From NCBI GenBank assembly GCA_022432975.1, contig CM039512.1, positions 4,945,498 through 5,009,497 on the forward strand: 64,000 bases of DNA, given 5' to 3'. The DNA comes from Begonia masoniana. Taxonomy: Eukaryota; Streptophyta; Magnoliopsida; Cucurbitales; Begoniaceae. Within the stretch, counting starts at the first letter, position 1; each line of letters opens with the position of its first letter. The notes below the pieces were generated by a model. That model was given only the letters and a program-made list of their open reading frames with translations. It ran no database searches and had not been told where the DNA came from. This document shows, piece after piece, positions 1 through 64,000 of this stretch. The translations under genes were made by a program, and so were the position numbers.

Positions 1-1789
1 GGACAAGTGCGACTAGTATGCCCCTGCTGCCGACATATACTGCACGTCATTTTCAAGTTCCACATAATTATTGTCGAACTCGATGGCTCGTCGACATCCC
101 ACACTCTTGTCTTCTTTGGCCTACCAGGTTGGCGATATCTTCTTGGCGGGATAAGTTGCTTCACATCTGTCACTACCGGCCACATTTTGCTGCTCACGGG
201 TTGTATAAACTGTGAGTACATCTGCAGGTAGGTCACCCGGTGGTAGCATGGATGCACATAATTTTTCGGTGCCATTCTCATGAACCGGATGCATTGAACG
301 GCATGGACACACGGAATTCCAGTACGCATCCACCTGGTGCAGTTGCACATACTCGTATTCATGTCAACTGTGTATTGTTCGTAGCCATTATTCACCTCAA
401 ATCGTGCATCTCCCGCTGGCTGAGCACTCCAATGTTGAGCTGCCATTTCTACCTTGGGACACAGGAGGTCTGTTGATTGTGCCAACTTCTCTAATTTTTT
501 GACGATGCGAGTCATCATATACTTTCGAATCAGCTCGAACATGGTCAAGATCGGCTTGTCCCTCGCAGGCAGTAGAAGTGCATTGAATGACTCGTTTAAA
601 TTATTCAGACCCATTTTGCACTTGGGGACCAAAGAGAATGCATGAGAAGCCCAATATTTAGGGTCTTCTGCTCGTAGCCATGTGTGGGCATCTGGGCTAA
701 GCTGAAATAATTTGCTCATTTCGTGGTTGAAATAATACTCTGTCGGTGCCCTGGCCGCACTTCACATCGCATCTCGGTATGCTCTGCCCAAAACAGAGAT
801 TTGAAGTTTGCGTACATATGCCGAAGGAAGAAGCACTGCTCGGAATCTTTAAATTCCTTTTCCACGGCATTCAACAACCCCTGAAATTTCCAAGAAAAAC
901 AAATTAATTAATTAATTAAATTAAATATAAGAATCACAATTAGAAATGTATTATACCTTTTGTCGATCAGAAATAAATGTCCATCCGCCTCCCTCGCCAA
1001 GGTTCAGGTCTCGCTTCAAGTGTTGCAAAAACCACGTCCATGTGTCATCGGACTCTCTTTCGACATTGACAACCGCAACGGGATATATTCCATCGTTGCC
1101 ATCAATACTTACGGCTATCAGTAATTGTCCGGGACACGACCCTTTCAGATGACAACCGTCCAAACAGACAATAGGTCTTCCAAACTGCAACAAACTTGTC
1201 TTGCACGCAGCCATGCACAGATACATTCTTTGATATGCCCACGTGTCAGAGTCCACCTCGTAAGCATGTATGTATAACGAACTACCCGGATTTGATCTAT
1301 AAATTTCAGCTGCGTACGACCAGACTTGCTTGTATTATTAGTCGCCGCTGCCTTCGTTGCGTGTTCGAGCTATAGTTCTTGCTCTTTTTGCAATATTAAA
1401 CGTAATGTTGACAGCAAAATCCTTCCTGTCTGTCTCGATGATGGAAGAGATTTCTCACGAGGTTGACTTTTAAACCTGTCAATATAATGATCTGCAATAT
1501 ATTTTGCTCGAGCGTTTGGATTTTCAACAACCCTCGCACAACTATGAGAATCGATAAAACTCTTTATTTGATAAGTTTCCTCGTCTTGCATCCTTGACCC
1601 CGCCGGTGTTCGAAGCTCCTCGTCAAGAGTTCTGGAGGTCGACCGCACCTCTATTTCTTCGTCTCCACCTATGTGATCGAATGCTCTAAGCTCGCCATAA
1701 GCAGGAGTGGCATAAGCATACCAATTGATATCAATATCAAAATATTCTATCTCGTCTGAATCAATCGCTCGAATTGAAATATCATCCAT
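1..1789 (-). pseudogene. Mutator-like (MULE) transposase, decayed and cut by the window edge
   Basis: The reading starts at an ATG at 1789. An acidic N-terminal segment is followed by a MuDR DNA-binding-like stretch (YQIKSFIDSHSCARV, about 1510-1580). The MULE transposase core lies at 951-1256, with a DGCHLKG motif preceding the PVAVVNVE segment. A further core piece at about 770-880 contains GLLNAVEKEF and CFFLRHMYANF, typical of MULE transposases. These last two pieces are joined by a likely intron at about 884-951 (AAAAG/GTATAA donor, TTTCAG acceptor on the - strand). Reading frame is lost around 1370-1460, so no continuous protein can be read. The C-terminal part should lie at 1-700 but I see only broken frames there. 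Such a protein would catalyse cut-and-paste transposition; this copy looks inactive. Terminal inverted repeats were not identified. Confidence 0.75.
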
Positions 1790-1889
1790 CGTCGTCGCTA
1801 GTAAATTCTCGAAAGTAAGATAATATTTGAGAAGAAAAGAATAAGAGGGGGAGGTGGCATGAGAAGAGGAGGGGCGAGGGACTTTAAAT

Positions 1890-2021
1890 AGGCCTGGAGA
1901 ACGGCAACCCGTTCTCATTGCACGAGTTGCCATTCTCAGCAGTTCAGCCCGTGATCCATGACATAATTGATCACAGGTCTGAGAATATGCTTGGAGAACG
2001 GCTACCCGTTCTCAGCAGTTC
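1890..2021. repeat. Direct repeats with palindromic GAGAACGG core
   Basis: Two direct copies of a motif reading GGAGAACGGCAACCCGTTCTC (1891) and GGAGAACGGCTACCCGTTCTC (1993) lie about 100 bp apart. Each is itself a near-palindrome (GAGAACGG ... CCGTTCTC). They sit 5' of the MULE reading frame, directly against the left end of the next LTR. Their role is unknown. Confidence 0.55.
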
Positions 2022-2422
2022 TGTGACGACCCCCGACCCGATCGGGCCGAGGAGCCATCACTCCGGAACATTTAACAGAAAATGGGACGTATATTTTTTT
2101 TTTATAAACAGAGCAGACTGAACTTTTAAGAGCAAACCCTTAAAAGCATAACAGAGAGAATGAAAACGACTAGAGGAGGGCATACTGTAGAAGAGCTACA
2201 GTGGATGGCATAAATAAACTGAGCGGAAGACGTAGGCAGTAGACGAAGCAGAAAATGTAAGTAAACTGGGCGGGTGATATAGACTAGCGGTAGATGTGAA
2301 TAAGACAAAAGTGAACAGTAAACAGCGACAGATGTGAATAAGACAAAAGTGAACAAAGACAGTGGCAGATGTGAATTAAATAGAAGCAACATAAGGGCAT
2401 ACTGTAGAAGGGCTACAGTGGA

Positions 2423-4970
2423 TGTCACGTCCCTAAAACTGTACCCAATTTCCCGTACATATTTTTTCATTTTATCCTAATAAACTATAAACTTAACATT
2501 TATGCGAAAACAATTTGAAAACAATTTAAAAATCAATTTAATAAAACGTTTAAAACAATTATTTAAACCAATACGTACCTGAACACCTATAAATTACAAC
2601 TATAACAAAGTACGTTTTCGAGAAAATAAACTGCGTGGATACGTTTAAAAGTTTAACATATCCTCCTGTTTCAAAATCACAAAACAGTTTATAAAACAGG
2701 CTTCCAAACAGGCATTTAAAACATCAAAAGTAACCTATCAACTACCAGATCCAAGCATCCTAAAATGTCTATACAATTCATCAATCCAAAATATCCCAAA
2801 CCCTCAAAACTATACGTACTATCCCCACGGGTCGGTGAAGCCTCGACTGCGCCAGCACACCACCGCAGCCATCCTCCGTCAACTGAATCATGCCTCAGGT
2901 GGAGGGATCTCATCCTCACCTGTATCCTTGATGTCTAGATCACCTACACCATACATATACACACTATGAGATGAAATCTCAGTAAGCTCTAGTAAATGCA
3001 ATGCATGCTGTGCTATGAGTTCATTAAACTATGCTTTATTTTCTTTACTATGCAATGCACTATAGGTGTCACCGAGATCCTATACCCTCTAACCGGAAAG
3101 CTCATCCAGCGGGCGGACTACTCTTTCCGGCTAGAGGAGGGGGGTACACGCTTACAACACGTACAGCCGTGCCTGAGCCCCACCTCGCGTGACCTGTAAA
3201 CTGTATGTCTTTCGGCCTGTATGCCTTTCGGCCTGTATGCCCAAAGGCCTATACGCCCGAAGGCCTGTATGCCCGAAGGCCTATATGCCCGAAGGCTCAT
3301 GCTATGCTTTACGTTATCTTTAAACCTCTGTGCGGAAATTCATTTTCATGTTTTTCTTTAAAACAAGTGATGCGTGAACAGTTCTATATCATAAAGTAAA
3401 CAAGCAATAATTCATACCATCGAGACTGTAAAGCATAAACTATAAACTCCTAAAACCTATCTACCCAAACCAAGCAATATAAAACACGTGCATCTCCAGA
3501 ATTTCCTCGAAACGACATTCGACGTACAGTGTAGGCCTGTCGGCCAAAGAAGATCACGAGAACTTACCTCGTGTCCGTTGCAGCTCTTGCTCCGTCCACG
3601 AGCGTTGTTCACCTACGCAATTTTCATCAATTTGTCGTTAATACGATATTAAACAATTAAATGTCCAAATTTAACAAAAACCTTAACTAAGGAATTTCTT
3701 AAAATCTTCACCTAACTAATCGAAGTATTTAACAACGATTAACGCTCGATAGCTTAAAATCACAATTAACGAGTTTTCCTAAAAACCCGAAAATTCACAA
3801 ATTAACATTTCTCGCAATTCACTCTAACTCCGTCCAATAACGTTCAATACGTCCTTTATATCGATAATTATTATAAACCTATCAATTTCGGACCCTATTT
3901 TGGGTTCGGTAAAAACCGACCCGAAACTTCGAACGCGCGTAACTTTCGCGTCGGTTATCGGAATCGAACGATTCCAGCGGCCACACGCTCCCCTAATAAC
4001 CTATTTTAACCTGCCAAAAGAAATTTTAAAACAATCGACCGTAGATAGGTCAATGTCCAAAAATCCGAATCTGCCCTTAATCGGAAATCCCCCCTTTTTG
4101 ATTTTTCACCAAATCACACTAATTTTCTCACCAATCAATCCCCCTTATACCTAATTAACAAAAACTACACCAAAATTTAGATATTATTCACAGAAAACCC
4201 GAAATCCCCAATCGGGATTCGCTGCATTTTGCTCAAATGAGCTCTCTGTTGCTCGGCAATCATTGCCGACTTGAAGCTCGGCAAGACGACGCCCGAGAAC
4301 AGCCAGAAAGGACCGGCGATCGGAGCTCAACAGAGCTCGCCGTTCCCGGCCAGAAATCGAGCAAGAACCGGGGAGAACTCACCGTTTCGATCGGGTTTTT
4401 TTGCGCGAAAGGCCGAACCGCACACTGGCTTCAACTCGCCGGAGTCTGCTCGTCTGAACGGTGGTCGGAGCCGCGTCGTCGCCGGTCGGAGGGATGCCGC
4501 TCGCCGTTCGTCGCTCTCGGGGTGCTCGGGAGCACGATGAAGAACATAATGAAATGTTCTTTTTTTTTTGTTTATTTATTAATAATAATAATAATAAAAA
4601 TAATAAAACTAAAACTATTTCTTAACAAAACATTAATTTTGCTCTCTCGTGTTTTCGACCATTCGAATTTTCTTATTTCGCCAATAAATCCGACTTATTA
4701 TCTGGGTTCTATTAAAACTGTCCGTTCGCAAATCGGATCTCGTTTACTATTTTTACTAAAACGTCCTTTATATTACGAGAAACGTAATTACTCGGAATAT
4801 AGCGTTATTATTCCGAAAATTCTCGTAAATTCTTTAAATTCTATTATTCGTTAAGATCATAATGACGTTTTTTTTTTCGTAAAACAGACCTGATTTGACA
4901 TATTTACAAAAATGCCATCCAATAATATAATAATAATATTCTCAAAAATCCGTACGAGCCGGATATTACA
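2423..4970 (-). mobile_element. Solo LTR (family C), 2548 bp, TSD GTGGA
   Basis: The + strand begins TGTCACGTCCC and ends GGATATTACA. The pentamer GTGGA flanks both sides (2418-2422 and 4971-4975), a perfect 5-bp target-site duplication. There is no internal coding region. Read on the - strand it starts TGTAATATCCGG, matching the start of the solo LTR at 29793-32757 (TGTAATACCCGG), and both carry the same 16-bp minisatellite. It is inserted inside the larger degenerate LTR at 2022-6997. Confidence 0.85.
3202..3297. repeat. 16-bp minisatellite, about 6 degenerate units
   Basis: Six successive 16-mers of the type TGTATGCCTTTCGGCC, TGTATGCCCAAAGGCC and TATATGCCCGAAGGCT lie inside the solo LTR. 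It is the short, diverged counterpart of the 66-copy array at 31072-32134. Confidence 0.85.
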
Positions 4971-7014
4971 GTGGATGACATGAATAAACTGGGCGGAAGA
5001 CGTGGACGGTTAGACGAAGCAGAAAAATGAAGTCAACAGGGCGGGCGATTAGGACTAGCGGAGGGTAGATATGAATAAGAAAAAGTGAACAGTAAACAGG
5101 GGCAGAGGGTGAATGAGACAAAAGTGAACAAAGACAGTGGCAGATGTGAAATAACTAGAAGCAAAAAACACGGGTAGAGTAAAACAGACTGACGTTCGGC
5201 GGAAGATGCGATTTTAAGGCCGCGATGGGTAGGCAGAAAGGCACTGTCAGGTGGATGTGAAACTATGGTCGAAAAGGCACTATTCACTGGTGGTGGGAAG
5301 TGACTACAGACAGACGAAGAACTGTACCGTGAAAGTGAACTACAGACAGAAATCAACTGGTCACCAGTGGAATTGACCTCAGGCAGAAGTGAACTTAAAG
5401 GCACGGTGGGATGAAATCGAAGTGTGAGATATGACGTTATGGCGGTAGATTTCATAACCAGTGTGGATGTGAATCCTAAGGCAGTAGATGTTAATAAACC
5501 GAAGCGTGGATGTGCCTCCTCTGGCGGAGGAGACGTAATAACCCGAAGCCGTAGAAATGATTTTAAAAGCAGCGTGGAGTGATCGTAATATGTAAGTTTT
5601 AAAGAACAAATTTGACAACTTTTAACTAGGACGGACATACTAACAGGAAGCATAAAACAGATAGCATAGAATTTCAAATTCTAAAACAACGATTCAGAAT
5701 TATTTTCGAGCAATAACGAAAACCTTGACATGAGTTTAATATATCAACTGCATGGATAACTCGAAAACCAACGCCATCCATCAGAACCATAGAGGAGAAC
5801 TCCAGGCATTCCAGCATATTTCAAAATATATAATACAACTTTCCAAATACCGAGGTTTTAAATACTTGGCACAAACCTATACATATGCAAATTTCCACAA
5901 GTTTTAAAAACAAAAACACAACTCACCACAGCGTTTTCAGACATAAACTTTACTAGAACACTTCCCTCCCTCTTGTTTCAGAAACATGTCCTGGCTCCAC
6001 AACCACACCCCGAAGCTCTAGCCACCATCCACCTATTCGTCGTACTGAGGCACAAGCCCTCATCTACGGGATTCGTACCTACATCAGAGAGTTTCACTAT
6101 GACCTAAAGCTCAGCAAGAACATGTTAGAAAATGCAGTGATGCATATGCTATTCCTGAATTTCGAAATCCATGAACATTACATTACCTACTTCCCTTACT
6201 TTTGTGCACTGGAACATGGAGGTATAAGTGGGGCTTATAGAGAACTGGCACAATATATACACACCTGTACTTACAGGGATACAGGATGTCCAGTCCCCGT
6301 CCCACACTTAACTCGTACATTACATTAGCAATTTTTGATCTTTCTAACTTCAAACGTGGCAAAATATTTTGCAATGACTTCTAGAGAAAACGTTATCCAT
6401 AAAATACCGGTACTTAACTTACATTATATTCGACAAGATAACACAGCAAGACGAAAAAACAAAAACAACAGATAACTCACACCTAACTGTGGCCCCACTT
6501 ATCTACCCACCACCAAGCCCGACGAAATGAAAATCGAGTACCGCCGTGATGTAGAGTCTTAAAGGGCCAACTACGCATGACTTACCCTGTTGTTGTAGCG
6601 TTAACGCTTCGCACCATAGTGTCCTTGGCGCTCCACAGATCTTGGCAGATAACTGAGAGATCGGAGGAGCTTCGCTGGTCGTTGTCGTCGGAGAAGTAGA
6701 ATTCCGCGAGAGAATGAAGATAACATAGAAGATAAGGCCAAGAGGGTTTACTAGGAGAAAATATATCTTGTTCAACAGTTGCACACATGACAGTCCTTCT
6801 TGATTCCTCCCACCTACAGAATTCCATCCTAAACAACCCCTCCTGGGTTTTTCTAACTAATGTGCCTTTGTTACACTTTGCATTTAGTTTTGCACACTAA
6901 ACATCCCAACAAATTTCACCAAAACATACATTATATTAATAGTCTACTCTCATTGTATAATTTCAGAGATAATTTCTCTGCCAAAGCGGGTGTCACAATT
7001 TCCAGCCGATCCAT

Positions 7015-7114
7015 NNNNNNNNNNNNNNNNNNNNNNNNNNNNNNNNNNNNNNNNNNNNNNNNNNNNNNNNNNNNNNNNNNNNNNNNNNNNNNNNNNNNNN
7101 NNNNNNNNNNNNNN
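7015..7114. other. Assembly gap (100 N)
   Basis: A run of exactly 100 N, a conventional placeholder for a scaffold join of unknown length. It lies between the end of the degenerate LTR and an A-run that leads to the Gag-UBP14 ORF. True distance and content here are unknown. Confidence 0.99.
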
Positions 7115-7897
7115 AAAAAAAAAAAAACCGAACTCTGACTGCCGATCGTCGTTCAGACCGTCGTTGTTTGTCGGTCCTGCGTGTCGTTGCTCGTTGCTGT
7201 CCAGAGTGTCGATTGTCGACAATTTGTTCTTCTGCTGCTTCGCTTTTTGGTCTTTGGAGTTGCTGCCTGGAGCTCTCCGCCGTATTCCACTGCTCTGTTT
7301 CCTGGTTTTCTGCTCTGTTTGTTGGATACCTCCGCGGTTCTGTCCGCAAGTTGCTGAACAATATCACCTGCTCGTTTTCCCTCCTTTTTCGAATCGATGA
7401 TGGTATTCCTTTGGAACTGTGAGCGCTCATCTGCACTCCTATCACCAGCGGATTTCACCATCGAATCAGGAGTTTTCTTTCTAATCTTCTATTAGTTTTG
7501 CGCCTGCGCAGCTCACGGAGTTTCTCTGTGTTTGCTCCCTCGGATTTCTGACCTCTCGTATTGTTTCGGTCGGGAAGCTCGCTGGATTTGCCGCTGTTCT
7601 GTCCTTGAGCTTCTAGACACTGAGGGTTGAACGTGGGTTTCACTATTAACGTAGTGAATTGTGAAGGGTTATGTGGGCCAATCTACTAGGCCATATTGTG
7701 AAGTGTTCTGTGGGCCTTTCTGCTCACTTTCTTGGGCCAGTCTGCTCCCTCTGGGTTTCACTAATAATGGAGAATTGAACTCTACTTCTGCAGCCTCTTT
7801 GGTCGTGATTAACACAACGGTACAAAGAGTTTTTTTTTGTTCAATCTTTCTCGGTGAATTATTTGTTGTGATTTGTGTAATTTATTTGGCCGATATA

Positions 7898-9580
7898 ATG
7901 TCACGGAGTAGTGTTCACAGTCACAAATGGCGAGAGACTAATTTGCAAAGAACTTCAATGGACTACTTTGATCATGTAAGACCATATAATATTTCACTAC
8001 CTATTTTTAGTGGTCATTTCAATGGTTATGAAATTTTTGATTGGATAGAAAAGATGGATATATTGTTTGAATGTCATGATTATTCAGAGAGAAGAAAAAT
8101 CCTGCTAGCCTCTTGGAGTTTCAAAGGGTATGCTAATTTCTGGTGGGAAAAATTTACGAGAAAGAGAAGAGTAGATGACAAGGGCGAAATTCTTACATGG
8201 GAGTTAATGAAGTACCAAATGAAAAAGGAGTTTGCTCCAAGACATTACGAACAGAAGTATGGCTCTCGGCAATTTTCGGGGTCACAAAACACATTGGAGC
8301 CACCACCCTTTCTAGCCCACGCACGTAATGAATTTGTTGAGAAGTTCTTCGATGAAGGAAAAGTTAAACTTGAAAAGATTCAACAAGGTCTTGACAGGCT
8401 TACCGAGACTTTGAAGGAGTTCAATCAAGCTAAGGTTGAGAAAGAGAAAACTCATGTTGATTCTTGTGAACCAATACTTGACAGTTGGGTAGAGTTATCG
8501 GAAAAGGTTTTTGTGGAGCCTACTCCAACAAATACCTCTCTTGATTCCTTAGGTGACTTGAATTGTTTAGATGAATACGCTTATATGGAGGGACCAGCCC
8601 TTGCAAAGGATGAGAAAGAGACTTTATATGAAAAGAAAGATGTTTTACTAGAGGAAGAGATCATCTATCCTCACGAGAGTCCTCTACTCGAAATTGATGG
8701 ACAAAAGGATGAAGAAGAAAAGATGACCATCGCTGTAAGAGAGCTTGATCAAAATTCCAATTTTGACTGGAATCAAATTCAAGAAAGTGGACAGGAGGTG
8801 GAACCAATACCTGGACCAGGTTACAGTGGTCTTGTTAACCTTGGAAATAACTTCAAGTTTGGTATTGAGGATCGTATGACGTGTACTTCTGGAAAAGTTG
8901 TTTATAATAGAAGGCTTGACTACATTCTTTCTTTCAATATTCCCTTACATGAAGCTACTAACAAAGAAGAACTTGCAGCCTTTCAAAAGTTAAAACAAAA
9001 AAACATTTCAGAAGGAAAGAAATTGGAAAACAATGAGATTGAATCAGATAAGCTGTCAATGGGATGCAACCATCTTCACTGTCAGAAAGCTGCCATTAAC
9101 ACTTCAAATGTTGGAGTGCAAGAGGCAATGAATTGGCTACTTTCCCATTTGGACGATTCAGATATAGATGCCCGCATCACTCAAGAAGCATATGGTGTTG
9201 TTGACCAATCTAACCTGGGTGTGTTGCTTCATTTTGGTTTCCAAGAAGACGTTGGGCTAGAAGAAGTCTTTAAGAAAGGACACTTTCATGGTGAAATCGT
9301 CTCTTTGAAGGCAAGTATGGGAAAAGAAATAGTTTTACCTTCCCAAGTTCATCTTTTCCACTCAACAGATGAAAGATTGCTGTCATCTGCTAGTAATGCT
9401 CTTGTAGGTATGCTCAAACTTCATAACCAGAAAGTTGAAGTCATATATGCTGCTGCTCTACTTCTGAACAGGGCATTTGCTAAGCCTGCATTTGAAGGAG
9501 TAAGTGAACTAGCTGTCGAATTTGTGGACGTCGACAGAAGGTTGTTCAACCGCTTAACTTTTGGTTGGGAGGTTGATTAG
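7898..9580 (+). CDS. Chimeric ORF: retrotransposon Gag-like domain fused to fragments of deubiquitinase UBP14
   Basis: An intact 560-aa intronless ORF. I chose the ATG at 7898 because the Gag-like domain starts soon after; an in-frame ATG exists upstream at 7661. Residues about 20-115 resemble plant retrotransposon Gag (PIFSGHFNGYEIFDWIEKMD, then ANFWWEKF, then a KYQMKKEFAPRHYE segment). Residues about 130-285 are acidic and charged. From about residue 285 the protein follows plant ubiquitin-specific protease 14: FDWNQIQESGQE, GPGYSGLVNLGN (309-317, the Cys-box lead-in), FKFGIED at 319, IPLHEATNKEE, then LHCQKAAINTSNVGVQEAMN (393-412) and a second UBA-like piece ending FGFQEDVG at 453. The catalytic Cys after NLGN is missing: sequence jumps to FKFGIED. 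The His box is absent. The last 100 residues are unrecognised. No protease, RT or integrase follows. It is probably a captured, catalytically dead UBP14 cDNA in a non-autonomous element, lying upstream of and co-linear with CCC1. Confidence 0.8.
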   Translation: MSRSSVHSHKWRETNLQRTSMDYFDHVRPYNISLPIFSGHFNGYEIFDWIEKMDILFECHDYSERRKILLASWSFKGYANFWWEKFTRKRRVDDKGEILTWELMKYQMKKEFAPRHYEQKYGSRQFSGSQNTLEPPPFLAHARNEFVEKFFDEGKVKLEKIQQGLDRLTETLKEFNQAKVEKEKTHVDSCEPILDSWVELSEKVFVEPTPTNTSLDSLGDLNCLDEYAYMEGPALAKDEKETLYEKKDVLLEEEIIYPHESPLLEIDGQKDEEEKMTIAVRELDQNSNFDWNQIQESGQEVEPIPGPGYSGLVNLGNNFKFGIEDRMTCTSGKVVYNRRLDYILSFNIPLHEATNKEELAAFQKLKQKNISEGKKLENNEIESDKLSMGCNHLHCQKAAINTSNVGVQEAMNWLLSHLDDSDIDARITQEAYGVVDQSNLGVLLHFGFQEDVGLEEVFKKGHFHGEIVSLKASMGKEIVLPSQVHLFHSTDERLLSSASNALVGMLKLHNQKVEVIYAAALLLNRAFAKPAFEGVSELAVEFVDVDRRLFNRLTFGWEVD

Positions 9581-10272
9581 TTGTTGTGCTATGGGTCTTT
9601 CAACTTGAATGAGAGTTTCTCGTTCCCCGGGAGAATTGATGAGGACATCAAAATTAGATTTTTATTTATGTTTTACATTAAAAGTATTAAGCTTTTCAAT
9701 TTTCTAGGTTAGCATTATTATGCTAATTTATTATTATAGTTTTTAGTATTTTTATGGTTTTCTGTTATTTGTTTAATGGGTCATTAGTGTCTTTGTCATT
9801 TTCCAAGTAGGTTTTATTCTATTTAAGTGTTGCATTGTAACTTTGAAGGTTAGTTGATGAATGAATGATAAAATGAGTTTTGAGTTATCTCTGGAATCTC
9901 CTTCTTCCAATCTCCCTTTCTGTTACTCTTCCCCTCTCCTTTTCTGAACTTCTTTCTTCCTAAGGCTTCCTCTTTCCCTCACACTCTTTCTCTCCCTGTT
10001 TAATTCTATTTTCTTATCCGCTGCTGCATCAAATGGTAATGCAGACTGATAACCTACACTGAAAAAGCTATGCAGTCGAAATTATTTCTAAAAAAATTCT
10101 GGCCCTTACTCATGGACATTTAATTTTGAATTTGGAGGAATAATGATGAGACAATAATTTGAGCAATTGAACTTCTAGTTTGATACCCTCAAAAGCATAA
10201 GTAGTTGTGGAGGTCAATATAATATTTTATTTCATGCCATTACTAAGAAGTGAAAATTATTTCTTAGCACAG
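9581..10272 (+). other. 3' flank of the chimeric ORF and intron upstream of the CCC1 exons
   Basis: AT-rich, then a pyrimidine-rich stretch at about 9895-10020. No ORF of note. It ends in a splice acceptor (TTTCTTAGCACAG) immediately before the first visible CCC1 exon. Confidence 0.6.
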
Positions 10273-13535
<3,263 letters not shown>

Positions 13536-14486
13536 TTGTGGCCCTGTTCAAATTTTGTATTTTAGATCTCACATTCATTTGTTTGTACCATCATTCTACA
13601 TCTTCTTGTTTTCTTTTTAGATTTTGAAGGAATTCTTTGAAATATAGAAAGCTTTTTTTTAGAACATTTAATCATTTTGAGTTGGTATGTATTTATTTAT
13701 ACATGGTCAATCATAAATTTTTACTTCTATGTGTGATTGTTGAAATGGGTTCACTTGAATATTCATTTTTCATACAGGGTTTTATCCATTTAGTCGTTTT
13801 AAAGAACCTACAATTTGTGATCTATACTTGGAGGAGTACGTCCCTTTCATTAACAAGATGCAGTCACTTATATTTGCTTACAAGGATTCAATTACCACCG
13901 AATATGTGGTTCTTTAACTAGCCTTTAAAATTAAGGTAGATTATCCCATGCTCTTTTGGGAAAAAAAATACTCATTTGAGTGATCGAACTAGCTTACGCA
14001 AACTTACAAATACTGAGTAAAACATTATGAGATCACTTCTCCTGTGTTTCTTCAAAGAAATAGACATGATTTTCGGCTCGAAAAGAGAATATTGCTGAGG
14101 AAGTGATCAAAAAATAATATACAAGGTTTTACACGAGGAATCATGTCAATTTTATTCACTGATAAATTATAACAAAACTTTGAAAAATATTCAATCTCAG
14201 CTTGGAGCAGAGGAAAACTGTTGTATTTTTTACATTACAAGTGAGCCAAAGTGTATGAATTTGGTTTTCCTATCACAAATAAACCTCTCTCCTTCCATAT
14301 GAGGCAGACAATTAACTCTTAAACATAATGATTTAAGGGATACAAAGAGGAGGCAGTCAGCTTACTGCAGAACAATTCACATATCTATTTATGTATTGAT
14401 AAAAAGGCTCAGATGCATCCTCATAATTCAATCAAGTGCCCTAAAATCCGTTGAAGGTCAGGAAAAAGTGGTGAATGAAGCAGGAA
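13536..14486. other. Convergent intergenic space between CCC1 and CPSF30
   Basis: AT-rich 3' UTR and terminator sequence for both genes. I see no additional coding region. Confidence 0.6.
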
Positions 14487-17400
14487 TTACCTTTTCTTCT
14501 TTCCCTCACCATGTCTGGACCGCCTTGGAGCTTCATCCTCGCTTTCACTTTCATCGTATCTAAAGTTGTTGCCCGACCCATATTGATCGTCGTGTTGAGC
14601 CCTTGATTCCTGCTGATACTCTGCCTCATCATTAGCTAATCCCTGCATCCCTTGGCTCTTTCCCATATCAGATCCTGCACTGCTATACCTGTCATTTCTG
14701 TCATTAGATGGTGCCCTTGGATCTCGTCTCATGATTCTGCTATTATTCTGTGAAGGGAGTAGAGGGGGTTGGGGTTGTTGCTGATACATTGGGTGCATAC
14801 CACCCGTTCGACCACCTCGAGCTGCACCATTAACACCCATTCCACCCATGAAGGGGCCACGTCCTGGACCCATCATCATTCCAAATCCACCACCTGGGAA
14901 CATAGCTCCAGGTTGTGGTGGCCGCCCACGAAACATCATAGCAGATGGGCCGGTAAAATCACCTGAAAACCTCGGACCATACGGACCGAAATTGCGAGGG
15001 CCCATACTGAAAAGATCCGGCATTGGAAATCCATCTGGCGTAACTGGTCCATAAGATAATCCATCGGCACCCATCATCACAGGGGGAAAGCCCGGCATCC
15101 CAGGCATTGGCCGGGCCCCACGTCCGATGGCCATGTGAGGTGCCCACATCATTCCCCTGCCTCTTCCTCTTCCCTGCATTGCAGTCCCTAGTGACTGGCC
15201 ATAACTATCATCCTCTTCTTCGCTTTCTTCCTCTTCCTCTTCTTCATTGTCCTCAAATGGAATTATATCTGGGTTCTCACCCCCACTCTCAATATTAACT
15301 CCTTTAGCCTTTTCCTCCTCTCTTTTTGATTCTGCTGCTAGCGAGACTGCCTGTAAAGAGGATATCAAAGAATGTTACTCAGCATTGCACTCTACGAGTA
15401 AACAGTCGTGAAATGCTGATATGTTGGGAATATCAGTATTAAATATCTTTTCTAATTTATTTGCGTTCATGTTATTAGCAAAACAATAACGTATAAGCTG
15501 AAATTTCTCCTACAAATATTGATCTTTCCGGCGTTGTACGGAAAAAATACTCACTTTTCCTGACTGTTTAAAGAAAGCTAGCTTTTTTCAATTTTTTATG
15601 GTACTAACCAATTCTTCAAAGGAACGATCATAAAGACAACTAACAGATCCAAGCATCTTGAAGATTAAGTTTCCTAAGAGGTATAATATTTAAAACTGCG
15701 TTGTTCTATTAGTAAGGACTAAGTACAATCTTGATTCAGCTCGTCATTGACGTTGAGGTCTTGACAATGATTTGACAAAGAGAACCAAGATTAAACTTTC
15801 ACCCCACTCAGTTCGATGTATACGTGCACATAAAGGAAAAAGGCCATTTTAAAAATGAAATAGTATACCTCTACTAAAGCTTTGACTTGAACTACAAGCT
15901 TGAATTTGCTATTATTCAAGATTGAAGAGTACGACTTTCTAAGTTGAAGAACTCTTCATACAATATCCATGTAAGTTCATCAAAGATATTGTTAGGTTCC
16001 ATTATAAAATGGCTAGTTTTTTTAATAACTCAGAATTTCCGTGCAACACAAGTATACCTACTGAATATTGACCGACTTTTCTAATATAGTTGCCTTTCTG
16101 CTATTTCTAAAATACTAATGTAGAAGCTGCAATTTTTCCGGCAAATAATATTTTTTCCTCCATTTATAACACTCATGCCTTGAATAGTAAAGCTTCCACA
16201 ATAACAACTGATACATTGCATTGGGAGATTGTAAACAGAACATATATGCTGTCTAAAAAGTTTTACTTGCTTTATCTAGATAATTTTATTTCTCCATTTT
16301 CTACATCATTTTGTCTTTCTTCATTGAATCCACCCAAGCTAACTTTTGCTCCAATACCTAAAATGGAATAAAAATTAGTCATACCATAAGTTCACTATCT
16401 GGCTCAAGATACAGCAACGAAGCCAATTGCTCCCCAATAGATGGTTCAAGCTCCTGACAATCCCTGCTTATCTGCGATAACCATAAGCAAAGAGTAATGT
16501 GGAAAGATATTATTCAACAAAATAGACACACTGATGCCTTTTGCCGTTTTGATCAGCATATTGTGAGTAATATTTACCAAAAAATACATCAAAAATTCGT
16601 GTTTAGAAAACAGAGTACATGGATTAATTGCCCAGCATGGAATAAGCTAGCTCAATTCATTTAACAGAACAAGATCCTTCCACGTAATCTAAAACATGAG
16701 CTTTGCAGAAGCAGTTTTATATTCCACCAAAGAAAAATGGAGCGAATCAACAAAAGTATAAATGCAGGAGAGCAGTTGAACATTCCAGGCCTGGATGATA
16801 CCTTTACTGGTAAGTTCTCATTATATGGATTCCTCAAATGACGAGTTTTCTGGAAGGTTAATTCACACAACTGCACACAGGAAACTGCAATTGCTCAGAA
16901 AAATACAAACTTTACTCATGCAACATGCCCATTAAACAAAATTGACCAGCACGTCTACGATTTAATTAACAGTTGAAAACATGAAATGCATACACGAAGA
17001 AACAAATACACAGAAGTGGACATACGTCCTCAGTAAAATTTTCTATGGAGTCTCTGATGATAAGCAGGTTCTTCATGCAAATGGTATCAGTGAAAAAGAC
17101 ATGAAAGACTTTTTCACGCATGGAAACACATTAAGGAAAAAAAAATTATTCTTATTTGTATTCTCATAACTCAAGTTGGGTAACTCTCACTCAAAGGAAA
17201 ACCTTTAAGCATTTCATTTATTGAGCGTCTATCCGTCTCATTTAGAATCAAACATTGTTTTCCACATGACTTACCGCAAAATTCGTTCATAACAAATATA
17301 CTTGTATCAAATAATACAACCTGCAAAGGGGGCACATTCTATTCCCCCAAGAAAATAATCAAGGATAAGGTTACTCTTTCCAACTGCCCTCAAACAGAAA

Positions 17401-20400
17401 AGGTGAAAAAATGGGTAGTAAATCTAAGAAAGGCTAAATGTGTGAAGAAAACTTTGAATCTATAAACTCAACGAAAAGGCGGTATGCTGCAATAGAATAT
17501 TAGGACCAATACTTTCTGATGAACGTCAATTTGCACCTTTTAATTTCTAGGAGTCTTTAGCCAGTTGGAAAGATGAAAATACAACTATTTCATTGAAAGA
17601 ATTGTATAACCTACTAAGATTCATAATTTTTCCCATCCATAATGTAATGGATTCAATTCGTTCCTATATATTTTGTAACGTAACCTCACTATATTTTAAG
17701 ACAAGAAAGGAATGAAGGTAAGGAAAAAACTACCTTCAGCCATTTGAGAGAGAAGTTCCTTCCATAATGAGCAGTTCCATGGGCATACTTCCAATTGCCA
17801 CCTCCAACTGACCCACCAATTCTGGACATCATCTTTGCACAACCCTAGAGAGCCAAGCAATTAAGTGTCTCATAGACATGGCAAGAACATGAGCATTTTA
17901 CATCACCCAAACAGCAATATATCTAAATTTATAACTCAAAATAATACATTAATTAAAAAAAAAACAGAGAGAGAGCATGAAAATACTTGGCACCTGGAAA
18001 TGTCGAGTTCTGTTGACAGAGAAAATTAAAATCACATTTTCAGCAGAGTCAAAAGCTTCATTCAGTTTAGCTTCATTACTCCGTTGAGTTGCCCATACCC
18101 CTTGTTGTACAGATAATTCCAAATTTTCGCGATTGCAACTTTTAACAATAAAATACCTAGGTTCATGTTTTCAAGAAAAAATTAAAATCCAGAATAAAAT
18201 AGAATGAAGTTGAGCTACAAGATTTCATCAGACACAACAATCATCAATTCCTGCAATGCACAAATATTACACACAACAAAACACTTCCTCCAAGGCTTTT
18301 CGTGATTCTACACATCTTGCTATACAGGTTAGATATTAGCAAGTATCACCAAAACTAAGACCATTTGGTAAACTCTGGACATCCTTCTTGTGGTATATAA
18401 TACATGGTCTAAAACTAAAGAGCTTGTAACTATTCACAGAAGTAGCATAAAGGTAATAATAATAAGTTAAGCATTACAAGTGTAAAATTGGACGAAACAG
18501 AATATTAATCATGTAACGCGGATACTTGAAAGGTAAAAGTTACAAAAAAAAAACTGATCCATACTAAGATTTTCGGAACCGGAAGCACAAGTTTTTCAGG
18601 TAACAAATAACAGATTACTTCCAAGACCCAAAGCTAGGACTCTCAATAAAGCTGGAGTTGGCAAATTACTTGCTAGAAAGACAATTTTCCTTTTAGTCGT
18701 CATCAGTTATGCCAGGGAATCAGGAAACAATACCCTTTGCTCTTTTTGGGAGAGGTTCTTTCCCTTTCTTCTCTTGTAAGTTTTTCCTCTCAATACACAT
18801 CATTTTTTTATAGAAAAAATATGCCATGTGGAAAGAATAATGTTTGAGAAGACAAACACAGAATTAGGATAGCTTATTTTGCACATTGAATAATTTTTCT
18901 ATCTACAAAAACAAGATCAGAATGCACAAGCTACTTACAAAAATCGTCAATTAACTCTTACTTAGATCGCATATTTGGTACATAAACACAGAGTAGTGGA
19001 GTAGAATTGCAAGAGCATTGTATGCCCTGGACAAGATAGCAAAGGACGAAGAACATATGCACTTGCTACAAGCACAGTGAAAGTTGTGATTCCAGAAAAA
19101 CCAACTCCATTTATTCTTGACAAAAAAGAAGAAGAAAGACAACAGAATTTCTCAATTCAGGTTTTGAAGCCAACCACCATCTTCTTGAAAGAAAAAAGTA
19201 TCTTTTCTAGAAAAGAACAAAGAAAAACAAGACTGAAAGCAGTTTTGAGCCAAATTGTCAATAAAAAAGTGTACTCAAGACAACCCCTCAGAAGAGTTAG
19301 ATAGTGGACCTATCAACGTTGTTTTCACCATTCAATATACCCAAGGATATCACTAGTATTACGCGCTTCCTATCTCTCCTGTTTAGTTGCACTGACAATT
19401 TTTCATTTTCATGTAATAAAACGATATGAGATACTAAGAAAAATGATTTCCATGCTTCCAATATCAATTCATACAATACATACAGAAAACAACAATTTTA
19501 TGAACTAATAACATTTTTACAATTCTCCAAATGTCATAATTCCGCCCAAAACTCCAACCATTTCCTTCTTTGCTTTTGTCGAAATATGAGTGAAAAACAA
19601 AAAATCACAATCATGCTTCAGCTCGCAGAAGCCAAACATACTACTACTTCCAAAGATTCCAACTTTACACAGTTCAACAATACAATATTTTCCTCCAAAA
19701 ATTCCTAACTAGGCTGCCCAAATAGATGCATAACCTTTCATACACTAAAAATTTCCAGTGTACAATGAAGAGTTCCTGATGTATTGACTTCTGAAAGAAA
19801 CTTGAAACAATATGGTAAATAATTCGTAGAATTTTTTAGAAAGGCTCTGTATATCAAAGGGAGAGAACTGACATGCTAAAAGTACTTTCCCTATCATGAC
19901 AATTAACTATACCACATTTATCCATGTTCAGCTTCATCCCTATTTGATATCGAGAGGAATAACTTTCTCTAATCATGCAACTACTTGCACTTATAGCTTC
20001 TGCATCCAGAATTTTGTGGCTGAGAATGGAAAAGATTCTTTTGTCGAAAAATTCATTATGCACAAAGAAGAATAAGAGATCAAATCATCTACCTATAAAA
20101 TGCTGTTCCTGTTACCATGCTTAGGCCTCTCATCAGAATCACAGAATGGTTACTAAGAGATCAAATTCATTATGCACAAAGAAGAATAAGAGATCAAATC
20201 ATCTACCTATAAAATGCTGTTCCTGTTACCATGCTTAGGCCTCTCATCAGAATCACAGAATGGTTACTAATAGAGTGGTAAAACAATTAAATATTCCTCG
20301 TTAGAGTTGGGAGGGATGGAGTATAAAATCTTTCTTGATGCTCAATTCTAATTCTTTGGAAGTCTTTTGAATTTTGGGAAGTCTTGACAGAAATGAGGGT

Positions 20401-22714
20401 GCAATTTGCAGAGTGGTCTGCGATAGTATGTAATATTTATGGCTCAATTAACGGCTGGCTAAAAATGTTTTTCCACAGACGATTTTTAAAAGAAGTATAT
20501 GGCGTATATTCTAGTCGTCTGGGTGCTCGTCATTCAGTGAATTTAACAAAAGAAATAGATCTGACATTAATAATAGACAGCCTTCATTTGACTGAAAAAA
20601 AGTTATATATTTCTATTCACCAGAAAAAATCATACCTATGAATGATGAATTATTTTACAATCGATACTAAGAGACTGACTACAACTGCTTTGGAGGTTTT
20701 CATTATTCTTATTAAAAATTTGCAAGAGCTACATATAAAGTAGATCACATAGCTTAACAATGAAATCAATACTAACTGCCATACTCAACCTTCAACATTA
20801 TGTGTGAAGACTAGGACAATAGGATGATGCTTATTTCCCATGTGCATCAAGCGTTCTAAAAAAGGAACACTTTGGTGGTAAGATAAATTCAAATCAGTCC
20901 ACAAAAATCGTGAAAAATATGAACACTATACAACAAATGAAGAAAAAATTGAAACTACTATATATTTCGTGCCTAAATATAAATAATGTTGACTTCGAAG
21001 AAGTAATAGTATTACAGTTTATAAACAAAATGATCCAAAAATCCGCTACCTAAATTCACAAGTAGTGGTTGCCATAGAATATAGAACTGATTACATAACC
21101 AAATTAAAAACCTTAGAACTCTGAACAAACCTAGATATTCCTTGAGGTAAAGGCAATGCGGTTCTGTTCGGCTGATTAGTCTGGCCATTGGGAACACTTT
21201 TTGTCTGAATCTGACTACTCTGTTGTTGGGACTGCTGAACTTGTTCCTGCTGCTGGACATTGGCAGACTCTGCTGCAGAAGGATTTCCAGCGACACCCTG
21301 ATTGACAAAATTGGGACCTTGGGGAAGTTGTGATTTCTCTCCTTGTTGGGTAAAACCAGCACCACGAGGAAAATATTTGTTTGATGATCCATAATTATAA
21401 GAGCTTAAATGCTGTATTTTCTGAAGAACCTCCTCCACAGGAGGGGGAGGTCCAGGCAGTTTTGCATGCCTATACCGGCAATCAGGACCATTTGGGCAAA
21501 AACCCAACTTGTACCTATAGAAAGAGAATTTTAATATTGAAAACATAATAACGCCCTTTCTAGTAATGACGCTTTAGTATAAATGAAGATTACATGGCCT
21601 TGTCATAATTAGCAAATCATACGCTAATGAATTTAACTTTGTGAATGCTTAAAACTTCAACACTCAAAGCCAGCTGCAAGATTGACTTATTAATTTGTAA
21701 TCAAACATTAATCAGTCGTAGAGTTTTAAATGGTTAAATGATGATTCAAAAGAAGATGAAAACCATGTTTTCAGAAAAGATCAAACTTACATCACTAAGT
21801 CACCATAGTAATTCCCTTTCACATACTTGAAGAAAAAATCATAATTATTCGAGGACCTATAAAAACATAGCTAATATGTGCCTCCTCCAGTTTCTGCTTC
21901 TTTAGTGTCTTTCTTTTAGAAGTGGATTTTCTATTTTCTTTAAAAACATTGTAGAGTTCTGTGTAGAATTTATAATTTTAACCTTGGTTTTTTAATGCAC
22001 TTTTACTGGCCAGGAAAAAGAAATGAGGGAATCTTACAGAAGTCCGAACATGAAATTCTATCTTATTCAAGATTTAAAATAATACATAGGCTCGTGTTCT
22101 TACTCGACAATTTCACTTTCGAATTTGAAATAAAGCTCCAACGTATAGAATTTCAGAGCATTTTTTTTCACATTTCAAGTAGAGCCGCGCATTTTCATAT
22201 ACTTCAAGCAACTGACTACTCAGAAACTAAAACCGAGATTAGCATCTCGATGAATTTCACAAATCTTATTCGGTAATACGCATGATCACATAGTAAAAAA
22301 AAATACAATTCCACAGTCAACTACGTATAGATATACTTACATATTACACTCTTTGAGATCTTCGTTCGTATGCTTATACACGCAATCCTGTTCCCGACAT
22401 TCCCCGTAGAGCCGGAAGTAGCGGCAAACTGGCATCCGAGCCTTATCGTACTGGTGAAGGAAGCCACATGCTTCGCCCTTCATACAAAGACCACGGAGCC
22501 AATGGCGGCACACAGTCTGCCGAAAGCTTCTCCGCCCTCCCATATGACCTTGCGCTGGTTCAGCAGAGTCGGCAGCCCCAAGGTTAGTAGCTGTAGCGAC
22601 AGCAGAAGAAGATTCGGACTGAATCAGAGGCGCGGAAGGTGCAGCAGGATTAGGGGGAGCGGAGTCGAGGCCTCCCTCAAAGTCGAAGCTGAGAACTCCC
22701 TCGGAATCCTCCAT
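14487..22714 (-). CDS. CPSF30: CPSF30-L: 30-kDa cleavage and polyadenylation specificity factor with YTH m6A-reader domain
   Basis: Seven exons (22341-22714, 21131-21514, 17994-18156, 17734-17844, 16802-16870, 16385-16471, 14487-15350) join in frame with GT/AG borders into 683 aa (Arabidopsis long form about 630). Three CCCH zinc fingers are visible: C69-C77-C83-H87, C97-C106-C111-H115 and C123-C131-C137-H141. A Gln-rich linker follows. The YTH domain starts at YFIVKSCNRENLE (254) and has candidate aromatic-cage residues W274, W325 and Y334, spaced as W259/W310/Y319 of the Arabidopsis protein (recalled). The C-terminal region is acidic (runs of Glu), then Met/Gly/Pro-rich, then Arg/Ser-rich, ending GKKKR. 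The family binds RNA, selects poly(A) sites as part of CPSF, and in the long form reads m6A. An in-frame extension into intron 2 suggests the short isoform. Confidence 0.96.
20049..20276. repeat. 114-bp tandem duplication in CPSF30 intron 2
   Basis: A block starting AAATTCATTATGCACAAAG occurs at 20049 and again at 20163, near-identical over the whole unit. It lies in the 2974-bp intron 2. Confidence 0.9.
21091..21130 (-). other. Intronic extension encoding the C-terminus of a short CPSF30 isoform
   Basis: If the exon 2 donor (TCTAG/GTTTGT) is not used, translation continues for 12 residues (FVQSSKVFNLVM) to a stop at 21091. This gives a protein of about 265 aa with the three zinc fingers and no YTH domain. 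Arabidopsis makes a comparable short CPSF30 by polyadenylation inside intron 2. No poly(A) signal was proven here. Confidence 0.55.
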
Positions 22715-22920
22715 TGAAGTCTAGGGTTGACAAGGTCGCTACAGGATTATGGTTTCTCCAAAACAGATATCAGAGAGAGAGATGATGGCGGTTGGCCTGC
22801 AGGAAGGGGGTTTTGCGTTGGAACGGAGGAGACCTCCAGAGAGAGACAGACAAGAGGCAATCTTATGCTCTAGATAGAGAGCGAGAGCGTAATTAATTTT
22901 CTTAATTCTAATTAAATTTT

Positions 22921-23886
22921 GGGTTTTTTTTAAAATAAACCTTAAAGTTTAAGTTTTTTTTTAAAAAAACCTTAAAAATTACTGTTCAACGAAAAAAACC
23001 TCAAAATTTCAGAAATAGACATTCTAAACCTTCTTGGCCGGATTGGGCATCGGCCTGCGCGAGGAGGCCGGCCTGCCTTGTTGGACAGGCCGGCCTCTTC
23101 TTTTTTTTTTGCAATTAATTTAAAAATAAATAGCAAACGATATTTAATTTACTTAAAATTTTTAACACATCTTCACCATATTATGGGAAGATGATTTGAA
23201 AATTTTCGTGATTTTCTAACACTTGTACGATTTATTATAATTTTAGTTAATACTTTTATAAAACAATTATAATAAATCGTACAAGTGTTAGAAAATCACG
23301 AACATTTTCAAATCATCTTCTCATGATATGGTGAAGATGTGGTAAAAATTTCAAGTAAATTCAATATCGTTTGCTATTTATTTTTAAATTAATTGCAAAA
23401 AAAAGGGGAGTCCGGCCGGTTTAAAAATAAATAGCAAACGATATTGAATTTACTTGAAAGTTTTACCACATCTTCACCATATCATGAGAAGATGATTTAA
23501 AAATTTTCTTGATTTTGTAACACTTGTACGATTTATTATAATTGTTTAATAAAATTATTAACTAAAATTATAATAAATCGTACAAGTTTTAGAAAATCAT
23601 GAAAATTTTCAAATCATTTTCCCATAATATAGTGAAGATGTGGTAAAAATTTCAAGTAAATTCAATATCGTTTGCTATTTATTTTTAAATTAATTGCAAA
23701 AAAAAAGAGGAGGCCGGCCTGTCCAACAAGGCAGGCCGGCCTCCTCGCGCAGGCTGATGCCCAGTCCGGCCAAGAAGGTTTAGAATGCCTATTTCCGAAA
23801 CTTTGAGGTTTTTTTCGTTGAACAGTAATTTTTAAGGTTTTTTTTTAAAAAAACCTAAACTTTAAGGTTTATTTTAAAAAATACCC
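22921..23886. mobile_element. Foldback MULE-like element, 966 bp, with 9-bp TSD
   Basis: The ends read GGGTTTTTTTTAAAATAAACC and, inverted, GGGTATTTTTTAAAATAAACC. The 9-mer TTAAATTTT flanks both sides (22912-22920 and 23887-23895). TSD length and long terminal inverted repeats fit Mutator-like elements. The outer arms (about 190 bp each) contain a GC-rich inner hairpin (GGCCGGCCTG, 10-base loop, CAGGCCGGCC). Between them lie two further large palindromes, about 23110-23400 and 23420-23705, related to each other. There is no ORF. It lies upstream of the CPSF30 start codon. Confidence 0.85.
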
Positions 23887-23895
23887 TTAAATTTT

Positions 23896-24199
23896 AGGAA
23901 AATATTTAATTTAGACCTTTAACGTATGAGATTATTGGTAATTTGGTCCCTAATATTTTTTTTTTACCCTATCGTATATGACGTTTGTCATTCAAATCCT
24001 CCTATTAAATTTCTTGTTAAATTTTACGCATGCGCTGCACGTAATTTGCTAAAATCCTAAATTACTTCTTTTTTTTCCTTCCCTCTTGCATCTTCCTTCT
24101 GTCCTTGCGCCATTGAGCAATGAGTATTATTCATAAAAATATACAAGAAAATCTCAGCCTACAAGTCTATCGAGAAATAAGAGAGCAGGCAAGTAAATT
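23896..24199 (-). other. 3' flank of gene X (left of the copia insertion)
   Basis: AT- and T-rich sequence downstream of the native stop of gene X. No ORF. Presumably 3' UTR and terminator region. Confidence 0.5.
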
Positions 24200-24231
24200 T
24201 CAGTCACTTGACATTTTTTCGAGGTTTTTCT
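24200..24231 (-). other. Displaced native 3' end of gene X with copia TSD
   Basis: Read on the - strand, 24231-24227 is the TSD AGAAA and the following bases continue the gene X frame as NLEKMSSD and a TGA stop (24202-24200). This is the pre-insertion C-terminus, now 23.7 kb from the rest of the gene. Confidence 0.75.
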
Positions 24232-25066
24232 TGTTAGTCTTAAACATGCTTTTACAATAGTTTCTCACTTTCATTAAAGAGAAACAACAGGATCGTGAAC
24301 ATGTTGATTTTCACAACTCTATCGTTAATGAAGAAAAGAGAAACACTTACTTGATTTCATGATAACAGAAATTGATTTCTCTCCCTTAACCCTTTAGATT
24401 CTTCAGTGAGAAATTCGATGGAATAACTTCTCGTTCTTTCTTCTTCGGGTGGAGAGAGGACTAATTTCTTTAATATATATATCCATAATTATTAAGTTCC
24501 ATCAATTTAATCTCTTCATTAGTAAAAGACAAAATGTTATGATCAATAAGATTTGTACACATATGGACCACATCACGTGGATTTCTTAATTTGACGTTTG
24601 AATTTCATAAAATTTGGCTTTATTTGTAAAATATTCATTATAAAGCAAAACAGTGATCAGTAGTTGTTTCTGTTATCCTTATGTTGGACGATTGCATCGT
24701 GGACGATTGCAACACTTATTGCAATGAACGATTACAGTAAAGTGTGGACGATTGTAGTCGTCCATTCTTTACTGTAATCTCTTACCGTCTTCAATGACTG
24801 TGGACAATGACAGTTGTCCACTCTTTACTGTAATTGATAAACATCCACTCTTACTATAATCGTTAAACGTCCACGGTTACTGTGAATATTTACATTCGTC
24901 CACTCTTACTGTAATCGACAAATGTCCACGATTACTGTGAACAATTATATTCGTCCACGCCTACTGTAATCGATAAACGTCCACGGTTACTGTGGACGAT
25001 TATAAATAACAGAAACATCAATTTTTCACTAATTCACTTTTCAGTCAAACGACAATATTTCTAACA
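24232..25066 (-). repeat. Copia A 3' LTR (835 bp)
   Basis: TG...CA ends. The lower part (about 24690-25010) is a series of imperfect units with GTCCACGGTTACTGTGGACGA-type inverted motifs. The purine tract AGTGGGAGAA (- strand) lies next to it at 25067-25076. Confidence 0.92.
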
Positions 25067-25428
25067 TTCTCCCACTTGGTCCATATCACATTATCAAATC
25101 TATCTTAATATTGATCAAGCATAGCATCATTACCAAGTATATAAATAATATGGATCATGGCGGTAATATGTCAATTTATCCGACACAGTTTCTTCCATGT
25201 ATCACACTATTACTTTTATACTCAACATAATCAGTAAAAGAAATAACATAATGGTCTACATCAGTGTCTTTATTAAAGACAAATCCTGCTTATAACTTCA
25301 TTAGTTCATAATAACATTATGAATGCATTCAACATAAGTAAACAGAATTTATAAGTGTATATCAGAAACTATCAATACATGAGCTCAAGAGTACCAATTA
25401 CATACATAACACAATCATAAACATAAAG

Positions 25429-26136
25429 TTAACTTTCAAAAATACTCATTCGTTCGACATGTTTCGTAAATGTCTTAGGTGGCAATCCTTTAGTTAACGG
25501 ATCCGCAATCATAAGGTTGGTGCTAATGTGTTCTATTGATACTTTTTGTTTCTGAACTTCTTCCTTAACAGCCAAGTATTTCAATTCAATATGCTTAGCA
25601 CCTTTGGAATACTTGTCGTTTTTAGAGAAGAAGACTGCTGCAGAATTATCACAATAAATTTTCAGTGGCTTGGCAATACTGTCGACAATTTCAAGTCCTG
25701 AAATAAAGTTCCGCAGCCATAAACTCTGAATAGTGGCCTCAAAGCATGCCACAAACTCAGCTTCCATAGTGGAAGTAGCAATGACAGATTGCTTTCTACT
25801 CTTCCAGGAGATTGCACCATTGGCTAAAAGGAACAAATAGCCAAATGTGGATTTTCTTGTATCCACACATCCACCATAATCAGAATCTGAATATTCAATT
25901 ACTTCAAGATAATCAGATCTTCTATAAGTGAGTATGTGATCTTTCGTTCCTTGTAAATATCTTAACACTTTCTTTGCAGCTTTCCAATGTTCTATGCTTG
26001 GATTACTTTGATTACTTTGATACCTTCCCAGCATTCCGACAGCAAAACTAATGTCGGGTCTAGTACAAGTTTGTGCATACATTAAGCTGCCCACAACAGA
26101 AGCATAAGGAATATCCTTTATTTGCGAACGTTCCAA
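25429..26136 (-). pseudogene. Copia A RNase H region
   Basis: A 235-residue open stretch with copia features: YASVVGSLMYAQTCTRPDIS, then SDSDYGGCVDTRKSTFGYLF, then ATSTMEAEF and NDKYSKGAKHIELKYLAVKE near the end. It is the C-terminal part of the copia polyprotein and would degrade the RNA strand of RNA-DNA hybrids. It lacks its own start and belongs to the fragmented polyprotein. Confidence 0.88.
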
Positions 26137-26172
26137 TTCATTCTTTGGACATTAATTAAGATTAAATTTATC

Positions 26173-27055
26173 TCATTTCTGAATTGGAACAACACTTGCA
26201 GGACATTTATTCATCCTATACCTCTCTAGCACTTTATTAATATAGGCTTTCTGAAACAATCCTAACAATCCTTGTGATCTATTCTGGAATATTTCAATTT
26301 CAATCACAAAGGATGCATCTCCCATATTTTTCATTTCAAAGTTACTATCGAGATATTTCTTGGTTTCATACATTAAACCAAGATCACTAGTTGCTAGCAA
26401 GATATCATCAACATACAGAATCAAAAATATAAACTTACTCCCACTGACCTTCAGATATATACACCGATCAATGATGTTTTTCTTAAATCCAAAAGAGGTG
26501 ATGGTATCATTAAACTTAAGATACTATTGGCGGGAAGCTTGTTTAAGTCCGTATATTGACTTCTTTAATTTACACACCATATGTTCTTGTCCTTCAAGAA
26601 CAAAACCTTCAGGTTAGTCCATAAAAACTTCATCATCTAAATTTTCATTCAGAAATGCAGTTTTCACATCCATTTGATGGAGCTCTAAATCATAATGAGC
26701 TACCATTGCCATAATAATTCTGAAAGAATCCTTTTTCGAAACAGGAGAAAAAGTTTCTTTATAATCAATGTCATCTTTCTGAGTAAAACCTTTGGCAACA
26801 AATCTATCTTTATATCGTTCAATATTACCATTAGAGTCATGTTTGGTCTAATAGACCCATTTATACCCAACACTTTTACAACCTTCAGGTAATTGAACGA
26901 GTTCTCAAATATCATTCTGTTCCATTGATTTCAACTCATCTTTCATGGCATTTAACCATTTCTGAGAATATTCACTTTTCATGGCCTGTGAAAATGAAAC
27001 TGGATCATCATTAAGTCCTAAATCACACTCAGACTCGTAAAGATGAAGCACATAA
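26173..27055 (-). pseudogene. Copia A reverse transcriptase, interrupted by stops
   Basis: The YVDDILLA catalytic motif is present at about 26400-26420. Upstream the frame is broken by several stops, for example a TAG replacing the usual Trp after GLKQASRQ near 26527. The N-terminal part is cut at 27055 by the nested gypsy element. Confidence 0.85.
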
Positions 27056-29162
27056 TGTAACGCCCCGAGTTTTCTCAACTTGGTTCGCTACTCACAAACC
27101 CGTGCATAAGTAAGAATTTTGGAAAAATTTTAAAATTTCACTTGAAGGTCAAAATTTGATGTTTACTGAAACCTCAAACCTTAAAACTTGCAGCGGAAAA
27201 ATCATTTGAGCAAAACAGAGATTAAACAGGACTGTAAAGCAATATTTGGGAACATTAGTTAAAATATTAAGAATTAATTTCGGCCAACAGATATCAAGAC
27301 TTAAGCGTGAAAACTTGAAAATCGTAAGAGTCAAACGCATCGGCCGCTAAACAAAATCAACGAAAAGGGGCAGAAAAAGAAACCGAAGGCTTCCACCGAT
27401 CACAAAACGACAAAACTTATTTTACACATCTACCGATGACGTAAGCCGGATGATTCGTTCATCTAACTCACACAGGTCACAAAACGACAAAACTTATTTT
27501 ACACATCTACCGATGACGTAAGCCGGATGATTCGTTCATCTAATTCACACCGATCACAAAACGATAAAACTTATTTTACACATCTACCGATGACGTAAGT
27601 CGGATGATTCGTTCATCTAACTCACACCGGTCACAAAATGACAAAACTTATTTTACACATCTACCGATGATGTAAGCCGGATGATTCGTTCATCTAACTC
27701 ACACCGGTCACAAAACGACAAAACTTATCCGCATCATCCGATAGACTTCATCTACCAATAGATCGAAAACACTCTACAAAACAGCATAACAACAATTTCA
27801 CTCTAAATCAAAGAAAACTCCGACTACCAAAAGAACTTGAGCATTTTATTAAATATCGTTCTAAACTACTTAATCCGTGTATTGCTCCAAAATTTGGTAA
27901 AAACCACTATTAAAACCAACAGAATATCATTTTCAGAAAATCCCAAATTGTATTCAAAACATCAAAACTACCACAGTCATAAAACTCTCAACATACTTAA
28001 ATCGAATCATTGTCAACTAAGCCTTCACACCTACTGACAACAGTTAAACCGCCCCATCAATTACCAGGCCGATGCATGAATGCACCCCTCCAACCTGCCT
28101 AGTTCTCAGCAAACTCAGAGAACACGTCTGCTGTCTCTTCTTCACCTACATCACAAAACTCATCTATTAGTCTAATGCTAAGTAAGTAAAGCAGTAATGA
28201 ATTGAAATGCTAAAACATAAATTCCTAAACATGCAGTTTCTACTTTCTCATCTCAGTTGCATATGCATTCGTTTCTGATCTGATCCCCCTGTGAAATTGG
28301 GAGTTGGATCACTTCTCCCAAAGTCATACATCATCTCTCTCGATTAAGGGGTGGATTTGTTCCCTTAACAACTGTTCAGATCCCCCTGTGAAATTGGGAG
28401 TTGGATCACTTCTCCCAAAGTATAAATCCCTTCATAAGTTAAGGGGTGGATTAGTTCCCTTAATAGCTTATCTGTTACAATCTATTCATTCCTTACCATG
28501 TCATTTCATATAAAATCATTTTTGCATACTTTCAAAAATATGATGCATGACATACAAACACATTCAAGCAAACATAATCCTACTGTTTTGTGATGTAGGC
28601 CCGAAGGCACAAGCAAACTTCACTTACCTGGTCTCCTGGAAATCGCTTGGCAGTAAGCTACTTTAGAAGCTCGCTCACTTAAGGTCATAACAGTACATCA
28701 ATCAAACCTTCACCAAACTTCACCAAGAATCAATCAGAAGTTTGAGGAAATCAATTTGAAACCCTACTACCTGTGCATTCCCATTTATCACAAAAACCCG
28801 AACCTACTCTTAATCACAGCATCCTCAAAATTTCTCACATTATACTCCCTTAGTTACCTAACTGCTAAAATACAAGAAAACGAGGAAAACTTACCTAGGT
28901 TGAAGGAGAATCGGGCAACAGAATCGCCTAGAGAGCTCTGCTGCTTGAGCTGAAAACCCGAAGAGGAAAAAGTATGAAATGGTGGCGGCTACAGTGCATT
29001 AAACGCAGAACCCCTTCCCTTAAGTAGGTTATCCACTTAAAATTTCTAATTATCCTTATGTCCTTGCCTAGTCATCTATTGACCCTACTTTTATAATTGT
29101 CATTAAAGTGTACCATTAATTTAAAAGAATAGAGAATTAGTTTGATAGAACCGGGTGTTACA
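27056..29162 (-). repeat. Gypsy B 3' LTR (2107 bp)
   Basis: TG...CA ends. It contains five tandem 77-bp units (repeat start points 27401, 27478, 27555, 27632, 27709), each with GATGACGTAAGCCGG, and a duplicated block at 28280-28480 beginning GATCCCCCTGTGAAATTGGG. Confidence 0.88.
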
Positions 29163-29787
29163 ATCTACCCTCCTTAAAAGAATTTTGTCCTCAAAATTCA
29201 GTACCTGAATAATTCTGGATGTTGGTCCATCATGTCTTGCTGGCGCTCCCAAGTTGTCTCCTCTATGTTCTGGTTGTGCCATAAGACTTTCACTAGTGGA
29301 ACCTCTTTGTTGTGTAATACCTTCACTGCAAAGTATAAGATCCTTACTGGTTTCTCTTCATAAGTAAGGGTAGGATGAACTTCAATACTCTGTTGTTCCA
29401 CAATCTGAGATAGATCTCGTACACACTTTTTAAGCATAGAGACGTGGAACACATTGTGAATCCCTTCCATAGAGGCTGATAACTGCAGTTGATAGGCTGT
29501 CTTCCCAATCCTTTTTAAGATTGGAAATAGTCCAATAAATCTGGGGTTTAACTTGCCTCTCTTCCCAAATCTCACAACTCCTTTGAATGGTGATACCTTA
29601 AGAAAAACTCCATCACCTACTTCAAACTCTAATTCCCTGCGTCTTCTGTCAGCATAGCTCTTCTGTCGGCTCTGAGCTGTCAAAATTCGCTGGCGGATGA
29701 GGGCAACCTTCTCAACAGTTTGTTGCACAATATCAGGACCAAGCAACTGTGCTTCACCAACTTCATCCCAGTACAAAGGTGATCTGC
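29163..29787 (-). pseudogene. Gypsy B integrase C-terminus with chromodomain-like tail
   Basis: It starts in the conserved LYWDEVGEAQLLGP stretch and passes through the GDGVFLKVSPFKGV (GPY/F-type) segment. It ends with VLWHNQNIEETTWERQQDM, which resembles the chromodomain end of plant chromoviruses. It is separated from the integrase core at 32763-33211 by the solo LTR. Confidence 0.87.
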
Positions 29788-31071
29788 ATTTTTGTAATAC
29801 CCGGTTGTACGGATTCGTATATTATATTATTATTTTAATATATGTGGCATTTTTGGTAAATATGTCAAATCAAATCAGTTTCACAAACGGAAAGCGTCAT
29901 TACAATCCTAACGATTAATAGGAATTTTAAGGAAATTATGAGAATTTTCGGAGTTTAGACGCTATATTCCGAGTAAATACATTTCTCGTAATGTAAAAGA
30001 CGTTCTCGTAGAAATAGCAAACGAGGTCCAAATTTTGAACGGACAGTTTTATTAAATCCTAAATAATAAGTTGGACATGTTAATGAAATATGAAAATTTG
30101 GTGAACCCAAATAGTTGGACGATTAACGAAACGAAAGACGAAACAAATATAAAATAGGTACGAAGGGCTAAAAGGTCTTTTGCTAAGTTAATTTTAATTT
30201 AAATACTAAATTCTCTTCAATCAGCAGAACACTTCTGCGATTTCAATTTCTGATTTTCCAGAGAGCTTCTACTTCACGAAACCCTCTCTGCCCACGACGA
30301 CTTCGACGATCCGACCTCCAATCTTTCTTCCGTTTGTTCCGTTTCCTTCACGTTTTATCCTCCAATCAACGTTCTAGGTATGTCTCTATAGTTTTAGAGC
30401 GTTAGATTTCGAGTTTCGTAGAGTTTAACGTTTAGGGTTTTCGTTAGGTTTTCGATTAAAAACGCGAATTAGGGTTCGTAATTAATAGGTTAGCCGTGAT
30501 TAAGTACATATGACACGTATTTGATGTTATTGGACGAAGTTAAATCAATTTGTGAAAATGTTAAAAATTGAGAAATTTCGGGTTTTAGGGAAAAACTGGT
30601 AAATTGTAGTTTCGAGCTATCTATCGTAGTTTGTTCATCGATATGCTTCGAAAAATTAAGTTAGGAGTTTTAAGAAATTCTTTAGTTAAGGTTTTGTTAA
30701 TTTTGGACGTTTAGAAGCTTAAATTAGTTTTAACGTCGATATTGTGTTTTGCTTCAGACAAACAACGCTCGTGGACGGAGCTTGAGCTGCTTTGGACACG
30801 AGGTAAGTTCTCGTGATTCTTCTCTGGCCGATTGGCCTACACCGTACGTCGAACGTCGTCTCGAGGAGTTTTGGAGATGCTTTTGGTTTAATTGTACTTG
30901 GTTTGGGTAGCTAGGTTCTAGGGGTTTATAGTTTATGCTTTACAGTCTTGATGGTACAGATTATTGTTTGTTTACTTTAAAATATTGAACTGTTCACGCA
31001 TCACTTGTTTTAAAGAAAATCATGAAAATGAACTTCCGCACAGAGTTTTAAAGATAACGTAAAGTATAGCA

Positions 31072-32134
31072 TTGGCCGAAAGGCTTATTGGCCGAAAGGC
31101 GTATTGGCCGAAAGGCGTATTGGCCGAAAGGCGTATTGGCCGAAAGGCGTATTGGCCGAAAGGCGTATTGGCCGAAAGGCGTATTGGCCGAAAGGCGTAT
31201 TGGCCGAAAGGCGTATTGGCCGAAAGGCGTATTGGCCGAAAGGCGTATTGGCCGAAAGGCGTATTGGCCGAAAGGCGTATTGGCCGAAAGGCGTATTGGC
31301 CGAAAGGCGTATTGGCCGAAAGGCGTATTGGCCGAAAGGCGTATTGGCCGAAAGGCGTATTGGCCGAAAGGCGTATTGGCCGAAAGGCGTATTGGCCGAA
31401 AGGCGTATTGGCCGAAAGGCGTATTGGCCGAAAGGCGTATTGGCCGAAAGGCGTATTGGCCGAAAGGCGTATTGGCCGAAAGGCGTATTGGCCGAAAGGC
31501 GTATTGGCCGAAAGGCGTATTGGCCGAAAGGCGTATTGGCCGAAAGGCGTATTGGCCGAAAGGCGTATTGGCCGAAAGGCGTATTGGCCGAAAGGCGTAT
31601 TGGCCGAAAGGCGTATTGGCCGAAAGGCGTATTGGCCGAAAGGCGTATTGGCCGAAAGGCGTATTGGCCGAAAGGCGTATTGGCCGAAAGGCGTATTGGC
31701 CGAAAGGCGTATTGGCCGAAAGGCGTATTGGCCGAAAGGCGTATTGGCCGAAAGGCGTATTGGCCGAAAGGCGTATTGGCCGAAAGGCGTATTGGCCGAA
31801 AGGCGTATTGGCCGAAAGGCGTATTGGCCGAAAGGCGTATTGGCCGAAAGGCGTATTGGCCGAAAGGCGTATTGGCCGAAAGGCGTATTGGCCGAAAGGC
31901 GTATTGGCCGAAAGGCGTATTGGCCGAAAGGCGTATTGGCCGAAAGGCGTATTGGCCGAAAGGCGTATTGGCCGAAAGGCGTATTGGCCGAAAGGCGTAT
32001 TGGCCGAAAGGCGTATTGGCCGAAAGGCGTATTGGCCGAAAGGCGTATTGGCCGAAAGGCGTATTGGCCGAAAGGCGTATTGGCCGAAAGGCGTATTGGC
32101 CGAAAGGCGTATTGGCCGAAAGGCGTATTGGCCG
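31072..32134. repeat. 16-bp minisatellite, 66 copies
   Basis: The unit is TTGGCCGAAAGGCGTA, repeated 66 times plus 7 bases. Apart from the first unit (GGCTTA) it looks uniform. The unit contains the short inverted pair GGCC/GGC. Long ORFs in several frames are artefacts of the repeat. Confidence 0.98.
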
Positions 32135-32300
32135 TTTAGTGATTTGAAAACAGGAGGATACGTTCGGTTTTAGATGTATCACGCAGTGGATTCGTAAAGT
32201 CGCTGCGAGTGGATTGATTTTCAAATACGTTTGGTTGATTGAGTTAATCTATAAGTGCATTGTGTTTATGGACGAAAAGTGTGAAAATAGCATGAAGTGT

Positions 32301-32515
32301 TGCTCTCTGGAATCGGATTCCAGAGAGCAGATAGTTTGTTTTGCTCTCTGGAATTCCAGAGAGCATGCTATTAAATTGACAGGTTGAAAGAAGGAAGGAG
32401 GGATCACTGTGTTGAGCGATCGCTGCACTCAGTGTGCAGCGATCAACTGATCGCTGCACGCTGTAGCGAATGCAGCGATCAGTCGCTGCATGCAGCAGCG
32501 ACTGGTCGCTGCTCA
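32301..32515. repeat. Cluster of perfect palindromes
   Basis: 32301-32329 has 13-bp arms (TGCTCTCTGGAAT) around a 3-base loop. 32342-32365 is a loopless 24-bp palindrome centred on GAATTC. From 32418 a series of GATCGCTGCA / TGCAGCGATC inverted motifs follows. All lie near the end of the solo LTR. Confidence 0.85.
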
Positions 32516-32762
32516 CCTTCATCGGGCAGAATGCCCATTTTGCCCTCCCAAGTTTGTTAATATTTTTTAATTGTATAATGTTTTATAAATAGTTTTAATA
32601 TTTGTTTTAAATGGTTTTTAAACTTAGATTTAAATTTCTGATTTCGATTCTGGTTTCGATTTCGGTTTAGGTTCCGCCTAGAGTTTAATTAAAGATATTA
32701 GGTTAGAAAAAAAATATATAGTACGGAAAATACGGGTACAGTATTAGGATCGTGACAATTTT

Positions 32763-33211
32763 CGTCCATATAGTGCTTCATACGGTGTCATACCAATAGT
32801 TGTTTGAAAACTATTATTATAAGAAAACTCCACAAATGACAAATATTTACTCCAAGATCCTTGAAAATCTAAAACGCACGCACGAAGCATATCTTCCAAT
32901 GTCTGACTAGTCTTTTCAGATTGTCCATCTGTCTGAGGGTGAAAGGCTGTGCTAAAGTTGAGTTGTGTACCCATAGCCTTGTGTAAACTCTTCCAAAACT
33001 TAGATGTGAATCTAGAATTCCGATCTGACACTATGGTACCTGGAACTCCATGTAACCTAACAATTTCTTGCACATACAATTCAGCAAGCTGTTCCATCGA
33101 GTATGTCATTCTTATTGGCAGAAAGTGGGCGGATTTGGTTAATCCATCAACTATTACCCAGATTGCATCATGTCCCTTTGTTGTTCTAGGCAATCCAACA
33201 ACAAAGTCCAT
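32763..33211 (-). pseudogene. Gypsy B integrase core
   Basis: Shows MDFVVGLPRTTKGHDAIWVI, IVSDRNSRFTSKFW and FHPQTDGQSEKTSQTLED, the gypsy integrase core with its conserved acidic positions. It is separated from the upstream part by two stops at about 33212-33229 and cut at 32757 by the solo LTR. Confidence 0.9.
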
Positions 33212-33229
33212 CGTTATTTGTTCTCATTT

Positions 33230-33909
33230 CTATTCAGGAACTGGTAAATGTTGTAATGTTCCTGAGGGTCTCTGATACTCAGCCTTAATCTGCTGACAAC
33301 ACAAACATGATCCTACATACTTTGCCACACACATTTTCATACTTGGACACCAATAATGTTGTCTAAGATCTTTGTACATCTTTGTACTCCCCGGGTGAAC
33401 AGAGAATCTAGAAGAATGTGCCTCCGAAAGGATCTCATCTCGAAGTTCTTTAATGGCAGGAACAAACTGTCTATTTCTAAACTTAAGGATTCCATCAGCA
33501 GAATAGTTGAAATCTGATTTGTCCGTAGAATTCAAGCTTAACTTGCACTTGTTACACTCGTCATCATTCGTCTGAGCTTCCTTTATTTTATCCAGAATAG
33601 TAGGCTTTAAGGTTATGGCTGAAAGTATAGTTGATACACTGGATACTGCTTCTAGATTAAACCTCTGAAATTCTGACTCTAAGGCTAATGGTATGTCAAA
33701 AATCATAGCTGAGGCTGAAGTTGTCACTCTACTCAAAGCATCTGCCACTACATTTGCTTTGCCGGGATGGTATTTAATTTCAAAATCATAATCCTTTAAA
33801 ACTCCAACCATCGACGTTGCCTCATGTTTAATTCCTTCTGTGTGAAGATATATTTCAGACTTTTATGGTCCGAGAATATATCACAAGTTTGTCCATACAG
33901 GTAATGCCT
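33230..33909 (-). pseudogene. Gypsy B RNase H C-terminus and integrase zinc-binding region
   Basis: Contains DYDFEIKYHPGKANVVADAL (end of RNase H) and an H2C2-type integrase N-terminus (HPGSTKMYKDLRQHYWCP, then CLCCQQIKAEY). It is separated from the main polyprotein frame by a TAG at 33910 where Trp is expected (after the AAVVFAPKI motif). Confidence 0.88.
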
Positions 33910-36651
33910 CTAAATCTTAGGTGCAAATACTACTGCAGCTAATTCCAAGTCATGTGTAGGGTAATTCTTCTCATGTGTTTTCAATTGCCTAGAGGCATAA
34001 GCTATTACCTTACCATCTTGCATCAACACACATCCAAGACCAATTTTGGAAGCATCACAATAAATGCTAAACATGTCATCTTCAACAGGAAGGGTCAAAA
34101 TTGGAGCGTTGGTCAGTTTCTGTTTCAAGGTCTGAAAACTATGCTCACAATCCTCAGTCCACACATACTTCATATTTTTCCTTGTTAACCGAGTGAGGGG
34201 TGTTGCAATCTTTGAGAATCCTTCAATAAACTTTCTGTAATATCCTGCAAGTCCAAGGAAACTCTGAATATCTGCAGAATTCTTCGGTTGGGGCCACTCC
34301 TTGACTGCTTGAACCTTGGCTGGATCGACAGATATTCCATCACCAGAGATCACATGACCAAGGAAGTGAACTCTGTCCAGCCAAAACTCACATTTGGAAA
34401 ACTTGGCATAGAGTTGGTGCTGCCTTGGTACCCTTAACACTAAGTTCAAATGCTTTGCATGTTCTTCACTAGAACGCGAATAAATTAAAATGCCATCTAT
34501 AAACACAATGACAAACTTGTCTAAATACTCATGAAACACTCTATGCATAAGATCCATGAAGGCTGCCAGTGCATTTGTCAATCCAAAGGACATAACCAAA
34601 AACTCATAATGTCCATATCTTGTACGAAAAGCTGTCTTAAGAATATCTTCTGATTTGACTTTCAATTGATAGTAACCTGACCTCAAATCAATCTTAGAGA
34701 AAACTCGTGCGCCACGGAGTTGGTCAAATAGGTCATCAATCCTCGGTAATGGATACTTGTTCTTGACAGTTAACTTATTCAATTCCCTATAATCAATGCA
34801 CATACGCATCGATCCATTTTTCTTTTTGACAAAAAGAACAGGTGCACCCCATGGCGAAAAGCTAGGGCGTATGAACCCTTTCTCCAATAGATCTTCCAAC
34901 TGCTTCTTTAATTCTTTAAGTTCTGTTGGTACTAACCTATATAGATTCTTAGATACAGGCTCAGCGCCTGGGTAAACATCCACAACAAATTCAATTTCCC
35001 TATCAGGTGGTAAACCAGGAAGGTCATCTAAAAATACTTCAGGAAAGTCTTGGACAACTAAGACATTTTGAGGATTTGCCTTTCCTACAAGTTGTGTGTC
35101 TAAAACGCTAGCTAAGAAGCACAAGTACTCTCCACATGGGGAAGGTCTAGTGTTAATAGAAGTCATCACAGACATTTCCTTATTCTTCTTTGAAGCTTGA
35201 AAGGTATGTTTCAAACTACCAGGGGGTTGGAAGCTAACTATTCCAGTCCTACAATCAATTGTGGCGTGGTGCTTAAACAACCAGTCCATCCCTAAAATTA
35301 CATCAAATCCCATTATATCCATAATAATGAGATCAGCAGGTAGATCCTTGTTTCCCACTATCACCACACTATTAAGTATCACTCGACTAGAGTGCATGCA
35401 TTCACCAGAGGGTAACGTGATATTAAACATATGTTCAGATGGCGTAGGTTGTATATCTAACTTAACAGCAAATGCAGATGCTATAAATGAATGTGTTACA
35501 CCAGAATCTATTAAAGTAAAAACAGGTATAGAGTTGATCAATATAGTACCTGATACAACAGCGGACTGTTCTTCATCACCCGACTCCACTATGGAGAATA
35601 TCTTCGGTTTAAATATAGCAGGGCCACTCTTAACAGCTGGGCAGTCTCTGCTAATATGGCCGACTTTGTTACAATTGACGCATCTGGTGATTCTAGGCTT
35701 CGGGCATTCTTTGAACGTGTGCCCAGCCTCCTCACAATTGAAACACTTCCCAAAGCCCATTCTACACTCGCCCGGGTGGTTCTTCAGACACTTAAGACAC
35801 TGGGGAAATTTCTTGGCATTCTGTATTTTCCCCCATGTTCCTTGGCTATTCTGGCCTTCACTTGGCCTCTTCATTCCTCTTTGTTGGTGTGGCTGGATAA
35901 ACCTTTGTGGAACCTCTTTTCGTCCAGCACACTTCCTTTCAGCTTCTTCCACTTCCAGAGCAGTGGACACAACTTCGCTGAATGTCAAGCCTTTAATACC
36001 ACAAAATTTAACTCCTCGGTAAATTTCTGGCTTCAGTCCATGCACAAATTTGAACACCTTATCCTCGTCCTTATGAGCAAAATGTCCAACAAACCTGGAC
36101 AGGGACTCGAATTGCCTACTATACTCGGCCACAGACCTTGTCTGCTTCAAGTTCAAAAACTCCAACTTCTTCGCGGTTTGGACAGTGCTGTTAAAATACT
36201 TCTCATAGAAAATGTCCTTGAATTGTGACCAAGGCATCGCCAAAACATCAATGGTGGTCTCTATTGTTTCCCACCAGAGTTGAGCATCACCAACCAAATG
36301 AAATGTTGCCAACGTGACCTTGTCTCCTTCTCTAATGTTGGCACATCTAAACATATTCTCAATCTTTCTAAGCCACCCTTCAGCAATAACCGGATCAGAT
36401 GACTGTCCATCAAACGTGGGTGGTCGTAGCCTCCTGAATCTATCTCCAGAATGTTCATTGCTAGAACTCGAGTTGGCATTTCCCTGTACCTCTCGGTTCA
36501 ATAGCACTCCTAACTGATCGGACTGCTGATGCACTAAGTCTGTTTGTTGACGCACCAAATCTGTCAGCTGCCTAATCACGCTAGGATCTTCTTCACGTCC
36601 CGGATTCGGTATCTCTCTTGGTACTCTTGGTCTTCCTGGTCGTCTAGACAT
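33910..36651 (-). pseudogene. Gypsy B gag, protease and reverse transcriptase
   Basis: A 913-residue open frame from the ATG at 36651. A gag domain is followed by two CCHC knuckles ([14 protein letters not shown] and [14 protein letters not shown]). The aspartic protease site is [15 protein letters not shown] follows with [20 protein letters not shown] and [12 protein letters not shown]. The RT catalytic motif reads FIDGILIYS where FIDDILIYS is expected, so one catalytic Asp is lost. The frame ends at a nonsense codon inside RNase H. Confidence 0.93.
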
Positions 36652-36789
36652 CTTACTAGATTTCCTGCACAGGGTTAACTACTCTCATAAACATCTAATA
36701 ACTAAGGCTAACAAAACACTTACAGTTGTTGGAGTACTCTCATGCGACGATCGGCACTGATGAGCAATCTTTTGAACGGTTTAACTGAA

Positions 36790-36806
36790 TGTCTCTGATA
36801 CCATTA
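36790..36806 (-). other. Gypsy B primer-binding site
   Basis: The - strand reads TGGTATCAGAGAC, complementary to the 3' end of plant initiator tRNA-Met, immediately inside the 5' LTR that begins at 36807. Confidence 0.85.
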
Positions 36807-38375
36807 TGTAACGCCCCGAGTTTTCTGAACCCGGTTCGCTACTCACAAACCCGTGCATAAATAAAAATTTTAGACAAATTTTAAAATTTCACTTGAAAGT
36901 CAAAATTTGATGTTTACTGAAACCTTAAACCTTAAAACTTGCAACAGAAAAATCATTCGAGCAAAACAGAGATTAAACAGGACTGTATAGCAATATTTGG
37001 GAACATTAGTTAAAATATTAAGAATTAATTTCGGCCAACAGAAATCAAGACTCAAGCGTGAAAACTTGAAAATCGTAAGAGTCAAACGCATCTGCTGCTA
37101 AACAAAGTCAACGAAAAGGGGCAGAAACAGAAACCGAAGGCTTCCACCGATCACAAAACGAAAAAACTTATTTTACACATATACCGATGACGTAAGTCGG
37201 ATGATTCGTTCATCTAACTCACACCGGTCACAAAACGACAAAACTTATTTTACACATCTACCGACGACGTAAGCCGGATGATTCGTTCATCTAACTCACA
37301 CCGGTCACAAAACGACAAAACTTATTTTACACATCTACCGATGACGTAAACCGGATGATTCATTCATCTAACTCACACCGGTCACAAAACGACAACTTAT
37401 TTTACACATCTACCGATGACGTAAGCCGGATGATTCGTTCATCTAACTCACACCGGTCACAAAACGACAAAACTTATTTTACACATCTACCGATGACGTA
37501 AGCCGGATGATTCGTTCATCTAACTCACACTGGTCACAAAACGACAAAACTTATCTGTATCATCCAATAGACTTCATCTACCGGTAGATCGAAAACACTC
37601 TACAAAACAGCATGACAACAATTTCACTCTAAATCAAAGAAAACTCCGACTACCAAAAGAACTTGAGCATTTTATTAAAAATCGTTCTAAACTACTTAAT
37701 CCGTGTATTGCTCCAAAATTTGGTAAAAACCACTATTAAAACCAACAGAATATCATTTTCAGAAAATCCCAAATTGTATTCAAAACATCAAAACTACCAC
37801 AGTCATAAAACTCTCAATATACTTAAATCGAATCATTGTCAACTAAACCTTCACACCTACTGACAACAGTTAAACCGCCCCATCAATTACCAGGCCGATG
37901 CATGAATGCACCCCTCCAATCTGCCTAGTTCTCAGCAAACTCAGAGAACACACCTGCTGTCTCTTCTTCACCTACATCACAAAACTCATCTATTAGCCTA
38001 ATGCTAAGTAAGTAAAGCAGTAATGAATTGAAATGCTGAAACATAAATTCCTAAACATGCAGTTTCTACTTTCTCATCTCAGTTGCATCTGCATTCGTTT
38101 CTGATCTGATCCCCCTGTGAAATTGGGAGTTGGATCACTTCTCCCAAAGTCATACATCATCTCTCTCGATTAAGGGGCGGATTAGTTCCCTTAACAACTG
38201 TTCAGATCCCCCTGTGAAATTAGAAGTTTGATCACTTCTCCCAAAGTATAAATCTCTTCATAAGTTAAGGGGTGGATTAGTTCCCTTAATAGCTTATCTG
38301 TTACAATCTGTTCATTTCTTACCATGTCATTTCATGTAAAATGATTTTCGCATACTTTCAAAAATATGATGCATA
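36807..38375 (-). repeat. Gypsy B 5' LTR, truncated
   Basis: Matches 27056-28550 including the 77-bp tandem units (37150-37560) and the duplicated GATCCCCCTGTGAAATT block. It then stops at GATGCATA where unrelated sequence begins. About 610 bp present in the other LTR are missing. Confidence 0.88.
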
Positions 38376-39438
38376 CTATGAGATGATTATACAAGAGATG
38401 AGACATCGAGGTTCACAATGGGTTTACTCCATCGTCAACCGAGCTCAACCATTGCACTTGATACTAAATTGTCTTAACTGTTATGCTCAAGCTTGGTGCA
38501 GGTTTATCGGAGGAAACTTAATGCCGACGTCCCAAAGGTCTAAGCTTACCAAAGAGCGGGCAGTACTCCTTTATTGTATTCTCACTAGTCGCTCCATAAA
38601 TGTCGGGCGAATTATCCATGGTAATATCAGTGCATATGGTAAGGGTTCGACCACTGCAGCTCATATCCACCCCATCCTTATCATGCACTTATGCGCTGCA
38701 GAAAATGTCCCTATGAGCTCTGACGATGTTTGGATACAGCCAAAGCTTTATGTCTCATCAAATATTTCAAGAATAGCCAACTGGCCGTACGGCAAAGCTA
38801 GAGCAAATGGACTGGGATTCATTGAGGATGATATTCATGCTGAAGTTCCTTCTCCACTAATGCCATTGTCTCGTATCCGGTGCAAAGATGGTACTATGAG
38901 TTATGCAGAAGGTAGCATAGCGGAGGCAAAAAGAGTGCGCGCCGAGACACGTCGAAAACAACGATATGAAAATCAATCAACTATGCCTCTCGATCAAGGC
39001 GCCTCTTCATCATCGGCCGTGCCACCCCGCTCTTTATCAACTACCGATGTGGGGCAGATGTTAGAAAATCTTACCATCCAACAACGCCAAATGTTTGCCG
39101 ATATGACTGCTCAACAGACCAGCTTTCAGCAAGATATAAGACAAAGGTTAGACAATATTTCCAATCAACATACCAGCTTTGAACAGGATGCAAGACAAAG
39201 GCTGGAAAATATTTCTGATCAGCAAAGATGCATCGAACATTGGTTGACGCATATGCAAAATCATTCAGTAGAGCTGACAAACTTCTGTGCACGATATGTG
39301 AGATCATTATATGCTCATTATAACCATTTGAATCTAGTGAACCCAAGTTTACCTATCTTTCCGAAGCACCTATTGAGACCATGTCGCCCTCCACAAGAGG
39401 GTGGGGACAACGATGAGCCCGACGGCGACCAGTCATGA
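38376..39438 (+). CDS. Putative plant transposon protein (Transposase_32-like) fragment
   Basis: The open frame runs from an ATG inside the truncated LTR (38341) to a stop at 39438. Element-specific sequence starts near 38376, so the natural N-terminus is missing. Residues 50-140 (CYAQAWCRFIGGNLMPTSQR, then KERAVLLYCILTSRSINVGR, HPILIMHLCAAENVPM) resemble the plant-specific Transposase_32 family, which often travels with LTR elements. A Gln-rich region follows with three similar units of the type QDIRQRLDNISNQ, DARQRLENISDQ, probably coiled coil. Function is unknown. Confidence 0.6.
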
Positions 39439-39589
39439 GCTAGAGTTATGTTATTTTTCAGCTACATTTTTAGTTTATTTTATGCATTGAATTTGTAGAC
39501 ATATTTATTTTAAATTTAGGTAATTATAATATATTTTATGATATATTTTAGACTTTAGTTATACAATCAAAAATTTTTATTTATATAAT

Positions 39590-39800
39590 TGTAAGCTCAG
39601 CTCGTTACGCTCGGCTTGTTACGCTCGTTGGGCTGGCTCGGCTCGGCTCGGCTCGTTAGGCTCGTGTCTCGTGAGCCGGCTCGGGTTGGAAATTCTTTTG
39701 ATAAGCTCGTTAGGCTCGGCAGGCTCGTTAGGCTCGGCTCGTTTGGCTCGGCAGGCTCGGTGAGCCGGGACTTTCCCGGCTCGACTCGCTCGTTTAACAT
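39590..39800. mobile_element. hAT-type terminal region rich in GCTCGTTAGG repeats
   Basis: A GC-rich stretch of GGCTCGTTAGGCTCG-like short repeats that ends TTTAACATCTA. Inverted, this reads TAGATGTTAAACGAGC, a form seen at ends of plant hAT elements. The other end and TSD were not identified. It abuts the resumption of copia A integrase. Confidence 0.45.
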
Positions 39801-40309
39801 CTATAAGCAAAAGTTATAGGTAGTAGAACTTGCACCCTAACTTCTTTAATTTCCACCTTACGTGATTCCAAACTCTCACTGGTCTTACTACTTTCAATGA
39901 ACTTAGCATTTCCAGTTTCAACAATTCTCGTACTATGGCTAAGACAGTAAAATCTATACCCTTTAGATTTTTCTGAATAACCAATAAAAAAACCACTGGT
40001 TGTTCTTAAATCCAGTTTTCTTTCATGTGGATTATAAATCTTTATTTCTGCTGGACAACCCCAAACATGCAGATGTCTTAAACTTGGTTTCCTTTCTGTC
40101 CACAGTTTAAATGGTGTATTTGAAACTGCCTTACTAGGAACCCTGTTTAATAAATATACAGCAGTCTTTAATGCATACATCCACAATGACCAGGGTAAAA
40201 AAGAATTACTTAACATACTCCTAACCATGTCCATTAAAGTACGATTTCGCCTTTCTGCAACACCATTCTGTTCTGGTGTTCCTGGCATTGTGTATTGTGC
40301 ACAAATACT
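39801..40309 (-). pseudogene. Copia A integrase C-terminal part
   Basis: Contains GTPEQNGVAERRNRTLMDMV (integrase core end) and the C-terminal WGCPAEIKIYNPHERKLDLR and GYSEKSKGYRFY motifs. It joins in frame to 41979-42292 across the 9-bp TSD ACAAATACT. Confidence 0.9.
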
Positions 40310-41978
40310 GAAAGATTACGATTAGTTATGTGGTGTCACACAGGGTGTTACGTGTGACACCGATAATGAATGGAATGACGAACAATATAAATATGCGGAA
40401 ATAAATGAGACAGGAGGTTGTTAACACAATTCGGCAACCAGCCTACGTCTGCAGGGCCATGCCCAGATATAAAGAATTTCTTTGAGTACACAAAGTTATA
40501 AGACAATTGGACTTATACAAATAAAGACTCCCTCTTATCTTTGCCGCCGCCTCTAGCAAACTTCCACAAGGAAACTGTTTTTGCGAGATCCCCTCGACTT
40601 AAGATTGACCTCTCCCGAGATCTAGATAACAACAAGATCCCCTTGTCGTTGATTCCTCCCAGAACCCATGTTATAGCAAGATCCCATCACCCACGATCAA
40701 AGTGACAAGCTCCCCTTGTCTAAAAACAGAACTCCTCTCGAGTTCGAATGCAGCCTCCTCCCGAGACTGAGCTTCAATGAAGAATAAAGAATATTGTCTC
40801 CTGGGACACCTCCTAGAACACCAGATCGAAGTCTTCGGATGCAATAATCAACACACTCAATAGAACGATGAAATCCACAGATTAGGTCAAGTGTGTAAAA
40901 CAATCACAAACCCATACGCAGAAACGTAGGGAGTGAAAGAAAAGCGACGGCTCAGAAAAACGAAGAAACCTTCTCACGCGAAAATCAAAACTCCGTCGTC
41001 AGTTGGCTTTCACAGAAAACGAAAGCTTTAAATAACCTTGGTAACTTCCATATCATCGATTCAGAACAGTTACCAAATTGGATATGACGCCGCAAGAATT
41101 AAGGCAAACAAATCTTAACAAATTCGGTTGTGTGACACACCGGTGACCTGTAGGAAGTATCTCCAACAAATCAGATATCGCCCAAAAAATTAGGAAATCA
41201 TCCCATTCATCATGGGAACTTCGAAGAGCCCAGCAGATTTGGCTAAATTTCATCACACGCTAACCAATACACCTTTCCAAAGAGCCAAGTGCCCTATAGC
41301 TTTTTCAAGTAACTGCCCATATTGCTTTTTTCTTATTTTTCTCTTTCACAATATCTTCATGATTGTTTTAGGCGTCCATCCAATACTCAAAATGTATTAT
41401 TTCGAAAAAGCGACGCTCAGAAAAAACGAAGAAACCTTCTCACGCGAAAATCAAAATCCGTCGTCAGTTGGCTTTCAAGAAAACGAAAGCTTTAAATAAC
41501 CTTGGTAACTTCCATATCATCGATTAGAACAGTTACCAAATTGGATATGACGCCGCAGAATAGGCAAACAAATCTTAACAACTTCGGTTGGTGACACACG
41601 TGTGACACTTTAGGAAAGTATCTCCAACAAATCAGATATTCGCCCAAAAAATTAGGAAATCATCCCATTAATCATGGGAACTCGAAGCCCAGCAGATTTG
41701 GCTAAATTTCCATCAAAACGACTTACCAAATAAAAGATTTCCAAAGAGCAAGTGCCTATAGCTTTTTCAATAACTGTCCCAATATTCTTGTTTTCTTATT
41801 TTTCTCTTTCACAGAATCTTCATGATTGTTAATAGGACGTCATCCAATAATCAAAATGTATTATTTCTTGATCACCAAGAAATAAATTATCAATTTGGAA
41901 AAATATATTATCGCCATTAAATATATATAAATATTGTCAAAAAATCAATGACAACATATATGCAATATCTTTGCATTT
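40310..41978. mobile_element. Unclassified insertion, 1669 bp, with 9-bp TSD
   Basis: ACAAATACT lies at 40301-40309 and 41979-41987, and copia integrase is continuous when the insert is removed. TSD length suggests a MULE. Terminal complementarity is weak (AAAGAT near both ends). Inside are a 466-bp tandem duplication and a perfect hairpin near 40331 (GGTGTCACAC / GTGTGACACC). No transposase gene. Confidence 0.75.
40940..41871. repeat. 466-bp tandem duplication within the insertion
   Basis: AAAAGCGACG starts copies at 40940 and 41406. Both contain TTCTCACGCGAAAATCAAAA and TGGATATGACGCCGCA, with scattered indels between copies. Confidence 0.88.
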
Positions 41979-42292
41979 ACAAATACTATGGCTTTCAAGG
42001 AATTTAGCAAATGGACCTGGATGTTGTCCATTTTCATCATAACTTCCATAATATTCACCACCTCTATCTGATCTCATAATTCACTTTTCTATCTACTTGT
42101 CTTTCAACCTCAGTAACAAACACTTCGAGAGCATTTACTGATTCAGATTTATCATTCAGCATATAGATATATCCATAACGTGAAAAATTATCAATAAAGG
42201 TGATAAAATATTTTTCTCCACCAAAAGATGGAACATCAAATGGACCACAAATATCGATGTGTATTATTTCAAGGAGTTGTCTGCTTCTTATG
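41979..42292 (-). pseudogene. Copia A integrase catalytic core
   Basis: Shows IIHIDICGPFDVPSFGGEKY and RSDRGGEYYGSYDENG, the two Asp-bearing core motifs. It is flanked by nested insertions on both sides, with TSDs that prove continuity. Confidence 0.9.
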
Positions 42293-44921
42293 TGTAACGA
42301 CCCCTTTATCCCCAGCAAGATATTGTCCGCTCTGGGGATTGGGCCGCAGCCCAATATCCTCTCCTCACGGCTTTGTTTGGCGAGAACTTCCTGGAAGGTC
42401 ACCCAACCTGGAATTGCTCTCGCCGAAGCACTTTTAACTTCGGAGTTCTTATGGGATCCGTTGTCAATTGTGCTCCAAAATGCGTCTTGCTATGTTGGGA
42501 GGGTCTCTTTACATATGTTTCATTTCCACATACTTTCCCAAGCGATGTGGGATTGTGACGACCCCCTTTTTACGACCTGTCACCTTCCGGTTCACCCGCG
42601 CAAACGTACCGCCATCCGGGTTTCGGTTCGTGCAGCCATCGTACCCATACGTTCATATTCAGGTCATCACAATCACCCTCCCTTGGGGGCCCAACGTCCT
42701 CGTTGGCCACATTTCTGGTTGGGTACAGGCTCTGATACCATTTGTAACGACCCCTTTATCCCCAGCAAGATATTGTCCGCTCTGGGGATTGGGCCGCAGC
42801 CCAATATCCTCCCCTCACGGCTTTGTTTGGCGAGAACTTCCCGGAAGGTCACTCAACCTGGAATTGCTCTCGTCGAAGCAGTTTTAACTTCGGAGTTCTT
42901 ATGGGATCCGTTGTCAATTGTGCTCCAAAACGCGTCTTGCTATGTTGGGAGAGTCTCTTTACATATGTTTCATTTCCACATACTCTCCCAAGCGATGTGG
43001 GATTGTGACGACCCCCTTTTTACGACCTGTCACCTTCCGGTTCACCCGCGCGGACTGATGACTCTTATTTTAGAGTCATTTTATGCTAACTTTAGATAAG
43101 AAAACTTATATGAATTGAGTGATTGCAATAATAAATTGGTATGAATTATTACAATTGCCATGTAATGCTGCAGCATTAATGTTTTTTATTCAATTTGATG
43201 TATTTAATGCAGATTCTGTATTAAAAACATATTTTTCTCCTTAAATCAAATTTTATATTTTCACAATTGAATGTTATTCTTATAGTGGGAAATTCGAATT
43301 CAAATGCTGAGATTTATGGAGAGAAAGTGAAGGCAAGAATCAAGGAAGAGAAATTTGGAAAGAAGAAAAGAGAAGAAGATACATGGCATGCAAAAGAGGA
43401 CAAAAAGGAAGGAAATCCAATTAGAAGAAGAAGAATTTGAAGGATGAAACACGTGGAAAGAGAAGCCAATTGGAGAGAGAGAAAAAAAAAGCAACATTCT
43501 GGAAAGCTAAATAAAAAGGAAAACAATTAAAGATAATGGAGATTGGAGAGAGAAAGAGAAGATTGCATGGAGAATTAAAGGAGATATTTTTTTAAAAAGG
43601 AATTCTGGTACAACTCCTTACGTGGAGAGAAGAGTAGATCCAGGGGGCATATTTTTAATATATTTTTTCTTGGAGATATGAGGTATTCTGGTGGAAGGCA
43701 ATTAGAGGGAGAAGAGGATTTTGGCAAGCGGCAGAGAAGCTCTGGAACCAGAAACGAAGAACGCCGCTTTGCTGGATTTTTCTAAACTCTATTCTTTTTA
43801 TGTTCTTGCAAATTCTATTTTTATTTAGTTTTATTTTAATTATGTTTAGTAGCTAATTTCTATTTCTTGGTTAGGAGAGAAAGTACTCATTACATGTTTT
43901 ATGCCTGATCTATGAATGCTACATATTTTTTATTGAATGATTTCTCATGATTTTAATTGCTTAATTCAATTTATGTCGATAGACAATTTTGATTTCACAT
44001 ATTCCTATTGTATCGATAGGTAAATAGGAATTAAAGATGCATGAGAAATTGAATAGATTAAAAGTGTTGCAAAATAGCTAACATTAATCTATTTGGCATT
44101 TAAGAATAAGTTCACAAGAAAATTCAGTTTAAGTTTTTGTCTTTTCAAAATCGAAAAGAAAATTCCAAAACGAATTTATCTAGGCAATTCGACGGAACCC
44201 TAGAAATATAAGAATTCTTGTTGTTCTGTGATTAATACTGTAGCATTGCTTATGCATTTTTGTTTGGAACAATCTTTCGTGATATTCCTTGTCTAATTCA
44301 ATTCATATCGACAGATAGTTTGATGTTTCATGTTTATATTTTATCGACAGGTAAATATAAATGTTAAGATGCACGATTGATTAATTGGATTAATATGTTA
44401 CAAGGTAGTTAACGTTAATTCGATTGGCGATAAGAATAGAGCAAATCTGAAATTCAATATTAGTTACATTCATTCAAAGTCGAAGGAAATTCTAATTTGA
44501 ATTTATCTAGGCAATTCGAAAGAATCCTAGAATTATTTAATTCTTGTTGTTCTTAGACGATGCTGCAGAGCATTACCATAGCATCAGTGTAAAATTCTCG
44601 TAACGAAGAAATCGATCCTAGCCAAGGCTTTTATTTATCGTTTTTACCTCGTTTACTCTGATTTACTTTGTTTCATTGCAATTCTGATTTTATTTCTATT
44701 TATTTTCATTTATCATCTCAATATTTTTATAAGATTTTTATAGCAATTTAAATACAATTAACATTATCCTCGTGGGATCGATACTTTACTTACTCTATTA
44801 CTTCGTTAGCGACACGTGCACTTGCGTGTAAGTGTGTAAAATCACTAACACGGACGTACCGTCATCCGAGTTCCGGTTCGTGCAGCCATCATACCCATAC
44901 GTTCATATTCGGGTCATCACA
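42293..44921 (-). mobile_element. TRIM retrotransposon, split by a solo LTR
   Basis: The TSD TTATG lies at 42288-42292 and 44922-44926. Left LTR 42293-42671 (379 bp), interior 42672-42742 (71 bp). Right LTR 42743-43055 plus 44856-44921 (also 379 bp). The interior holds a PBS (TGGTATCAGAGCC on the - strand) and a purine-rich tract (CCCAAGGGAGGGTGAT). No coding capacity, as expected for a terminal-repeat retrotransposon in miniature. Confidence 0.92.
43056..44850 (+). mobile_element. Solo LTR, 1795 bp, TSD CGGAC, inside the TRIM
   Basis: It begins TGATGACTCTTATTTTAGAG and ends AATCACTAACA. CGGAC lies at 43051-43055 and 44851-44855. The 3' end (CGTGGGATCGATAC, then GACACGTGCACTTGCG) resembles Athila/Tat-type gypsy LTRs. 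An internal diverged duplication of roughly 290 bp is visible around 43960-44570 (ATTTATCTAGGCAATTCGA in both copies). Confidence 0.87.
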
Positions 44922-44926
44922 TTATG

Positions 44927-45099
44927 GCTGCTTTCTTACTTGTGTTTCTTGTTTGTTTTCCTTTAATACAATCAACACAAATATTTAGATCAGTAAAATC
45001 CAAATGTGGAAGGATTTGATTCTTTATCAATCTTTTCATTCTTTCTTTAGATATATGACCTAATCGTTTATGCCACAAATAAGCAGAATTTTCATTCAT
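44927..45099 (-). pseudogene. Copia A GAG-pre-integrase segment
   Basis: Contains LWHKRLGHISKERMKRLI and CVDCIKGKQTRN, the zinc-binding N-terminus of copia integrase. It is cut at 44926 by the TRIM. Confidence 0.9.
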
Positions 45100-45134
45100 T
45101 AAATCACGTTTTATTCCTACAATATGATGAACAG

Positions 45135-45866
45135 TTAAAAGAGATTCAGCAAAACAATTATCAATCTTAACTTGTACAAACCATCATACAAAACACCAGA
45201 ACCAATAAGAACTTTATCTTTATACAAACTGCAACATTTATTCCCAAACATACAGGAATATCCAGCTATATCAAGTTTCGATAATGAAACTAGATTTCGA
45301 GAAATAGATGAAACATAAACAGTTTGAAAAAGATCTAATTGATGTCCAGTGTCTAACATTAGCCGGTAAGTTCCAATAGCTTCAACTGGAACTTTCACCT
45401 GATTGCCCAAATATATAAATCTTTCATTTAGGCTTATGGTTTGGGTCGTAAGGAATCTCTGCATTGTATTAGAAACGTGAGTTGTACAACCAGAATCAAT
45501 CCACCAAGTATTAGAAGGAACTTCAGTTAAGTTTGATTCAAAACATACAAAGGCATTAAGCATACCTTTCTTTTCGAACCATGTCTTACGTTTCAGGCAA
45601 TCTTTCTGATAGTGTCCTTGCTTTCCACAGAAATGACACTTATCTTTCTTTTGTTCCTTCTTGTGGATTTGGAAAGAGGACTGAGCAGCCGATAATAGTC
45701 CTTTCTTACTCTTTCCAGCTTTTTTTCCTAGTTTCTTACCAGCTCCTTCATAATTCATGAGATTGACAACTTGATTTCCTGATTTCTTTAGCCTTGCTTC
45801 TTCCTGAATAAGCATACTTTGCAATTCATGCACATTCCATTTAGTCCTCATAGAGAAATGGGCCAT
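45135..45866 (-). pseudogene. Copia A gag zinc knuckle and protease
   Basis: Contains CHFCGKQGHYQKDC (CCHC knuckle) and the aspartic protease site WWIDSGCTTHVSN, followed by the region leading to GAG-pre-integrase. A small frame shift separates it from the gag frame to its right. Confidence 0.9.
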
Positions 45867-46397
45867 ATTGAGGAGGCAAGGAGTTCAGGATGAATGTCAC
45901 TAGGAAGTTCTCATTCACTTTCATTCCCATGGTCTTTAGTCTTGCTGTCATGTTTGTCATTTCAACAACATGTTCATGCATGGTACGTGAACCATCAAAC
46001 TTCATGGTGGTCAAAGTACCCATCAGTGTTCCAGCGAGTGATTTATCAGCCGATTCCGACTGAGAACATTCTTCCACAAATTTCATAAATTCCTTAGCAC
46101 TTTCGGTTTTAGGAAATGTGGACTTGATGTTGTTTGCTACAGTCATTCGCAAAACATTAAGCTTAATCTGTTTGATCTTTCCCAAACTTTATAGGAAGAT
46201 CTCTGATCAGTGCTACTAGATGCAGTAATAGCAGCTAGTTTCTCAGTAAGAAGTGTCAAATCAAGATCCATAACACCAAGGTGAAACTGAACTTGTTCGC
46301 ACCATTCAGAGAAAGTTATACCAGAAAACTTAACAACAGACGTAGCTTGCGAATGAAGAGCAACAGGAATAAATGCTGCAAAATAAAACATGCTCAA
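45841..46397 (-). pseudogene. Copia A gag N-terminal region
   Basis: Two overlapping frames cover a copia-type gag: FSGITFSEWCEQVQFHLGVM, KVWERSNRLSLMF, LMGTLTTMKFDGSRTMHEHV and TFILNSLPPQYGPF. A single frameshift near 46150-46185 breaks it. Confidence 0.88.
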
Positions 46398-47023
46398 TCA
46401 TTCAAACTTTCATGCTTTGAGTCATAATGCAATCAAACAATCATCATTCATATATATTGCAGTTCTCCTTTGGGTGAAACAACAATATATAATCATAAAC
46501 ATAATTAATGCTCAACTTAAATTTCACGTAATTGGTAATCAACATACTCAATATAGACATGTTCGTTATCTTTGGATATACTAAACACATCTACTCAAGA
46601 CATATCAATTAACCACAATCATATTCACAATTATAAAATAATCAATCCACCTTTTGGCGATTCAACATATTTTATAATCATGAAAATCAATATACTCATG
46701 TTAAAAACATGATTTCCATCATGTCGGTTCATTATTGAGCATTACATACAACATGAGTAATCGACTTCAGTTAATTTGATTTTTGTAAGAACTTTATAAT
46801 TCGGCCACTTTGGTGACTACCAAATTAATCATAATACAAAAATCAAATGCACTTCATTATTTTCAACGTGAACAATAAACATAAAACCATAATATTTGAT
46901 CACGCGAACAATAATCGATGAACTTTCTTAATTTCATCTTTCTTCATCCTTATTTTAGCATAAACTAATATTCATCAAAAGATAGCATACAAGTATTCAT
47001 TATGGAAAATCAATTGTTCTTAA

Positions 47024-47040
47024 ACCATGCTCTGATACCA
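47024..47040 (-). other. Copia A primer-binding site
   Basis: The - strand reads TGGTATCAGAGCATGG, complementary to initiator tRNA-Met, two bases inside the 5' LTR. Confidence 0.9.
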
Positions 47041-47042
47041 CA

Positions 47043-47918
47043 TGTTAGTCTTAAACATGCTTTCATAATAGTTTCTCAATTTCATTAAAGAGAAACAACA
47101 GGATCGTGAACATGTTGATTTTCACAACTCTATCATTAATGAAGAAAAGAGAAACACTTACTTGATTCCATGATAACAGAAATTGGTTTATCTCCCTTAA
47201 CCCTTTAGATTCTTCAGTGAGAAATTCGATGGAATAACTTCTCATTCTTTCTTCTTCGGGTGGAGAGAGGACCAATTTCTTTAATATATATATCCATAAT
47301 TATTAAGTTCCATCAACTTAATCTCTTCATTAGTAAAAGACAAAATGCCATGATCAAAAAGATGTGTACACATATGGACCACATCACGTGGATTTCTTAA
47401 TTTGACGTTTGAGTTTCATAAAACTTGGCTTTATTTGTAAAATATTCATTATAAAGCAAAACAGTGATCAGTAGTTGTTTCTGTTATCCTTATGATGGAC
47501 GATTGCAGCACTTAATGCAATGAACGATTACAGTAAAGTGTGGACGATTGTAGTCGTCCATTCTTTACTGTAATCTCTTACCGTCTTCGATGACTGTGGA
47601 CAATGACAGTTGTCCACTCTTTACTGTAATTGATAAACATCCACTCTTACCGTAATCGTTAAACGTCCACGGTTACTGTGAATATTTACATTTGTCCATC
47701 TTACTGTAATCGACAAACGTCCACGATTACTGTGAACAATTATATTCGTCCACGCTTACTGTAATCGATAAACGTCCATAACTACTGTGAACAATTACAT
47801 TCGTCCACGGTTACTTGTAATCGATAAACGTCCACGGTTACTGTGGACGATTATAAAATAACAGAAACATCATTTTTTCACTGATTCACTTTTCAGTCAA
47901 ACGACAATATTTCTAACA
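47043..47918 (-). repeat. Copia A 5' LTR (876 bp)
   Basis: Near-identical to 24232-25066 but 41 bp longer, mainly because the array of GTCCACGGTTACTGTGGACG-like units has an extra unit around 47775-47830. Confidence 0.93.
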
Positions 47919-48174
47919 TTTCTTCTCTCATTGTATCACTTTGAAGAGGAAAAAGCAACGATAGATGTGGGTTCTTCTCATTTGTAGTTTTAAGAACAGA
48001 CAAGCTGAATTCCTCTTCCGGCAAGACATCTCCATAGCTCATGACAAGGGAAAGGTGTAAATGAGACCCAATTTCAGAACCAGACTCAACTTTGTGCAAT
48101 ATGGAACCAACTAAATCACTCAAAAACTCCAAACAATCTAAGGTAACTGTTTTTCCTTCAATCTCCAGGACAAT

Positions 48175-48221
<47 letters not shown>

Positions 48222-48724
48222 CATGCACAAACAATACATCAAACTCGCTCGTCTCCATGGTTTTCCCGTCTTGAAAACCAAGCAAATGCAGCAACTCAGA
48301 TGCCACAGAATCAGCCATCAATGGCATACGCTGAATATTTTCAACTAAATTTTGGAAATCCAACGTTGTGACGCCAAGTTTCTCACAAAGGGGTTTCACA
48401 ATTGAATGGGTTGTGACTATTGCGGCTTTCATCCCCATGAACCTGAATTCAGCAGCAGAATGATGTTATGCTACATCATAATCAGTTCTGCGATGGTAAG
48501 AGCCAAGAAGAAAACAAAAGATATAGAAGTACTTATTTGGTATGGAATCCTTCTCGAAATCGCCTACTGTAGAATTCTCGTTCTGACGAAACCAATAATT
48601 AAATCATTTCATTGTGGCTTCAAAATTCTAAAAGGCAAAGATTATAAAACTGCGAAGCAGACCGTATTGACAGGTCATTCACTGGCATCCAGAAGAACTG
48701 CCAACTCCCTTACCACCCTTTCAT
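47893..48724 (-). CDS. Gene X: unrecognised plant protein whose last codons come from a copia LTR
   Basis: The main exon starts after an acceptor (GAATTCAG) at 48442 and runs into the copia LTR to a stop at 47893. Its first ATG is at 48438. A very short first exon, ATGAAAGGGTG (48714-48724, donor GTAAGG), would join in frame to give MKGWFMGMKAAIVT, but this is inferred. Readable features: KPLCEKLGVTTLDFQNLVEN, SVASELLHLLGFQDGK, a run of 15 Gly from a poly-C tract, then LDCLEFLSDLVGSILHKVES and GSHLHLSLVMSYGDVLPEEE. No signal peptide or membrane helix is seen. I do not recognise the family. The copia insertion replaces the native final eight residues (NLEKMSSD) by MLEILSFD. Fusion to the LTR also replaces the 3' UTR and poly(A) site, so expression may be altered. 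It may be a truncated paralogue of a longer protein. Confidence 0.6.
48176..48219. repeat. Poly-C tract (44 C) inside gene X
   Basis: An uninterrupted C run. On the coding strand it gives a Gly run and keeps the flanking frames joined. Its length is unreliable in most sequencing methods. Confidence 0.95.
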
Positions 48725-50410
48725 CCTCGCTCTCTGCAATTTAAGCTCGTGAATGTAAGGACTGGAAGATGGAAGGGATCGAGAATAGAATAAGGAATAT
48801 GCACAAATCACCCACACTCGTCATTTAGGGCTACAAAAGGTGCGATTCGTTCAATACAAGCTCAAACAACATATTGAAATCTTTATCAGGAGGAAAGCTA
48901 TCTTATAGCCGGTACGTTCTAGAAGCAAAAACTGATGACAACTAAATACTTCGATTAAATTCAATCGTATCGAAGAGAAAGAGAAAGAGGAAGAGAAGCA
49001 AAAGAAGAAAAAAAACAGGAGAGAGGGGCTTTGGGGAGGGCCAAAAAGAAGAGTATTTTGGAGTTTTGACCGGACAAGTGTAAATTTTAACAGATAATTT
49101 AACGGGAGTGTTTGAATTACAAACAGCATATACGATAGGATTTGATTGGGTCAAAAACAAACATTAGGGACTAAATGACCAATGACCTCATACGTTAGAG
49201 TCTGAATTGAACATTTCTCTAAATTTTAAGTTTATATAGATTAAGAGTAATTATAGGATTAGCCTTTTATTTTATTATCTAAACAATTATTCACAATTAA
49301 TGTCATAAATTATAAATAATTAATTTATTATATTAATTGCACCAATAATTATAATCAGATATTTCTTAGAGCGTATAATAAGAAAGTAAATGTATTATTA
49401 ATTTTTTATCGTTTAACAAATCTTTGAAAATCACCTTTGATTATCGCTCATAACATGATCTCGAGTAAGGTTAATGATACGTAAGTTACATTTTTCTTAT
49501 CGAACATTATTTCACTTATTGAAATGATGTGTTCATCAAATGTTTGTGACAAAAAACCGATAAATTATTGATGTGTAAATAATAATAAATGTCGATGTAT
49601 ATTTTCCGGTGGACACAAACCTCGAATATTAACTTAAGTTCTAACATAAAACCCGAGTAACAACTCAATGCCTACAAATTTAGAGGACGATAAGTTTACA
49701 TAAAATTCAACATTTCCTCATACGTTATTGTAACCCTTTTGCGTAAAACTAGTGTTCAGTATACTTATAAAGAAAGTCAATTAGGATTTGAGTATTTTTC
49801 AATAAGTTGTTTATTGAATTGTAGCGACTCTTCGTACAAAAAAAAATAATCAAGTATCAGTTAAAAATATACATTTGTTACGTTAATCTTTTCTTTCTTT
49901 TTTTTACAAAACAAATCTTAGCGTATCAACGATGTAATTCTTATCCAGTTACAAATTACCGTAGACACTTGGCAGCGAAAGCCCAAACCCCTGAGAAATT
50001 GTTTTTTAAACTTAATTTGTGAATGTCCGAACCAGAAGAGCGGACTCCGCAACAGATGTGGACTCTTACTATTGATAAGAAGATGGCAATCCAACCCATA
50101 AGTTGGATAAGACTTGAAAGCTTAGAAGTAAACACAATTTCCAATAACAATTTTTCAAAAAACACAAAACGATAAATTTTACAATAAATTAATGGATAAT
50201 TTTGAGAGAATTCCATAATTTCTTCAGTTTTAGATCACTAAATTTAACTTAATATAATTGATTTTCCATGAGAATGATCTATGTTCTTAAACTTCAAAAA
50301 CAACGCAAAACTCCCAACACAAATTATAAATTTTATAAAATAAAAGTTTTAATTTAAATGAATTGTTTTAAATAACGCAAGAGATTTTGAGGTACTCTGT
50401 CCCTTAAAAG
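48725..50410. other. Upstream of gene X; no gene seen
   Basis: A GA-rich block at 48960-49030 (- strand pyrimidine-rich) may belong to the gene X promoter or leader. The rest is AT-rich with no supported ORF or RNA gene. Confidence 0.5.
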
Positions 50411-50540
50411 TAGGGGTGAGCAGGACCGGACCAAGAATCGAGAACCGGACCTAGAACTGAGAACCGGACCGAGAACAGGATAAAAATCTTGAAGGATTTG
50501 GTCCGGTTCCGGTCCCGGACCAAGACCACATCCACCTCTA
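50411..50540. mobile_element. hAT-type MITE, 130 bp, perfect 8-bp TSD
   Basis: The ends are TAGGGGTG and CACCTCTA (inverted TAGAGGTG). CTTAAAAG lies at 50403-50410 and 50541-50548. The interior is made of GAACCGGACC / GGTCCGGTTCC inverted motifs. Length and TSD fit a non-autonomous hAT. Confidence 0.88.
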
Positions 50541-50548
50541 CTTAAAAG

Positions 50549-53265
50549 TAAAAAATTGACCTAAATATTGTTGGGTTCCGCCTCTATTTTTGAGGCATGC
50601 TACCAGATGAAAAATAAAAAACGACAAGTGGTTGTTCTTCGTGTCGACAAGATTGATTCAATAATTCTATCAGTTCCGATTATTAAAAGTCAAAGTCACT
50701 CTGATTGTATCGTCAATAAGTTTGGTAAAATCGCTCTATTTTTATATTGTTTGTCAATCATATTAATTATCGAGATTAATCGCTTTGGGTGTCACTTCTT
50801 ATACTTTATTATAGAAAGAATTAATTTACTCATTATTTAACAGTGATAGATTAGATCAGATTTTAGTCTGGTGGGAGCGTAGTTACATTGTTAAACCACG
50901 CTAAATTTAGTGGATCATTATTTTCTGTTTTATTTTGTGACATTTATCAATTGACGTAACAATTTATTTTTATCACACACGTAGAGAACAAATAATTTAT
51001 TTGCTACACAATCGAACTTTATTTTTCTCAACAAATATACACTAAAATTGTAATTATTTGAACTTATACTTTTCTTTTTTAAACTCTGAAATTAAAACAG
51101 CAACAACCTGCACACAAACCCTAAAATTATTACATTTCAACTTCAGCCCATTTCAGAGGAAGAATAATAACTTCAAGTTCAAAGACTCGGTCAAAAACCC
51201 AGTTGATAAATTAAATGAGTCCCCAGTCAAATCCACCGTTTCTCTCATTAACTAAGCTAGGGTTTGTCTTTCTCACAGACAACAGAGCCTACCATTATTA
51301 GGTCTACTGCTACCAGAACAGATCAAAAACCCTAGGAAATCTCCAAAACACGACGCCCCTTCACCTCCGTGATCGTATTATAGGTGTACAGAAAGATACT
51401 TCAAAGTAACATACGTTTGCATGGTTTAGCAATAGTTTAGTTTAATACAAAGTTGGTCTAAAAAGATCCTCTTTCTTCACTAAATGGCCCACCATTGACA
51501 CAGCAGAAGAATCAAGAAACCCTAGCGTTGTGCAGAGAGAGAAAGAAGAAGACAACAAAAAGGGAAACTGGGGTAGGGGTTTCTGGGGTATTATTTTTCT
51601 TGGGGTTCTGAAAAGCGTGGAGATCTTTGCACTTTAATGCTGCGAATGGAGCTGTTGTTGGAGAAACAAATGCAGTGTCATGGAAAAGGGTCCAAAATTC
51701 AGCACGCCCATTCTGACTTCTGATAACTCCACCCACCCACACCCATGAAATATTTCTTCAAAAGTGGAGAAGAAATTTCAGAAAAAAGTAGGGTTTTGAC
51801 TACATAATTTGCTACGCCACATATATTTCATGTAATCTATTTAATCACGTGTTTTACATGTGTAACCTTTCAACAATTTCTAACATCAATCGATCTCCCC
51901 ATCTAAACATGACATTTTATCATTATAATAACAAATCTAAGAGAATATACAAACACACGATGAAAACCAGAGAATTTAGGTGGGGAGAGAGAGAGAGAGG
52001 GCACGAGGCTCGAAACTAAGAACAGAGCCTTTCGCTTTCATCTTTGAAAGTTCCTCGAAAAAATTCATATTTTGAAAAGGACCACAAAGAGCACTTCTTT
52101 CCATTGCATCTGCATCTGCATCGTGGATATGGATGATGATGAGATTTACACATACATACGTACGTACGTAAATAGTGTGGTGTAGTAGGGGGGCAAAAGG
52201 AGGTAAAGTAGGCAGAAATAGGGGGGGCAGACACATAAAAGCAAAGCTGGTAATTGTTAAACGCTCTGCAGCTACTCTGATTTCCTATTTTGCCTCGATA
52301 GCCTGTAGCCTCAGCTTCAATCTATGTCTTCTGAGTTCTGATGCAACGTATCTTCGCTTACATTTCATAGCTCTGCTTTTTTAGATTCTCCTCTCCCCTC
52401 CTAAACCTTGACAATTCACTGTCGTCTTCCTTAATATTGGTTTTATGGTGTCTTCGTTCGTATGAAAGAGAAGGAATTTAGAGAAGAGGCGGAGGAATGT
52501 GATACCGCCATTGCTGGCCTGGTATGAGAGTAGAAGCTCTTGACGACTCCCTGTTTACATTAATGGTCATCTGCAAAATTCCCTGCTTACACTAATGGTC
52601 ATCTGCCAAATACTGCTGGGTTGTTTGGATTGATTTTGCTTGGTTTGGTGCTGTGTTGCAGGCTGAATATTACCCACTTCCCAAAATAGGAAAGAGAAAA
52701 AGGTGGAGAGAGAGCAGTAATTAGGGTTCTGGGAAATGGGTAATGTGTCAGGATTTTGTTGAATGCATTTTGCACTGTCTTCTAATGGAAAATTTATTGA
52801 CCAACTGTTGTGAATTTGGAGAAAGGATCGAGACTTTGGATATTGAGTTTCAATTTCTCCAGCGTTTCTCGTTCAAATTCAACAGGCTAAAGACAAGACC
52901 TCTCTCTCTCTCTAGAATTTCATCTCTGATTTAAACCAGATTTGAAATATCTCAGCTACCAAACCCCAGAAACTCAAAAACTCGATCTGAATTATCAGAC
53001 TTTGCAAGAGTAATTAAGGCGAGAGATCACGGGATACGATTCTGAAAAAAAAATTGAAGTGTAGCAATAAAAATTGCATTTTTATCTTCTCCTAGGCTTT
53101 TTTTCTGAAGAATAGGTTGGATTCTCTGATAAAATGTCATACCCAGAAGAGTTTTCATATTAATGAAGCAAAAAGATGGGCAGATACATAATTAACGATA
53201 GAGATTCAGTACTTAGACATGCCATATAACTCAAGTCTGTTTCTAGAGCCATCACTTTCTTACCA
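50549..53265. other. Intergenic region downstream of the HD-ZIP III gene; no gene supported
   Basis: AT-rich. Short low-complexity patches (GAGAGAGAG at 51985, TACGTACGTACG at 52155). Small ORFs here have no recognisable domains. Arabidopsis genes recalled between CPSF30 and PHV (a SIT4-associated protein and DRT111) are not visible. Confidence 0.5.
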
Positions 53266-56200
53266 TCATACAAAAGACCAGTTAATGAACATAATCGCCA
53301 GGCAGTGATTCGAGTCGTCGTCGTCGAGGACTTTCCAAGTGACGGCCTGCTCGTATGTTACGGGTCTGCCCATGCTAGATGTGCAAATTCTGGCAGGCAG
53401 ATGAGCAAATCCCTGGCAATTATGGTTGCAAGTGTCAGCAAAAATGAATTCAATTGATCTGAATTTGTACATCTCTACATCTTTCCATAGTTGTTACCTG
53501 CTGCATAATCTTGGAGAATTCGGAGCAGAGAATTTTTCTGCCTCCGTCGCCGAGAATCTTGTCGAGCATTATATCTTGGAGGGCCACGAGAGTAGTTTCG
53601 AGCATGTCGAGACCTGCCTGGTTGGCAAAGGTGAAGATGGGAGATGCCTGCAATTATCATTTCGACGTGCAAGAAAACTCGGTAAAAAAAGGGAAAAATC
53701 CAATTTTATTCGACGTTCTAGCTGGAATTTCTTAGTCGTGGATTAAAAAACCTACGTTAGTTTTCACCACCGAGCAGCACATAATTGCATCAGAATGGTG
53801 CCACAGTTGCCTCAAAATAACATCACCGGATTGCGATTCGGCTTGAAGGAGATCTCTCCCTATATGAATCCTGTCACGTAACCCGTAAAGATCTTATAGT
53901 ACAATTTAAAAAATAAACTAGAATGCAAACAAATCGACAAAATATAATAACGTAAATTAACCTGTAACTGCGGCAAATCCATCGGGCCAAAGTAACGGCT
54001 TCAGGAGAAGCAGCAAGGGGTTTAGGGCCCAGGAGGGAGCTCATACGCGAAGGGGCAATCGCCATAGCAACCCTTTGCACGGAGCCAACCACACTCCGAA
54101 CATACTGACGAGCCATTGCAGCCACATTTTCTCTCGTGTGATTCTCAAAAGTAAATTGGAATGCGATTGTTAATACGGATCGAAGGTTATAGCTGTTCAA
54201 ATCCGCTTCACTGCCCAGTCGAGCACTACCGGCCCCAACTTCAAGGGTAGAAGCCAAATCCAAAGTTCGAGCGGTCATTCCAGGCCCGTCCTGTCAATTT
54301 CATGGCAAATTGGAGTTGCCAAAGTAGAACTACAAAAATACAAAAATATGTTAATGAAAACTAACCGTTTTGAGATCTAACGGAATGACCCGAAAACCAG
54401 AAGGCAGCAGGGGAGCATCATCTGCAAATGATTCGTCAATCGGTGCAAAAACAAGCTGGGCACAGGAGCCAACAGCACTCTCATCAACCCCACTACATAG
54501 CTGCCAGTGTATTGTACAATTAGTAAGAGTAAAATCAAGAGAATTAACTTTTATAAAAAAGCAAACTACCTGCAATAAGTACATATCCCGTCCGGCCAAA
54601 ACTACATCATCAGGAGAGAACGCATGGCCCTCGAGCCGAACCACCTCCAAGAACTAGAAACAGACGAAAAGAGATGGTAAAGGTCGAGCGTCAAAAATCT
54701 TCCAGCTCGAGCAAAAGCATAAAAACAAGATCATACCTCTTCATGTTCCACAGTTTGAGCAAGAGGAAGAATAACTTGGCCACTAGGGAAGCTACTAGGC
54801 CCGGGGCAGGGGACCGAGTAAGGGCTGGATTTAAGACACGCGGCCGAGTAGGCATCAACCCCATAATCGGTCCACTCAGAACGATGCTCCCTCAAGAATC
54901 GGACAAGCAAAGCAGGGGGAACATCCTGAAACCAAACAAATCAAATGCAAGTTTATGGCTCTTCAAAAGATAAATCTCCGGGATAAAATTAATTTTCTTA
55001 TTGCCAATTCGGATTAAACTCAAGTATCCTATAATTTATCCTTTTAGTGCAATCCTCTCCAATTTGGAGAGGTCTCTGTATACACCTGCAACAGCATAGA
55101 CGCCTTGGCACATAACACACCGCCGCCAAAACTTGGACACATGGACATGCCACCGAATTGGGAGTTGAAAATTTTATTTGGCGACGAGTTTATCATAATA
55201 GTCACATCCTCCACTCCATCGCTGCCCATGAGGGACCAGCCATCGTCAATAAATCCATTAACAGCATCATTGAATCCCCTAAGATGGATCGGAAAGACAT
55301 TAATAAATGGAACAGGAAAGCCACTTCAAAATTTGCAATTTGTACCGAAAAGTTTTGAATTTAAAATCAGTGCATATTATACCGGCACAGTTTCTGACTA
55401 AATGTCCTTAAAACAGCAGGTTGGCGGCCACTGCCGATTTGAATTTCTCCATTAGACTCTTGAGCAATTTGTCTAACATGCCGTACAGCCTGAACAAAAA
55501 TTTGGACGTTGAATAAAAATGTGGCTGAAAAATTTATATCAAATCAAAAGATCCTAATTCAAATCTCTTACAGCAATTGTCATTTTCTGAGCAAGAATCT
55601 TAGATGATTCATACAGAGGTCTCAGGACTTCAGGGACGCTCCGGGCCTAATACAGAAAAATTAATAATAGAAAACAATAGTTTAGGGACGCTCCGAGCCT
55701 AATACAGAAAAATTAATAATAGAAAACAATAGTTTGAGGAATTGAGGATTCAAAGTTTAAAGCTTTACGTCGAAATTGATATGATCAACAATGTGAATAA
55801 TGGACCCTCCACCCTCGCAAGCACGGATTAAACATCCACTAGGAAGCATTTCAGTTCTTGCAAAACACGAAGTAGGAGGCCCCGTGGGACCACCAGTCGA
55901 GGCAGTCAACGATCTCTCACATACCTGCAAATGTTTTTGACAAAATACTGAGAAACGGAATAGTTTGACAGTAAGCAGAAGAATCCTAGTAACAAAAATT
56001 GGAAAAAGTAAAACTGTTCCTTCAATCAATTATAAATTAATCAATATTCGTTTGATAGGTTCGTGGCTATCGACAAAAAAAACATGTTAAGTCCAAGTTT
56101 CTACTACTTGTTCACTCCAAGTTTCATCTCGTTTTGTCTAACTCACTTCCGTTGTGGGGTTTCGGGAACTTCCCCAATCATAGGAAGCGAATTGGATGAT

Positions 56201-58538
56201 CATGGTACTGCCTAAAAATATCAACGGTGGAACAACAACACTGATTTACTTCAATAAGATACCAAAGTAGATGCCTAACTCATTCCATACTAGAAATAAG
56301 TCAAATAGGAATCAACTTTGCAGAAAAGAAAGAACCCCCAAACTTGAGTGGAGTTAGATTAACCATACATACCACAAGGCTTCCATCGTCTAGAGTAGTA
56401 GTGTATCGTAGAGTCCAGAAATCCCGTGCTGCAGCCAATGTCGTCGGAGCATATGTCTACCCAAGAGAATAAAACAAAATCAAAACAGTTAAAAGGAAGA
56501 ATATAATTGAGAAATTATGGTACTACTAACCTGCATATATATGAGCTCTATTGTTCCCCCATTTCCAGCAGGTATTACGCTTAATATATCAACACGACGG
56601 CAGTCCCGAAACCACGAAGGTCGGTCTTTCAAGATTTCAGCAATCTACATCAAAACATGTAATTAAATTTTAAAAGATAAAGAAAAAGGAAGCAAAGTTT
56701 TTATGAGCAAAAAGAAGGTAAGTACTTTGGTGGGCTCGAGACTAAGGAGACCACAAGCTCGTGCTGCTACTCCGCAGCAGTTGCGAGAAACAGCAACAAT
56801 TCCAATCGAATCCGGACCAGGCTGGCAAAGATTTTTTTAAAAAAAAAGCATTTTATTAAAAAAGGGTACAAGTTAATGAACTGTTTTCGATAACTTAAAT
56901 GAGAAGATTCAATGGAGTGACAAACCTTCATCCCAATCATTTGGACCCAGTCGACAGCAGTTCCTGTAGCCTTGGAAAGAAACTCTGCCAAGGTCTCCTC
57001 AGCAATTGCAAGAAGACTGCAAAACAAGAAAGGATAAAAAAAGCCACCAAAACCAGTGGCAAAACGAGAGTTGAACAATTAAAAATTGTTGATTTAAGGA
57101 AGCAGGAGATCATTTTACTAACCCAGCTGGGTTCGTGGCATCCCTTTCAGGATGCTGAGAAGTTGGGTTTTGCTGTTGTTGGTGCTGACCACTCATGACC
57201 ACAGACTCACAGCTATTGTCTGTGGTCGCTCCAGCCGCCTGTTAATGAACAAACCCAACAATGGAAATGCCAATTAATTGAGTAAATCCACCAATATGGA
57301 GTTGAAAATGGTTGAAATCTGTCTAAAAAAGCCATTTTTATTTAATATCAGAAAACGCCATTGAAGGCTACGATTGAAGAAAATTAATGGAAAGAGTTAT
57401 TGAGCTTACACTATGCAGCTGCTGACGCATATACCCATTATCATAAACCAGCTGAGACACTTGTTTCTGCAGACGGTCATTCTCTTCCATTAACAACTTG
57501 TTCATCGCATTCAATTTTCTATTCACAGTTTGTAGGCGAGCAGATTCTTTTCTCTGCTTCTCACGGCATCTATACAAGGAAAATTAAGCAACGAGTAAAG
57601 ATATAGCAAAGAGATTTAGCCAAGGATTTGGGAAACATGTTGAAATCATGAATGGAGATTACGAAATCAAGTAGAGAAGGGAAATCAAAAGAAAAGTATT
57701 TTTTCATGAAAAAGTGAAAATATGACAATTTCTAGTCCGCCATGAAAATCAACTCTGACCATTTTCCGCATAAATTAAAAAAGAAATGGAGAAGCATCAC
57801 GAAAAACAGGGGAATGTGTAAAACTATGGCAAACAAAATCTCGATAGTTTCTGTCGTTTAAAGGAAGAAAAACAAACAAAGAGAGATCTTTTCGTTAGAA
57901 CATCATCACTGTCTACTCTAAAACAAAAACAAAAACAAAAAAAAAAAACTTAGCAACTCAAGGAATATGGAGAAACTACAAGGAGAAGAAACTTACAGAT
58001 GTTAAGCTTTAACACAAAAATGGAACCATATTAGATTCTTATAAAACCCAGAAGACCAATGTGTTTGGAAAACAACAAGGTTAAAATGGTGGGTAAGAAA
58101 AAAAAAACAGTTTCAGACCAAATAACACAGATGCGTCCTTCAACCTCTCTAAAATCATCTTCCTCAGTGACATGAAGAGCAGTCCGAAAAAGGGAGGTTA
58201 TTCAACCCAAGAAAAAATAAGTCTGCCTTCTATTTTAGCTTTCAAACCCAGAATCAAACAAAAGCACAAAACAAAGAAGATGAACCAAACAAAAATGAAG
58301 AGAAAAGAAAGATTTATTTTTTGAACCTGCGGTTCTGGAACCAGACTTTGATCTGTTTAGGCTCAATATTAGAGAGAATAGGACACTCCCTAATGAGCTG
58401 TTGCCTCCTTAAAGAGCTAGGCTTTGGACAGTCAGAGTAAACCCTCTCTAAAGCTTCAACCTGTTCAGGTGTATATCTCACATACTTGCTCGAATCCATC
58501 TGCTTGTTAAATGTATCTTTGTGAACGACAAGACTCAT
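53266..58538 (-). CDS. PHB/PHV-like (ATHB-14/ATHB-9): Class III HD-ZIP transcription factor, PHABULOSA/PHAVOLUTA type
   Basis: Eighteen exons join in frame to 850 aa: 58327-58538, 57410-57569, 57123-57238, 56926-57016, 56726-56821, 56531-56644, 56373-56456, 55769-55924, 55572-55646, 55383-55489, 55086-55278, 54737-54925, 54570-54653, 54366-54500, 53962-54290, 53756-53870, 53498-53647, 53266-53412. The homeodomain (about 18-78) contains IKVWFQNRR at 63-71. The leucine zipper follows (LNAMNKLLMEENDRLQKQVS). The START lipid-binding domain begins near 160 and includes GTAVDWVQMIGMK. A MEKHLA domain ends in NHCLAIMFINWSFV. The family specifies adaxial leaf fate, meristems and vasculature, and is repressed by miR165/166. 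Oddities: Arg345 where Trp is usual (DAWSVPEV), an extra Gly552 in VLAGRDMY, and a duplicated splice acceptor at exon 9. The gene otherwise looks complete and functional. PHB and PHV cannot be separated by sequence alone here; synteny favours PHV. Confidence 0.96.
55632..55735. repeat. 52-bp tandem duplication across the exon 9 splice acceptor
   Basis: AGGGACGCTCCGGGCCTAAT at 55632 and AGGGACGCTCCGAGCCTAAT at 55684. Each copy holds a TATTAG acceptor plus the first bases of exon 9 on the - strand. Only the copy at 55646 leads into the rest of the exon. Confidence 0.92.
56812..56936 (-). promoter_or_regulatory. miR165/166 target site, assembled by splicing exons 4 and 5
   Basis: Exon 4 ends TTGGGATGAAG (56936-56926) and exon 5 begins CCTGGTCCGG (56821-56812). 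The spliced 21-mer matches the canonical HD-ZIP III site and encodes IGMKPGP. The intron (56822-56925) separates the halves, so only mature mRNA carries the site. Confidence 0.95.
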
Positions 58539-60745
58539 AAACCCTCGAGGAAAAAGCTTCAAACCAGGAAAAAAAAAAAACTGGATTTTGGATTTTCAAG
58601 ATTGAAATGGGTGTTCAGAAAGGCGCTTGCTTTTGTTCTTCATGTTCTTATTCTGGGTAGGCTCTCCCCTCCAAGAGAGCCTTCGTTCTCTTCTCAGAAA
58701 AATAAAAACCCAAAGTGAGGAGAGACGAGGATCCTGTGGATTTATTCTAGAGACGTCAATCTCGAGGATTCTCCATAGAAGAGAGAGAAACCAACCCACA
58801 GAAAGGATAGAAAGAGAGAGGCCAGGTGTGGTGACTACTGGCTACGGCCAACGTTTCTCTCTCTCTGGTTTTTCTGCGACAAACAGAGAAAAAGAAGAAA
58901 AATGGAACCCACTTTCTCTAAGTGCGTGATGGGAAAATTCAAAAGAAAATAAACGCAAAAGATAAGAAAAAAAGGAGGGGAGCTGTGAACCAGAGAGAGA
59001 GAGAGCCTGCAAATAAACACAGCAGACGGCCATTTTTAAAAAATTATCAAAAAAAAAACCTGCCTTGCAGTCAGAATGTCAGATTTACGTTTTATTTGAC
59101 GAATGGGTTTCCTTGCTTCTCTCTCTAGGACAAGCAAACCATACTGCCCACTCTCACCGTCCCACACTGATCTTCATCTTCTCCCTCTGCAACACCTAAA
59201 CACATCTGACATAATGCATGTATGTTCCACATTATGTCATCCATTATGATGGTAGTTGTATGTATGCATCATCATCATCATGGATCGAATATCAGAACCA
59301 GGAGAGAATTTGCATGGGAAGGAGAAAAAAAGCAATGGTTTTTCTTCTGAAAAACTGAGGTTTAGAACAAGTTTAGTTCAACGAAGATTATTGTTAATAC
59401 CAATCTAGTTTATTTAGCTGGTCGTCTTCTTCATTTCTGCAAGACTCCATTGCTGATCTTAAGCTTTCTTGTAGTATCAAATCCCGATCAAAGACACGTG
59501 TCTTCGAAAATGCACCAAAAACAGTTCAGTTCTTAGGAGAAGACGATTACTTCCAACTTTATCTTACTTTGATTTAAATATATTTGATATAATTGTACGA
59601 TTATATCAAATATATTCATGATTTATTTAAATATAATTTCTTTGTATTTGAATATATAACTAAGTTGTGGGTTTTTTCAAATGTGCTAGTGCATGAGAGA
59701 GTTGGGTTTTTTGTTTATTATTTTTAATAGATAGTAGACAAAATGAAATCGATTTTTTGGGCAAATCAGAGAGAAAGCTATTCACCGAACGTGAAAAACA
59801 GCTGAATAATCATCTGATTCTAAAAGAAATCAAATAATTTCTTAAGAATCCTACAATATCCATTCGTTCTTTTCTTCGCTGAAAGATGAAACAGATGGTC
59901 AGAACTTCATTTGGGTTTAAATCCTATTGAGAAGTCGATTAGATATCAGAAATTATTGAAAAAAGAACCAGATATTTTCTTTTGTCCCTTCCAATTATAA
60001 GCGGTCGGAATTATTAATGCTTAACATGTCACGTCGTGACGAAGACATCATAAAATTTTGCAAACAACTTCGTATAAGAGATTTTAAATGTGTTTTTACC
60101 ATAATGGTTTGCTCTTAATTAATTTAAATGAATATTTGAAGAAAAAGAAAGTTCAATATAAATGGGAGGAAAAGAAGGGAATAAAATAAACAAAACTAAA
60201 CAAAAAATGAGAAAAAATAAATTAGATAAAAGACATAAATTCAACACATTCATACTTTCATATAGTTGTTACGAGTTCTCCGTCAACCAATTATCGTTTA
60301 AGGAGATTAAGTGTTATACGATCGGGTCCTAGGATTTAATCAGTACCGTGACGCAACGAGACACGATATATTAGAATCACGGATGTTAATTGATAAACTA
60401 ATTTCTAAAAAAAATAAAAAATTAGGAAATATAGAGAGGAAGCACCAACCACCCTTTTTAGGTGTGACAAATTGAGAGTGTGTTTCCCACTTGCATCCCT
60501 TCACTCAGAAGAATCCAAGAGAGTGACTGCAGAAAAAGAAAAGAAAAAGAAGAAAGAGAGATGATGGTTCACTTTTTAAATTTCACAAGGTTGACATTTT
60601 ACACAAAAGTCTTTCAAAGCATCCTAAGTTGTTATATATATATATACATGCGAATAAATTATTAGAATTATCATAGACAAGTTAAAATAAAAGATCATGA
60701 GAAGGGTAGTATTAGAAAAAAACACCTCAAGAGTTGCACACAGAG
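58539..60745 (-). promoter_or_regulatory. Leader and upstream region of the HD-ZIP III gene
   Basis: Pyrimidine-rich on the - strand (GAGAGA/CTCTCT tracts, 58780-59010), as is common in HD-ZIP III leaders. A 16-bp perfect inverted repeat with an 8-base loop lies at 59577-59616 (AATATATTTGATATAA / TTATATCAAATATATT). No other gene is seen. The transcription start cannot be placed. Confidence 0.5.
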
Positions 60746-61243
60746 TAGGGGTGGGCAGAACCGATCCAAACTAGAAAATCAGACCGGATTGCCAATTTAG
60801 TCCGATTTCGGTTCGGTTCTATACTTCTTCTGAATCGGTCGTGATTTTGAGACCCCTAGAACCATGATCCACGGTCCGGTCTGCGGTTCCAAGATCCAAA
60901 ACTGGTCGTATCGTGAGAGAATTGACTCATGGGTCAATCAGTTTATCTGACCCGAAAACAAGTTTTTTTTTATTAATTTTAAATAGTTTATATTTATTTT
61001 AAATATTATGAATTTTATTGATTTTGTACCAATGATAGTGAAAGGCATGTTTTTCAAAATTTTCAATTTTTTTTTTAAATTTATTTATTTAAGATTAAAA
61101 AAATTGGAGGAACCAATACCGAATCGGAACCGGACCGAAATTCCCGGGGACGGTTTTAGGACTAGGATTTATATCCCAAAAGATCTAATTCCGGGTCAGT
61201 TCCAGCTTGAAATCGGATCGGACCGTACCGCACCCACCCTTAG
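60746..61243. mobile_element. hAT-type non-autonomous element, 498 bp, eroded TSD
   Basis: Starts TAGGGGTGGGCA and ends CACCCACCCTTA (inverted TAAGGGTGGGTG). Flanking octamers ACACAGAG and GTACATAG match at 5 of 8. The ends carry the same CGGTTCGG / GGACCG motif style as the MITE at 50411, while the middle is AT-rich. Confidence 0.7.
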
Positions 61244-61274
61244 TACATAGTGAGGGATACCTAACCATTAATGT

Positions 61275-62790
61275 TAATAATGTAAGATCGAGATTGTCTA
61301 AGAGGGGGGAGGGGTGAATTAGACTTTTAATTCTTTTTAATGCTAACAACAAACAATTAAAACACTAAATGTAAAAGAGAGAGTAAGAGAAATTTGACAC
61401 CAGAGTTTTTACGTGGTTCGGCCAAACACTACCTACGTCTACGCTTCAAGGTTTTCCCCTTGAAGATCATTTCTTTTTCCTCAGAGAAAAACTAGATCGC
61501 ACTTCCCGGGCGTCGATCTACGGCCTTTACAAACCGGATTCTTCTTCACGGGCGACAATCCACTGCCTTTTACAGAATAATGAATTTGTAAAGGCTTTTA
61601 ATTCTTTTTAATGCTAACATCAAACAATAAAAACACTAAATGTAAAAGAGAGAGTAAGAGAAATTTGACACCAGAGTTTTTACGTGGTTCGGCCAAACAC
61701 TGCCTACGTCCACGCTTCAAGATTTCCCCCTTGAAGATCCTTTCCTTCTCCTCAGAGAAAAATTAAATCGTACTTCCCGGGCGTCGATCTACAGCCTTTG
61801 CAAACCGGATTATTCTTCACGGGCGACAATCCACTGCCTTTTACAGAATAATGAATTTGTAGTTTTCCAGTACAGACTACTCTCCCTCAAGGATCAAATC
61901 TCAAGTTAAGGATTCGAGAGAAGTAGATGAAAATACAGAGTATGAAAAATTCAGCTCGTTAGCGCTCAGAAATGATTTTCGCAAAAGTTGTTTCTTCGAG
62001 CTATATTATTCGCTTAAATACTCTGTCTGTAAATGGCTAATGAACTTCAATGCTTCTTATCCGAATATGGAAATTTTATTACCGTTGGAGCACCATCCTT
62101 ACAAAGTAGCTGGCCGTTGCTTTCTGGAGTTGCTATTCGCTCGTCGCCATTAATGCTCTGGTGTTTGAGTTCTGGACGACGTCACTGTAGCTTCGCAGTT
62201 TATTTAAAATCTGGCGAAAGATACTGTACATCGGATGATGTTGTCTTTGAGATGCTTGAACCGCCATCGGATGATGCGACTTTAAAAAAACTTGAACCGC
62301 TGTCGGTAGATGCAACTTTGAAATGTTGAACCGCCATCGGTATAGGTTGCTTTAAAAAGCTGAAACGTCATCGGTATAAGTCTTCAAAAATTTTGTCGTC
62401 TAGCTATCGACAGAATTACTCTTTGGAAGACTTTGAAACGCCAGCGGTATCTGTAGCTTTTTGTCGTTTAGCAATCGGTGTAAGCAATCAGATGATTTAT
62501 TCTTTGAACGACTCCGCTTTTGTCATTTAGCGATTGGTGTAGGCAATCATATGATTTACTCTTTGAACGACTCCGCTTTTGTCGTTTAGCGATCGGTGTA
62601 TGTAAGCTTTAAACGTCTCCACTTTTGTCGTTTTGTTGGCGGTGTATGTACTTTTTTTCTTCAATCGGTAGATGTACATTTTGTCGTTTTCCTATTGGTT
62701 GAAGTCCTCTTTTCTACTTCACCAATAGATGTACATTTTGTTTATCAATTTTTAGCCCTGTTTTATTATTCAGTCATGTACACTTAACCA
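61275..62790. repeat. Repeat region, probable LTR-retrotransposon remnant
   Basis: A 271-bp tandem duplication (starts 61324 and 61595) contains ACACCAGAGTTTTTACGTGG, a motif common in plant copia LTR-like sequence. Beyond it, 62150-62700 is a loose minisatellite with units such as GTCGTTTAGCGATCGGTGTA. No gag or pol fragment. Boundaries uncertain. Confidence 0.5.
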
Positions 62791-64000
62791 CATTTGTTAT
62801 ACTACTAAAATACCATTTCCAAGGGCATTTCCAACCGAATAATTTCATATGCATAACTCATTATTCTCATATATTAAACATAATTAAATTACATTCCTGA
62901 ACATACAAACACATTATCAAAAACATATTTAGACTTAAACACTATTTAAGTCAACAAATAATCATACGATAATCGAAAAACAAAAATACTAATGCGAAAA
63001 CTCTTTAGGAAAAAAATTACTAGCAGATAAAAAAATATAAATACAACAGTAATTTTTGCAATTATAGTTTATATGAATTTATAAAGAAAAAAAAAAGCGT
63101 AAATGTGATCTACAATACGAACTCACCGATCTTACTCATGTAAAATTAAAGTTACAACAAACTCTAATAGTTACAAGGAGCGACATTACGTGGTCACAAG
63201 ATTTTACAGTCCACCATACACAATAGTGCCTAAAGGTGGTCACGCTATATAACATTAACATGCATGAGAGAGAGAGAGAAGGGTGTAATGATGAGGGTTG
63301 AAGGGAGGAGTCAATGGGTAGACAGACTGAGTTGTTGTTTTCTTGTCTCCCATTGATTTTATAATAAGATGAATCTCCAATCTTTTTTTAGTTGATCCTC
63401 CTTTTTTTTTCTTTTTACCTTATTCTATTTTTTGGATTATGAACCCATAAATTATAAATCTTCTCATCAATGTATATATACGAATGTGCATGTATATATA
63501 CGTATGTGTGCGCGTTTGCGTACAATAATTAGTGCATCTAATATCATATTTTACTTATTTATAATTTTATTTTAATTATCGTATTAATTAGTAAGAGAGA
63601 CACGTAATTGTTAGTTAACCACTTAGATTAGATTAAAGGGTAGAAATTAGATATTTAAATCAACCAACTTTTATTCTCTCTCCTCCTTTGCTTGCGTTTG
63701 ACTCTCTCTCTCTCCTACAATATGCATGATAAGAGAGTGGAAGGAGGAGAAGCTTTTAAAACCTTAATTGCAAGAATTGAAGTGGTAACTTGCTTGATTC
63801 ATTAATGAAGGCCAAATTTAATGCGTAATTATGGTTTTGAGTTATTAGATTTGCTTTTAATACGTGTCATGATTAGCAGTGTTACTCAAGTTTTTCAATA
63901 CACATTCATTGCTGAATTTAAGACAGTTCATGTCGTTGCCACGGTGGACTTTTTTTTTTTTTTTTTTGTTTTTTTTAATATTTAAAATTCATAATTATGA
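62791..64000. other. AT-rich intergenic tail; no gene seen
   Basis: Contains TATATATACG and GAGAGAGAGA low-complexity patches and a T-run at 63950-63976. No supported ORF, RNA gene or element. Confidence 0.5.

What the first reader, a model, noticed from the sequence alone, without database searches (positions are those of the whole stretch)
7898..9580. Gag-UBP14 chimera: a retroelement Gag domain fused to a catalytically dead deubiquitinase fragment
The 560-codon ORF is open from end to end. Its first third looks like retrotransposon Gag. Its middle and C-terminal parts follow UBP14 in order: Cys-box lead-in GPGYSGLVNLGN, an FKFGIED/IPLHEATNKEE block, and the two UBA regions. It has at least two internal deletions, one removing the catalytic Cys. 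Intronless continuity suggests capture of a processed transcript. Retained UBA-like parts could still bind ubiquitin, making a dominant-negative or adaptor role conceivable; that is inference.
Basis: partly seen in the sequence, partly recalled or inferred. Interest (0 to 1): 0.88.

Follow-up and report, generated by a model that had tools for sequence, protein, structure and literature searches.

The report
Plant retrotransposon that collects host genes
The odd gene is one copy of a plant jumping-gene family that has picked up pieces of several different host genes from their messenger RNAs, joined them in frame to its own genes, and spread them round the genome.

Summary
The ORF at 7898-9580 is real, but it is one copy of a non-autonomous LTR retrotransposon family, not a lone chimeric gene. 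The family has LTRs TGATGAGG...TGCATCA, 5-bp target duplications, a Gag-type ORF and no recognised pol; 128 of its 3' junctions occur in the own genome. In the window the 3' LTR is 9636-10031; the 5' LTR is not seen (100-N gap upstream).

UBP14 similarity is confirmed; the Cys and His boxes are missing. The C-terminus is not UBP14: it holds a second host gene (ARM/HEAT-like) plus a family tail. One intron of the ARM parent is exactly spliced out of element copies, so capture was from mRNA.

Sister elements carry myosin IQ repeats; myosin+SEC31+TAF2; sucrase/ferredoxin-like; that+PDS5; or PDS5+AAA-bromodomain: eight host genes, SEC31 least certain. Module junctions are in frame in 123 of 133 cases. 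Twelve intact Gag-myosin-chromodomain ORFs show dN/dS below 1; the recent UBP14 copies do not. These recent copies carry a myosin-type 5' gag, so cassettes recombine.

Best reading: serial template-switch capture and amplification in trans. Ubiquitin binding by the window copy is doubtful. Known kind (maize Bs1, TR-GAG); the cargo range is new to me.

The parts
7015..7114 (.). 100-N run upstream of the ORF; the 5' LTR is not seen and probably fell into this gap
   Evidence: 100 N counted; no 5' LTR copy found for the window element
7115..7897 (+). 5' leader, mosaic and only partly like sister elements
   Evidence: patchy matches to L011, L012, L018, L021, L026, L027 and others
7898..9580 (+). 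fusion ORF of 560 codons: gag, mid, UBP14 pieces, ARM pieces, family tail
7898..8467 (+). Gag-like module (aa 1-190), shared with myosin-type sister elements
   Evidence: Pfam Retrotrans_gag E 3.9e-4, below cut-off; shared with 30 fetched myosin-type loci
8238..8342 (+). recombination interval inside gag (ORF nt 341-445)
   Evidence: 30 of 30 informative sites at nt 67-341 follow myosin-type copies; 41 of 42 at nt 445-570 follow older UBP14-type copies
8468..8689 (+). mid module (aa 191-264), found also in the UBP14-free locus L017
8690..8848 (+). UBP14 lead-in to the Cys box, cut after GLVNLGN; its first residues are uncertain
8849..9052 (+). second UBP14 piece (FKFGIED...IPLHEATNKEE...NNEIESDK)
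9053..9172 (+). UBA1 remnant (aa 386-425), helix-1 stretch lost by a 33-bp deletion
   Evidence: UBA_7 E 5.6e-12, profile 9-48 of 48
9200..9253 (+). UBA2 remnant, about the first helix only
9263..9349 (+). stretch of unresolved origin between the UBP14 and ARM parts
   Evidence: no match to UBP14 proteins; the host ARM exons found start at query residue 49
9350..9520 (+). two ends of the captured ARM/HEAT-like host gene, about 490 bp lost between them at a short repeat near 9444-9457
9521..9577 (+). 57-bp tail shared with the myosin-type elements (FVDVDRRLFNRLTFGWEVD)
9616..9635 (+). conserved stretch at the polypurine-tract position
9636..10031 (+). 3' LTR, TGATGAGG...GCTGCATCA
   Evidence: homologous to paired LTRs in L009-L014, L022, L024, L026

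Best explanation
The window holds one insertion of a non-autonomous, probably Ty3/Gypsy-derived LTR retrotransposon family. Its own parts are the LTRs, primer site, leader, a Gag-type module and, in most copies, a chromodomain-like module plus tail that look like the C-terminal end of a chromovirus integrase. Protease, reverse transcriptase and integrase core are not recognised; in their place stand pieces of spliced host mRNAs. Shown: LTR structure and target duplications; several copies with nearly identical LTRs; different host genes in the same slot, up to three in one frame; exact absence of a host intron; frame-keeping junctions; recombination between cargo types. Inferred: during reverse transcription in a particle built with a partner's enzymes, the enzyme jumps from element RNA to a co-packaged host mRNA and back, so that sense, intron-free pieces land between gag and the 3' end; co-packaged element RNAs then exchange cassettes; variants that keep one frame from Gag to the tail spread best. 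The UBP14/ARM version was joined to a myosin-type 5' gag and that recombinant gave the recent copies, the window's among them. The captured UBP14 piece cannot be a protease and most likely has no ubiquitin function in the window copy.
For: LTR pairs and TSDs: 9 of 13 tested loci have a TSD flanking TG...CA; LTR identity 100% L025 (345 bp), 99.8% L011 (408), 99.5% L009 (429), 99.3% L010 (428). 128 3'-junction matches, reversed control 0. UBP14 modules in 9 of 40 fetched loci plus the window, myosin and chromodomain modules in 30 of 40, L017 with neither. Pfam: IQ and Chromo, TAF2 2.8e-18, PDS5 2.5e-36, Suc_Fer-like 1e-9; AAA-bromodomain proteins E 2e-141. Host ARM gene with an intron absent from L012, L013, L029. 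Frame kept at 123 of 133 module junctions. dN/dS of 12 intact myosin-type ORFs: gag 0.66, myosin 0.50, chromodomain+tail 0.25, 90% bootstrap ranges all below 1. Mosaic gag. A neighbouring element in L017 with the same LTR start and primer site encodes Gag plus aspartic protease.
Against: The window's 5' LTR and target duplication are not visible. The Gag match is below Pfam's cut-off and the AlphaFold2 gag model is useless (pLDDT 46). No TSD found in 4 of 13 loci. No host UBP14 exon recovered, so intron loss is shown only at one intron of the ARM gene. The four recent UBP14 copies show no constraint (W-L009 0 or 1 synonymous against 10 changes; W-L011 5 against 22), and two of the four frames are broken. 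No reverse transcriptase of a partner was seen. No expression data. Junction counts come from related copies and the modules were found partly because their frames were long.
Confidence: 0.8

Rival explanations
1. Passive passenger: the same element, but the cargo has no role as protein; long frames are kept only because RNAs with early stops decay, or by chance and by the way the copies were found.
For: dN/dS near or above 1 among recent UBP14 copies; many copies carry stops (79 of 133 junctions fully open); UBP14 and ARM parts differ by deletions between copies.
Against: dN/dS clearly below 1 for myosin and chromodomain parts over 12 intact ORFs, which RNA decay alone does not predict.
Confidence: 0.4
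2. A domesticated host gene: a fixed Gag-UBP14 protein acting as ubiquitin adaptor or dominant negative.
For: Open 560-codon frame in the window and in L010; residual UBA similarity.
Against: Several nearly identical copies between LTRs, damaged UBAs, no constraint among recent copies, no such fusion among the proteins listed.
Confidence: 0.04
3. DNA-level capture (nested insertion, Helitron-like or MULE-like transduplication) rather than RNA-level capture.
For: MULE-like sequences lie elsewhere in the window (motif recalled).
Against: An intron of the ARM parent is exactly missing in three copies; all identified cargo reads in the sense of gag.
Confidence: 0.03
4. Assembly or annotation artefact.
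For: A 100-N gap lies just upstream.
Against: The same junctions recur at other chromosomal places with their own target duplications.
Confidence: 0.01

Closest known systems
Maize Bs1 (from the review PMC13317346, section 4, and passages of PMC7264820; the primary paper PMC2899935 is not held)
   Same: LTR element that carries segments of three host genes inside the element, giving a chimeric ORF
   Different: Here one family shows at least eight host genes in several combinations, a recurring chromodomain-like module, and cassette recombination between cargo types
TR-GAG elements (passages of PMC8704663)
   Same: LTR element with a single Gag-type ORF and no pol; an Arabidopsis one was seen to transpose in ddm1
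   Different: The Gag ORF is extended in frame by captured host pieces and, in most fetched copies, by a chromodomain-like module
LTR-element gene capture and retroduplication in rice, sorghum and pepper (passages of PMC3726574 and PMC5664825)
   Same: Spliced host transcripts inside LTR elements, some duplicated with the element
   Different: Passages seen describe whole or partial genes inside elements, not serial in-frame Gag-cargo-chromodomain fusions of many genes within one family
UBP14/USP5 deubiquitinase
   Same: Order of lead-in, middle block and UBA pieces
   Different: Cys and His boxes and most of both UBAs are missing

Membership tests
LTR retrotransposon | paired LTRs with TG...CA ends | tested here: met
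   Family. Window copy: 3' LTR only, 5' side lost at a gap
LTR retrotransposon | 5-bp target site duplication | tested here: met
   9 of 13 loci, 8 reported as 5 bp and L009 as 7; not testable for the window copy
LTR retrotransposon | primer binding site after the 5' LTR and purine tract before the 3' LTR | tested here: met
   AATTTGGTATCAGAGC-type site (tRNA assignment recalled); conserved CCCCGGGAGAAT stretch
TR-GAG | Gag domain in the single ORF | tested here: inconclusive
   Retrotrans_gag below cut-off in the window ORF, L025, L028 and L037; AlphaFold2 model too poor
TR-GAG | no pol domains | tested here: met
   No RT, RNase H or integrase core among Pfam hits of the ORFs tested; a chromodomain-like module is present
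Autonomous Ty3/Gypsy chromovirus | protease, RT, RNase H, integrase in the element | tested here: not met
   a possible partner with Gag and protease lies in L017, its RT not seen
UBP14/USP5 deubiquitinase | catalytic Cys and His boxes | tested here: not met
   alignment with 25 plant UBP14 proteins
Ubiquitin-binding UBA protein | complete three-helix UBA | tested here: not met
   UBA1 partial, UBA2 truncated in the window copy; L016 has a full UBA match
Processed-transcript capture | introns of the parent missing in the element | tested here: met
   one intron of the ARM gene; not shown for UBP14

The most novel reading that the evidence does not exclude
A retroelement lineage that uses captured host protein pieces as working, exchangeable cassettes in a Gag-cargo-chromodomain polyprotein: new cargo is taken from co-packaged mRNAs, kept only in frame, refined by selection, and swapped between element families by recombination.
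Probability: 0.3. Interest if true: 0.92.

Novelty: new variant of a known kind. Interest (0 to 1): 0.72.

Why it matters
Capture of host exons by LTR elements has been known since Bs1, but usually as single, decaying cases. A young family with many cargo combinations, preserved frames and identifiable parents would let one read the order of captures, the junction rules of template switching, and whether captured host domains are used by the element. It also warns that plant annotations may list such ORFs as host UBP14, myosin, PDS5 or TAF2 genes.

Tried and rejected
Lone host fusion gene: dropped. Gag-only sister elements: dropped when the same ORFs proved to run into myosin IQ repeats and a chromodomain. 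No LTR pair found inside the window: explained by the gap. AlphaFold2 for gag and for the whole ORF (mean pLDDT 36.6): too poor for a fold search, none run. Host UBP14 gene: one search gave 28 matches, all at element copies; searches with its N-terminal part did not complete. Genome-wide census of PDS5, AAA-bromodomain and sucrase/ferredoxin-type elements: not answered. L057 (500 bp upstream of one junction): nothing recognised. Literature: seven searches listed no paper on a Gag-UBP14 or Gag-myosin element; only the held open library was searched.

Full report
What is there. The frame 7898-9580 is open for 560 codons. Its residues 244-427 match UBP14/USP5 in order (USP5 E 8.9e-23, Arabidopsis UBP14 UBA E 2e-18; 430 proteins at E<=0.01, the 120 listed all with the UCH domain). 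The N-terminal third matches Retrotrans_gag below the curated cut-off (E 3.9e-4, 21.0 against 24.1 bits). Aligned with 25 plant UBP14 proteins, it stops after GLVNLGN, before the catalytic Cys, resumes at FKFGIED, jumps again before UBA1, and has no His box.

It is a mobile family. The own genome (795 Mb, 308 contigs) has the ORF DNA at 4 places with 98-100% identity and 5 with 86-92%, and many shorter matches covering gag and a 57-bp tail (40 of 302 candidates scored, so lower bounds). I fetched 40 loci. Paired LTRs of about 345-430 bp were found in many of the first 20; ends are TGATGAGG...GCTGCATCA, followed by AATTTGGTATCAGAGC, and 9 of 13 loci tested show a target duplication. The window copy has the 3' LTR at 9636-10031; a 100-N gap lies upstream at 7015-7114. 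A 32-base pattern across the 3' junction has 128 matches (64 on each strand), and its reversed control none. LTR differences of 1 in 408 bp (L011), 2 in 429 (L009) and 3 in 428 (L010) give roughly 0.09-0.3 million years at 1.3e-8 per site per year, the rate quoted in PMC5664825; a woody plant would make this older.

The slot holds different host genes. Of the 40 fetched loci, 9 have UBP14 modules, 30 have myosin IQ and chromodomain-like modules with the same tail, and L017 has gag and mid only. Pfam: IQ 1.7e-13 (L025) and 3.2e-17 (L028), Chromo 0.0012 and 4.6e-6, of which only the last passes its cut-off. Class XI for the myosin is recalled; the hits are myosin-type IQ proteins (8 in all). In L037 and L038 the myosin part is followed by SEC31-like (PDB E 0.0042, weak) and TAF2 (PF25577 2.8e-18). 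Nine further junctions were sampled: L049 and L050 carry a sucrase/ferredoxin-like piece (PF06999; 3.3e-6 for L049, below cut-off), L051, L054, L055 and L056 myosin, L052 PDS5, L053 an AAA-bromodomain piece, and L057 nothing recognised. Upstream of L052 the same open frame holds sucrase/ferredoxin-like (1e-9) and PDS5 (2.5e-36); upstream of L053 it holds PDS5 (5.1e-21) joined to the AAA-bromodomain part. With the joined L059+L053 protein as query, 162 proteins reached E<=0.001; none of the 120 listed covers more than 64% of it, and PDS5 and AAA-bromodomain proteins appear apart. So these fusions are not among the proteins listed; searches likewise listed no Gag fusion.

RNA-level capture. The second captured gene of the UBP14 type has a host relative on C1 with separated exons. 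In the 681 bases fetched there, 55 and 62 exon bases at 93% identity are parted by a GT...AG intron of about 563 bp, and L012, L013 and L029 lack it exactly. For UBP14 no host exon was recovered (28 matches, all at element copies), so for that part the claim is by analogy.

Frame and selection. After dropping module matches with E>=1e-4 (tails excepted), a second element in L021 and distant gag matches in L017 and L025, 123 of 133 neighbouring module pairs are in the same frame, 79 of them fully open. Eight capture-junction types, each mostly in frame, would arise by chance with about 1 in 6,500; but copies are related and long frames helped me find some of them. In 12 intact myosin-type ORFs pooled dN/dS is 0.66 (0.45-0.90) for gag, 0.50 (0.33-0.74) for myosin and 0.25 (0.18-0.36) for chromodomain plus tail; one PDS5 pair gives 0.24, which may partly reflect the host gene if it was captured twice. 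Against this, the window copy and its three closest relatives show no constraint (whole-ORF ratios 1.12-2.56 on 11-27 changes), older UBP14 pairs 0.47-0.98, and only the window copy and L010 of these four are open from start to tail.

Recombination. At ORF nt 67-341 the window copy follows myosin-type copies L021/L022/L025 at 30 of 30 informative sites; at nt 445-570 it follows the older UBP14-type copies L012/L013 at 41 of 42; L009, L010 and L011 show the same mosaic. That the recent UBP14 copies received a myosin-type 5' gag, rather than the reverse, is inferred from the different 5' gag of all five older UBP14 copies.

Partner and mechanism. In L017 an LTR with the same first bases and primer site leads into an ORF with Gag (E 7e-16) and aspartic protease domains (0.0019, below cut-off): a lead to the partner, though no reverse transcriptase was seen. 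Template switching between co-packaged RNAs during reverse transcription, described in the review PMC13317346 (section 4), explains sense orientation, lost introns, stacked cargo and cassette exchange; it is inferred here.

Function. The window ORF cannot be a protease. UBA1 lost 33 bp against older copies and UBA2 is cut; AlphaFold2 reaches pLDDT 57-79 only for residues 391-440. I rate an adaptor role of this copy as unlikely. Whether cargo serves the element is open: the myosin and chromodomain data favour it, the UBP14 data do not.

Noticed in passing
window 10276-10672 and 12414-13532: Exon-like stretches of a cation-chloride cotransporter (SLC12 C-terminal domain E 1.1e-40 for the second; the first by recall) lie downstream of the element on the same strand; a motif search found no upstream exons in 1-7014, so the element may sit in a long intron or beside a truncated gene.
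   Followed up: partly
window 3-2011, minus strand: ORFs that look like a MULE-type transposase (motifs recalled, no family search run).
   Followed up: no
window ~10974-11481: About 500 bp of TA repeat.
   Followed up: no
L029:1413-3272: A 78-bp unit from the UBP14/ARM junction repeated in tandem more than 20 times, giving a 620-codon open frame.
   Followed up: partly
L017:3251-6205: Element with the same LTR start and primer site whose ORF has Gag and aspartic protease domains: possible partner.
   Followed up: partly
   Followed up: partly
L057: Sequence upstream of a family 3' junction with no recognised module: perhaps further cargo.
   Followed up: no
L021:93-1000: A second, adjacent element copy, 99.4% like L053 in its cargo, so the AAA-bromodomain type is also multi-copy.
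   Followed up: partly
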